A program made the position numbers and the translations under genes. Of a DNA stretch of 64,000 nucleotides, positions 1-64,000 are shown piece after piece (the stretch's first letter is position 1; every line of letters starts with the position of its first letter). Under the pieces are notes generated by a model. That model made no database searches, had not been told where the DNA came from, and worked only from the letters and a program-made list of their open reading frames with translations. Source of the DNA: Polytrichum commune (lineage: Eukaryota; Streptophyta; Polytrichopsida; Polytrichales; Polytrichaceae); NCBI GenBank assembly GCA_950295325.1, contig OX485804.1, forward strand, positions 56,346,429 to 56,410,428, given 5' to 3'.

Positions 1-104
1 NNNNNNNNNNNNNNNNNNNNNNNNNNNNNNNNNNNNNNNNNNNNNNNNNNNNNNNNNNNNNNNNNNNNNNNNNNNNNNNNNNNNNNNNNNNNNNNNNNNN
101 NNNN
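1..104. other. Assembly gap (run of N)
   Basis: All 104 bases are N. The gene that follows is already open in frame at the first called base, so its 5' part lies inside or beyond the gap. Confidence 0.99.
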
Positions 105-2147
105 CGATACGAGGTACAGTCATTGTGTGTACACTCTCATGCAGATTACCAAATTCCCACGCGCGCACTTGGTCGCAGGTGGCTGGTTCTTGGACTGTTC
201 TCGTGGATTCGTGCCTGAATCTGAGGAACAACTTTACAGCAACCTCGTTTCTTATGTCCCCGAGGGTATTGAACTGGAGGAGGAGCCGGAGGAAGAGGAG
301 ATCCCGCCTCCTCCCACCATTGTCAAAGAGGTTGGGTCCTCAAAGGGTAAGGGTAGGAAGCTTGTCCCCCATGCCTCCTCTCAAGTTTCTACTCGTTCTT
401 ACACAAAGGCTTCCGTTCAACGGACTGTTGCTCCATCCACCACCGTAGTTGGAAGTCCAACCGCCACTCCTTCTGCCCTTGCCCCCGATCCGCTACCAGG
501 TCTTTCCCATAGTGGCGCAACCATCCCATCGGTGCCTCGCAAGAGGAAGGCTGTTCCACCGGATACATCGGCAACTTCCTCGGAAATGACATCTTCCCTT
601 TCGTTGATTGAGAATGTGGACATGGAAGAGCTCATTGAGAATCTAATGAAGACAAAGATTCAACCTCCCGCCTACCGCCACATCCAAGAATTCTTGGCCA
701 AGGTTTGTATGCCAATTTCTAGCTTTATCCTTTAGTTCCTTACAGTTCAACATTTGTTTTTTTTGTTATTGATTTTGTTTGCATATTTGCTTCTCAGGTT
801 GGAGCAGGGCGTGCTCGTCCAAACATCAAGCCTAAGATTCACACAGGCATTGACCTGCTATTTGCAGATGTTCCCGAGAACCTCCCTGTGCCTAGCATCT
901 CGGCCTCTTCTTCGGATGTTCTTGCGTGGAACAAGCGGTCTTCCACTTACTTCGAGGTTTTATTTGCCTTCGCCAGTGCTAACCTCCATGACAACGGCGT
1001 CCTCGTCTTCGCACACGCCGCGGATCCTGACGTCTCTAGCTCAATTTACAATTGGACGCACACTGAAGAATTCTACGTTGCCGAAGATTGGTTTGGCATG
1101 AATGACCTTGATCTCCAATCGTCCACTTCTCCTTCTGAACTGGTAATTACTTTTCGGCTTCATCCATTTTCATTCTTTCCTTACTTCGTTCATCTATGTA
1201 TTCCTAATTCTACCGTTCGTTTTTTGTGCAGACTCGCAAGTTTTTTATCAAGGTCCTTGTTCGTAATGATTATGTCTTGAATTTTCGTACCTCGGAGTTC
1301 CAAGACATGGGTTACAATCTTAAGAGAGATGGTTGGCTCAACAGCTTCGTTGATGCAAAGAACCAATCGATGAGGGAAGACGGGATGCCCTGGAGAGGTG
1401 CTCATGAGAAACGCCCCGATTTTTTTTCCATCATTTTCTCTGCCCTCACAGACAAGGACGACATTATAATGGATTGGCAATGTGGCGTTGGTATGTTATT
1501 CATCTCTTTGTTATTCATTTTGATTTTTTTTTTCTCCTAGTTCTTTTGATTTTTTTTTCCATTTTTCGGTCATTCCCGGTTACTCACCTTTGTGCTTTTC
1601 GTTGTACTAGGAGGTTCTGTTATTGCATGCCGCTCCATTCAACGACATATTGTTGCTTTGGAGTCGGGCATCGACATCTACAAGTCCGTCCTCCTCCCCA
1701 TGCGTGATGCTGACCAAGAGCACACCTCTCAGCACGTGGCCCCTCAACGCCGCTCTGTTTTTGCTCCTCCTCCTCGGAAGATGGCCAAGCGCAATTTTGA
1801 TTTGCTCTGTGCGTAAGTTCGTTATTGGCTTCGAACTTGCTTACTTTCATTTTTATCTTCTCGGTTCGAACTTGTTGGCATGGGCTAATATTATTTTATT
1901 TTTGTCCTGTATGTTCAGAGTTCAAAAGGAGAGCCCGATTTGCGTTCTTACCGCGGACATGTTTTCGACGCCTTCGTCGACGTTCGAACTCCCTTCCTAT
2001 GCTGCTGAGCTTGCCACTCTTTTGGCTGAAGCACCGTCCCCACCTCCTATTCGGCCCTGCCCTTTCAACAAACTAGTTTTGGATTTCCTAGACATAGAGG
2101 CCGATCAGGGGGAGGATAGTGATAGACATGGTAGTCCAAGTGGTTGA
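105..2147 (+). CDS. Beta-class DNA N-methyltransferase-like protein, 3' part, five exons, probably degenerate
   Basis: I infer exons 105-702, 798-1142, 1232-1490, 1611-1812 and 1919-2147. Every junction is GT-AG and the phases agree: exons 2-5 total 1035 nt, ending in TGA. Exon 1 encodes an acidic, proline-rich linker (EEEPEEEE then PPPP) and a Ser/Thr-rich stretch. Exon 2 holds DLLFADVPEN, which sits where amino-methyltransferases of the beta class carry motif IV (DLIxxDPPYN). Exons 3-4 hold IIMDWQCGVGG followed by a residue pattern ending in ALESG, matching the SAM-binding motif I (LDPFCGSG...GIE). Motif IV before motif I is the beta-class order. Both key motifs are altered (PPY to VPE; DPF to DWQ), so catalysis is doubtful. 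The family match is by motif reading only. The 5' end is missing in the gap. The next neighbour is a long minisatellite. Confidence 0.6.
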
Positions 2148-2299
2148 CTACGCCTCTCACCTCTATCTCATATGTATTGCTTTCGTTAAAGTTTTTTATA
2201 AGTTTGTTTTATGAATTTCCATCTGCCTTTTACAATCCCATATATCTCCTTCATCTTCCTATGTTGGTGTTTGATTTCAATTCTCTATTTCGAGTTGTC

Positions 2300-2815
2300 A
2301 AACCTATGTTTAAGTAGGCTCTCGGCTCTAAGGTAATGGATTTGTTGTCAAGGAACACATATTCATTTTATGTGGATGTTGGTTTTTTGTGTTCATGTAG
2401 ACTCTCGGCTTCGAGAGTCTAAGGTCTTAGATGTCAAGATTTTGATTTTATGTGCATGGTTGATTTTATGGTTGGTTAGGCTCTCGGCTCCGAGTGGGTG
2501 AGGTCTTATGTGTCTAGGACCACATTTTGTATTAGTGTGGATGGTTGTTTTTATGTTTGGTTAGGCTCTCGGCTCCGAGAGGGTAAGGCCTTAGGTGTCT
2601 TGGACCAAATTTTTTATTAATGTAAATGCTTTTACATTATGTTAGGGTAGTATCTCGGCTCCGATATGGTAAGGTCTTAGTTGAAGGGGACCACATTTTG
2701 TATTACTGTGCATGGTTGATTTTTTGTTTGGTTGGTCTCTCATCTCCTAGAGGGTGAGGTACTAGTTGTCTAGGACCACATTTTGAATTAGTGTGGATGG
2801 TGTTAGTTGTGGACC
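2300..2815. repeat. Degenerate tandem repeat, about 83-bp unit, six copies
   Basis: The landmark TAGGCTCTCGG, or a close variant, recurs at about 2315, 2398, 2477, 2560, 2648 and 2732, spaced 79-88 bp. Each unit also carries a GGTCTTAG and an ACCACATTTTGTATTA segment. It lies directly downstream of the methyltransferase-like gene and has no coding sense. Confidence 0.75.
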
Positions 2816-2899
2816 GAATTGTCTCTTGCTAGTTGGGTTGCTATTTCTCTAGTTGAGGGGTTAGGGGTGGGGGATTAGTTTGGCTCCAGATATTGCATG

Positions 2900-3180
2900 A
2901 GCCATTGTGGTCATTATGTTATTGATCCCATCCCCCACTCAAGTTAAGATTTGCCCCTTCAATCTAGTGCAATCCGAACCTTAAATGACACCATTGATTT
3001 CCATGTCCACGTGGATCCTTTTCACATTGAAGTTTAGTTTGAGTTATGATATTGATTCCAACCCCCCCTCAAGTAAAGATTCACCCCATTAATTTGGAGG
3101 AATCCAATCACATATCTTACCCATAATGTTTGCCTCCACGTGCACCCCATTCACATTGGCCGTCTTCCAATCCCAAATGC
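2900..3180. repeat. Diverged direct duplication of about 130 bp
   Basis: A block with CCCCCACTCAAGTTAAGATT, near 2932, recurs about 130 bp later with substitutions. In both copies it is followed by a CCACGTGNANCC and TTCACATTG segment (near 3009 and 3136). Non-coding. Confidence 0.5.
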
Positions 3181-3299
3181 TATATAGCAAATGCAAGTTT
3201 TGTTTGGGCATCTCCCGGCCACATTTGATGAAGGCTCCATTCTTGAATTCAGGTGTGTCACTCTATCAAAATTTATGCATTTTTGAATATATGGGTTGT

Positions 3300-5545
3300 G
3301 TATGTGGGTAAGGCCTTGGCCAAAAATTCGGATTGTATGCTCTTGTGTGTGAGAATAAGGCCTTGGCAACAAATTTCAGATTGTCGGCTCTTGTGTGTGA
3401 GAATAAGTCCTTGGTCAAACATATCAGATTAGTGCCTTGGCCAAAAATTTCAGATTGTATGCTCTTCTATGTGAGGTTAAGGCATTGGCCAAAAAATTCA
3501 GATTGTTGGCTCTGTGTGTGAGGTTAAGGCCTTGGCCTGAAATTTGTGATTGTTAGCTCTTGTTTATGAGGTTAAGGCCTTATCCAATACTTCAGATTGT
3601 ATGCTCTTCTGTGTAAGGATAAGGCCTTGGCCACAAAATTCAGATTGTATGCTCTTGTTTGTGTTGATAAGGCCTTGGCACTAAATTCAGATTGTATGCT
3701 CTTGTGTGTGAGGATAAGGCCTTGGCCAAACATTTGTGATTGTTGGCTCTTGTGTGTGAGGATAAGTCCTTGGCCAAACATTTGTGATTGTTGGCTCTTG
3801 TGTGTGAGGTTAAGTCCTTGGCCAAACATATCAGATTAGTGGCTCTTGTGTGTGAATTTAAGGCCTTGGCCAAAAATTTGTGATTGTTAGCTCTTGTATA
3901 TAAGGTTGAGGCCTTGGCCACAAAATTCAGATTGTTGGCTCTGTGTGTGAGGTTAAGGCCTTGGCCTGAAATTTGTGATGGTTAACTCTTGTTTATGAGG
4001 TTAAGGCCTTATCCAAAACTTCAGATTGTATGCTCTTCTGTGTAAGGATAAGGCCTTGGCCACAAAATTCAGATTGTATGCTCTTGTGTGTGATGTTAAG
4101 GCCTTGGCACTAAATTCAGATTGTATGCTCTTGTGTGTGAGGATAAGGCCTTGGCCAAACATTTGTGATTGTTGGCTCTTGTGTGTGAGGTTAAGTCCTT
4201 GGCCAAACATATCAGATTAGTGGCTCTCGTGTGTGAATTTAAGGCCTTGGCCAAAAAATTTCGATTGTTAGCTCTTGTATATAAGGTTGAGGCCATGGCC
4301 ACAAAATTCAGATTGTTGGCTCTGTGTGTGAGGTTAAGGCCTTGGCCTGAAATTTGTGATTGTTAGCTCTTGTTTATGAGGTTAAGGCCTTATCCAATAC
4401 TTCAGATTGTATGCTCTTCTGTGTAAGGATAAGGCCTTGGCCACAAAATTCAGATTGTATGCTCTTGTTTGTGATGATAAGGCCTTGGCACTAAATTCAG
4501 ATTGTATGCTCTTGTGTGTAAGGATAAGGCCTTGGCCACAAAATTCAGATTGTATGCTCTTGTTTGTGATGATAAGGCCTTGGCACTAAATTCAGATTGT
4601 TGACTCTTGTGTGTGAGGATAAGGCCTTGGCCAAACATTTGTGATTGTTGGCTCTTGTGTGTGAGGATAAGGCCTTGGCCAAACATTTGTGATTGTTGGC
4701 TCTTGTGTGTGTGGTTAAGTCCTTGGCCAAACATATGGGATTAGTGGCTCTTGTGTGTGAGGTTAAGTCCTTGGCCAAACATTTGTGATTGTTGGCTCTT
4801 GTGTGTGTGGTTAAGTTCTTGGCCAAACATATGGGATTAGTGGCTCTTGTGTGTGAGGTTAAGTCCTTGGCCAAACATTTGTGATTGTTGGCTCTTGTGT
4901 GTGTGGTTAAGTCCTTGGCCAAACATATGGGATTAGTGGCTCTTGTGTGTGAGGTTAAGCCCTTGGCCAAACATTTGTGATTGTTGGCTCTTGTGTGTGT
5001 GGTTAAGTCCTTGGCCAAACATATCAGATTAGTGGCTCTTGTGTGTGAGGATAAGGCCTTGGCCAAAAATTTGTGATTGGTAGCTCTTGTATATGAGGTT
5101 GAGGCCTCGGCCACAAAATTCAAATGGTATTCTCTTGCATGTGAGGTTAAGGCCTTCGCAACCATTTCAGATTGTTGGCTATTGTGTGTGAGGTTAAGGC
5201 CTTGGCCAAAAATTTGTGTTTGTTGGCTCTTGTGTGTGAGGTTAAGGCCTTGGCCAAAAATTTGTGTTTGTTGGCTCTTGTGTGTGAGGTTAAGTCCTTG
5301 GCTAAACATATCATATTAGTGGCTCTTGTGTGTGAATTTATGGCCTTGGCCAAAAATTTGAAATTGTTAGCTCTTGTATATGAGGTTCAGGCCTTGGCCA
5401 CAAAATTGAGATGGTATGCTCTTGTATGTGAGGTTAAGGCCTTGGCAACCATTTCAGATTGTTGGCTCTTGTGTGTGAGGTTAAGGCCTTGGCCAAAAAT
5501 TTCAGATTGTATGCTCATGTATATGAGGTTAAGGCTCTTGTGAAT
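3300..5545. repeat. 48-bp minisatellite array (about 46 units) with higher-order structure
   Basis: The unit core is GGCTCTTGTGTGTGAGGTTA followed by AGGCCTTGGCCAAAAATTTG. The period is 48 bp, so several frames stay open on both strands and encode a 16-residue repeat. These frames look like a by-product of the period. A variant unit with TTCTGTGTAAGG recurs at about 3605, 4034 and 4415, giving higher-order periods of about 429 and 381 bp (nine and eight units, less 3 bp each). A more homogeneous block lies at 4600-5000. Confidence 0.9.
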
Positions 5546-5671
5546 TTTAAGCATTCTTCAGTCTTTGGGTTGAGGTTAAGTTCTTGGCCAAAATTTACTT
5601 GATTTTTGATTTCATTTGTGTACCTCATCATTCGTTCATCAGGTTGTGGAAGATCGCTCTAATTGCACGTC

Positions 5672-6172
5672 ATGGAGCCACTCGTATTGCATTTGGACCT
5701 ATATGTACAATTGTCAGTCTTAGTTCCTAGCATATTGGTGGGTGCCGCAAATGTGGATACGGGCCGGGAGACGGTATTGGACACCCAACGTCGTTTGTCG
5801 CTAATCCACGATTTGAGGCTATGTTACAAATCATGGAAAAATGTTGTGGATAAAAGTGTGGAGTACAATGCTCTTCGTTTGGCTCAATATGAATACGCCA
5901 TGAGTCCCAATGTAGACTTAAGGGTGTGTTTGCCACGCGAACATAACCTCATCACACAATTTCAAATGAACATGATGTGGTTCTCTCATAGCCGCCACGT
6001 CAGTTCAAAAATTTCGCGGAGGATTCTTATGTCGGACTTGGGGGATTTGTCATTGCGTTCATTGGCTAAGCTAAGGGATGAATTGGAGAGCTGCTGGTGT
6101 GCGGAAGAGTTCTATGGCATGATCTTTGAATCCTTTTATCCATATTGGACATGCCCGGCCGATAGGGTGTAG
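5672..6172 (+). CDS. Hypothetical protein, about 166 aa
   Basis: I do not recognise this protein. The first in-frame ATG is at 5672, just after an in-frame TAA at 5660, and the frame ends at TAG (6170-6172). The central part reads like an ordinary soluble protein with an amphipathic segment (LSLIHDLRLCYKSWKNVVDK) and a Cys/Trp-rich C-terminus (ESCWCAEEFYG, then YWTCP). It has no signal peptide or membrane segment. A possible splice acceptor lies at 5641-5642, but the frame behind it is closed, so this is either a single-exon gene or the last exon of a decayed gene. It lies directly downstream of the 48-bp minisatellite. Confidence 0.35.
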   Translation: MEPLVLHLDLYVQLSVLVPSILVGAANVDTGRETVLDTQRRLSLIHDLRLCYKSWKNVVDKSVEYNALRLAQYEYAMSPNVDLRVCLPREHNLITQFQMNMMWFSHSRHVSSKISRRILMSDLGDLSLRSLAKLRDELESCWCAEEFYGMIFESFYPYWTCPADRV

Positions 6173-6904
6173 ATGGAACTAAAGTAGAGGATGGTTGTAT
6201 ATAGCTACTTGAACTGAATACACATTTTTGTAAGTCTTCAGTTTGGCACCTAACTTCATGAACATTTTCTCGGCCAATCAAATATTTTATGTATGGTAGT
6301 TATTGAAATCTAATCGTACTTGGAAATAGTACCCAACCTACTTGGCGCAATTTATCACTTTGTGGAAATCATTTATGTACACTTCAGTTCTTCATCATAT
6401 GTTAATGTTTGATTTCAATTGGTGACGTCAGCCCTAATTTAATATGAAACGTTTCAAACCTAGACTATAGGATGTTTGAGAACAAATGCAATCTTCCACG
6501 CCTATAGGATCCATTGGTTTCTCGAACAATTCAGGGTTCTTATGTCCACGGGAATGGGGTGCCTTTCCAACAAATTGAATGCAAACTACCCTTAAATCCA
6601 CGGAAATAGGCACTACTTCTCCTAAAATTACCCAATAAAATCTAAATTTTCCGCTATCCAATAACCGCTCTACGCTCACACTACTAAGTTTCCCGAAGAC
6701 CAAGCGTAGTCAAGTGGCAAGCTCTCATTTACCGCCATCTCTGAGGACCAATGGTCGGGGAAAACCGACGGCTAGTTCATTATCAGCCGATGGATTTCCC
6801 CTCATGGCCGGTCCAAATTTCCAACCATCGGATGGCAATCCGACTGTAATTTCAATCCTCTGGCAATTAGCCGATGGACCAGAAAATGTCCCGGAAATGT
6901 AGCC
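6173..6904. other. Intergenic, no gene seen
   Basis: AT-rich at the left. From about 6710 there is a GC-richer stretch with repeated CCGATGG/CCGACGG words just before the hAT remnant. It may be the 5' remainder of that element. No coding region is supported. Confidence 0.5.
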
Positions 6905-7639
6905 GATTCTTCTTGTGAGTTATTGGATTTCAGAGGTTCTAATCTTCATTCTATAGACTTGATTCGGGATCCTTTGGGTCATGACTTAGAGAGTGCTTTG
7001 GACTTTCAAAAAACTTATTCTGAAGCGGTTTGTAGTGCTTTAGAGGCAAGATTTGTTGATAATAACATTATAGATTGTTTTAAAATTCTTAATCCTTTAC
7101 ACATGCCTCGTAGACAAGTAGGTTTGGCTTCTTGGGGTGTTGTGGAGTTGGATAGGTTGTTGCAGCAATACGGTGTACAAAAAATGCAAGGAGTTCAAGT
7201 CCTTCCGCCGTTGGTGAATGCAACACTGTGCAAGCAAGAGTTTTTTGCTTTCAAGATACAAGGAAGTACATAGTGGATGGATCTTACTTTTGTAGATGTA
7301 TGGACATCAATTTCTTGGTCTCCATCTTTGGAAGTGAAGTATTCTAACCTTCTGATTCTTGCCGAGATTGCTAAGTGCCAATGTGTGAGTACTGCAACCT
7401 GTGAAAGGGCGTTTTCTGTTCAAAATACTATTAAACAAAAACTTCATAATCGAATGTCTACATCTAACTTAGAAAGTATGATGCGTGTTGCTATAGAAGG
7501 CCCAGACAATGATTTTGATGACATTCTAACAAGTGCTCTAGATCTTTGGAAGGATGCTGCTAAGTTTCGCTATTTGTATTGCAATCCAGAGCGCTATTTG
7601 TCTGGGGCATCTGATGATGCACTTGAGGAAGTACCCTAA
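6905..7639 (+). pseudogene. hAT transposase C-terminal remnant (ZNF862/DUF4371-like)
   Basis: One frame runs from about 6905 to TAA at 7637-7639, interrupted by a single TAG at 7271-7273. The part before the stop has the pre-dimerisation segment (GVVELDRLLQQYG). The part after it carries the hAT C-terminal dimerisation motif: a YSNLLILAEIA segment, then STATCERAFSVQNTIK. The N-terminal zinc finger and the DDE region are absent, so the element is 5' truncated. The conserved residues remain readable, so decay is fairly recent. It is related to the remnant at 25.3-27.6 kb on the other strand. Confidence 0.85.
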
Positions 7640-7710
7640 ACCTTAAACTTTTTGAATTATGCAACCTTTCCATGACCAAATCCAATTGCTTCTATGAAGA
7701 ATTGGGGGAC

Positions 7711-7760
7711 CCTTGGCCTTCAAGCGGTGAAGGCATTGCTAGGTTCAACTCCTGCCAAGG
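7711..7760 (+). other. 50-nt tRNA-like fold lacking an anticodon arm
   Basis: Outer stem CCTTGG/CCAAGG; D-arm-like hairpin CCTTC-AAGCGGT-GAAGG; T-arm-like hairpin with a seven-base TTCAACT loop closed by AGG/CCT. It lies 72 bp past the stop of the hAT remnant. A second 50-nt copy with different but still paired stems lies on the minus strand at the matching place beside the other hAT remnant (24649-24678 plus 25247-25266). Confidence 0.55.
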
Positions 7761-10700
7761 ATATTAACTCTTCAAATTTAAAGTTTTGAACACCTTTCTT
7801 TTCACTTATTCAAGATTTTGTACTAAGAAACGATTTCTAATAACTTTTCATACATTTTTTAAACAATTAGTGCCGATATGAATTCCATTTAATTGGATAT
7901 TGGCCAATGAAAATATGAAAATATAGGCAATTGGCCGATTGATTTTACAAAAGACTGGCTCTTGCCAATGTAAATTGGAAAAAATCCGACCCTTCGTAGC
8001 AACTACCGGCAATTAGCCACTAAGACTTCAAAAACTTCCCGAACTTTGCTGAGGAGTAAGTCCAGACACGGACGGAATCCATTGCACTTTTGAGTTTCAA
8101 GTCGGGCTTCAACTCACTACACCTTTTTACGTATTTAGTGTCATTTTCTATATGGACTGACATTGTGCTATAACTTTTTATTATTAATATAGATCTAGTC
8201 TTTTACCAAAAAAAGAGTCAGATTGGTTGCCTGGATATTGTAGGACATTATAACATCTACTTAGTCAAATATTACACTAAAAAAAAAAAGTTTTAGTAGT
8301 GTGTAACCCCAAAAAGTAAATGACACTAAATACCATGAACGATGTAGGAGGAAGAAAGAAAGCGGGGGGGAGGGGGGAGTAACGGAACATCTCATAATGA
8401 CACGATATGGAATGAAGTCATGGTACATGAAATTTGCGCAAGCGATTATGGTTGGTGTAATCGAAATAACACCAACATGGATGTTTCAAGAGTTTTGCAG
8501 TGGGTGGCTAACATTGTTGGAGCAAGTTAGTAATTGCATGCCCACAAGTTAGTTTTTTGGGGGGCCCATGGAATAGAATTGACATAGTCCAGATTCTATA
8601 CCGAATGTGCGAATTTATTGAATGGACCTATTCTCTTGGGGGCCCATAAAATACAATCGACATAGTCTAGAATCATGGAACCGACCCACATGGCTAAATA
8701 ATGTTGTTGAGGATGTGATTGCGTAACTTATACATATTTGCTCAAGTCCATGCTACAATTGTGGTTGCCATGCAAGGAGGGCTGCCACAAGCTCTTAGAA
8801 AATTGGAGTTCACTGATCGTATCCCCATGCACCGAGTGGGGGCATAGTTGTCTGTTGGCCTAGTTGCATCTGCCATCCTCCGACTCCCACACCGAATACA
8901 ATATTTAATGGCACTAAATTCTAATTGGCTTGCTCAATACTAATTGTAAACTGCGGTATAGCGTCATGGCACTAGATCTTAACCCAACATTATTTGTCGT
9001 TACTTGTAAATTGCTTGGGGATGTTAGACTAACAGTGCTGCAATTACTGTCGCTTACTATGTGAATTTCTCATCCAAATTGCAATTATCCATGACAGTGT
9101 TTCATCACAAGTTGCTGACAAGAGAAGGTTGGGTTACGGCCCAATGGATGAACTCATCCATCGTCCATGACAATATTTGTTCACTTATTCATAAGAAGTG
9201 TCATCCAAAAAGTTACCACTGTGAAATTAAACACCACATGACACTAAATATCACATTTAGCATTGTAGTTGTGTCCGTAAGTTAGAACTCCTCGCTCGAG
9301 CCTCGTGGTTTGCGAATCACCTTCCAGACACCGCATGTGGTGGAGTGCGCTCTCCTTCCCAAGTGATGTCGAAAGTACTAATCATCTCAACTTCCAACTT
9401 CCAATTGTCCGCTATTTATTATGGCATCTCAACTACCATATTTATTAGATATCCATATACCCATGTCTTAAGTGAGCACTTACAACTGAAGCTTCACAGA
9501 GAATGCAGATTTTGCCTTCTTCCCTGGATCTATCTTTGTGCTTGTGGGCGGAGGGTTCCATTTGTGAGACAAGCTTGTTGACATGTTGTGTGAAATGGTA
9601 GACGAGATGTGTTTTGGTTCGACTACTTGTGCAATTTACATAGTCCGTTGCAAAGGCACGGAGCATTATGAGAAACTTGATGTTCACAAGGAGCTTCTCA
9701 AATTTCCCTCTAGGGAAAAGGGGAAACATGGCCTAATACCCATGCTTTAATTACATCAAGGAAAAGGGAGTTGTTTATTTCCCCTTTGAACATGTCACTT
9801 GGGAAAGCGGTGTCATTTCCACGCATGTCATATAGTCACTCACTATGAAGAGTCCAACCCCCATTAGGTTTCCAATGAAGAGTCCACCCCCCATGACATC
9901 ACGGGTAGATCACTCCATTGTCAAGTTGAACACCACATGCGACCAAAAAAAATCTTCTTTTGGTAAGTTGCACCACCAAAATGGGTCAAAATTTTATCAA
10001 ATGTTTTTCATGAGTAGATATACACAGTACCTATGACATAGTTACAAGTGGTAACTAAATTTGATGATTTGTTTTTTTCATAAAACATACCGTTTCTAAC
10101 TAGAATGACACAGAATTGAACTAAAACAATTACAAAAAAAAAAAAGACTAAAAATATAAAAAAATATAAAAAAGATACTATCAATGGTTATGTATATGTA
10201 GAAAAAATATCATAAATTTTAAAATTATATATGGCATGTAATATAGGGGTAGCAAACTTTGTCCGCACACGGTGTCAACTTGATAATGAAGTGACCTCCC
10301 CATGCATGATATACACCAAGTATGTGGTGTTGTAATGTGTGAATGATTGCCTTGACATTGTCCCCCATCCCATAACATCAAATGATATGAGGACACTTGG
10401 TGCACTTGTCACAATCACATGATGCCCGTGAAATGTTTGTATATTATTAGTGAACTATACAAAGTTTACTAAACCTTGGTATATTTGTTGTCTTGAAATA
10501 TGCCCAAGGAATGCCTATTGTAATCTTGGGATGTGGTTTGGGACCTAATTAAGGATACTAAATCATGCATTCCATACTATACACCAAGTATTTGTTGTAG
10601 TGTGTCAACAAACACTATAATATTACTCAGCCTAGCACGTCCATATCCTTTTTAAAAGGGGGAGTGGAAGGTGACTCAGAGGCTAACGTAGACGTAGGTA

Positions 10701-11800
10701 GCATGGTAGCTAGAGCAATATTTAGCTAACAATGTGTTTAGTGGCTAGCAAGCCGCAAGGGGTGGGAAGGGGGTGGATTCTTCATACCACGTAAGAATTG
10801 ATGTGAGAGTAAGAAGGGGTAATATTTGAGGCATTAGTGTACGTAGTATACACAAGGGAGAGATATTATTTTTCTCCATTGCGTACATTTAAAAAGTCCA
10901 TTAAAAATGTTGAAGTAAAGGTAAATGTACTAAAAGGGGGTAATAGATGTGTGAGTTCATCCAATTCACATTTTGGTCTATTGTTGTCATATGGTAATAG
11001 TTCTCATTGACCACATTTTCCATTCTTGTTGGGGTTTGCATTTGGGTTTTAGGGTTTTCCAAATTGGAGGGCCCAAACTCATGGGCACCCTTGAGTTTTT
11101 CTCTTTGGATTGTGGCTAAGTTATTGTGCTCTTGTCTTTGTTTGTTTATTGCAATCGATGAGTTACATGTTATGGATGGAAAAAATGTCCAATGACTTTC
11201 TCATTGAAAAGCAAAAATCAATTTCATATGTAAAAAAGGCATATTTAATTCTTGTATATGTAATGGAGGCGTTTTTCACATTAAATTGAAAAGCTTGGTA
11301 TAAATACACAAGTCCATTTTCTAGCTTGTCATGAGTACATATACATTTTTTTTCTCCTATATAGACTCCTCCTATGTAGGGTAATGATTTCATAGTGACC
11401 CATGCACGTCATTTTCGAACTAAGATCAACCCCTGGGCTTATATGAGTTGGGACTCCACATGGGATTAGACATGTCAACCATGTCAATTTGATCACTATT
11501 AAATATTGGTTTACATTTGATAACGTTTCTCCCACGTGAATTTCGCTAGCTACCGGTGGTCAATGCTATGGTGTGACCAATACTCAAGCTAAGTATACCC
11601 AAATTACAGGAGAAACCCAAAATATAACCTGACAAATTTCAAACCCCACAGAAGTTTAATCCAAAACTGTATAATATTATGACACACTTTCCACCATTCT
11701 AATGATCTTTAATGATACGAGGCACTTGGTGCACTTATCCCCATTCCATGAAGCCCTTGAAATGGTTACATATTATTAGTGTGGCTAAAGCTTGGCATAT
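7761..11800. other. Intergenic, repeat remnants, no gene supported
   Basis: No convincing coding sequence on either strand. It contains a G-run block at about 8364-8379 and a sequence at 9900-9960 resembling one end of the window's hAT-type MITE. Blocks near 10380-10560 and 11700-11910 are similar to each other and to the head of the 252-bp tandem repeat. Confidence 0.5.
9900..9960 (+). mobile_element. Possible truncated or diverged end of the 8-bp-TSD MITE
   Basis: CACGGGTAGATCACTC is identical to one terminus of the MITE at 31369. A CACCACATGCG stretch follows, as CACCACGTGCG follows that terminus. No matching opposite end (CTACCCGTG) is present nearby, so no complete element can be drawn. 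Confidence 0.4.
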
Positions 11801-12558
11801 TCAGTGCCCTAAAATATGTCCAAGTAGTACGACGTACTGTAAGGAGTGAAAGAGAGGCGACCGCACCAGTGGTTGGGGATGTGAATTAGGACGTGGTTTG
11901 GGACCTAATGAAGAAGGACGCTGAGTCATCATCGCCACCGTCAATAGATAGGCACCTCGCCATCGTGCAAGACTCCTCGGCTGCTCTGTTTTGTTGTCTT
12001 CTTCGTCTTCCTCCCTCGCACTCTTCTTCTGCACCAGTGGCAGACCGCATAGTCGGTGCCCTAAAATATGTCCAAGTAGTACGACGTACTGTAAGGAGTG
12101 AAAGAGAGGCGACCGCACCAGTGGTTGGGGATGTGAATTAGGACGTGGTTTGGGACCTAATGAAGAAGGACGCTGAGTCATCATCGCCACCGTCAATAGA
12201 TAGGCACCTCGCCATCGCGCGAGACTCCTCGGCTGCTCTGTTTTGTTGTCTTCTTCGTCTTCCTCCCTCGCACTCTTCTTCTGCACCAGTGGCAGACCGC
12301 ATAGTCGGTGCCCTAAAATATGTCCAAGTAGTACGACGTACTGTAAGGAGTGAAAGAGAGGCGACCGCACCAGTGGTTGGGGATGTGAATTAGGACGTGG
12401 TTTGGGACCTAATGAAGAAGGACGCTGAGTCATCATCGCCACCGTCAATAGATAGGCACCTCGCCATCGCGCGAGACTCCTCGGCTGCTCTGTTTTGTTG
12501 TCTTCTTCGTCTTCCCCCCTCGCACTCTTCTTCTGCACCATCTCCTGCTTCTTCCGTT
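11801..12558. repeat. 252-bp tandem repeat, three copies
   Basis: Three nearly identical units start at about 11801, 12052 and 12304. Each contains ACGACGTACTGTAAGGAG, a TTAGGACGTGGTTTGGGACC segment and a CT-rich tract. The first has a 1-nt deletion in ATGTCCAAG. Because 252 is divisible by three, long frames stay open on both strands, but the unit resembles flanking non-coding DNA and I do not treat them as genes. Confidence 0.9.
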
Positions 12559-12689
12559 GACAGATAGACAGGCACAGAAATCGCCACCCTGCTCCCCTCT
12601 CACAATCCTAACAACTCGTGTTCCAGATACCAGATCTTACTCTGCTTTGGGCGTCGGAATTAATGCGTGGTGATCCGGGCAGTGTATAT

Positions 12690-12850
12690 GATTGACAAAG
12701 TTTTTGCAAGTTTTTCTCTTTTGACACGCAAAAACTTGCACAAAAAAAAAATGCACGTCAATTGACACGCACAATCTAGAAATTGACACGTACTGTGACT
12801 TGTGAAGAAAAAAACCACACGTCAATTGACACACTAGAAATTGAAGTGAC
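12690..12850. repeat. Repeated ACGTCAATTGACAC motifs
   Basis: Short direct repeats of CACGTCAATTGACAC and CTAGAAATTGA occur three or four times upstream of a TATA-like box. The ACGTCA/TTGACA words resemble plant bZIP- and WRKY-type elements. A related cluster with CACGTG lies at 13990-14080. The regulatory role is inference. Confidence 0.4.
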
Positions 12851-12867
12851 ATGTATTACTTGAGTAC

Positions 12868-13029
12868 TATAAAGTGCAGCTCAAGTATCCGGAAAACATA
12901 ACCCATAACAATAGGAGAACTTCCTACACTCACTCACATACTTAAGTTCAACTTTGCTCTTGCAATTTCCTTTGTAACCGGGAGCTAAGACGGTGATCGG
13001 AGAGCGAGACTAACTAGGAACATGGCGAG
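12868..13029 (+). promoter_or_regulatory. Promoter-like segment with TATA box, leader and ATG followed by GT
   Basis: TATAAAG at 12868 is followed by a pyrimidine- and A-rich leader-like stretch, then GGAACATGGCGAGGTAAAT around 13018-13036. This reads as ATG GCG AG joined to a consensus splice donor. No downstream exon could be recognised. It may be the 5' end of a gene with a tiny first coding exon, a decayed gene, or chance. Confidence 0.3.
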
Positions 13030-13049
13030 GTAAATATTTGTATCACCGT

Positions 13050-16000
13050 GGTGCTTGCACATCCTCCACTCCATATGAGTTTTTTCTTGCTTCCAACCAA
13101 TGTGAGTTTTTCTTGCTTTCAACCAAAGTTGTTTTGAGCAATTCCCTTTGAATCGCAAAGCTCCCTTGTTGAAAGCATCTGAATCCCTTTGAGCTTTCTT
13201 GGAGCTGGAGAGGCTTCTTATTGCAAAAATGACGTAGAAGTGGCACGAAAGGTGCTTTCGGTTAGGATTGATTGTAGCGCACTTTGTTCCAGAGTTAATT
13301 GTTCTGTTGGGATAATTAACCTGTAATTATGAAGTTGTGATTGTGTGGTTGCTTTCCACTTCCCTGCCTCTCTGGAAACACCTGGAACCAATTAATTCCC
13401 AACGATAATCAATATTCCTTCTTGTAACAACCTTTTGTTGGCCAACACACTAGAAGTGTTTCTATATTTCACAATTCCAGTTCAGAGACCTAGATCAGAC
13501 CTCACCAATTGAACAACTTTTTATTCTTTTTCTTTACCTCTAAAGGATATAATATGCTTCAAGAGGATATCGGTTGATATTGATTGTTCAACATATAGGT
13601 AGATAGATAAATAGATACATTCAACTAGAATCAAGCAAAGGGAGGAGCATACGTAATTGTGAGCCTCAAAGCCTCCGTACTAAAGTGCAAGAGTCACCCA
13701 TGCTGATCACCTTTGAGAGTTTTTGTCCATGCTTTTGGCAGAGACATAGCAGAGTCTGGTTGCAGATTCAGAAGCAAAAAGTGGAGGAAAATGCCTAAAT
13801 TCAAGGCTCTTGACTTCTTTTCTGTATGTCGTGCATTTCTCTCTAATCGCATTGCATAAGTGGAGAAACATGCGAGACCGAAGGATACTTATGCTCGATT
13901 GATAGTTTTTTTTGTTACAAATCAAGTTTGTTTTTTATTATTCAAAATATTAGTTTTCTAAAATATTGTGTAAGCCAAAAATTGAGGTGACATTTTGGAA
14001 TAAAATGTAGATGTCAATTGACATTCATTTTTGTTTTTGAAAACGTCACGTGACACTTTGGATTTGAGGTTGAACGTCACATGAAATTTGTCAAACATAC
14101 ACACTGGATCCGGGGCTTGCTTGCTTGGTGGATTTTTCGTTTGGGTTGGAGGAGGATTTGTGTATTGGTTTTATAGGAGACTGACTGCAGCTAGGCGCAG
14201 TATTGGGCCGACGGACGCAGGTTATGCTGAGGAGGAGCAGGAGGTTGAAAGAGTGAGGAGGGTGGATCTGCTCTGGATGGTTTGTACCCACAGGAAGAAT
14301 TAAGTTGCGGGGATCATCGTCAGGGGTGGGTTGCGGATTCGTCGGGAGGAGTGGCGGGGGATTGACGTCCGTATCACAGGTGCGTTTGGTGTTCAGTTAT
14401 TCCTTCACTAGATTTTTGCGGCGCAGCGGTTTTCATTGCCTTCGTGGACGTTATGGATGTGATTTCTAAACCTCTATATCGGGTGATGGTTTTGTCTATG
14501 TGCTGGTTGCCTTCGGGGTGCATAAATGATTTCACCCTGGATTATATTGGAAGTTGGAGATGACCAATTCCATAGCATACCAACCATTCATTCAAGACAC
14601 AACAATATGGGGGTTTTGTGAACTCGTAGTACGCCACCATCTTCATCATGCTGGCGAGGCTGGGTAGTTCTAGAATCTTTAGCGCCCCTAGTATACTAGC
14701 CAAAGGCAGCTCGCCGTGGTTTCTAGTTCGCTATAGTAGTCGCTCTGGTATTTGTGAGGTCGTCTTTCTCAATGTTTGTGTGTTTCCTCTCATCCTGCAC
14801 AACTCGAGCTCCTGAACGCATCTTCAAAACTTATCACTAATTCCAGTACCAAACTCTAGACGAAATCCCCAACCCTTTTGGGCATTGTGATTTTGTGCAA
14901 AGTGACTTTGCAGTCCGATGAATTTGATCGATTTCACCTAAACTACGTGAGCGATTGGGATTTCAGAGGTGGGTTAATCTCTAATTCTTCGCAACCCAAG
15001 TAACTTGTAGATGCATCTTTCAAAACTGGACACTATCTCTAATACCAGTTGTAGATCAATATCCTCACCCCTTTAGTGCTTTATGAATTTGATTAACTTC
15101 ACCTAAACTGTGTAAGCGATCATAATTGAAGTTCTATATTCTTGGATTGACGTCTTGGATTTGAACTAGCCCTTCAACTGTAGGGTTCAAATTTGAAAAC
15201 CCTTCAAAATGAACCTCATATGAGGGCTTCACTCTTGAACACTGCTAACAACGCTCCCCTCTCGTCTGCGCTTCGAACGACTCCCATGGTGCCCAATTTG
15301 GTCCACTGTCCACGATATGGTGACGCTTCCAGGTGGTGGCTGCCCTGTCAGGCCTTTTTTTGGTCAGGCTCCCTTGGTTCTCTCGTCGGAGAATGTGCTT
15401 TCTGATGATTTCTGAGAGTGAGTGAAGTGTCTTTGTCTTTGTCTCCGCCCTTGCTTGAAAAGGCTGCTCGAGAGCAACTTCTATTTGAGCGCTTGGCTCT
15501 TCTTTTGCTGTTGTTGCGGCAGGGTGTTTGACGTGCCCTGTTTGCATTGGATTTTAGTATACTTCTCATGCTTTGTTTGTAATGGAGTTCCTGCGAGGCA
15601 GTCAGATGGAATTCTAGCTTAGAGCAAGTACTTTGCCAGTGGCGAGCGTTGTTATGTATTGCGATGTTGGAGCTTCGACCAGTTCCCGCACCGCGGCGGT
15701 GAGGACGAGTACTTGCTGAAGCTATTTTTTTTTTGTAGGAATTAAGGATTTGGCGGAGTGCACATGTTGAATTGCAGTTTGTGCACATTTGTGTGAAGAC
15801 GTCTTGGTTGCCTAAGACTTCTTGCACGCATTGCATAAAGAACTTGATAGTGTTCTCCGTAGCTAATGCACGATGCTATGTTGCGCTAATGTAGTGTGTA
15901 GGTCTCATTTCCAACCGTAGCAATGTGTCAACCCTAGTACTAAAAAATATGTTCGAACATGTTGCGATGGATAAGTCCGGATCAAAGAGCCTAAGAAAGG

Positions 16001-17313
16001 GGAGTTCGTGGATCTTCAGTGGTGCTATACTTATTGCCCCATATTCAACTCTCCAACGCCATTGAGTTCTATTGGTACACACTTGAACGATGAGTGTGAG
16101 GAAAAAATTTGGGATCGTTTCGATTGATTCTTGTTGTCCTTTTCATTCCTTGATCCTAAGGTGAACAATTAAGACAATAGTCCTGAATGTCCTTTAAGGA
16201 ATCAAAAGGATATCTTAGATGACCCTATTCCTTCTAAATTAACTTTGTCAGTGTACTCGATATGGAGTATGAAATGTAGGTATGATCCAAAATATGCTTC
16301 ACAATACAAATCTAAGCATACCAAGCATGTGAAGTTATCCAAAAAAGTCCGTTTTCCGTTAGACGGCCAAATGTAGTACCCCAACCGTGAATGGCCCCCC
16401 TTCATTTGCATGCTTTTTGGCTACTCCACGGTGAAAACCAATGAATTTTGATGATTTTTTGTCCATAACCTTGTCCTTTAAATTGAATGTTTGGATTAAT
16501 ATTCTTTGAAGTGCCTAGAACATGAAGTAATATTTTCCATTTCTATTCTACTTGACGTATTATTGTACCAAAAAAACACAAACGAATGTAACCAAATTCA
16601 TTAGGCTAAGCCGCACGTATAGCAAAGTGTCCACATATAGCGTCGATGGAACTCTATACTACATCAATTGTGATAAGAATCAATGATGCAATCAATATAG
16701 AAATCAACCTATATGGCTTATTGTTTTTTTTAGGATTTTTTTTGCATTTTGGGCTTGCAAAATACTTGAGTCGTGTAACTTGACCATGGTAGATGAGAGT
16801 AGGATCTAAGGTTCTTGTTCTGAACACCATGCTTTATCGCTTGTATGCAGAGGCTTGTATCGCTCATTAGATTTCCTACGCTAGTCATCAATAACGATTA
16901 GTGATGCATAAAATGAGTTTTTGAATTGCATGGGAACTCCCACAAAAATACTTCCCCAACCAATATAAATGAATTGACACAAAAACATGTGGCCATGTTA
17001 TTTATGTTAGGAGAATAGGAAGGAAGGGAGATTCCATCATGAGCACAATTAGACGAGGAGTACAATTGAAACATGCTCATTTGAAGGCTTCTTTTGTGTT
17101 GGCCCACTCTCCATGTCTTTCTGAAATTTTAGGGCTTTACCTAGATCAAGAATTCTCGACTCGAATGAATTTTGCGACTGTGATTTGTAGAGGTGGTTAA
17201 AATAATTTGTACGTATTGAGTAAAATTGGGTGTATGGGATTTTGTGTATGCTTACAAAAGTCATAGAATGAGATGTTGGCAAAATTGATGTAAAATGCAG
17301 GTTTTATTCCGTC
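13050..17313. other. Intergenic, no gene recognised
   Basis: No coding region is supported. A diverged direct duplication lies at about 14870-15120, with TTCACCTAAACTNNGTNAGCGAT in both copies. A GC-richer stretch runs at 14100-14420 and 15230-15720. Open frames there lack a credible start, splice context or recognisable motif. Confidence 0.45.
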
Positions 17314-17538
17314 ATGGCCGTTGAACTTGGGCAATTCTTGTTGAAGCAAATTTCAATGCTCTGGCGGTTCATCATCACTTGCTTCGTATATTTCTTGACA
17401 CTTGTTCACAAAAAGAAACCGCATGGATGTGAGCTTTCGGATTTTTTGCAATGCATATGGAAAGAGGAAGAAATGATCAAAATGTCCGACGAGATGATCA
17501 AAATACAAACTATTGTCTGGCGAGATGATGTGTTGAAT
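17314..17538 (+). CDS. N-terminal exon of the kinase-NB-ARC-LRR gene
   Basis: It encodes 75 residues beginning MAVELGQFLLKQ, with a hydrophobic helix (about residues 14-30) and two likely amphipathic helices. With the sequence after the TIR element (KRQCTNLVDKLP..., ELRRIIQKGEALVNE) it suggests an N-terminal helical bundle ahead of the kinase. That is inference from helix-like spacing. Splicing from ACC 17541 (donor GTACTT) to an AG at 18701 also preserves frame, so the element could be an intron rather than an insertion. Confidence 0.5.
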
Positions 17539-17539
17539 A

Positions 17540-18697
17540 CCGTACTTTAAGGGCAGCTTCGGCACAAAATAATTCTAAAAATAGACGCCGAAAATTTTGG
17601 GAAATTATTGACATTTTTTGCCGAATATAAAATTAATTAATTTTCAAAATTGCCGAAAAGTAAGAAATTTTAACTTCTCACTAGAATTTTACTTACATTG
17701 GAAGCATATATGAATTATGATGGAGAGAAGGTGCTCCTTTTGTAATCAAGCTCACTTAGACTAGTCCACAAAGAATATGGGTTAAGAAGTAGCAAGACTC
17801 TAAGTGAGGCTTTTCAGATGTGTTGTACACAATTTTTTGGAGTCCAATTGAGCATAGAAGATGAAGTTTTATAGAATTTTGTCCAACTAACAAAAGTTGA
17901 GAAATCAAGTAATCTTCCACCCCCAACAAGTTTTGTGTCAAAATAAATCTTTATGCAAAAGATATGGACAAAACATTGCAGCTGTGTAAAGATCAAAAAA
18001 TTAAAATGCGTTCATAACAGTTTTTCGGAGCTCATTTGTGCATAGAAGATCAACTTTTTTGGAATTTTGTTGCTCTATGAAAAGTTTAGAAATCAAGTAA
18101 TCTTCCACCTCCAACAAGTTTTGTGTCAAAATAAGTCTTTATGCGAAAGATATGGACAAAACATTGCAGCCGTGTAAAAATCAAAAAATTAAAATGCGTT
18201 CATAACAGTTTTTCGGAGCTCATTTGTGCATAGAAGATCAACTTTTTTGGAATTTTGTTGCTCTAAGAAAAGTTTAGAAATCAAGTAATCTTTCACCTCC
18301 AACAAATTTTATGTCATTTGAAGACTCTATGCAAAAGTTATGCGTGTTATAAAAATGAAGTCTAACTAGGTGCTTCACCTCAAACTTTACATATCCCATA
18401 TGCATTGTTGAACACAACTCCACTCTACTTGTATAAAGCACAGAGCATTCTCAACTCTTTACAAAATCGTGAAAGATTTATATCTTTTGTAAAACTCTTC
18501 ACACAAATTGTGAAATCGTGTATAAACATCCTTGTTTACCGTTAGATAATAACTTCTTGGATGTATGCCGAAATTGCATTATTAAACTATTTAAAATGCC
18601 GAAATTTTTAGTAATTTTTTTTTTGCCGCCGAACACTGTTTTTTTACTTTTAATAATTATTCGGCAAGAGAGCGCCGAAGCTGCCCTTAACGTACGG
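17540..18697. mobile_element. 1158-bp TIR element with flanking TA, inside NLR coding sequence
   Basis: The left end is CCGTACTTTAAGGGCAGCTT plus CGGC. The right end is its reverse complement with one mismatch in 24. Both ends are flanked by TA (17538-17539 and 18698-18699). Subterminal GCCGAAA/TTCGGC words recur inside both ends. It has no coding capacity. TTAA lies within each terminus, so a TTAA target cannot be excluded, but the symmetry extends beyond it and favours TA. The interior holds three copies of a 188-bp tandem repeat. Confidence 0.75.
17815..18335. repeat. 188-bp tandem repeat inside the TIR element, about 2.8 copies
   Basis: GAAATCAAGTAATCTT recurs at 17901, 18089 and 18277, exactly 188 bp apart. 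The units also share an AAGATATGGACAAAACATTG segment (first two copies) and a CATAGAAGAT segment. Confidence 0.85.
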
Positions 18698-18698
18698 T

Positions 18699-20141
18699 AA
18701 GCGACAATGCACAAATCTTGTCGACAAGCTTCCTACAACCGTGCATGGTATTATTGAGATGATCACATCCATGAAGCAATCCTTCGAAGTAAGCATTGTG
18801 GTGATGGAGTTGCGTCGTATCATACAAAAAGGGGAAGCATTGGTGAACGAATGTGGGAGTGGAGATTGGTGTCGTGCAGCTCTTTTCCAATTAGACAACA
18901 AAGAGGCCTTTCGGGAACTCGTGTTTGATTTGAAGTGTTGTTGGGAGGCGGTGCATGAGATATACTCGACAAACCGTCCAAATCCAATAAATTGCACAAT
19001 GTGTAAGGATTTGAATGTGGCTACTTTAAAGGAAGTTGAAGGCGATGAACAAGACTTGCAAAAGAAACTTGAAGGTGTGCTTGAGGACTCCAAAGAGCAC
19101 ATATTAGCAAAGCAATTATTGAAGAGATTGAAATGTGACTTGCAACAAGTGAGAGGTGGAGAATTGGATGCTTTGGAAATACCTAAAGACTTTCCAAAAC
19201 CTACGCTTGTGAAACAAGTGGGTGCTGGTGCATCCGGATCAGTGTATGAATCGATATGGTTGGGATTACCAAGTGCAACAAAAACGTTGGCGGTTCCAGA
19301 GGATTGTTCTAGTTTTCGCAAAGAAGTCGGGATCTTGGCAGGATTGAGCCACCCAAACCTCATCAAATACTTTTGTTGTGGAATAGACGAAGAACATAAT
19401 GAGTTACATTTGGTGATGGAGTTGATGGACATGAGTTTGACAAAAATGTTGGAGAAGCGCAATAAGACACTCTTACCATACGTTGTTGCAATTGATGTTA
19501 TGCTTCAAATTGGAAGCGGCATGTGGTATCTTCATGACATGCATGTCGCCCATCTCGACTTAAAGCCAGACAATGTGCTTTTAAGCTTCATGACCATTGA
19601 TGGAGCAAAGGATACAAGTCCTTACCCATGCAATGTCAAATTGATCGATTATGGCACTTCCAAGTTGGAAGTTCAAAGCAAACCGCAAACACGAAAGGTT
19701 GAATATATTGTTGGTACACCAAGGTATATGGCTCCTGAGCAAATGGTCAAAAACTTAGCTTGTATGGCATGCCCTTTCCAAGCGGATGTATGGTCTTTTG
19801 CTATGACATGTTCAGAGATTCTTTCACAGAAGGTACCATTTCATGACACAAATAAAGTAAAAGAAATTCTTCCAAAAGTAAAGAAGGGTGAAAGGCCAGA
19901 GCTACCTATCAATTGTGGGGAGCTTACCAAATTGATGGAGGAATGTTGGAGGGAAGATCCCTTACAAAGGCCAACATTCTCCGATATTTGCAAGAGACTT
20001 ATAGGCTTGAAGAAAATGTTCATGAAGGGAACATATTCGAGTGATATGGTTCCCCAATTTGGTGGAGTCAAGAACTTTTCTCAAAAGATGTCAACAACAT
20101 CGAAAGGTTGCAAAGAAGAAACAAATCGTAGTACTGAGAAG
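18699..20141 (+). CDS. Kinase exon of the kinase-NB-ARC-LRR gene
   Basis: An open frame runs from the right edge of the TIR element to the donor AAG/GTACAT at 20142. The N-terminal 150 residues are helical and charged. The kinase domain spans about 19200-20020: glycine loop GAGASGSVYE (19222), a Lys in ATKTLAV, FRKEVGIL for helix C, catalytic loop HLDLKPDN (19549), DYG in place of DFG (in KLIDYGTSK, near 19648), GTPRYMAPEQM for the activation-segment end, and DVWSFAM. The RD arginine is replaced (HLD), so it is a non-RD kinase, a class often linked to plant immune signalling. Key Lys and Asp residues are present, so activity is plausible. The best family fit is a TKL-type kinase. Confidence 0.85.
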
Positions 20142-20298
20142 GTACATGCCACTTCGATTACAATGTGCTTGCTATTAAAGTTATTCTCAATTCATCTATT
20201 TCTTTGATTATATATTGTGGAAGTTTGAAGTTGAACATGCATTTTTGGTGGTAAGGTATAATAGTGTTTATTGACATATTTATGTGTTGTACATATAG

Positions 20299-21039
20299 GT
20301 GTTTGATGGAACATTGTTGAATGATCCAACGGTGGTTAGTCTCGAGAACAACCTTGCAAGAGTGAAAGATCACCTCAAAGAAGTGAATACCTTGGGTATT
20401 GTCGGCATGGGTGGAATAGGGAAGACCACATTGGCAAAGGCCATATTTGATGATACGAAGTCCACATATGATGCGTCATGCTTTGTGGGGCAATTGAAAA
20501 GTAGGAGTTTGCTTGATATCCTACGTGAAATTTTATCAAAATTTGGCGTGCACATAGAAGTTAGGAATTTAGTGCATGCGCACAAGTTGATGGAAGAATT
20601 GTTGGACGAAAAGAAGGTCCTTTTGATCTTGGACGATGTTAAGGATGAAGCTCAAGTGAATGACATTATACCAACGGTCATCTTAGATCGGAGCAAGGGG
20701 ACCACACTTATTATAACAACGCGTAATTGGGGTGCAATTAGAAATCGTGTGGGAGCGAGTGGTACAAGATTTGAAGTGAGCAAGTTAGATGATGATGCGG
20801 CAAAAACTCTCTTCAACATTCATTGTTGTTGGGAAGCATCTCATTTATCACCACAATTTAATGATATACGCGACATAATTGTGGAAGCTTGTAAGGGCTT
20901 GCCTTTGAGTTTGAAAGTCATGGGGGCATACTTACGTGGAAAAGAAAAGTTACGAAGTTGGGAACGCGCATTGCAAAGGATGAAAAGGGGAAGAAATTTG
21001 GAAAACTTGAAGGTTGTTTTTACTTTGGCAATGGCATAA
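20299..21039 (+). CDS. NB-ARC exon of the kinase-NB-ARC-LRR gene
   Basis: The exon starts after an ATATAG acceptor, in phase 0 with the kinase exon. P-loop GMGGIGKTT at 20404; kinase-2 VLLILDDV near 20618; RNBS-B-like LIITTRN near 20710; GLPL as CKGLPLSLKVMG near 20888. This is the nucleotide-binding and ARC1 part of a plant NLR switch. After WERALQRMKRGR the sequence stops matching: the frame ends at TAA 21037 and the LRR-linked frame is a different one, open from at least 20958. ARC2 with its MHD motif is not recognisable, so the nucleotide switch would be incomplete. Confidence 0.85.
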   Translation: MFDGTLLNDPTVVSLENNLARVKDHLKEVNTLGIVGMGGIGKTTLAKAIFDDTKSTYDASCFVGQLKSRSLLDILREILSKFGVHIEVRNLVHAHKLMEELLDEKKVLLILDDVKDEAQVNDIIPTVILDRSKGTTLIITTRNWGAIRNRVGASGTRFEVSKLDDDAAKTLFNIHCCWEASHLSPQFNDIRDIIVEACKGLPLSLKVMGAYLRGKEKLRSWERALQRMKRGRNLENLKVVFTLAMA

Positions 21040-21436
21040 GTCACAAGCTATGTAAGGTTCAACAAATCCAAGATGGAAGTTTGAGCTATCTTCGCCTATT
21101 GAGATTTCAAAGCATAGACATGGAGATTTCAACTGTCATCAACAACATGATGTGCATATGTACACTTCCTACACGTTCTTTCAACTTGAAATGTTTTATG
21201 ATAGACTTAAAAGAAACATTTTTTGTTGAGAGGAATTTGAGGATTTATCAAAAGAGGAGTTGGAAGCCTTGCGATAACATGAGTTTCAAAACTTGTGCAA
21301 ATCTATTAACAAATGCAGATCTCTGGAAATCTTTTGTGAAATTACAAGTATTGCAATTGCGAGGATGTCCATTCTTGAATCAAATACCCAAAGAAATGTT
21401 TTCCATCACCACTCTCATAGAGGTAGATCTATTCGG

Positions 21437-24298
21437 TTCAAATTTGACAACGATACCGGAGGGATTGGGGAACTTGAGTTCTTTGACAACCCTTGATTTG
21501 ACAGAGTGTACGAGGTTGACAACGATACCGGAGGGATTGGGGAACTTGAGTTCTTTGGAAACCCTTGATTTGACAAAGTGTACGAGCTTGACAACGATAC
21601 CGGAGGGATTGGGGAACTTGAGTTCTTTGGAAACCCTTCATTTGAGAGGGTGTGAGTGGTTGACAACGATACCGGAAGGATTGGGGAACTTGAGTTCTTT
21701 GGAAACCCTTGATTTGACAGAGTGTATGAGCTTGAAAACGATACCGGAGGGGTTGGGGAACCTGAGTTCTTTGGAAACCCTTAAACTCAGAAGGTGTACG
21801 AGCTTGGTAACAATACCGGATGGATTGGGGAACTGAGTTCTTTGACAACCCTTGATTTGAGAGGGTGTGCGAGCTTGAAAACGATACCAGAGGGGTTGGG
21901 GAACTTGAGTTCTTTGGAAACCCTTCAATTCAGAAGGTGTACGAGCTTGACAATGATACCAGAGGGATTGGGGAACTTGAGTTCTTTGACAACCCTTGAT
22001 TTGACAGAGTGTACGAGGTTGACAACATTACCGGAGGGATTGGGGAATTTGAGTTCTTTGACAACCCTTGATTTGACAGAGTGTACGAGCTTGACAACGA
22101 TACCGGAGGGGTTGGGGAACTTGAGTTCTTTGGAAACCCTTCAATTCAGAAGGTGTACGAGCTTGATAACAATACCGGAGGGGTTGGGGAACTTGAGTTC
22201 TTTGGAAACCCTTGATTTGACAGAGTGTACGAGCTTGACAACGATACCGGAGGGATTGGGGAACTTGAGTTCTTTGACAACCCTTGATTTGACAAAGTGT
22301 ACGAGCTTGACAACGATACCAGAGGGATTGGGGAACTTGAGTTCTTTGGAAACCCTTGATTTGACGGACTGTATGAGCTTGACAACCATACCAGAGGGAT
22401 TGGGGAACTTGAGTTCTTTGACAACCCTTGATTTGAGAAGGTGTGCGAGCTTGACAATGATACCGGAGGGATTGGGGATCATGAGTTTTTTGACAACCCT
22501 TGATTTGAGAGGGTGTGAGAGCTTGACAACAATACCAGAGGGGTTGGGGAACTTGAGTTCTTTGGAAACCATTCAATTCAGAAGGTGTACGAGCTTGACA
22601 ACGATACCGGACGGATTGGGGAACTTGAGTTCTTTGACAACCCTTGATTTGAGAAGGTGTGAGAGCTTGACAACGATACCGGACGGATTGGGGAACTTGA
22701 GTTCTTTGACAACCCTTGATTTGAGAAGGTGTGAGAGCTTGACAACGATACCGGAGGGATTGGGGAACTTGAGTTCTTTGACAACCTTTGATTTGAGAGG
22801 GTGTAAGAGCTTGACAAAGATACCGGAAGGACTGGGGAACTTGAGTTCTTTGGAAACCCTTGATTTGACAAAGTGTACGAGCTTGACAACGATACCGGAG
22901 GGATTGGGGAACTTGAGTTCTTTGATAGCTCTCCATTTGACAGAGTGTACGAGCTTGACAACGATACCAGAGGGGTTGGGGAACTTGAGTTCTTTGAAAA
23001 CCCTTGATTTGACAGAGTGTACGAGCTTGACAACGATATCGGAGGGATTGGGGAACTTGAGTGCTTTGGAAACCCTTGATTTAACAAAGTGTACGAGCTT
23101 GACAACGATACCGGAGGGGTTGGGGAACTTGAGTTCTTTGAAAACCCTTGATTTGACAGAGTGTACGAGCTTGACAACGATACCGGAGGGATTGGGGAAC
23201 TTGAGTTCTTTGATAGCTCTCCATTTGACAGAGTGTACGTGCTTGACAATGATACCGGAGGGGTTGGGGAACTTGAATTCTTTGGAAACCCTTGACTTGA
23301 CAAAGTATACGAGATTTACAACGATACCGGAGGGATTGGGGAACTTGACTTCTTTGATAGCTCTTCACTTGACAGAGTGTACGAGCTTGACAACAATACC
23401 GGAAGGATTGGGGAACTTGAGTTCTTTGGAAACCCTTGATTTGAGAGGGTGTGAGAGCTTGACAAAGATACCGGAAGGATTGGGGAACTTGAGTTCTTTG
23501 GAAACCCTTGATTTGACAAAGTGTACGAGCTTGAAAACGATACCGGAGGGATTGGGGAACTAGAGTTCTTTGGAAACCCTTGATTTGACAGAGTGTACGA
23601 GCTTGAGAACGATACCGGAGGGATTGGGGAACTTGAGTTCTTTGGAAACCCTTGATTTGACAAAGTGTACGAGCTTGACAACGATACCGGAGGGGTTTGG
23701 GAACTTGAGTTCTTTGGAAACCCTTCAATTCAGAAGGTGTACTAGCTTGATAATGATACCGGAGGGATTGGGGAACTTGAGTTCTTTGGAAACCCTTCAT
23801 TTGACAGAGTGTACGAGTTTGACAACGATACCGGAGGGATTGGGGAACTTGAGTTCTTTGGAAACCCTTGATTTGACAAAGTGTACGAGCTTGACAACGA
23901 TACCGGAGGGATTGGGGAACTTGAATTCTTTGATAGCTCTCCATTTGACAGAGTGTACGAGGTTGACAACGATACCGGAGGGGTTGGGGAACTTGAGTTC
24001 TTTGAAAACCTTTGAATTAAGAAGGTGTACGAGCTTGATAACGATACCGGAGGGATTGGGGAACTTGAGTTCTTTGACAATCCTTGATTTGAGAGGGTGT
24101 GAGAGCTTGACAAAGATACCGGAAGGATTGGGGAACTTGAGTTCTTTGGAAACCCTTGATTTGACAAAGTGAACGAGCTTGACAACGATACCGGAGGGAT
24201 TGGGGAACTTGAGTTCTTTGAGAACCCTTTATTTGACAAAGTGTACAAGCTTGACAATGATACCGGAGGAATTGGAGAACTTGAATTCTTTGACAATT
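21437..24298 (+). repeat. LRR-encoding array: 40 tandem 72-bp units
   Basis: Each unit encodes 24 residues of the form LxxIPEGLGNLxSLxxLxL plus a Cys-containing turn (LTECTS, RRCTS or RGCES). The word GGGATTGG or its equivalent lies at 21461 in the first unit and 24268 in the last, 2807 bp apart, or 39 x 72 minus 1. That fits 40 units with a single 1-nt deletion, seen near 21833 (GGGAACTGAGTT for GGGAACTTGAGTT). Two substitutions make stops: TAG at 23561-23563 and TGA at 24170-24172. Variant types recur in blocks, which suggests duplication of several units at a time. Long antisense frames are a by-product of the 72-bp period. Confidence 0.95.
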
Positions 24299-24328
24299 TA
24301 TTCTGTGATAGCGAAATCTACATTATAA

Positions 24329-24648
24329 TAACTTATATGCATGTTGAGATCCACTTAGAATCACAGTCCGGGGAGTTTTATACAAAAATCGGTACATTTA
24401 TGATCTTTTATAAAGACATTCGGATTTTTATTTTTTTGCTCGGAAGCTACCTAAATTCAATTTTTATTCTCGGATAAAAACCGATATTTAACTTTACCAT
24501 TCGGTAAGTTTCCGACTTTGTGGATTTCATTTTGGTATGTTTTTGAATATTTGTATCGTATGTCGGATTTGTTTTTTTTAATATTGTACAAAAAATTGGT
24601 GTTATGCTTTTAAAGGGGTGAAATTGTGTTGATAGAAAATCCAAGTAT
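24329..24648. other. Intergenic, no gene seen
   Basis: AT-rich DNA with a few CGGAN words. Nothing recognisable. Confidence 0.5.
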
Positions 24649-25266
24649 CCTTGGAAGGATTTGAACCTTGCCAAGCCCCACGGGTAGGTCACTTAGTGCA
24701 TTTTAAAAACGACGTGCGGCATAATATAGAGAGGATTAAAATCATTTGAAATAAAAATTATAAAGGAATTCCAAATAATGAAGGGGCCTTTAAATGTAGA
24801 CAATCCCATTATAAGTAAGTTAGTGGACATAAAATGTGGGCCATTATTATTTTTTTAAATTAATATAGGGGCTGAAGATAAGGATCCTAGAAGGTATGTT
24901 TAGTATGTTTGCTATGGTCTCCTATGTGTTTTCTTCATAACTTTGTTTGCAATGATATTATTGTTTGCACCCTTCTTTGTTTCCATGGTTTCCCTTAACA
25001 CTCGTCAATGCGTTAGGAAGTAGATTAGCTTTTATTACTTAAAAGGAATATAGAGTACAAAAAATTACAGTGACTTGGACAATATAAGTAATGGAAGGGT
25101 GCAAACAAATGGGCCATTTTTGAAATTTAAGTAATTATAGGGAGGCTTTAATTCAGCCCTTGAAGGTAAATAGCCCCAAAACAAAAAACCCCCAGCCGCA
25201 CGTGGTGCACAAAAATGCCTTAGAGTGACCTACCCGTGCCAAGCCCCCACCAACTTGGGGCCAAGG
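24649..25266 (-). other. Second tRNA-like 50-nt fold, interrupted by a MITE
   Basis: On the minus strand, 25266-25247 joined to 24678-24649 (MITE and one target copy removed) gives 50 nt: outer stem CCTTGG/CCAAGG, D-arm-like CCCC-AAGTTGGT-GGGG, T-arm-like AAGG-TTCAAAT-CCTT. It has the same length and plan as the copy at 7711-7760, with compensating stem changes. It starts 83 bp past the stop of the hAT remnant at 25350. Confidence 0.55.
24679..25238 (+). mobile_element. MITE copy 1, 560 bp, hAT-type
   Basis: The termini are CACGGGTAGGTCACTTAG and CTAGAGTGACCTACCCGTG-like inverted repeats. The flanking 8-bp target duplication is CCAAGCCC (24671-24678 and 25239-25246). It is non-coding and inserted into the tRNA-like fold. 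Eight-base target duplications point to hAT transposition. Confidence 0.9.
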
Positions 25267-25349
25267 ATTTAGCCTTTAAAAAATAGATAAATCCAAAAAG
25301 GATTCATACATTATTTAGAGGCTAGTTAGTACAACAATACATGCAACTT

Positions 25350-27600
25350 TTAAACATCTGTATTCTCATAATTAAAATACATAGTTGAACTTACTGAACA
25401 AGATGTATCATTTGCAGAAGACACATAACGTGAAGGATTAGCATATAAAAACCGGTATTTGGTTCCAGTTTTCCATAAAAGAATTGTCTTTTCAATATTA
25501 TTATCAAAGTTTTCATCTGATCCCTCTAAAACAATTCTAAGCATAGCTTCCAAATTTTTACTTCCAAGTTTGTTTCTCACTCGCGTTTTTATTGAATTTT
25601 GAATACTAAACGCCCTTTCACAAGTGGATGTTGATACACATTATACTCTAGCCAAATCAGCAAGGACAAGCAAATTAGGATATCGGGTTTGCAAAGAATG
25701 ATTCCATGTGATCATGCCCCATAAATCTCTACAAGTCTTATCTCCCCATTCAATGGTGGCTTGCAGTTTGAAAGCTAGAAATTCACGCTTACAAGCCATC
25801 ACATTAATGAAGGAGGGAAATTTTGAACCTTCTTGGTAGCGATCATGTCCAAAGTGTTCTAGTAATTTTTCTAATTCAATCACCCCCAATTTTAGAGGCC
25901 TATCTGCCCTGAAGGCATATTAGTAGGATTTAAGATTTTAAAACATGAAATAAGATCATTGTCTATAAATCTAGCATCCAAGCCTGCACAAACAGCCTTT
26001 GCAAATGCACGTTGGAATTTAAGTGCTTCCTCAAGGTCATCTTCTAGTCTAGACCGGTCCATTTCAAAACCGTGATATATTTTTCCATGAATTTCACTTG
26101 AAAACTTTCAGAGATGACCCCCAAAAGGACCATATTCGGGAATGACATGATAACCAGTGTTTTTGTTAAATATAGAAGCATTCAAATAAATTTGCTTAAC
26201 AATAAAAAACATTCTAATTTGTGTTATATCTGTTCTAACAATGCTACCAATAGTTGTAACATCCACGAATTTGTTTTGAAAAATCTTTGATAACAAAGCT
26301 AAAGAATGTAAGATATCAGCTAGAAAATATAAAATGTAGATGTATTTTAATTATTTTAATTTGGCAAAAATAAACTTCATTTGACCAAGATTTTTTTGTC
26401 ATCACGAAAAAAACACAAAACAGATTCTAATGAATCACATAAGGTAGTCACAGCCTGCGACCTACTAAGCCATTGTATCTTATGATACCGTTTGATGGGT
26501 TTTTTAGCATAAAAAAATACTGCTTGCAAGGTTGTGAGCGCATGTTTACGTTTACTTGACATATTAAAGAAAGAAACAATTGCATTCAAAATCGTGTCAA
26601 CCTCATCATATATTACCTTGCAATTTGATGTTTTAGATGCATCAAGTGCAGCTAGATTAGTCCTATGAGCAACACAATGATAAAATAAAAAGAATGGATT
26701 TAGGTTGTTTTTTAATCTTGTTGCTACTCCACCATGGTGCTTGCACCATCACTGCCAAATGCCACACACTTGCATAAATCAAGTTTCCAATTTTTTAAGT
26801 GATTGATTAAACATTCAAAAATAATGTTAGCATTTTTTTTCCACCCTCAATGTCTAACAAATCTAAAAAGACAATGATAGGCACACATTCTTATATAATT
26901 GTAGCAAATACAACAAGGTGACCAGTAATACTTATGTCCGTAGATTCATCAATTATGATACCATAGAAAGGATAATTTTGAACCCTACATATGATTTTGT
27001 TTTTAATAACATTAGACATACATGCAATTAAATCAACATATGAATTCTCATCATGATACATAGATGCAGTGATAGGAGCCTTTATACTAGCAAGCAATAA
27101 ACACAAAGAAGGAAATTTAATATAAGAGAGGGATTGCTTTCATATAAAGTAGGCAACACGAAACAATGATGCCAATGATTCATCACATACACGTTGCCCT
27201 TGTTTGATCGCCTTCTCCAATATTTTACCACCACTTTGTAAAGCCCACAAAGTTTTTTATGTTCACTAGAACATCCATGATCATGAAATGCGCTTACCTT
27301 TAAATTATTGGATCCCTCCTTGACATAAACGGAACGCCCACCCTTCTCTTTGCAGACTTTGCAAAACATTCTCCCCAAATTGGGAGAAAAATTTAGCCAA
27401 TCAAATTGGCTATACTACTGCTCTTTCCATATACCTTCTGCACTTTGGGCTTGAGAAAAGGGATGTAAATCATCCAATGTACATGTCCCAGATGCTAAAT
27501 CACTTATGTCAATATTTCGAGGAGTGGCCAAAAATGTTCCCTTAGAGACCTCTGTCGTTTTGCCATTCCTAATTCCAAACCCACATTTCATGGTTAACAA
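25350..27600 (-). pseudogene. Decayed hAT transposase (ZNF862/DUF4371-like)
   Basis: Read on the minus strand from about 27600 it shows, in broken frames: a zinc-finger-like region (FCKVCKEKG..., HDHGCSSEHKK, near 27370-27260); a DUF4371 part with ASMYHDENS and IIIDESTDI, the first catalytic Asp (near 27050-26930); GSDGAS and an HCVAHR-like segment (near 26750-26660); and the C-terminal dimerisation region (GVIELEKLLEHFG, YPNLLVLADLA, STCERAFSIQNSIK, NKLGSKNLEAML) to TAA/TAG near 25350. Several frameshifts and stops, including one after LADLARV, show it is dead. It is the longest hAT copy here. Confidence 0.85.
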
Positions 27601-27955
27601 AGTTGGGAGGACCTACGTATTCAGTCAAGAAATAAACAAAAGGTGCACTTGAGCCATGACATGAGCAATCTGTAAGATACCGCATGCCTATGATGTAGCT
27701 AGATCGCAAGGTCATGTACATTGAGTGAACAAGTTACATTGAATCCATGAATTACGACTCAAGGTGCTGAAATGTGTCCTGGCGAACTGTAACATTCTCT
27801 AGAAACCTCGTTCAACATAAGATCATGGCAACTTGTTGCAACAACTTCTTTCCTCGGAGCTCAAAGTTTTCATAATGTTACCACTACATCAGGGTTAGGT
27901 ATCATCTTCGTAGTGCGTAATCCTTTAATAGTGGCTTCTCACTTGTGTGTTGCTA
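27601..27955. other. Intergenic, nothing recognised
   Basis: About 350 bp between the hAT remnant and the hairpin-rich repeat, with no coding signal. Confidence 0.4.
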
Positions 27956-29030
27956 TCGTACTCCTTGCCAACTAGGAATGGACTTGGAGACATGATGTCG
28001 CGCACCTCTCCATGAGGAGTGCCTGAAACACCATGGGCACAAGGGGGACCCCGGAGTGACACCCGGGACTTGTGGCGCCGTTGGTGAGAGGGCCCAAGTG
28101 ATCCTAGTGTGGGTGAGGGCCCCGGGCGTTGGGAACACCTCCCACCCACGGAGACTAGGAGGCACAAGGGTAAGGCCATGAGCTATGCGTAGCTCATGGC
28201 GTGGTGATTCTAGAATGCTCAAGATTACCTCAATCCGAGGTGTGAGCTAGGAGTTATGGCAATTTGATTGGGCGTTGTCCCGGGATAGCCCCTTGGTACA
28301 GCAGTGCCTGGGAGTGATTCCCAGGACTGCCAAGGTTTGAACAGGCATAGCTTCCTCAATGCTTGCCGGAATGGGGCAAGTGAGGAGTCAATCGGCATCT
28401 ACGTGAAGCGTAGATGAAGATGAAGTGGTTGCTTGTTAGCATCAGACATCATACAAGGAAGTAATGATGATCTGAAGCTGCTGAGGGCTTCTAGGCCCAG
28501 CGGCTAAGGGAAAATGTCTACTTGGCCCCAACTCTTGGTAGAGAGACAAAAGGTTTCTTTACGCTAGGGTAGAGGCTCCGCGTAGAGTCCTAGATGCTTA
28601 TACGGGTGAGGTGGTGCGGCCTCACCCACCCGAGGCCGAACGGCACGGCCTTCATGGGCATTGGCCCAATGGGAGGCCATAGTTGCCTAGTACGCTTCGG
28701 GTTGTTGTAGTGTTGCTCCGGCAACGCGATGATCAACATAAGATTGGACTTCCACGGATGGAAGTCCACATCTAAGAATTGGTTACCGATTAAGGGGTGA
28801 GTCCCGAAAACAAAGTAGGAGGGTTGGTTCCCTCCTATGAACTATAAGGTCCGGGGTAGGAGGAGCTAACCATTAGCATGGCGGAATGCGAAGGGTTAGC
28901 GACACATAACCTTTGCTAGAATTGGAAATTGGCAAGATTGTTAAGGGGGCTAGCAAGGGTTGCGAGACATGGACACAGGAGATCCGGCCAAAACCTTGTC
29001 AATTAACTACTCATCACCACTGATGAGTAG
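27956..29030. repeat. GC-rich, hairpin-rich repeat, copy 1
   Basis: Non-coding and GC-richer than its surroundings. Near-perfect hairpins: 28175-28200 (GCCATGAGCTA stem, loop TGCG); 28301-28330 (GCAGT and CCTGGGA stem with one bulge); 28396-28416 (CATCTACG stem); 28604-28627 (GGGTGAGG stem); 28746-28767 (GGACTTCCA stem, loop CGGA); 28816-28837 (TAGGAGGG stem); 29007-29030 (CTACTCATCA stem, loop CCAC). The part at 28409-28967 recurs at 51396-51964. I do not recognise the family. It could be a structured non-autonomous retroelement or another mobile RNA-like unit. Confidence 0.6.
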
Positions 29031-31368
29031 CCATAAACTTGCATCTGATATTTTTGTGGAAAACTAGGCGACTGATCGATCTGCGTAAACTCCCAGTCAG
29101 GAAGAGGCAGCAAGTTGGTACTTGATTACAAGTGGCACTCCGAACTGCTGAAGAAGGTTGAAAATCATTGCGACCCCAGATGGATACCGATCGACTCCTG
29201 AAGTGCAGTTCTTCGCATAGTACATAGTGAAATGATTGGGCTGCAAACAAATCAAGGGTATAACCTGTCCTTCCACCTTAGGACATTTCTTGCTCAAGAC
29301 CCCGCAATGCTGCAAAACGTGATCTATGACCATCTATAAATTACATCGAACGATACTAGCTTCATCACCAGGCAGCTATCTACAATCGCTAGCTATTTGC
29401 GCAAATGACACAATGTTTTTGTATGATTGAGACAGTTGGTATATGATATACCCTGATCCCGAAGCACAAGAATCACTGCAGGGGGGCAATTAAACTCCAG
29501 AGGATCGAAAAGTTGAGCGCAAGATCCACAAAGTGGAATCATTGACGAATCTTGAAGACAATCTCCAAGAATATCACTGCGATGTCTATCAAAACGCACT
29601 GCTGGTTCCTATATATTTCGTCGTACACTGGACTTCATTTTCGAGGACATGTAGCATGTGCAAGTTCGGCAAAGAGACGAGGAATTCACAACTACGTAAG
29701 ACCATGTAGAGCTTCACAACTCAAAAGGACGTCAATCTTGAAACGCCAGTCTCTCAGCTAGTTGCGACTAGTATCATGCTTAATGCCACTGGACATAGTT
29801 ACTACCATTACCAATCCCTAAGAAAGCCATACGCCTCTTATTGCCGGAGTCGTACACTTAACAACGAAAAACGATGCCAGAAAATTGAGGTTGGACATAC
29901 ATACACTGATGATGTGGAGATATTTACAATACAGGGAGAGACAACTCGAGGCGCGATCTTTTCTCATCCATGTGTCTAGGTAAGGCAACACGGGTGCGAG
30001 GTAACTCAGTAACCTGGAAAGACCATATGATCGCAAGTCTCTTGGTTACAAGACAAATCTAAGTCCATAATTCGGCCAACAAGATACTCAGTGTCCCACT
30101 ATAGTTCCTACCGCCCTAGCTGCCAAAGCAAGGTCGATTATTCCGATGTTACTTGCATCATAACAACATGCATCTTCTACTAGCAAACGAAAGCCTCGAC
30201 TCGAGCCGCATAAAAGATGACTGAAAGAGCTCTAGAGCGCGCCTCATCACCATACCACAACATAGAAGAAGAAGAAAGGTAACAATGGTCACCGTGACAA
30301 CCTGATATCCAAAAAAAACACATGATGAGCTTGTTCCCCTTCAAGCAACATCGATCGGGGTACCCTACGTGACATACACTAGCAAGCAAGCGGTGCAGAT
30401 GATGAACAAGTGGCTTGACTCCAGCCTCGACTGCAGCCTCAACTCCAACCGCATAAAAGATGACCGATCGCGGTGGGCCTTCACGATGAAGGGAAAGAGA
30501 AAAAGAGCGGGGAAGGAGCACCTAGAGGAATTGGAGCAAGTTCGAACCTGATGATTATGGAGTCCCTGACCTCTAAACTGGACCTTCGCAGGTGGATTGC
30601 CGCAGGTGGATGCAGAAACAAACGATCGCCACAAACAAAGAGAAATCGCACAAACAAACGTGGATCCCAGGTGGAGCACAAACAAACGATCGCCGCAAAC
30701 AGAAGCGGAAGAGCAGTTTCGAAACAACACAGAGAGAAATTCCAGTAGAGTAGTGAGAGGAGTGAGATACTTTGCACAAGGGACTCAAACTCCTTATACT
30801 CGTGAGAGAGGGTCCTTGGGTGCTTAGAGCCTCAAAACCCTAATCGGCCCAGTGAACGGAACCAACCCTAAATTAATTAGCCTCCATGGTTCTTGACCTT
30901 ATGAGTCATGACTCTAGTATTACCCTAGTAGAAATTTCCGCCCTATCCCTAGTCCCTTCAGCTACTTGCCTAAAATTTAAAAATTGGCTCGGTAAATATC
31001 CTAAAATATGATGCCTCAACCGGCTATATTGCTGATCTTTTCTCATTTGAACCGGTCAATTTCCGACCTTAACAATTTTAAGTCGGTACCTCATCTAAAT
31101 CATTGCGAACTCATTTAGAAATCTCCAAAAAATTTCGGTACTCCCCGTTTATTGCTCAGGATCTCTTCATCCCTCAAGGCTTCATATTTTTTTATCACAA
31201 TTGGAGGTGGACTCGTAAACACTTTATGTTTTATATTGACAAAAAGTCAAAGCAAGTTGCCAAAATATCTTAATTGTGTCTTGTACTAGGAATGTACACT
31301 CTAAACTCCATAATATCAACCTCCCCGATGTCATTCCTCTCATATCCTGAAACCCTATGTAGCAGAGG
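29031..31368. other. Intergenic, no gene recognised
   Basis: Mixed composition. 30400-30740 is GC-richer and carries short repeats of ACAAACGATCGCC. A telo-box-like AAACCCTAA lies near 30835. No open frame here has recognisable motifs or a splice pattern. Confidence 0.4.
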
Positions 31369-31888
31369 CACGGGTAGATCACTCTAAGGCATTTTTGTGC
31401 ACCACGTGCGGCTAGGGGTTTTTTTTGTTTTGGGGCTATTTATCTTCAAGGGATGAATTAAAGCCTCCCTATAATTACTTAAATTTCAAAAATGGCCCAT
31501 TTGTTTGCACCCTTCCATTACTTATATTGTCCAAGTCACTGCAATTTTTTGTACTCTATATTCCTTTTAACGACGGCTCGTTCCCTTTTCAATCATTTTT
31601 GGACAGACGGAAATCCCAATTATCATTCATCCCCGTGAGTCCTAAACCCATTTACATACCATACTAAACATACCTTCTAAGATCCTTATCTTCAGCCCCT
31701 ATATTAATTTTACAAAAAATAATGGCCCACGTTTTATGTCCATCTAACTTACTTATAATGGGATTGTCTACATTTAATGGCCCCTTCATTATTTGGAATT
31801 CCTTTATAATTTTTATTTCAAATGATTTTAATCCTCTCTATATTATGCCGCACGTCGTTTTTAAAATGCACTAAGTGATCTACCCGTG
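31369..31888 (-). mobile_element. MITE copy 2, 520 bp, inverted orientation
   Basis: The same family as copies 1 and 3, in reverse orientation. Termini are CACGGGTAGATCACTC and AAGTGATCTACCCGTG. Perfect 8-bp target duplication AGCAGAGG at 31361-31368 and 31889-31896. Internal sequence is about 90 percent like the other copies by eye, with one internal deletion. Confidence 0.9.
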
Positions 31889-32299
31889 AGCAGAGGTTCT
31901 CGGTTTAAACCTCACTCCTTGTTGCTAGGCTTCCCTTCCATATATCACAGGTTTTGACATTGAAATAAATGGTCAAAAAATTCAAACCACACGCTCACGC
32001 GCATCATGTTGTCATCGTTATAATTATTATCATCATTGTAATGTTGACTTTGTGTATTCAAAAATGTCACATGCTACATCAATTCTCTTTCATCACACAC
32101 TCATGCTAACACTACATAAGTCCTTAATATCACGTGCACTTTGGTTGCCCCACAAGTGTGATATAATGGAATTTAGAGTTTACTATTATGTTCTTGAGTT
32201 TCCAACAACAAAGAAAATGTCCAAATCCAAGGCTAGGAGAAACTTTATTTCTTTGAAGTTAGTGCACTACCACTTATTTGAAAAATACGCCAACAATTT

Positions 32300-32990
32300 G
32301 ACATAGTCGCTAGTTGTCCAACATACCTCACAAAGACCACTACATGACATGTTACACTAACATTAGTAGACTCATCTATCATCAAATAATAAAAATAAAA
32401 AATTCTAATTCCATCCAGAATTGAATTCTAAATGACATTAGATATGCAAAAGAACATTTTAGTACAAGACAATTCATCATGATACATTGATTTAGTATAA
32501 CTAGCTTTACTTGCAATTAAAAGTTCACATATAGCTAAATATTTGTTGAAAGGGATTGTCTTAATTCTCAAAAAATATGCAGCTCTAAATAAGGTTGGAA
32601 TGGCCTCATCACAACATTTATTAGTTGCTCTAAAGTGTTTTTCCATAAATTTTTCACCTTGTTGTGTAGTCCAACTCAATTTTTTATTATCCTTAAAATT
32701 TTGATGATCTTGAAATGTAGAAACTTTGATATTAACACATCCATCCTTATCGTATACATTTTTAGCGCATTTCTCTCTACATAGTTTGTAAAAAACTTTG
32801 CCAAATTTTGAATTATATTCTATCCAATTAGATTGCCCATACCATGCATCTCTCTAAGCGAACTTTGCTACATCAACATCGGGTTGTTTTGGATAGCATA
32901 AAATTGATTGTGAAGGTATCATTGCCTCTACAACAACATCAGATTGTCTCTCATGCAAAAACATATTCCTCATTGTTCTTTGTCTTTTAG
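32300..32990 (-). pseudogene. hAT transposase fragment (DUF4371 region)
   Basis: The minus frame 32679-32428 has the segment before the first catalytic Asp (KHFRATNKCCDEAIP, SMYHDE). Just downstream, in another frame, MIDESTNVSVT is readable near 32370. Zinc-finger-like residues lie upstream to about 32980. The C-terminal part is missing, and frameshifts show it is dead. Confidence 0.7.
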
Positions 32991-33039
32991 CAAACATTTT
33001 TTATTTAAACTGAAAAAATCTAATTCCAAATATTAATAC

Positions 33040-34230
33040 TCTCAAAAGTTCAACATTGAATAAAATGTTTAGATTTATTCAATGTTGAGCGTTTATTTAG
33101 TGTTAATAAATGCCCAACACTGAATAAATACTGGTGCAAAAAAAAAGAAAAATAACCCTGATGCAAGCAACAAAAATTTGATTTTATCTACTGAATTAAA
33201 TTCAATGAATAGAATCACCAAATCAATTCACTAGAAAATAATCTTTAGTAAATTTATTTAGTAAAATATTAATCATTGAATAAACGTTGGTGCAAGGAAA
33301 AAACATAACCCTCATGCAATGAGTAAGATATTGATTTTTATTCACTAAAATAAAATCATTCAATAAAATGACCAAATCAATTCACTAAAAATAACCTTGA
33401 ATAAATTTATTGAATGAAACATAAATCATTGAATAAATTTGCTAAATAGATGCTTAACACTGAATAAACACTGGTGCAAGGAAAAAATATAAGTCTCATG
33501 CACGGGTAGGTCACTTAGTGCATTTTAAAAACGACGTGCGGCATAATATAGAGAGGATTAAAATCATTTGAAATAAAAATTATAAAGGAATTCCAAATAA
33601 TGAAGGGGCCATTAAATGTAGACAATCCCATTATAAGTAAGTTAGATGGACATAAAATGTGGGCCATTATTTTTTTGTAAAATTAATATAGGGGCTGAAG
33701 ATAAGGATCCTAGAAGGTATGTTTAGTATGTTTGCTATGGTCTCCTATGTGTTTTCTCCATAACTTTGTTTGCAATGATATTACTGTTTGCACCCTTCTT
33801 TGTTTCCATGGTTTCCCTTAACACTCGTCAATGCGTTAGGAAGTAAATTAGTTTTTATTACTTAAAAGGAATATAGAGTACAAAAAATTATAGTGACTTG
33901 GACAATATAAGTAATGGAAGGGTGCAAACAAATGGGCCATTTTTGAAATTTAAGTAATTATAGGGAGGCTTTAATTCAACCCTTGAAGGTAAATAGCCCC
34001 AAAACAAAAAACCCCCAGCCGCACGTGGTGCACAAAAATGCCTTAGAGTGACCTACCCGTGGTCTCATGTAAGGAAGAAAATTTTGATTTTTGTACACTG
34101 AAATAAATTCACTAAATAAAATCACCGAATTAATTCATTGACAAAACTTAGTAAATTTATTCATTTGAAAATGAATCATAGAATAAATTTATTAAATAAA
34201 GGCTAAACACTGATATCAACCAAAAAATAG
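33040..34230. repeat. AT-rich tandem repeat, 160-180 bp unit, split by a MITE
   Basis: ACTGGTGCAAG or ACGTTGGTGCAAG recurs near 33130, 33290 and 33468, each in a similar context with CACCAAATCAATTCACTA. The array resumes after MITE copy 3 at 34070-34210. Confidence 0.65.
33501..34061 (+). mobile_element. MITE copy 3, 561 bp
   Basis: Nearly identical to copy 1. Termini CACGGGTAGGTCACTTAG and GAGTGACCTACCCGTG. Perfect 8-bp target duplication GTCTCATG at 33493-33500 and 34062-34069. Inserted into an AT-rich tandem repeat. Confidence 0.92.
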
Positions 34231-37200
34231 AAAATAACCCGAATAATATACAAGCAATATAAAAATTTCTTAATGAACGCAAGCAAGCCTAGTGCAATTG
34301 TAACACAAACACTTCCAACACCTGCAAAAAAAAATTCAATTCAATTCAATTAAATCAAATTAAAGACCAAAAATTACAACTTTGTTCCAAACACATTATA
34401 AATATGCAAAAACAAACCCTAAATCACAAATAAATAAAACTCACCAATGTTTTGGCAACAACTGAGCCAATCATGCTCATCATATAGCATATCCTTCACA
34501 GGATCAATCCTGGTCTTCACAACATCTGATAACAAAATCTTGTACATTGTTTTGTTTGCATGTGTCATGAATATTCTTCCCTTAAAGTTTGTCTGACCAT
34601 ATAACAACCCAAATAATTGATTGTAAGCATAACTTTATCATAACTTTATAAGAGCAATGGGTATTTATAGACCAATTGTTTTGTCTAATTTGTCTTCCTT
34701 AGATGTTTAGGGGCTAAGAAGTTGTAGATTTTCACCATTTGAGATGTATTACCTAGTACTAATGTTGGTCTTGGAACATAGTAACTGTAGGTTAGAAACA
34801 CGACAAACATAGGAGGATGAAATGTCATCTTTCAAATTCAAAACTGTTTGTGCACAAATGTAAGGTGATTCCTACAGTGAACATAGGTACTACAGATGTC
34901 ATATGTCAGAGGTCAAAGCACTACAACTACCACTTAAACTCTACGCACATATTGGATAATTCTAAATGTTGCAATTTCACGTCCACTCAACCATCAGGCA
35001 CAAGTTGAAGTTAATATTGCAATATATGTAGCTTGAGTTACTCCCAGGAAAAGAAGATTTCATTCTACACTAAAATCAATATGCTTTCCAAGGGTTAGGT
35101 ATCCTCCATTGTATGTCTCTTTTCTCTTCAAAGTTCCAAACCTAGTTGCGAAGGAAAACAAAAACCAAAAACTTCAAGAGCTCCATTTGCAAACAACTTC
35201 AGACTTTCGTTGATCAACCTAAATTCATTCTATCACACATGAAAATATCAATATCCTCAATTTGGTTATCTTTTCAGTATTTGTATATATGTTTCCACGA
35301 GAATCACTAAACATGCCAAATCTCTCAAATCCTTTAAGCAAGCAGTGTCACCAGTTCAAGTTCAATGACTACAAACATCAGTGAAAAGCTTGAAGACCTG
35401 ACTTCATGTAGACACAAACTATCTCATAATTGGAAGGATGCATCACCAATAAACTTTGTGAAATGCATGCTCAAGAACATTTCCAACCTTGTAGACACAA
35501 GCCCCGAAAATCTTCCCAATCACCGGTTAGAATATTTTTGGTTAGCACCAACTCCAATAGCTCATATGCTAGCAGTACTTCAATCCCACAAACTAAAACA
35601 ACTATTGTAGGACTTATAATTTATCAATGCATTACAATATCATGGAATGGGTTTGTCAAGTACATTTTGCATGAGCATTGATCCTCTATGTGTTCATAAA
35701 CACAATTTTTTCAAAAGCGAGTTTGGTCGGAAGGTTCGGCTAGTCATATAAGCAGTACTTGACAACCACACGTTTCCCCTCCGCATCTAAAGCAATACAT
35801 TTTCTATCAACGGAGTAGAGACCTGCACATCCAAAAAGCCACAAGATCACCCGCAACCATGTCCTGCAGATCCTACCATCGCATCTTAAAGGTACAGCTC
35901 AAGTCCAACAAATGAAGAAAAATTCAAGAGCATTAATTCGAATTCTTCGCAAGAACCCAACAACATTCACTTAAATAGAAAAATAGCGATCTTGACCTAA
36001 GATCTCCATAACCACAATATGCATTTAGCTAAGACCGATGACAACATTACCAAAACACATCATTACCGAAATCTTGGCCAAGCACATGAAACAAAGGCAA
36101 CTCTACATCATCATCATATATAGATTCATATTCTAGATCATATTCATATTCATGGAAAGTGAATTCTATGGGAAGTTCTCGAACACATTGAAATCAAAGA
36201 AACCATATACATAAAAAAATTCCAACACTGAAAAAAATAAACTGTAATTTTCAACTAATAACCTTGACACATCCATCTCAGCTCTTTCCAAACGAACTAT
36301 AAAAAGACAGTGTCCATGTTAAACCCTAGCTACTAAATATACAACAAGCAAATAAGTTAAACTAAGTTCACCAATACTAACTCATCATCAGCACATGATG
36401 AACATCAAATATCAAACATCAAACACTAGCCCAAGATGTGAAGTATAGATTTAGAATAGAAAGAGATTTTTGGACAAACACATAACGGAAGTAGTGAAGG
36501 TGAGGGAGAAATAAGGTGATTTGAAGGTGAAGCAAAAGAAGGTTGCGTCCACTAACGCGAAACAAGATCCGATGTGAAGGAGAAACAAACAAAAGAAGGT
36601 TGTAAAGACTAACGCAAAACAAATCTGATGTGAAGGAGAAACAAGCAAAAGATACTGCGAAGACTAACGCAAAACAAGATATGATGTGAAGGAGAAACAA
36701 GCAAAAGAAGGTTGCAAAGGGATGGGGATGATAGCTTTGATGGAGTCCGCCGCCGGGGCACCGCCTACCTAAACCCTAAACCATATAAAGAGACGGATGG
36801 AGGATTTGTGTGAGAGAACCAGTTATAACTGGAGATACCCTCGGGCTACCCAGCTAAGAACCAGTGGGAGATTGTGTGGGACAATTAATATCCACCTACT
36901 CTTGAACGGGAAGGGATGAAAAACCATCATTAACTTTATAGAAGCAGTTGATTTCCTATAAACTTTATTTTTCCTCTTGTTATACAGCCTAAAATATTGA
37001 AATTAAATCAGTAATTTATCAATTTCACTCGGCTGATTTTACTGATTTTAGCTGTCAGATCTCCCCGTTCACTGGACTGAACACCTCTTAAAACTTTGGA
37101 TGCGTCAGCACTTCTGAGTGACTGAAAAACTGCAGCAGATGTGCTTCTGCATTGTGGTGAAGGTCATCGTCTCTTCATTAATGGCAATATGGAGCAACAG

Positions 37201-37661
37201 CTGACGAAGCTTCAGTCTGGCCAATGCAAAAATCTAAAAACAATCAAATACAATCCTTATGTGAATGAGACACCACACTCTAACTTAATGAAGTCAATAG
37301 CCATGACAACAACATATGTAATAACTCATTGGCCATGACCAACTTGTATGCGAAAGTGGACAACAAAAGTCAAACACAATACTTGGACCACATTAGAGCC
37401 GACATGACAGAAAGAATCCTTATAGCATGCATATCAGCTTCTACATGCAAGTAATACTAAGGTGGTTTTAACCAATTGTGCACATCTATATTATGAACAA
37501 ACTTGGAAGCAGGCCTCTCAGATTGTCTAGACAATCCATATCATCATCCAGAATTCCGCTTTTGCGCAGAATTTTCTTCGATATATGTATATATTTGTTT
37601 TCTCTCCTGAAATGGTCTAGCTTTCAAGAGCCTAGATCTACAATCTGAGGCTATGTTGTCC
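34231..37661. other. Intergenic, no gene recognised
   Basis: AT-rich with no supportable coding region. A telomere-like word (CCTAAACCCTAAACC) lies at about 36768 next to an ATATAAAG box, which may be a promoter remnant. A 57-bp tandem repeat sits at 36530-36715. Confidence 0.45.
36530..36715. repeat. 57-bp tandem repeat, about 3.3 copies
   Basis: ATGTGAAGGAGAAACAA with a following AAAAGAAGGTTG and GACTAACGC recurs about every 57 bp, starting near 36573, 36629 and 36684. Non-coding. Confidence 0.75.
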
Positions 37662-40600
37662 TCAGGATACATACTCCATTCCACTTAGATACTCGCCATT
37701 TTCCTCAAAATGGTCCACTAATCGTTTTAAAAACTTATCTTTTCCTACTGTTTCAGTGTTGCACACAATACAACATTGTCTGCGTGCACGAGTCACAGCA
37801 ACATTCATCCTCCTATTGTCACTTAAAAAGCCCACCTGCAAAATCACATCACAAGTGTCAAATGCTCATCCCTGCTGCCCCAAAATCTGGAGACATTGAT
37901 CATCTCCAACTCTTTTAGGAATATTTCATCACTACCACACTGTCCCCCTTTTAAAAGGCGGGAAAATTTAGAGTTTTCATGATAAACATTGGAGAGTCCG
38001 CTGGGATTGGCTCAAATTTTCAACCTTTTTTCCAACAATCAAGGATTCAAAAGAGTGACAATATCCCGTGAGATGAGATATCATTCATGAGGAAGGAAAA
38101 CATAGATATAGCATACCTCATGCTTTTCATTGGACCGCACCATGGAGATGATTATAGCCTCCTTTTCCCGACCTTGGAAACCATCCACAGTACTCATTTC
38201 CACGTCTGCGAGTTTCTTATCCTCTCCTCGCATACCCTTAAGCAGTCCCACCTGGTTGCAATCCAAAACAATCTTCTGATATTTCAAACTGAACTTTAAA
38301 ATAAGCTCAGCACAAGATGTCCAACACTGCCTATTGGAGTTATCCTCTACCTCAACATGACTTTTGGTTAGGAGATGATTGTTTTGCATACAACACCTTC
38401 TATGTTCTGTAAGTTTCAATGCATGCTTGGAGGTATTGTGGAGGTTTGTATGAAGAGCATTCTATACCGGTTCATTGAGGGTCAAACTCATTTTAGCATG
38501 CCAAGGAGTGCTACATTGAGTTTGGCCCTCAATGAAACCAAATAGGTTGCTTTTTGTTCAGATTTGAGCACTATCTCCGAGCATGCACTACAAGTGGGAA
38601 AGACAACCAAAAGACAATCATAGAGGAACTCACGAAAAAAGTCCCATTAGGATAACTCTATTATATTAACTCGATTATATTATCATATCTTATATTATAT
38701 TATAATTCTAGTTTATTATCTTTTCTGGGCTATGGCTCTGATTGATGATATTTTGACTTTGTAAACCCATCAATATCATTGTTCGCTGCTAATTCACAGT
38801 TTCCTCGTGAAGATATTTTCAACCCACAGAATACGTAGTCCCAAATGCTTTGAACAGACAAGTGCCTAAAGTGGTAATGTAGGCAAAATAAGACCTGGGC
38901 CGAATAAGGAGTGATGATGCCAATGTCCCCTGCCTGGACACCACCCTCTATGAGCCTCTTGGCATGTTCTATTGCAACACGAGCCTCACCATCATTCATG
39001 GTACTATCAGCCTCATCTTTCTCTTCCTCCATATCGCAACTGCCATAAAATAGGACAGACAGGTTGGGTGTTTATGTAATGCAGTTCCCAGTATGACAGG
39101 CTACAAATCAAATGAAGAGTCTTATTCTCCTCATTAGAAATGATTTGTGATTTAGGTTTTATAAGTTTCAAAGCAGTGTTGCTCTTAACCAGCATGACTT
39201 CTAATTTGTCCTAGTTTGTTAGCCATCACTATGTCAGTGGTTGATACATACCAAGCAACTAAGACAAATTTCCCTCATAACAAGTGCTTTACAAAAGAAG
39301 GTACTCCTCTACAAGAAAACAATATAACAGCCATGTTAAAAATTAACACTCAAGAACAAAAGTTGGATCATATTTGCTGACCACCATCTCATCCTTGGAT
39401 TGACTTGGGAGTTCAACATGCACTTGGTCTGGTGACAAATTAACTAGTTGTCAGTTATAATTTAGAAAAGTTGGCTGCAGGTCAATACCCGTCAATGTCC
39501 ACAAGTATCAAGGTGGGTTCTGTGGCACTAGTTTGCTTGACACCCTCCAGATCACAGAGTTTGTGATTTGCCACACTCGAATGTGCTTCAATCTACCAGA
39601 GTCCATAACATGACAAAACCTCCATTTAGTCCCACATAAACAAACACACATAAATGTCTAAATCTCCTGGGAAACAGGCCACGATAATTAAACTCCTGAT
39701 TTGCAACTAATTTCAACAGAATCTAGTAGCTACTAAAGTGTGTGACTTGCTTTGAAGGCCGGTAATTGCATAGCTTAGCAGCAATACAGAAACACATCTC
39801 TGGACAAAGATTGAATATCCTGGAATGTTGCTGCAATGCAATTCATAGGCTTATAGAATCTCAATAAGATGCTCAAGGATTACTTAAAGAATAAATACAA
39901 GTCTATCTTACAAAGGATTGATATCTGAGCAAAAGAGGGCAACACAAATTAATATCAAGAGAAAAGGTGGAGAAAGCACCTTATTATCATAGAGCTCATG
40001 AGAAGACCATTGCATGATAAGCTCATGCATACGGTACTGCACTGTCAGCATTGATGTAATATCATCACCATAAAGTGCTGCCAGACGCTCAAAGAGAGTG
40101 CGACCATAGCCCTTCTTCTCAGCCTCTGGACTTTGAACTGTTGGAGAAAGCTGCAAATGGTCGCCTGCCAAAATGCATCGCCTCCCCTACAAAATTGATC
40201 AGCTTTTCAAAATTTTATCAGAAACCCAGTTCCAAGAGATATTAGAGTTATCCTTCGATCAATGGGACTTTTTGTCAGGATTTTATGATTATCCATTGGT
40301 TGTTTTGCATGCAATATCAAGAATTTCTTTCCACTTGTAGTGCGTGCTCGAAGGTAGTGTTCAAATTTGAATGAAGAGCAACTTATTTTGGTTCATTAAG
40401 GGCCAAACATATTTTAGCACCTCTTAAAATCCCAAAATGAGTTTGACCCTCGATGAACCAATATAAAATGTTCTTTGTTCAAACCTCCACACCACCAACC
40501 ATGCACTGCGAACTTACCAAACATGCAAGGCATTCCATGCAAAACAACCAACTCAACTTAAAGTCATGTTGAGTTAGAGGACAACCCTACTACATTCTGA

Positions 40601-43600
40601 AATAATATGCCAACAATATAACAATCCAGAACCTGTCCAAAATATTGCCTCAAAACACAATATACAGGTCATGAGGACAGGAGACCAAATGTTTTGACAA
40701 GAAACTTCAACACCTTCAAAAGCAATTTAATGTAGGAATGTGAGTGGCAGGCCACAAAGAGCCACAAATAAACACCTTCAACAATGCAATCCAGCACGCA
40801 ATCTCCAGAGCTTGAGCTGCTTCATCAATTATAACAACATCATAAGTTGTATCCCGCAATTGGCGAGTGAGGGCCCCAGTAAGGGTTGTTAAAATCACTG
40901 ACGAGTCCTTTATAACATCAGCTACTGCTTGCTGCTGTCTTTGCCGTTCCTCCTTGCCAAGCATCCGCAGCTCTCTTCTAATATCTCCCCGTGTCCGTTT
41001 ATCTTTGGCTTTCAGGAGCTTGCTATTCAGTGTCTGAATCATAAGCCAAGTATCAACTATCAGTGATTTGCAGCAAAAGCCACTGGACTGAGGTATGTAA
41101 ACAGGCAGTTGAGCACTTAGAAGTGCACTACATTCATGTTTAATACATATAGCCTCATCACCCTAAACATTCTTCATATGCGGATCAGCAGATATATAGG
41201 GCAAGTGCAATACAGGTTAGTCTTTTCAAATATTGCCCCTCACCATAGTGATGGTGTGATACGTGAGTTTTAAGGAAGATCTCTCAATTACCATTGGACA
41301 GCAACACATGCAAAAACAACTAAAATGATAGAATACAATAGGAATTGAAGTGGAAGTAGCATGTGGTGCTTGCCTTCATTTCCTTGCGTACATCATTTGC
41401 AAGGCTACTGTTGTCAGCCTTCATCACCTGAACACCGCAATTTTGCCTTCATTAGGACATTGCTATTGTATATTATACAGTGGAAAGAAAAATGATTAAA
41501 AAGACATCTGTGATACTCAGACAGATGTGACTGCATTACCAGGAATGCATGATTAATGAGGAACTGAAATAACCAGACCTGCGCATCGAGGGAGGAGTCA
41601 AGAACTTGAGGCAGAAGGCGTGCTGGATGGCCCATTCGCACCAACTTTATCCTATTTATCGATAACATTCAAACATAATAAATAACATAACCGTACATAT
41701 CTCAGCTTGATGATTGTCATGAAGATTGGGAATGCAGCCATAATTCAAGTACTTCCCATCTGCAGCAACTCATCAAAAGCTCTGGCAATGTCAATAGTAG
41801 CTCGGATATAGCTGTGACAAAAATGTCTACAGAGTTTAGTAATTACTTGTGACATGCAAGACGTTCAACCATGTTGTCGACTGCGATGTTTGATGCCGCA
41901 CAAGCCAAGATTTTGGAACCCCTTTTCACCTCCTGGAGGATGAGTTCAACTACCGCAGTCGTCTTTCCGGTACCAGGGGGTCCATGCAACAACATGACAT
42001 TGTTTGAACCCAAAGCTTTTGCAACAGCTGCCTTCTGCTCTGACAATCACACCACAGTTTGCTTGCTCAAACTTGAAATTATGCTCAACTCCATCCAGGT
42101 ACACTTATTCTCTGCATTACTGCCACATGGTCACCAGCGTCTGGTCCATTTGCACAATATGTTAACCCAGTGGCGCTTAGTAATGATAGATACTCCAGCA
42201 TCATCACCAGGAATGTTTTCATGTTCTTAAGATGCTTGTTCATTTTCTTAGACACATTTTATTTAGCGGATGCAATGATAGTATAGCTACGTAGAGGTAT
42301 TTTCAACAAGTTACTTACAGAGATATAGGCTCAGTGTCACACAAATTATCAGACTGACCTGGGAATGGTCAAGGTTAGTATTGTAGGGCGTGAAGGTGAT
42401 TGGTTTCTTTGCAAAGGAGGGAGCCTTGGTTCCAAACAACACAGGGACCAGTTCGGCAGCTGGTCCCTTCACTCCCTTGCTTAGCTCTATCAAAGTGTCC
42501 TTTAGCCGTCTGTAGGTCACCTGTAAAACATGCCATGACACAGACAATTGAGTCAATGCGACAAAGGGACGTCTATCAAGGCACTTGAAATTTGACTTTT
42601 GTTCAAACACACTTTTCACTTATCAAATGACAGAAATACAGGACAACGATGATACAAAACCAGAAAGACAATCCATAGGCTTACTTCATTGGCCAACTTC
42701 TCAAGACGGAGAGGGGAATCTAAACCATCTTCTGGAGGGTCGTCAACAGCGATTATAAGTGCATTATCCTGAAGCCAAGTGAATCAAGGTTTAGTTCTAT
42801 GAAAATCAAGCCCCAATTCAAAACAGGCAATGTAGCATAGTTGTACATGCATTTAAGCTGACATGGGATATAGATTTGGCAATGATTGAACAAATGGATA
42901 TATCCAATGTGCACACCTTCACTCGATACACCGTCCCTTGTCCCAAAGAAGGACTATTGGCATCACCTTTGTTGAGTTTCACATTCACTACATCATGGGG
43001 CGTCAGCTGCATTGCAACCCATACAACTGTTTAAATACTACAACCTAAAATACCAATATGTAAGGTCAAAGGTCTTCATGGTACCTAATAACTGTATCCA
43101 TGAGTACTTGAGGACACACACAAAATTAACAATTTGCTAAACAATGTCTTGCAAGTCTGCCAGTTGGAAGCTCTAAACTTATACCTTATGAGGAGGAAGC
43201 AGATCACTCCTGTTTGGCTGAAGCTCCAATAGGGTCTTTCCCAGTAGTCCTGACTACAGACATAACACCCTTAGTCCACATGCTCAACAAATTATACACT
43301 CTTCCCAAATCCTTAACTTTTATGAGGATATGTAAGCAGCAACTCTAGAGGTCATCTGCCTTGCAATTGACACAAGATCATCGTAAGCACTTGCAAGGAT
43401 GCATGCTCTAACTTTTATTGTTCAGGTATTACCTGAACATCAGTGCATTTGAGGTTGAGGAGAATGGAGCCTCGCTTCTGGGCTACCTCCGGTTTCAAAG
43501 TTGCCAATGCATCAAGGGAGGCCGCAATTTCTGCTTCCTGACATCGCCAAACAACAAGAATAAGAAACACAGGACCAGCCCTGAGACCTCAGATGCTTGA

Positions 43601-44126
43601 TCCTGGGAGAACTATAGCTTTAAAAGGTGAGGTCATGCTCATGACCATTTCATTCCATTCTTCTTTGCGTTCTGCAAAAACTATAATTTCAAGACACTTT
43701 GGCACATAAGAAGAGAAACCTGCAATGGTGTAAAACTTGTTGGATTCCGAAAATTTTACACAGCACGACACAATTCGGTGACAAAAATTGTCCCAGCAGA
43801 AAATTGAAGCTGATCGAAAGCTCTTTGGTGTCTATCTAATGCAACCCACATTGCTTAATGCAAATCGTTTATTCAATCAAAAAATCAATCAAAAAATCGA
43901 AGACATTGCGCAATTCCTCGAGGTGAAATTAGGTCAGGAGAATCACTTTCTCCAGGTCAATCAGAGGCTGCATTTGACTGATGAATTGCTCCAGTGTCAC
44001 GGCTTCTGGGACAACTATGCATTTCCCACTGCCCTTTGCGCTCGAGGCTTTTGCCTTCCCCTTGGAGGAGTCGCCCCCTTTCGCACCCTGCTTGCCCCCC
44101 AGACTTGACAGCGCGGGCGACGCCAT
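37662..44126 (-). CDS. IGHMBP2: IGHMBP2/SMUBP-2-like Upf1-family helicase, 15 exons, 675 aa
   Basis: Exons (minus order): 44126-43947, 43537-43433, 43253-43185, 43006-42917, 42768-42685, 42520-42359, 42034-41847, 41651-41579, 41427-41374, 41033-40776, 40186-39980, 39592-39489, 39039-38895, 38251-38117, 37835-37662. The total is 2028 nt, in frame throughout. Superfamily 1B motifs: Walker [10 protein letters not shown], motif [10 protein letters not shown], motif [32 protein letters not shown] and [11 protein letters not shown]. The protein should be an ATP-driven DNA/RNA helicase, as in other IGHMBP2 relatives. As in plant relatives, no C-terminal R3H or AN1 zinc finger follows; it ends EYVS. 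The N-terminus has a Lys/Ser/Gly-rich tail before the conserved PLIDLEK. All introns are GT-AG except intron 9, which has a GC donor. Confidence 0.95.
38368..38630. mobile_element. Fold-back element in helicase intron 13
   Basis: It has an internal inverted repeat, GGTTCATTGAGGGTCAAACTC against GAGTTTGGCCCTCAATGAAACC, with ATGATTGTNTTTT-like ends. Related to the element in intron 10. The exact ends are uncertain. Confidence 0.6.
40296..40552. mobile_element. Fold-back element in helicase intron 10, about 255 bp
   Basis: The termini TTGGTTGTTTTGCATGCAAT and ATTCCATGCAAAACAACCAA are inverted repeats with one mismatch. The inner part has GGTTCATTAAGGGCCAAAC against GTTTGACCCTCGATGAACC. It is a diverged relative of the intron 13 element. 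Confidence 0.7.
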
Positions 44127-44199
44127 CACAGCAACCCAAAAAAACAAACAAGAAGAAGAAGAGGAGTGATGCCCCTGTTAGCTTCCTATTAGGGCTGTC

Positions 44200-45215
44200 C
44201 CGTGTCTCCTCCTCTACCAATGCACCTCTGTCATCACCTCATTCCAAACTCACATCCACCCTGCACCAATTCCTTCGCTTTGCGCCATCTCCCGGCACAT
44301 ACCCAACCCTCAAAAAACTCAAAACCTCTCAACACCACTCAGCAACACCAACACACCCAATCCCAAATCCAGAAAAATCCACAAAACCCTTCCTCTCTTT
44401 CGCTATCCCAAACACTCAACAAAAGGTTAGGTTGATAATGGTCCTCATGTGAAACCCTACAAAAACCTCTGGGCGGACAGACAGAGAGAAGAGAAGGTGA
44501 GAGACAGGTTGCGAAGTCGCCTTGACTTAGGCGTTGAGTTCAGGTTAACATGCATGGGCATCCCTCACCATCCCAAAACCCCACAAAATCCTTTCTCTCT
44601 TTCTCTCCCAAAGACTCAACGAAATGGTTAAGCTGATGATGGTGCTAACGTGAAACCCCACAACGGACAGAGAGAATAATAGAAGGTGAGAGAGACGGGT
44701 TCCTATGTCGCCTTGAATTGGGAGTTATGTTAACTTAAGGTTAGGATACATGGGCTTCCCACACCATAATTACAACGGAAACTTAACCACTCTCCACAAT
44801 ACTCAACAACACTCCAACAGGCTTATCCCAATCCCCACACCCACAAAACAAGCCTTCCTCTCTTTCCCTCTCCCAAATACTCAACAAACGCTAAGTTGAT
44901 GATGGTCCTATTGTGAAACCTCCGGGCAGGCAGAGAGCATAGAAGGTGAGAGACAGGTTGCGTTTGAATTGGGAGTTGAGATTAGGATTATCACGGAAAC
45001 TCAAATACTCTCCACAACACTCAACAACACACACCAAACACAGCCAACAATCTGATCCCAATCCCAAAACCGACAAAAAAAAACACAAACTTTTCTCTCC
45101 CTCCCAAACACTCATCATCAAAAGGTTAGGATGATGGTGGTCCTAATCTGAAACCCCACAAAAACCTCTGGGGGGATAGGGATAGTTAACAAGTAAAGTT
45201 GAGGGTTGGATGCAT
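44200..45215. repeat. Diverged tandem repeat upstream of the helicase gene
   Basis: Four copies of a 200-270 bp unit. The landmark CTCAACNAAANGGTTA with GATGATGGTCC follows at about 44414, 44613, 44880 and 45111. Each is preceded by a CTCTCCCAAANACTCAAC segment and followed by GAAACCCCACA and AGAAGGTGAGAGA. It begins about 200 bp upstream of the helicase start codon, so it may overlap the promoter. Confidence 0.75.
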
Positions 45216-46470
45216 GGGAAACCACACCATACGTAACTTAGCACATCTTCAACCGCTAAACGCCCAGCCCCACCTGACTTTAGAGCGTTGTGATTTTAAA
45301 TGTTAAAACTTGTTCCAGTTGTAGGGTTGGATCCAGTGGTCAATATTGAAGTCTTCAACACCTGTCAAATGTCATTTTGGCCGTCAAAAAAAATTTCTTT
45401 TTTGGACACTTCATAAAAATGTGCTCTGCAAAGTTTTCACCTTTCACAGTGAAGACCTCTCCAAAAAATGCCTGTCACAAAATACAGTGGCTGCAATTTG
45501 CAAATAAAAACATAGTTGGACTCCAATCTTGGCACTCTGGCAAACACTTTTAAATTCCAATAACTCCTGCAATTTCGACTCTACAACTTCGACTCAGCAT
45601 TGACTGCAACTTCGGCTTGGCAAGCATAGCATAGTCACTCAATTCCAAATAGAATTGGGTGAAGAGTGATTGCAGAAGTCGATTGAAACTTGAAACATTG
45701 GATGCATTAATGCGATTGTCATTATGCGGTCTTATGATGGAAAATATGGATTGGGCTTGAATTTTTGACACTTGGAACTTGACCAAAAACCAGAGGGCTT
45801 TGCCCTTGGAGTTGGATGATGATTAAGTGCATTATGTAGGGGATCTAAATAATTTTAGTGCATCATTTTATTGCATATACTTCTTCAATATAGTGAGACA
45901 TCATATTATTTTCATATTCAATACAAAACGGCCAATAGCAAGTTTTTTTTTTTGGGTGAAGTGTTGCAAAAAGGTTTGAAAGTTTGAGTGAAGTGTGAGT
46001 ATTTTGAAGCCCTTCACATTGAAAGGCATGTGCACGCTTCAAACTTGAACACTGGTTGGGCATGTTCACGCACCATGTGGTTTAGTTCAGGCTATTTTGT
46101 GGCCCTCATACATAATAGTTGGTTTTATTTTTATACATATTCCTACTTGTGGGAGGAAATGCCACGTCACCACTACCATTGTCGTCTCCCCCTACTCTCT
46201 AATAGCTTCCCCACACCTGTTGGTGCTGAGGTCAATTGACAACTCCCACCAGCAGGGTCGACCTTTAAACTCACTTTACAACACTGGCAACGACTAGGCA
46301 CATCGGTCATGCCACTCATTCGTTTGCTGATGCGCGAGGTAATTTCACTCAAGATGATTTTGCACTACAAGATAATTTCACGTGAGAAAATTCACTATGT
46401 TTTCACTTTTGCAATGAGCAATTTACATAGAGGCCACAAACTCATATCCCTCTATAACTAGGTGTCCACA
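45216..46470. other. Intergenic, no gene seen
   Basis: Mixed AT-rich DNA. No coding region or structured repeat is supported. Confidence 0.45.
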
Positions 46471-48645
46471 AAGATTTTTTTGGCATGATCGGTTAAAATT
46501 CTATTCTTTCCAAGTCCGATTGGTTACATGTTGTGTGAACTTTCGGTTTTTTCTTTATTAATTTAAGGTATATTCTCTATATTCCTCTAGAATGCTTGAT
46601 AAGTTTTGTGAATGTTCAACCGGTTATTTCTCAAACCCACCGGTTCATCTTTGTAACTTAAGGTACCAAATTATCCTGAAGTCTCGAACTTCAACCGGGT
46701 TATTTCTCAAACTCACCGATTCATCTTTGTAACTTTAGGTACCAAATTCTCCTAAAGTCTCGAACTTCAACTGGGTTATTTCTCAAAATCAACCAATTCA
46801 TTTTTGTAACTTTAGGTACCAAATTTTCCTGAAGTCTCGAACTTCAACCGGGTTATTTCTCAAAATCAACCAGTTCATCTTTGTAACTTTAGGTACCAAA
46901 TTCTCCTGAAGTCTCGAACTTCAACCGGGTTATTTCTCAAAATCAACCAGTACATTTGTAACTAACCGCAAGTTCTCCCCGGTTCTTGCCCACACTTACT
47001 GGCGGCAGTGAACGGAGTTCGCCCGTTCACTGATGCCCACCACCAGTATGTGTGGGCGGCCTATAAGCCTCTCTTGGTTGTTGCTAAACTAATCTCCCAG
47101 TTATGGGATCGCTTTCTCCACCCACCGAACTGTTTCTCTTCTTACTTGGGAGTTTTGCTTCTGCTTCACATCCTGCACCCACTTCACAAATCGAAGCACC
47201 TAGAGTCTCTCACCAGGTTAGCAATCCCCCGCCCATCCTGATTTCGCTTTCATTCGGCAGAAACTAGCAATGCTTGAAGCTGCAGTGCGGCAGATTTTGG
47301 TTGCTCGCTGTGATCTCCAAGTAGTCGGAGGGATCTTGTTTAGCCTTTAGCAAATTCGGCGATGTCACACAAAGTGCACTTATCTAAATCTTTACGGCAA
47401 CCTGCACAAGTGTGATAAAAACCTAGTAAGTAATCAGACCTCACATTACAGAGCGAAATCAACAAAATAAAACTAAAATCGGCAACAGCGGCAACTGATA
47501 TTTGCAGTGTGCCAGACAATGCCCGAAATCAGAGCCCAATATGCACACAAACTAACCAATGCTCAAAGGAGCATGTTTTGTCGCTGCTGTCTCGCAATGT
47601 ACTGCACGGACAAGTCTGGTATACCACAGAATTTCTTTGCCCCTTGTACACGAAATCTTGGAGGCCCCTGGGCACATACACCACGCCCTTGGGACCAATT
47701 GCAGTCTCAATTATATCTAAAATCCTCCCCTGTGTGCCATCTAAGCAAGCATCTAAGCATCCAAGCATCTGTTTGGTGAATCACATGGGAGCATTTTGGC
47801 ATTTGAAGGGTTTAGAGTTTGAGCATCTGACGAGCTTTTGAGCTCAGTCTTCGAGAAGGGCAGCAGCAGTGACAGAAATAAGGTAAAGCAAAGTGAGCAA
47901 AAACATGATGCGCGTTCAGTGAGTTCGGAGAGAGATGGCAGGCAGATGACTTGCATTGCGAAGTGGGGCACATCAGGAGGAGCGCCACCAAATCCCCAAC
48001 AGCTTGTCTGATTTGTCATTGTTGGAATTCGGTGTGCGGATTGTAGAGAAGACAGTGAGTGGAAGTGTGGATTGAGTTCCGAATTTTACAGCTTCTACCG
48101 TTTTTCCCTTGGGAGGCTCTCTCGGGATGTCACAGGCAACGGAAACGGCAATTGGTTGTTTCTTTATCACAATTGATCTCAGTTTTAAACTGAATCTAGG
48201 AAGGAATTCACTGTCAACTAACAACGATACAGGTCCAACGAAGTCGCAACATGATCACAAGTTTAACAGAGCGCTGGCGAGGAAAGCTGGGTCCTTAGAT
48301 GAAGTCAGGTGGGGCGGGGCCGTAATAAGTAACTTAATGAAATTGGATCCCTGGGAGTGGCTTTTGTAAGCATCGTCGACCAGAAAGTGAACACAAACAC
48401 GATTAGCATGGTTGCATTCAGTGATCGGGGAGATTTTTGGGCATGATCGGTTGAGATCCTAGTGTTTGCAAGTCCAACCGGTTACATGTTGACATCCTTC
48501 GGTTTTCCTTCATTAAACTGGGGTATATTCTTCTATAAATTCCTCTAAAATGATGGGTAATTTTCCTGCAGTCTTGAACTTCAACCGGTTAGTTCTCAAA
48601 CTCAACCGGTTCATCTGTAACTAACTGCCGGTTCTCCCCTATCAG
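46470..48645. repeat. Pair of direct repeats around a 1.4 kb GC-richer block
   Basis: 46475-46640 and 46930-46990 match 48425-48645: both have TTTTTGGGCATGATCGGTT, GGTTACATGTTG, a CGGTTTTC(C)TT segment, AACTTCAACCGGTTA and a TAACTAACNGCNNGTTCTCC segment. The left copy is expanded by a 76-bp tandem repeat. The interior (46990-48425) has a possible TATA box (CTATAAGCC, about 47059) but no gag, pol or primer-binding-site signal. This may be a small non-autonomous retroelement or a segmental duplication. Confidence 0.5.
46610..46990. repeat. 76-77-bp tandem repeat, five copies
   Basis: CAACCGG(G)TTATTTCTCAAA recurs at 46616, 46692, 46768, 46845 and 46922. Each is followed by CTTTGTAACTTTAGGTACCA and CCTGAAGTCTCGAACTT (the last copy truncated). 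The single-copy counterpart is at about 48583. Confidence 0.9.
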
Positions 48646-51395
48646 AGGTTGCATTGCCATTCCCAACATTTTAAGGCACATGATTACCTAAAGGTGGATG
48701 TTATTGGTAAACTAGCCAATGCAATTAGTAGATCATATGAGGCAATATATATATATATATATGTTTTGGTTTTGGCATTTGTGTCAATGTGCTATACATT
48801 GTTGAGTTAATTCATTATATTGTTCGGGTGAGTCTGTACGTTGGGTGGGTTTGGGAATAAGCTAGATTATGCTTGGAATTATGCTTTGTTTATTAGCAAA
48901 ACACTACAATGACAGATTTAGATTGAAAACTCGGGTGAAACGTGACATGTAACCACAAACTGCAACTCAAATTGAATGAGGCCAATGTGAAGTACTTAAG
49001 GCCTAGAACAATGCTTGCCTCTACCTTTACAAAATGACCCACACCCCCACTTTCCTAATAGACATATTTACTCATAAACTATGGTTCATGGATTTAGTGC
49101 TCTGACACACAATTGTTACCACAAAGTGTGGCTTCATGATTTAAGTTCGACATGATCTAGGTCATATCAACTTTGATGCATATTGAATACAATATACCTA
49201 CGAAAGATAGATTCTTTGATATAAATTCAACTTTGTATGTCACCTTGATGTCGATACTCTAATATAAAAACCTTTATATAATTAGAGAAAAGGTTTAAGA
49301 ACAATTCAAGAGTTGGCTTCAATAAATGGCATCAAACTTCACCATGTAAGTGGCCGGTAATAATTGAGGTGGAATGTGAAGTTGACATGATTATACACAA
49401 TAAATGTGGAAAACAAGTGCAAATATAAATGTCATCATTATTCATGCAAACATATTTTTGAAACCAAGTGTAGCCCAAATTTAATCAAGTTAAGAATCTC
49501 AACTATTTAGCACGTCTTGAATCCATTATGATACAATGATCGAAGGCGGGGACTTCATACATTTTTGAATTATGCATTAATTAATATATTGAAATGTTTG
49601 AATATGTTAACATCTAATGTTTGCAACACATTTGTGGCTAGGCAATACCAACGAGTATAAATGCACCTACCTATCTTACAATGTAAAAAAATCTAATGTG
49701 ACATGAGTTATAACCATTCACAAATAAATGTTGTTGGTTTTTTATATAAATAACTATGCAAATTATTGACGTGTTATATGAAGGGATCAATTCACATATT
49801 AAGAGAAATGCATGTTAACCTAAATTTTTATTAGGTTACATAACCATGCTATAGTGATACACAACATACTAGCAGAAAATATGTGGGAGTATAAAATATA
49901 AAACGTATCTTATATACTAGATACTTATATTCATACTAATAGTGAGACTGGTACAAAATAGCAGTAATTAGAATTTATCTAAGAGAGCGGCAAAAATTCT
50001 ACCCATGTTCTCTAGAAAATTAATATATTACTGGAATAATGCAAGAAGGGCTTTGGAATTGCCGACAACATGTTTTAATAAAGTTTTGATCTTCTCTTAA
50101 GTTTTATTTTTTAATATTGTAATACATCTGTTATTGGTGTAGTAATTGATGTTGTTTGACATGATGTAGATGTAAATAAAATAATATCTTTTGGAAATGA
50201 TTCTATCGTATTAACAGGAATATGATTATGCACACTTGTTCTGCTACCATATCATTCATCAATTTCCTAAAATCATTTAATTTTTTTTTCTGATCTAAAA
50301 ACTTCATTTGTCCTCTTGTCAAACATGTATTCTTTCAGAGTGCACTTGTTTTTTTAATAGGACAATCATAAACGAGTAAAACTTTTCATTACAACTACCA
50401 AATGAATATGCAATTTGATAAAAGTGTTTACATCTACACAAGACAATAATAAATTATAAATATAGTTGAAACATAAGAGAAGACCTAGTATGTAAAAACA
50501 ATGTTAAAATGTGAAAACAATGTTAAATTGTCAAAATAATGTTAAACTATAAATACAATAGTTTTTTATGAATAAAATGTCAACCAGTCACCACAATATA
50601 AATTAATAACTATAGTGTAACCAATATCTACAATGTATACCAATATTTACAGCGTAAACCAATAACTACAATATAAACTAGTATTTACATAATATATATT
50701 AGAAAAATTAGGTTGAATGAAATAAATTCAAATGAATTAGTGGTTAATCGGCGTAGCCAATGGTGTTTTGAAATAGGCAGGATACAAATCTCGAAACCAC
50801 CACAGTAGTGACTAACCCCATCTTGGGAAGAGGGGGACATAGGGGCTATACAAATAGACGAAGACCTTCTACAACCTCATCATACGGTCCACATACATCC
50901 TCACACATCCGCATTCAATATTTTTTATTTTTAAATGTTATTATTATTTCAAAAATAACTAATGTTATTTTTTTATTTGTTTGATATTTTAGAAAAAAAT
51001 ATTGTCCATCTCAATTCAAATAGCAATGTATTTTACATGGCATGTGCATGGTGTGGTGGGACATGTATGTTGGAGTAGCCATTGTGGGACTGTGTTGTCT
51101 TTGTGGTCTAAAGTTTTGGTTGCTTGCATTTACAAGGGTATAGAATCTTGTATATTTACTTGATTGTAGTGTGTGTACAATTTGGTGGACAAATTTATTA
51201 TGGTGTGCTATACGCAATCTTTTTAAGTGTTGGTTTGAGCATGTAGAAAGTAAATGTGGCCATGTGACTATGGCATTGTTGGAGCATAGTGTACAATATG
51301 GGTTTGGGTTTAAATTAGGCCAGAAGATTTTTTACGGTGGTTACCCATATATTGGGCATAACGGAGTTTTAGGGTTTGTGGAAGGTATGTGTAGA
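48646..51395. other. Intergenic, AT-rich, no gene seen
   Basis: Contains a TA dinucleotide run at 48745-48762 and very AT-rich DNA from 49,500 to 51,000. No coding region or recognisable element. Confidence 0.55.
48745..48762. repeat. (AT)n microsatellite
   Basis: Nine uninterrupted AT dinucleotides. Confidence 0.95.
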
Positions 51396-51964
51396 TGAAG
51401 ATGGAGTGGTCGCTTGTTAGCATCAGACATCATACAAGGAAGTTATGATGGTCTGAAGCTACTGGGGGCTTCTAGGCCCAACAGCTAAGGGAAAATGTCT
51501 ACTTGGCCCCAACTCTTGGAAGAGAGACAAAAGGTCTCTTGACGGTGGGGTAGGGGCCCCGCCTAGAATGCTAGAGGCTTATATGGGTGAGGTGGTGTGG
51601 CCTCACCCACCCGAGGCTGAACGGCACGGCCTCCATGGGTTTTGGCCCATTGTGAGGCCATAGTTGCCTAGTATGCTTCGGGTTGTTGTAGTGTTGCTCT
51701 GGCACCGCGATGATCAACATGGGATTGGACTTCCATGGATGGATGGATGGATGGATGGATGGAAGTCCACATCTAGGAATGGGTTACCGATTAAGGGGTG
51801 AGTCCCGAAAGCAAAGTAGGAGGGTTGGTTCCCTCCTATGAACTATAAGGTCCAGGGTAGGAGGAGCTAACCATTAGCATGGTGGAATGGGAAAGGTTAG
51901 CACTCGTAACCTTTGCTAGACATGGAAATTGGAAAGATTGTTAAGAGGGCTAGCAAGGGTTGCG
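51396..51964. repeat. GC-rich, hairpin-rich repeat, copy 2
   Basis: Collinear with 28409-28967, about 93 percent identical by eye. The stems GGGTGAGG/CCTCACCC, GGACTTCCA/TGGAAGTCC and TAGGAGGG/CCCTCCTA are all kept. The loop of the second has grown from CGGA to repeated TGGA units (about 51738-51763). The 5' part present in copy 1 is missing here, and the 3' limit (GGGTTGCGA) is shared. Confidence 0.85.
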
Positions 51965-52450
51965 ACACCCGTGGAGATAGACCACAATCCCTCAGCCAGT
52001 GGACTTGAGACCCGAAACAAACCGTTCATAGTTTTTGACCTCAACAGGGTGTTGTGTCACACCAAACACATTCCCAAGGTCCCCACGCATCCTTTTCGTC
52101 ATCCCGACGAGAGGGACTATGACGGCGAGCTCGACACCCTCATAAACTGCAAGGTTGTCCACGCCCGTCTCGGTTTGCGAGACTTCCTTCGCGAGGTGCT
52201 CGACTTTGCTCACGTTGTCGTGTGGAGCTCCATGGTCATGGAGAACACAGAGCCCATCGTCAAATTGGGTGATGGGATTTTGCGTTGTCTCCACAATCCC
52301 TCGTGGCATGAGATGTGTCATTTTCCTATTGACATGACCTCAACTAGAGCATTGATTTTGCAATATGTGGTCCAAACCTTTATGTCATTTTTGCCAACTC
52401 TTGAATGTGTGGTAGTGTGGTCATGGTCACGTATGTTGCGGAAGACATGA
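51965..52450 (+). pseudogene. FCP1/NIF-like HAD phosphatase fragment
   Basis: An open frame continues out of the upstream repeat and ends at TGA 52448, with no ATG before the conserved part. KPFIVFDLNRVLCHT matches the HAD motif I region (LDLDGTLxHS), but the second Asp is Asn and the Thr position is Val. RLGLRDFLREVLDFAHVVVW then SS matches motif II (RPGLxxFL...W(T/S)S). Beyond that, similarity fades and the acidic C-terminal motif is not seen. Without the catalytic DxD pair it should not be an active phosphatase. The fusion with the repeat end suggests a captured or interrupted gene. Confidence 0.6.
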
Positions 52451-52803
52451 AATTATTGTCCCACATCACTCCATAGGAGGGTTGGAGTATATTGGCACTT
52501 GAGACATGATACATGGTAACCACATTTGCAAGCACAATACATTAAATTGTCTAGTGTTACCAAGAGGTTTATATATCATAATGATTTATGAAAATTTTCA
52601 CTTATATTGTCATCTGCGACTTAGAAAGTGCTTGTATAGACCCGAATTGACCCGGCTACAAAGTAAAGTAATGCATGCTCCTTGTTTTTCCCCAATTACC
52701 ATTTACCACTAGCAATTGTGGTGTTCTTTGACAGAATCTACGTATGGGCGCAATGACAAGAATCATATTTCTCAAATTCGATTGGCTATCTTGTAAGTAG
52801 TGT
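52451..52803. other. Short intergenic stretch
   Basis: 350 bp between the phosphatase fragment and the convergent P450 stop codon. Nothing recognised. Confidence 0.5.
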
Positions 52804-55800
52804 TCATATTCGTAGACGTGACTCACATCGAAGAACTAATGGATGTTTTGGAAGGATGATCAACGTCATACCAGGTTCCTCAATATCCGTGAGCATAGCT
52901 CCTTGCAAGTCCGACCAATTGAAAGCATGCACAAGGGAGCCTAATGTAAAACAAAGGGCTTCCATGGCAAAGGCTTTTCCAGGGCAGACTCGCCTTCCAG
53001 CTCCGAAGCTAAGGAGGTGAAAATCATGGCCATATGCATTCTCCTTCGCACTCAAATTTAGATATCTGTCTGGATTAAATGCGGAAGCATCTTTACCCCA
53101 CATGGCCGGATCCCTATTGATGGCCCATAAATTGGCCAACACAGTTGTGCCTGCAGGTATGTGATAGCCAGCAAGCATTGCGTCCTCTGTGTTGCAATGT
53201 GGGATGCTGAGCGTGGCCGGTGGGTGCAAGCGTACAACCTCCTTCACCACAGCCTACAAAGCATACAAAAAACAATATATTTCAAAACAATAAACATGGT
53301 ACAAACATGCTCCACATAACATTGTTTAGCCACTTGCTGAGGGACATACATCCTAAGGCATTGCACTTGCAACCACAATAAGTTTGTCTGTATCGAATCA
53401 CAAAGAGAAACTTGATAAAGAAATCTCAAGCAGGAGACATATGATCTGGAATAATAATTCAATGCAACGCATCTCACAGTGAATTTAGATCCAAGAGCCT
53501 TCTTCCTTGCCAATATCAACAATGTGGTCCCAACTTTGGTTGCCCAAATTACTACAATCGTGCCCTTAAACCCTAAGCTTCACGCTTGCTTATCCTTCTA
53601 ACAAAAGGGTTGTCATAACATTGTCTTAACAATGTTAGATAGGTGTGACAAGTCACATTTGCATGATTTCTTTAAATAAAGGCTATAAATGTAACTAATA
53701 TTTAAGTAAAACAGTACTAAGTCCAAGTTCAAAATTATAACATGTTGAATTCTATCTTAGGATCCTACAATAGAATCGCATCATAAGATCCTTCAATAAA
53801 TATGCAAATTTAATTACAAAAATGTATAGTGGTTGTCTTGATAATGCTTTCAAAATTCAATGTTTATTTCTATAAATTTAACTTCAAAAAATCAGTTAGT
53901 TGAATTTTTTGTCATAAAAAATATTATATTATTTAAGTTGGCACTAAGGATTCACATGTCTTCCATAAAAAAATTGGTACATCAAAAGGGTATCATCAAA
54001 TCCACCCATCACCAAAGGCCTATATTTTTAAAATATGTCTAAATTTACTTAAATACAAAGATGTGTGAAATTTGGATCTAGAGAAGCAACACGTAGAAAA
54101 CCAATGTTCACAGTAGACAGAAAAGTCGAGACTTCATATTCTAAGTTTGTGGAAGGTATGTGGCCCTATTGTGGACGATGCTAACTTCACAAACATTTTT
54201 GACCACAGTGATCTAGTCAGCTTGGGGATGTTCTCATTTCGTTGGCGATTTAAATGAATCTCTAAATTTGTCAACAAAGTCCAAAGAGAACAAATACATC
54301 CTCCCAATTCACGTGTTCTATATCGATTGAGATCAACTGAATATAATTCTTGCCATGATGGACAACATGTTGAATGTTTGACTTCAATCCTTATTTGAAA
54401 ATAATCGATAAAAATGTAAGATATCTATGTGCAATAGATTGGATGCTATCTAATTAAGTTCTTAAGACACTACCAACATATGAGACTTGTGCGATATATC
54501 ATGTGACAGTGAAAGAATCTGCAAATCTACCTTTGTGATGAATTTACAGGGTTTTCAGCGACGTAGGTCAATTTTTATTTTTTTTCGAAGCTTTAAAATA
54601 AAGATTTTTTGTTTTACAGTACGGTTCAAACCCATGTGCCTTCCGGCCCCGCCTTTTGTTGGGTTTTCATTGACGCACGATGTGTTGCCCAAGTCTAACA
54701 TGGGCTGGGGCGAATCAACTTGTACACTAGTTCCTTGGAGGCAAAGGTTTAGCCATCCAACAAGGAACGAGTGTATGAGCTAGTACGCCCATATTGACTG
54801 ACATGCATAGACATGATGTCTAATAACTTTTTACCTGCAGATAGGGCAACTGGCTTGCCAAGTCCTGCTCAATGTGTTGACCCAACTCCAAATTCGAGTC
54901 TAATTCTGATTGCAGTCTTTGCATAGCGCTGGGGTGGCGTACGAGCTCCAACATGGCCCACTCCAAAGTTGCCCCAATGGTGTCCGAGCTAGCCAGCAAC
55001 AAGATCTTCAACACATGACAAGTATACACTTCAACAAATATTCAAATGTGATCTTTTGGAACCTGCTGCATCCTATATTATAGACAATCAATTAAATGTT
55101 CTACTAGGTACCAGGTGTGGAGCTAAGGATGCATGTTACATGTTTTCAGTTTCCTCCAAAACTGTGGTGTCTTCTTCTTAATCGCAACTGGAATATATTG
55201 GCCATAGCTTGTGAATGAGATATTCCTTCTGACAAAGAAATCCTCTATTTTGAAGGAGGACTTACAGAGAGCGGTTTAAGATAAACTCTGAGCCCCTAGG
55301 AATTGATGAACTTGATTACACGTGGCACACAAGATCTACGCAAGTTTGTGAGTAAGCTCTATGCCCATATTGTGCGCACTTCCAACACCACAAACAAGTT
55401 TGGCAACTGCAAATCATGAAGATTGTCATTTGAAGTTTCATGATTGGAGTTGGCATATAAAAATTATAAAAGGTCGTATCGATGTTCTTTCTCTCTTTGG
55501 ACGATCACATAGACACTCCCAATTTTGTTTACTTTTGAGCCCAAAATGGTCTCTATGTTTTGAGCACATACTAGTCCAATCTCATTGTAGCCCGTCTTTT
55601 TAGTATCTCCTCCAAACTATGAGCCTTGACATATACCACTCAAATATAGGATGTTTGTTTAAGACAATCGACCACATAAGGCCCCTCTTATATTGAAAGG
55701 TTTTCAGATCATCCTGGGGACATGCATAAAATGGAAATTCAGGACATTTGTGAAATAGGCTAGAATTCTAAGGTTGAGGACTCACTGAAGTGAGACCCTT

Positions 55801-56820
55801 GACGGTCTCTTCGCTTAACTTGCCTTCCTTCCTAATCTGCAATAGAGATTCCACAAAGTCAGACTCAGGTAGCTCAAGTGATCCGAGTTGCACCGGGTCC
55901 TCAGTTGCCTGGTCTCGATACCAGTCAAATAAAAGGGCCATCCTCTTATCCTTGTCTAGGGTGAAATCCCTCCATCTCTTCTCGAGCCCCTGCAGATCCA
56001 AATACCGGAGCACAGATAGGCAGACGTCGCCAAATATGTTGAGAGCTGCAAAGAGGTAATCAAATTCTTCCACCATCTTTTTGAAATCCTGGGGTTGCAG
56101 ATCTTCAGTTTTGGAACGCTCGCAATGGACGAAGAGCTTGTTGAAGAGAATGCGGCAGGCTTGGCGGATGGCGAACTCGCTGACGACACTTCGGAAGTTC
56201 ACGGGTTGCCCCATGCTCACGAAACTTTCGATCACTTCCACCATCCTCGCCACTTCCTCCTTCCGTGCAGTGGTGGTGGTGGTCAATTTCCGGGGGCCAA
56301 AAAGCTCGGTCTTCATAATCTGGCGCAGCTCACGCACCTTGGGCGTGTAATGGCTCACAACCACATCGCAGTCATGCTCCGCTTGATTCATGTACTTTGA
56401 GGTGGTGTACAGGAGGCTATGAATTGGTCGAGATGCAAATTGGGCATCACTGACAGAGAGAAGTTCCTTGGCCATTTTTGCATCTGACACGACGATTGTG
56501 CGGATGTTTCCCAAGTACACGCACATGATGTTGCCATAGCGGTTTGCGAGCTGTGCCAACGGTAAGTGTCCGCCTCTTCCCAAAGAGAAGAGATTGCCAA
56601 ATATTGGCCAAGGAAATGGACCTGGTGGCATTCTACGGTTCCGAAGTTTTGAGGTGCAAGCATAAGATATCGTAACCAGAAAGACAACTAAGACGGCACA
56701 CCATGCCTTGAGGGCTTGTGAGTCAAAGCATTCCATAACATGCACTGCCATATTGTCCATCATAGCAACACCCATAAGTTGCTGCTCAACAATATGGGAA
56801 TGCAGTCTTGAATCTGCCAC
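52804..56820 (-). CDS. Cytochrome P450, CYP71 clan, three exons, about 551 aa
   Basis: Exons: 56820-55786, 55005-54835 and 53253-52804, all GT-AG and phase 0. An N-terminal anchor (AWCAVLVVFLVTISYAC, about residues 39-56) precedes the hinge MPPGPFPWPIFGNL, as in ER-bound plant P450s. The I helix reads LLLASSDTIGATLEW, ExxR is KEVVRLHPP, the PERF region is FNPDRYL, and the haem loop is FGAGRRVCPG with the Cys ligand present. The C-terminal SLVHAFNW is typical of the CYP71 clan. Oddities: the usual WxxxR in helix C is replaced (HYTPKVRELR), and the I helix has Ser and Ile in place of the usual Gly and final Thr/Ser. Several early Met codons leave the start open (1, 16, 20, 21, 24 or 29). The substrate is unknown. 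Intron 2 is long (about 1.6 kb). Confidence 0.92.
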
Positions 56821-57299
56821 CTACAGTTATACATTTGGAAATGGCCGAGGATCGACAATGGTATGTTGAGCGGATGGCATGGGATATTATTTCATATTCA
56901 CAGGTGCAATGGACTCGGCTGGTATGGGTTCAAATTAGTGTCTCTTCAGCTTAACATTGCTCAAACAAGGTTTGGAGGTTTTGTTGTCCACGTGAAGGTT
57001 CATGATTTCAATCGCTTTCCATCATGGACAAGCATTCCTGATGTGAGCTCTAGTTACGCGATCTTGCTTTGGATAATCTGTTTTGGAAAGTGAGTAAAAG
57101 AGGCATAACTCCTCATGCTACAACACGGTTCACTGCGTTAAGCATTTGGATAACGGGCTCACATTCATGCCGGTACAATGTACGGGCGTAATTTTTTCTT
57201 TTTTCTTTTTTCTTTTCTTTTCTTTTGGAAAGTGAGAGCAACTGCACTTGAAAAGTACGTGTAATGTTATTTTATTTTATTTTTTGGTCAAAAGTGGGT
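56821..57299. other. Upstream region of the P450
   Basis: About 480 bp with a T-rich tract (TTTTCTTTTTTCTTTTCTTT-like) near 57195-57225. No gene is supported. Confidence 0.45.
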
Positions 57300-58285
57300 A
57301 AGAAATCTTGAGTGGACATTGAACACCCCACGAACTTTTCGGGGGAGGTAGATTAGGGCAGGGTGAGCCCCCCAAAAAGAAATCTAGATTTTTTGGACTC
57401 GGCTAAGAACTTTTGCATGCCCGCCCGACTTCAAAAAAATCATTGCCCCTTGCATTCCTGAAGGCCACTTATTCACAAATCCCACATTGAGTGCACTTCA
57501 CCTTTAAGGTCCAAAATCTACTATATATGTTCACTTTCATTGAGTAAATAAGCAATTGACCGGGATACTTTTTGAAGTGAAGCCATCAATAAAGCATGTA
57601 ATTAACTTGGAAGTCCAAAATATAACAAAACCCTCATAAGCACTGAGGTTATAATTGTTGTGACTTACCATTGAAAGGGTCTTTGTCATTCTAAAATGGA
57701 ACTAAAATTGTTTTTTCTCTTTAGTATCATATTAAATACTATAGTGTAGTTAATACCTTCTACTTTCACAAAGTATTTATACGCATTTAAACTAATTAAG
57801 TGTGATAGAATGTAATCAAGTCTAGCTAATCCTGATTAATTCCAATTAAACAAGAAAATATGCTTACCAAATTAATTGTGCCTAATTAAATTTTAAAATG
57901 TACTTACTGGAATTAATTATAATAAATTAAACCATAATTAAATTTGTAATATTTGGACTTCCAAGTTAATTACATACTTTATTGATGGTTTCACCTCGAA
58001 AGGTATCCCAATCAATTACTTATTTACTCAATGAAAGTGAACACATATATTGGATTTTGGACCTTGAAGGTGAAGTGCACTCAATAAGGGATTGTGGATA
58101 AGTGGCCTTCAAGAATGCAAGGGCAATGGTTATCCGAAGTTGGGCGGGCGGACAAAAGTTTTTGATCGGGTTGAGAAAATCTAGATTTCTTTATGGGGGG
58201 TTGCTCTTGCCAAAATCTACCTCCCCAAAAAAGTTCGTGGGGGGGCGTGGGGGGGGGGTGTATAACGTCCACCTTGAGTTATGGA
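57300..58285. mobile_element. Long fold-back element, about 1 kb, arms about 330 bp
   Basis: 57300-57625 is the inverted complement of 57945-58285. Matched segments include TGGACTTCCAAGTTAATTAC, GAGTGCACTTCACCTT, AAGTGGCCTTCANGAATGCA and AAATCTAGATTTCTT. The loop of about 320 bp is AT-rich and has no coding sense. The right arm has long G-tracts near 58235-58260 where the left arm has shorter C-tracts. Confidence 0.85.
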
Positions 58286-61200
58286 CTCTTTGTATGTTGG
58301 GGTGATTGGATTTCGTGATTGCAAAAATTTTACTTCTAGAAGCTCCCAAAGCAGGTTATGTTGGAGGTGTTACACCATATTTCACATGGACATGGACATG
58401 ACAATGACTTCAACCACTTTCTCCCTAACCCAATGACATGCTCCAGTGGGATGACCACCTAATCCTTGTGATGCGAGGGCTTTGATACTCATATAAATTT
58501 TCTTTAAATGATGCTTAACTCAAAGTAAGTACTTGAAATTGAAAAACATGCGTAAAGCAACAATTCCATGTAGGACCTATCATAAATAAATACATAAAAG
58601 TATCGTCGGGGTTTGGATACACCAACATGAATGGGAGCCCGTTCCTCTATACCATGATCATGTTTGACCAAGCATCATTGTAAGAAGACTCCCTTTTGGA
58701 AGGTGGGCTCCTTTAGTTTTCATAAATTAAGAATAAAAGTATTCTCATTAGTATTATTTATTATTAGTAGTAGTAGTAGTATTAGTATTATTAGTATTAA
58801 AAACCGGCTATTTTGAGTGTTTGGATGAGTGGGTTATTTTGCGGATCTTTCGCTGTGTGCGGTATTTCTTCACTAATTTCAATATGGTATTCTTTCTTCG
58901 TTTTCTTCGTTTTCTTCATTTTCTTTGTTTTTTCTTCTTTTATTACTCACATTATCTTCTTCTTGAGAACATGTTTGGCTGCTGGTAATGTTGAAATTGT
59001 TGTTGTTGCTGCTTCAAATTATAGGAATATGCCAACTCTAGGATATTTTTCTATTTATCGACCTTGCAAAAAATTACACATTGGCGGAGGACGAAGTGCA
59101 CTAGAAGGAGAATGAAGCATATTAGAAGCATCTAATATTTCAGTAATTGACGATTTGTTACTCCTAAAAATTAGAGTCATGTCTTCCATTCATTGTGTAT
59201 ATTATGATCACTCTCATTGTAACTCTATACGTAACTTTCATTTGGTGTATATCCCTCCATTTGTTGCAAAAAAAAATCACATATTGCTACATAAATTATG
59301 TCACAACAAATTTAGAAAAAAAAATGAAAATCTTCTCAATACAACAACCTTATATACAACTTTTGGTTAATATTATATTATAAATTCTAATTTAAAATTT
59401 TAATGTCTAAATATTATTTACTATTCTATTACTATTCTATTATTTAATAATTTCATATTAAAATAATTTAAAATAATTTAATATTCTACTTGTTTATTTA
59501 ATTTAATTTTTCTAATGCTTTTGGTTAATTTAACGTTTTTTTTGTTTTTTTGGGTTTAGACATTATATTAGTTTTTAAATATATAACATTACAATTTTAT
59601 AGTTTTACTGTTTTTCTATAATAAATGACAACTACCATATCATGCACAATTTCCAAAAAAATAATTACAATTTTATTAAAATAACAATTCGCCGCCATGG
59701 GCCCTTGCCTTTTCCTACTAGACCACCTCTCTTGCCTTGTTCACCGCAAAATTTATTGGACCATGTCAATGCATTTATTAAGCTTTAAAATTTGTATTTT
59801 GGGGACCTCAACCTTCATGGTCCCTCTGCCATTTATTCCTTAGTGTAAACCGAAGTGGCCTCGGGACGAGTTCAGCAACCAATCAACACTCTTACATCGC
59901 CCTGGTCCGACTTCCTGGTTCATAGTGTAAACCGGCCCTAAGCTAACATGTGGTGGAACCTCAACAAGGCCCGCCACAGTAAACCAGACTACGTTACACG
60001 TGTTAAACAATGACACTTAAATAAAATCGGAATAAGAAAAAAAGGGTTATAGTAGGTGTGTGAAAATGTACCCGATGAACGTCGACATGGCAAAAAAACG
60101 TTGCTTACCCACGTACCGCCACCAATACACCTATGCGCACATAGCATAAATCCAACAATGCGGAATACATGTTTACCACATATGCTAAGTATGGACCAAA
60201 GCACTTTGAATTCGATGTGTGTAAATATGAGCATTTAATATTGAGGCCTAGTGGGTGCCTAATTATTCCAACAATGTTTGGTAGTTGCCTAAGACCATCA
60301 ACACATAACAAACACAATTCGCATAACATGCATACCAATCAATAAATTAGAATCGACGTTTTTGTGAGGGGAAGGCAATAGCCGTGGCTTGGGTGAGTGG
60401 AAGAAAATCGACAAGTAATGGAGCATCCGGAAGACGCACCAAGTAGAAAAGAGTGGGTTGAGGGGGGGGGGATGAGGAGGCTATGGGTCCTATATCTTTG
60501 TTGCTTTGCACATGATTTATCGTATATCACTAAGTACCCAAAGTAATCCAATTAATGAAGTGCACTCCCACCGCAATGGCATGTAGATTGCTATGATGGA
60601 GCCAGTGTATTAGAGCATGAGCGATGAAAAGAATTGAGTGATTCGTGAGAGAGGATTGCCTAGTCACTAATCCCAATTAATCTTAATAAATGAGGAGTGG
60701 GTCTAGAATCAAACATTGATAATGGTAATGGATGTGTTTCCAACTCATCATAGCTTGGTTCACATACATACCCTACTAAATTAGTTTGTTGGTTAATATG
60801 CATTAAGGATACTAATGGCAGTGGCATGCGAGTGTAGGTGCCAACCACACTAATTTCGGATATTTGTCATTAGTAGGTGGATGTTGTGAAGGGAGTGGGC
60901 AAGTCATATCACAAAGCCAGTGACTTGTGTTTTTATAGTACCTTAGCAGGGGAAACTTGTGGATAAAAGTGCAAGAAACCTCATAATAATTTTTGAAACA
61001 AACAACAATATAGATGTTTTTGCTCGTTATAAGAGCATATCATACATATTCACAACTAGTTTGAGGTCATTCCACATGTATTGTACCAAGAGTTACAAGA
61101 ATTTGTGCTACATACGCAAGAGGTTGGGCATGAGCGGCTCAGTCGGTCACAAGGATGTTGGTCCACTAACTATTCTGTCTATTGGTGGAGGGTAGATGGT

Positions 61201-62625
61201 GACATCATTTGATTGGTTGGTGTGGTTACAATGTGACCACTTGACCTGGAATAATTATCATTATATTGTACATGCCCCAATCTTCTATGTACCTTAGATG
61301 TAGCTTTCTATAGGAGAATTTGTTCATATAGTGTTCATGTGTACTTGAAAGGCAATGTATTAATACATTAGACAGCGTGTCATAACCCCAAATCTCGTAA
61401 ATCCATGCCCAATTCTCGGACGCCATTTACCCCAACGAATTAGCAATTATATGTGTATGTTCAAGTATAGGCATTAGCAAAAATTGCAACCGAATTAATG
61501 TTTGTAAAGGACTCCCAAGGAAAATTCGTTCATCAAATGGGAACTGCGCAAAAGATGATGTGGTCCTTTAGGGGTTGATAATTAGGTGGACAATAAAATT
61601 TCGAAAAAACATATGAATTTTGTGGGTGGAATGAAGATGCGATCTTGACCTCAAAAACTTAGAAAGCCGATTATTGAGAAAATCATTTCCCAGTGATAAC
61701 AAGAGTTTCTCTAATTCAATAAAATTTTAAAAATTATTTTTTGGGAAAATCTACTTCACATATCACCTTCCATGTTGGTCATGTTTCCATCAAAATTTAA
61801 AAAAAAGTTACAACCTACTCTAATTGCTTACACCTCTTAGATAAGTTTCACACATTTGGTACAATCCATTTCAATACATCACATTTTTCATTCTAAGATT
61901 CCGATATTGCAAAGCTTGCTACCTAATATGGCTATGGGTGATGGGTCTTAATTGGTTATATATATCCCATCAATTAAGTTGACTATTAAGGCTATAATGA
62001 TTAACATATTTGAAGGATATAGTCCAATCTCTTTTAAACACATGTCTTTCTGGTATGTATTCTTGCATGCATAACCAACCACAAACCACTCAAATATAGG
62101 TGTCCAATTAAGATAAGTAACCAAATTAGGCACATCTACCTTATTTACTTACAATAGTAAGTATGTACATGCTTTTGAAGTGAATAATTTTGCCATTCTT
62201 GGTATTTTGAGGTGTAAGTAAGTTTGCGCTCTAATTATTTTCTTCACCTAGGAAGTGTGCCGTGAACGTGACATTAATATACTCTTTCACCATAATCGCA
62301 TCATCACTCTTGCTGCAGAGCAAGGTTTAGGATTATGTTTGCTAATGCAAATTGCAAGCCACAAGCTTGTACCTACAAGTTCAAGGACATAATAAGGTGC
62401 ATCATGTGCCTTATGTGGTTACTCTTCTTAATCACACCTACATTTGAATCGTGAGTATATATATATGTGTGTGTGAAAAGTCATCCCAATATCACACTTG
62501 TACTACGCTTATGCGAAAATGTTGAAGTTAGTGGAAATAGGTCTGCCTACTCTATACGATGTTTTTATATATTATTTTTAAAAATTTAAAGAAAAGAAGA
62601 AGTAGTCACTGATCTCTTCTAGATT
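58286..62625. other. Intergenic, no gene recognised
   Basis: AT-rich with simple repeats: TTA/TAG trinucleotides at 58743-58800, TTTTCTTCG runs at 58895-58935, a G10 run near 60462. Three AGTGTAAACC-like words lie at 59850-59980. No open frame has a recognisable motif. Confidence 0.5.
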
Positions 62626-63182
62626 TTGCATCTCAACTCAATTATAAAACTTAAAACAACAATCTTGGGATTTAGTATTTCCTCTCTGCAAATGACATGC
62701 AGCCCTGGTGTGCCCAGAGACCGGATTCAGACTGACTGTATATACCGTAGAGTGCTTCCTGCTCCAGCTTTGATTCTTCTTGGAAAATTTCCACATGGCA
62801 GTCCTACATTGCATGAGACCATTCAAAATCCATGTGGAAATTGTGGTTCAGCATCAATTTTGATGAACCAGAAAGCACCTTATGGTGTCCATTGTACTTT
62901 CCTGTGTGGCAGTGACCCATAAGGATAAGGGTTGGAGGGTCGACCAAAAAAAGGGAAAGGAATAATAACAAGTCCTTGAGGAAAGGTCAAGACAGTTGAG
63001 AGTGAACAAAAAAGGTTGCCAATTGGAGTGGCATTCATTTGATTGAGAACTGTTCCAAAGTGAACCTGTTCACAGTTAATTACACAAGGATATCCTGATA
63101 GGATAGGCCCTCGGACCTTGTACCCAACTAGTGGTATTGTGAGAACTATGTACAAATTGCTGCGTTGATGACAACTAGTCAC
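62626..63182. other. Unassigned stretch with open frames on both strands
   Basis: Plus 62626-62922 and minus 63182-62880 are open and have ordinary protein-like composition, but they overlap only slightly and I recognise neither. The minus frame continues past its stop with protein-like sequence, which may be a decayed exon downstream of the dioxygenase. No function is proposed. Confidence 0.25.
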
Positions 63183-63268
63183 AAGAAATCTGCAGCCTTC
63201 ATGTCTAGCCCAACGATGATAAACCTTTGGAGGTCAATTACAAACTTACCAATAAATAAATAGATTAC

Positions 63269-63966
63269 TTAACCAAAGTTGTTTAGGACTTTGTTGATGA
63301 CATGGTCACCATATACAACGGGTGCAAACCCTTTCCCTCCATCTGTAGATGCATCCTTCAAGAAATCAAGAGGTTCCACTCGAGTTTCAAAATTAGGCTG
63401 CACACACAAATGTGTCTGTCAGTTCATCTTCTGGTAGATTTGACCCACAAGAGTTCCTACTATTCTAATAGTTTTTTGAAATAGTCACAAGAATATATTC
63501 TTCGGCTACACCAAATAGTCCTGTAAGTGTGGCCACAGTAATTCTCTACATCCCATGTTAATTTTCTACACACACCAAATCTCTACTTTGGAACTAATGC
63601 GGGCACGTGGGCCACATTAGTTGTTATTTTCAGAAACTGATGTGGGTGACTATTTTTTTTTATGCTACTATGGAACTGTCCTTTTGGTCAGAAGTCTCCA
63701 GAAAGACTTAGGGGACGACCTGGTACCTTGGGCCCACATTATTTCCACACTGACTACACAACTAGGGTGGCCTACAATGATTATTTCCACATTAATATTC
63801 CACCCACTCTAATAGGGAAACTTTATAGAAATTCCAGTTTCGTCCAAGAATAGGGAAAAACAAAGCAAAATGTCACCTCATAGAAGAATGGCACAGAGAC
63901 TCGGTACTTTCTGTTGTTGTTCAAAACACGGTGCAATGTTGATTGGTATAGGCCGTTTGTCCAGAT
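63269..63966 (-). CDS. 2-oxoglutarate/Fe(II) dioxygenase, last two exons, 5' part outside the window
   Basis: Exons 63966-63877 and 63397-63269, GT-AG, both phase 0. The first has IWTNGLYQSTLHRVLNN, giving the distal iron-binding His, and YRVSVPFFYE, with the Arg-x-Ser pair that binds 2-oxoglutarate. The second gives PNFETRVEPLDF and ends after VLNNFG with TAA at 63271-63269. An acceptor (TTTCAG) precedes 63966, so upstream exons lie past 64000. The gene is a plant DOXC-type oxygenase acting on a small metabolite or hormone. The substrate cannot be told from this part. Confidence 0.85.
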
Positions 63967-64000
63967 CTGAAACAATAAACACAGGGTATTTTTTATCCTG

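What the first reader, a model, noticed from the sequence alone, without database searches (positions are those of the whole stretch)
21437..24298. Forty exact 72-bp LRR units in one kinase-NB-ARC-LRR gene
The spacing from first to last unit is 39 x 72 minus 1, so all 40 units kept their length except for one lost base. Such uniformity implies recent expansion or ongoing homogenisation by unequal exchange. Variant types (DLTECTS, RRCES, QFRRCTS, ALHLTEC) recur in blocks, suggesting multi-unit duplications. This would change recognition surfaces quickly.
Basis: partly seen in the sequence, partly recalled or inferred. Interest (0 to 1): 0.75.

Follow-up and report, generated by a model that had tools for sequence, protein, structure and literature searches.

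The report
Dead moss immune gene, reshuffling repeats
The 40 near-uniform leucine-rich repeats are real but sit in a broken copy of a moss-type immune-receptor gene; its relatives in the same genome show how such repeat arrays gain, lose and remix whole units, which could renew what the receptors recognise.

Summary
The count is right: 40 units, first to last start 2807 bp = 39 x 72 - 1. Only length is uniform: units average 86% identity, and 2 of 780 pairs are identical. The host is a moss-type kinase-NB-ARC-LRR (PNL) gene, but a dead copy: a 1158-bp transposon in exon 1, about 595 bp lost from the NB-ARC exon onward, one 71-bp unit, stops in units 30 and 38. Block recurrence within this array is no better than shuffled order.

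The genome holds at least 33 such arrays. The 26 I read have 23-92 units, and at least five genes have all three exons open. Four gene pairs with 98.0-99.1% identical kinase/NB-ARC exons share no unit order in their arrays. Three events (L035/L036, L025, L016) left an exact hybrid unit whose switch point lies mid-unit, moving 1, 25 and 7 whole units. Amino-acid change concentrates on the predicted concave face. The best reading is in-register unequal recombination, as in fungal hnwd receptors. Organism, expression and ligand are unknown.

The parts
17314..17539 (+). 5' part of exon 1 (starts MAVELGQFLLKQ..., alignable to paralogues)
   Evidence: Read; aligns to L009 within 16396-17539 at 97.8%. 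Start codon inferred from paralogues.
17540..18697 (.). Inserted 1158-bp element that splits exon 1; inverted terminal repeats beginning CCGTAC, flanked by TA on both sides; contains the 188-bp tandem repeat seen by TRF
   Evidence: Absent from L009 at this place; ends read; 39 other copies at 97-99% identity among the 40 of 621 candidates scored; TRF row 17829-18316.
18698..20141 (+). Rest of exon 1; protein kinase domain at about 19209-19994
   Evidence: Pfam Pkinase E 8.9e-42 on ORF 18741-20207. The exon end is inferred from a GT donor and the paralogues, not tested.
20142..20298 (+). Intron between kinase and NB-ARC exons (inferred)
   Evidence: Frame change and AG|GTG acceptor; same layout in paralogues.
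20299..21002 (+). Truncated NB-ARC exon (P-loop to the GLPL region; no winged helix)
   Evidence: Pfam NB-ARC profile 2-224 of 248, E 1.2e-35, no winged-helix match; intact paralogue L021 exon 2 matches PF23282 winged helix.
21000..21003 (.). Deletion junction: about 595 bp absent relative to L009 (end of NB-ARC exon, intron 2, start of exon 3), with a short shared sequence at the join
   Evidence: BLAST blocks window 18698-21002 / L009ext 8216-10520 and window 21000-21443 / L009ext 11113-11556; sequences.
21004..21443 (+). Exon 3 upstream of the array
   Evidence: 96% identical to L009 over 444 bp.
21444..24298 (+). Array of 40 LRR units, 72 bp each except unit 6 (71 bp); the last unit is partial or degenerate
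   Evidence: Pfam LRR families; AlphaFold2 model of 21794-23563, mean pLDDT 89.9, strand at residues 16-18 of each unit.
23561..23563 (+). In-frame TAG in unit 30
24170..24172 (+). In-frame TGA in unit 38
24362..27000 (.). Dispersed repeat that begins about 60 bp after the array and runs beyond 27000, with a nested element of about 560 bp at 24678-25238
   Evidence: 27 of 69 matching stretches begin at window 24354-24374 (81-94% identity); 8 other copies of the nested element at 97-99%.

Best explanation
The array is the leucine-rich-repeat exon of a decayed member of a moss-type PNL (protein kinase-NB-ARC-LRR) gene family. In this family each 72-bp unit encodes one 24-residue LRR, and the arrays change mainly by in-register unequal recombination between units. 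Misaligned arrays cross over in the nearly invariant middle of the unit (about nucleotides 19-58), which adds or removes whole units, keeps the reading frame automatically, and makes a hybrid unit that joins the left half of one unit to the right half of another. Selection on working copies keeps the LRR scaffold and favours change at the exposed residues of the concave face, the presumed recognition surface. The window's copy descends from this process but is dead. Shown: gene architecture, lesions, family, loss of unit order, hybrid units, substitution pattern. Inferred: meiotic timing and exact pathway (crossover, conversion or slippage), receptor function, ligand binding by the concave face.
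For: Architecture: Pfam kinase, NB-ARC and LRR in order; nearest named relatives among the 120 of 1308 listed are PNL proteins of Physcomitrium patens and Sphagnum. Family: at least 33 arrays; 33 of 150 scored NB-ARC matches at 78% identity or more. Turnover: kinase+NB-ARC DNA identity 99.1% (window/L009), 99.1% (L021/L024), 98.3% (L018/L019), 98.0% (L011/L012), yet 40/55, 35 (46 with the part beyond an insertion)/27, 42/51 and 33/27 units with no more shared order than shuffled arrays; controls with true duplicated blocks or a simulated copy score 48-147 against a null of about 5-8. L021 and L024 also share the 3' flank (96.0% over 1390 bp, 98.4% over 826 bp), so the array changed between two conserved flanks. 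Hybrid units: L035 unit 9 equals L036 unit 9 up to nt 46 and unit 10 from nt 19, the two arrays being otherwise identical and 72 bp different in length; L025 unit 43 joins unit 68 (left) to unit 18 (right) at the junction of a 25-unit duplication with no other difference; L016 unit 22 likewise for 7 units. Low association between left and right halves of units in the window (r2 0.40 within 3 nt, 0.05 at 10-20 nt, 0.02 beyond 40 nt). Selection: exposed positions pN/pS 0.297/0.197, other positions 0.092/0.164 in eight arrays of mostly open genes; body dN/dS 0.35-0.54 among open genes, 0.78 for window/L009 on only 20 differences. A toy simulation reaches the observed loss of order at about 40-80 exchanges per lineage while keeping unit diversity.
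Against: No raw reads, so collapsed or expanded arrays cannot be excluded. Runs of 200 N lie beside the arrays of L010 and L033, and the window starts with 104 N; these may be scaffold gaps or withheld stretches. The cleanest 1-unit event (L035/L036) is in arrays already full of stops, and L035/L036 share only 370 bp of 5' flank. For window/L009, 3' flanks do not match (7.4 kb of L009 against the window), so replacement of the whole array from another locus is not excluded for that pair. Some pairs keep traces of order: L018/L020 (96.3% body identity) global z -3.1, L009/L010 local score 14 against null mean 6.9, maximum 14. L020 and L014 keep block duplicates of 2.5-2.8% divergence, so turnover is uneven. 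Unit-level pN/pS compares recombining paralogous units and is not a formal test.
Confidence: 0.8

Rival explanations
1. Recent expansion of this particular array: a few units were amplified recently, and exact spacing reflects youth.
For: Exact spacing apart from one base; two identical unit pairs, one of them adjacent (17/18).
Against: Mean unit divergence 13-14%; no significant periodic block structure; paralogues with 99% identical bodies have long arrays of comparable divergence; 41 exactly 24-residue units occur in the distant P. patens PNL P0121.
Confidence: 0.07
2. Arrays are exchanged as wholes between loci: a conserved 5' module (kinase-NB-ARC) is copied onto different older arrays, so body and array have separate histories.
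For: Homology of window and L009 runs 98-99.7% for over 10 kb (with gaps) up to the array and stops there; 3' flanks do not match. The 5' and 3' relationships among L018, L019, L020, L021 and L024 differ.
Against: L021/L024 share both flanks at 96-98% and still differ in array, so array change does not need a new 3' flank. Array 3' ends in the window, L013 and L021 lie at or near mobile elements or insertions, which can hide flank homology. Closest body pairs window/L009 and L021/L024 also have the most similar unit pools (nearest-unit distance 0.058 and 0.060, against 0.077 and 0.080 as the next lowest).
Confidence: 0.2
3. Assembly artefact: unit number, hybrid units and loss of order arise from misassembly of repeats.
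For: 200-N runs next to two arrays; near-identical arrays L033/L034, one ending at an N run.
Against: The window array has no N; many arrays are in frame over thousands of bases, for example 92 units without a stop in L025 and 90 in L034; collapsed reads would not give substitutions concentrated at exposed residues; arrays differ by many substitutions, not only in copy number.
Confidence: 0.07
4. The array is still expressed as part of a shortened or non-coding product (for example a decoy or small-RNA source) rather than being simply dead.
For: The kinase ORF (18741-20207) and the 589-aa LRR ORF (21794-23563) remain open.
Against: At least five independent lesions; no transcript data available here.
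Confidence: 0.06

Closest known systems
PNL (PK-NBS-LRR) class of mosses, described in Physcomitrella patens (PMC3352924, abstract and passages seen; 17 kinase-NL genes in PMC3991678, abstract and one section seen)
   Same: N-terminal protein kinase, NB-ARC, C-terminal LRR; intron between kinase and NBS with apparent phase 0 in L021. P. patens PNL P0121 also has 41 consecutive exactly 24-residue LRRs, mean aa identity 0.72.
   Different: Only 35-46% identical over the kinase/NB-ARC region to the listed P. patens proteins; a larger family (about 113 of 150 scored NB-ARC matches at 50% or more); arrays up to 92 units; the window's member is a pseudogene.
Podospora anserina hnwd / het-d, het-e NLR genes with WD40 repeats of high internal conservation (PMC2873952, PMC12222747; abstracts and passages seen)
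   Same: STAND receptors whose sensor is a tandem array of nearly uniform units; concerted evolution, unit gain and loss, novel fused units, a few hypervariable codons per unit under diversifying selection.
   Different: WD40 propeller of about 11 uniform units, not an LRR solenoid of 23-92; NACHT fungal receptors acting in allorecognition; instability shown there by experiment, here by comparison of paralogues only.
Tomato Cf-2/Cf-5 (Hcr2) receptor-like proteins with variable numbers of similar 24-aa LRRs (recalled, not checked in a call)
   Same: LRR copy-number change by intragenic unequal exchange in plant immunity genes.
   Different: Membrane receptor-like proteins without kinase or NB-ARC.
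Sea urchin LRR-type NLR with high internal conservation (mentioned in a passage of PMC12222747 citing Hibino et al. 2006)
   Same: LRR-NLR with nearly uniform repeats.
   Different: Animal NLR; not examined here.

Membership tests
PNL (kinase-NB-ARC-LRR) class | Protein kinase domain at the N-terminus | tested here: met
   Pfam PF00069 E 8.9e-42 in window ORF 18741-20207 and E 7.1e-42 in L021 exon 1.
PNL (kinase-NB-ARC-LRR) class | Complete NB-ARC with winged helix | tested here: not met
   Window: NB-ARC profile 2-224 of 248 and no winged-helix match; about 595 bp missing. Met in paralogue L021 (NB-ARC 4-247 of 248 plus PF23282). The window is therefore a decayed relative, not a working member.
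PNL (kinase-NB-ARC-LRR) class | C-terminal LRR domain | tested here: met
   Pfam LRR families; LRR solenoid model.
PNL (kinase-NB-ARC-LRR) class | Phase-0 intron between kinase and NBS (PMC3352924) | tested here: inconclusive
   Sequence of L021 fits a phase-0 GT-AG intron, but no transcript was available to confirm splicing.
PNL (kinase-NB-ARC-LRR) class | Phase-0 intron between NBS and LRR (PMC3352924) | tested here: inconclusive
   Paralogues change frame between exons 2 and 3, but the donor could not be fixed; the region is deleted in the window.
NLRs with high internal conservation (hnwd-like mode of evolution) | Units of about 80% identity or more within a gene (80-100% in hnwd, PMC12222747) | tested here: met
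   Mean nucleotide identity 0.82-0.92 in seven arrays, window 0.86; amino acid 0.73-0.86, window 0.75.
NLRs with high internal conservation (hnwd-like mode of evolution) | Units more alike within than between genes (concerted evolution) | tested here: met
   Within-array distance below between-array distance in 21 of 21 arrays.
NLRs with high internal conservation (hnwd-like mode of evolution) | Recombination makes hybrid units and changes unit number | tested here: met
   L035/L036, L025 and L016 junction units.
NLRs with high internal conservation (hnwd-like mode of evolution) | Hypervariable codons under diversifying selection | tested here: inconclusive
   pN exceeds pS at exposed positions and not elsewhere, but by counting methods on recombining units only.
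NLRs with high internal conservation (hnwd-like mode of evolution) | Length polymorphism between individuals or spontaneous array mutants | not testable with these tools
   Only one genome of this organism is held.

The most novel reading that the evidence does not exclude
Mosses run a combinatorial receptor repertoire: dozens of kinase-NB-ARC genes carry LRR arrays of up to about 90 interchangeable 24-residue modules whose order is rewritten, by recombination in the conserved core of the module, faster than roughly 1% of body divergence accumulates. New recognition surfaces would then be made largely by module shuffling rather than by point mutation, a plant LRR counterpart of the fungal WD40 hnwd system.
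Probability: 0.35. Interest if true: 0.82.

Novelty: new variant of a known kind. Interest (0 to 1): 0.55.

Why it matters
If the reading holds, a plant NLR family diversifies its sensor by unit-level recombination, with snapshots of single events still readable in one genome. Array turnover per generation would become directly measurable in a haploid organism, where every sporeling shows its array. It would also warn that short-read or collapsed assemblies misrepresent these genes, and that arrays of 70-90 LRRs, far longer than the usual NLR horseshoe, may form multi-turn solenoids. For the window itself the result is sobering: this copy is a pseudogene.

Tried and rejected
Recent expansion of the window array: tested by lag and block statistics against shuffled unit order, not supported. 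Array swapping as the only cause: suggested first, then weakened when L021 and L024 were found to share both flanks and a mobile element was found just after the window array; kept as a rival. My initial thought that high within-array diversity excludes in-place exchange was wrong: a toy simulation keeps the diversity while order is lost. Hypermutation of arrays was considered and set aside because array differences reuse variants seen in other units and the junction units are exact hybrids. Rfam and tRNA searches of the window gave nothing. The organism was not identified: the literature searches aimed at it did not settle it. In nine paper searches (open-licence library only, mostly listings seen) I found no description of such array turnover in moss PNL genes. 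The Foldseek search only confirmed a general LRR fold, with TM-scores of 0.24-0.59 among the 50 rows shown.

Full report
OBSERVATION. The window carries 40 consecutive 72-bp units at 21444-24298 on the + strand. Starts of units 1 and 40 are 2807 bp apart, exactly 39 x 72 - 1; TRF gives period 72, 39.6 copies, 87% matches. Each unit encodes one plant-type LRR, consensus LTTIPEGLGNLSSLETLDLTECTS. 'Exact' is true of length only: mean pairwise identity is 0.86 and 2 of 780 pairs are identical. There is no significant lag structure (P = 0.28) and no run of repeated units longer than 2, the shuffled mean being 2.5.

THE GENE IS BROKEN. Pfam finds kinase, NB-ARC and LRR in order, but relative to the nearest paralogue L009 (110-120 kb away on the same contig) the copy has: an insertion of 1158 bp in exon 1 (17540-18697), with inverted ends starting CCGTAC and TA on both sides, whose 39 other scored copies in the genome are 97-99% identical; about 595 bp missing from the NB-ARC exon to the start of exon 3, which removes the winged-helix part present in L021; a 71-bp unit 6; TAG in unit 30 and TGA in unit 38. 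About 60 bp after the array a dispersed repeat begins: 27 of 69 matching stretches in the genome begin at window 24354-24374, and a nested element of about 560 bp has 8 further copies at 97-99%. So the statement that this array changes recognition quickly cannot apply to this copy today. L009 itself carries one stop inside its array.

WHICH GENOME AND FAMILY. Its closest named relatives among the 120 listed of 1308 proteins are Physcomitrium patens and Sphagnum kinase-NB-ARC(-LRR) proteins (35-46% identity), and the architecture is that of the moss PNL class (PMC3352924, abstract and passages; PMC3991678, abstract and one section). Hence 'moss' is an inference. A DNA search of the genome with the array scored 33 of 214 candidates and gave 82 matching stretches, which I group into 33 arrays including this one. 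A protein search with the NB-ARC part scored 150 of 446 candidates: 33 matches at 78% identity or more and, by my count, about 113 at 50% or more. I read 26 arrays (the window, 20 loci, and L029, L033-L036); they have 23 to 92 units. In 11 of the 21 arrays every spacing is 72. All three exons are open from end to end, as stop-to-stop frames, in at least five loci: L018, L020, L024, L026 and L027; splice sites are inferred. L025 has 92 units and L034 has 90 units without a stop; only part of exon 1 of L025 was fetched. L027 runs on in frame for about 700 residues without a Pfam match.

ARRAYS LOSE THEIR UNIT ORDER WHILE THE REST STAYS 98-99% IDENTICAL. Kinase+NB-ARC DNA identity is 99.1% for window/L009 and L021/L024, 98.3% for L018/L019 and 98.0% for L011/L012. 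Identity continues through introns and upstream DNA to the first unit and falls there. Unit-by-unit alignment of the arrays scores no better than shuffled order in these four pairs: local scores 6, 5, 3 and 5 against null means of 5.2, 5.1, 3.2 and 4.3; global z 0.3, -1.5, -0.2 and 1.1. The same method gives 110 and 48 for the two halves of L025 and L020, which hold duplicated blocks, and 147 for a simulated 1-2% diverged colinear copy. Near-identical copies are colinear, as expected for very young duplicates: L033/L034 agree in 55 of 56 units and L035/L036 in all but one place. Against a complete loss, L018/L020 (body 96.3%) keep a weak global signal (z -3.1) and L009/L010 a weak local one (14 against null mean 6.9, maximum 14), and close pairs still have the most similar unit pools. 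For L021/L024 both flanks are conserved: beyond a 2.2-kb insertion in the L021 array 11 more units follow, then a 3' flank 96.0% (1390 bp) and 98.4% (826 bp) identical to that of L024. There the array changed in place. For window/L009 the 3' flanks do not match within the DNA read, so a swap of the whole array stays possible.

SINGLE EVENTS CAUGHT. (i) L035 and L036, an inverted near-identical pair, have arrays of 4846 and 4918 bp that are identical except that units 9 and 10 of L036 are one unit in L035; that unit equals unit 9 up to nt 46 and unit 10 from nt 19 on. Both arrays contain stops and broken spacing, and only 370 bp of 5' flank are shared. (ii) In L025 units 18-42 are repeated as 43-67. 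Unit 43 differs from 18 only at nt 8, 15 and 27 and from 68 only at nt 59-69; the other 24 pairs are identical. (iii) In L016 units 16-21 equal 23-28, and unit 22 differs from 15 only at nt 8-31 and from 29 only at nt 53-69, a 7-unit duplication. In all three the switch falls in the middle of the unit, where sequence is most conserved. Older blocks exist in L020 (18 units, 2.5% over the first 11) and L014 (10 units, 2.8%). Other block edges looked at (L010, L015, L023) do not show such a clean hybrid. Across arrays, best-lag P < 0.05 in 12 of 21 and longest-block P < 0.05 in 9 of 21. In the window, variants in the two halves of a unit are nearly unlinked (r2 0.40 at 1-3 nt, 0.05 at 10-20 nt, 0.02 beyond 40 nt).

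SELECTION AND SHAPE. AlphaFold2 on the open stretch 21794-23563 gives an LRR solenoid (mean pLDDT 89.9, single sequence) with a strand at residues 16-18 of each unit, so residues 15, 16, 18, 20 and 21 are the exposed positions of the concave face. In eight arrays of mostly open genes (L017, L018, L020, L021, L024, L025, L026, L027; units within 20 mismatches of the consensus) pN/pS is 0.297/0.197 there and 0.092/0.164 elsewhere; in the window 0.313/0.108 and 0.066/0.132. Not every exposed position varies (residue 16 pN 0.08 in the open set), and residue 23, outside the set, varies strongly (0.42). Kinase/NB-ARC dN/dS is 0.35-0.54 between open paralogues and 0.78 for window/L009, on 20 differences.

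MECHANISM. These facts fit in-register unequal recombination at the conserved core of the LRR unit, followed by selection. It explains uniform length without recent expansion, because every event moves whole units; frame preservation; hybrid units; weak linkage inside units; and lost order with kept diversity. A toy model of such events brings the shared-order score down to the null after about 40-80 events per lineage with unit diversity still 0.14-0.17 (model-dependent). Whether events are meiotic crossovers, conversions or replication slips is not resolved.

KNOWN RELATIVES. P. patens PNL P0121 has 41 successive exactly 24-residue LRRs with mean amino-acid identity 0.72, so uniform LRR arrays are a wider moss feature. 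The closest described mode of evolution is that of Podospora hnwd/het NLRs: units 80-100% identical, concerted evolution, unequal crossing-over, fused novel units, a few hypervariable codons (PMC2873952 and PMC12222747, abstracts and passages). The latter mentions an LRR case in a sea urchin NLR. PMC11218826 (passages) records kinase-NLRs in non-flowering plants; the passages I saw do not discuss their repeat arrays. Tomato Cf-2/Cf-5 is recalled only.

LIMITS. One genome, no reads, no transcripts, no individuals. Runs of 200 N touch two arrays (L010, L033) and 104 N open the window. Counts from genome searches are lower bounds because only some candidates were scored.

Noticed in passing
window 3434-5540: About 44 copies of a 48-bp tandem repeat (TRF score 2306), overlapping a 254-aa minus-strand ORF at 4545-5309; its nature was not examined.
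   Followed up: no
window 11795-12540: Three 252-bp tandem copies at 98% match. In the comparison with L009 the L009 stretch aligns to more than one window copy, which suggests a different copy number there.
   Followed up: partly
window 17540-18697: The 1158-bp inserted element looks like a recently active short transposon: 39 other copies at 97-99% among 40 of 621 candidates scored.
   Followed up: partly
L027 7197-9305: The LRR frame continues for about 700 residues beyond the array without any Pfam match; possibly fusion with a neighbouring or mobile-element frame.
   Followed up: partly
L010 5134-5333, L033 5518-5717, window 1-104: Runs of N beside arrays and at the window's left end: scaffold gaps or withheld stretches; a warning about assembly at these arrays.
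   Followed up: partly
G000:C6:29-37 Mb and G000:C5:32384242, C2:1269474, C2:1323032, C2:3081694: Clusters of more distant NB-ARC matches (34-38% identity), some inside single open frames of 1667-2501 residues.
   Followed up: no
L021 exon 1 and window kinase ORF: The kinase reads HLD and DYG where HRD and DFG are usual (motifs recalled; sequences). P. patens relatives such as P0007 read HRD and DFG.
   Followed up: no
L033/L034 unit 44: The two otherwise identical arrays differ at 3 nt in one unit; each version equals other units of the same array exactly, like a short conversion or an assembly choice.
   Followed up: partly
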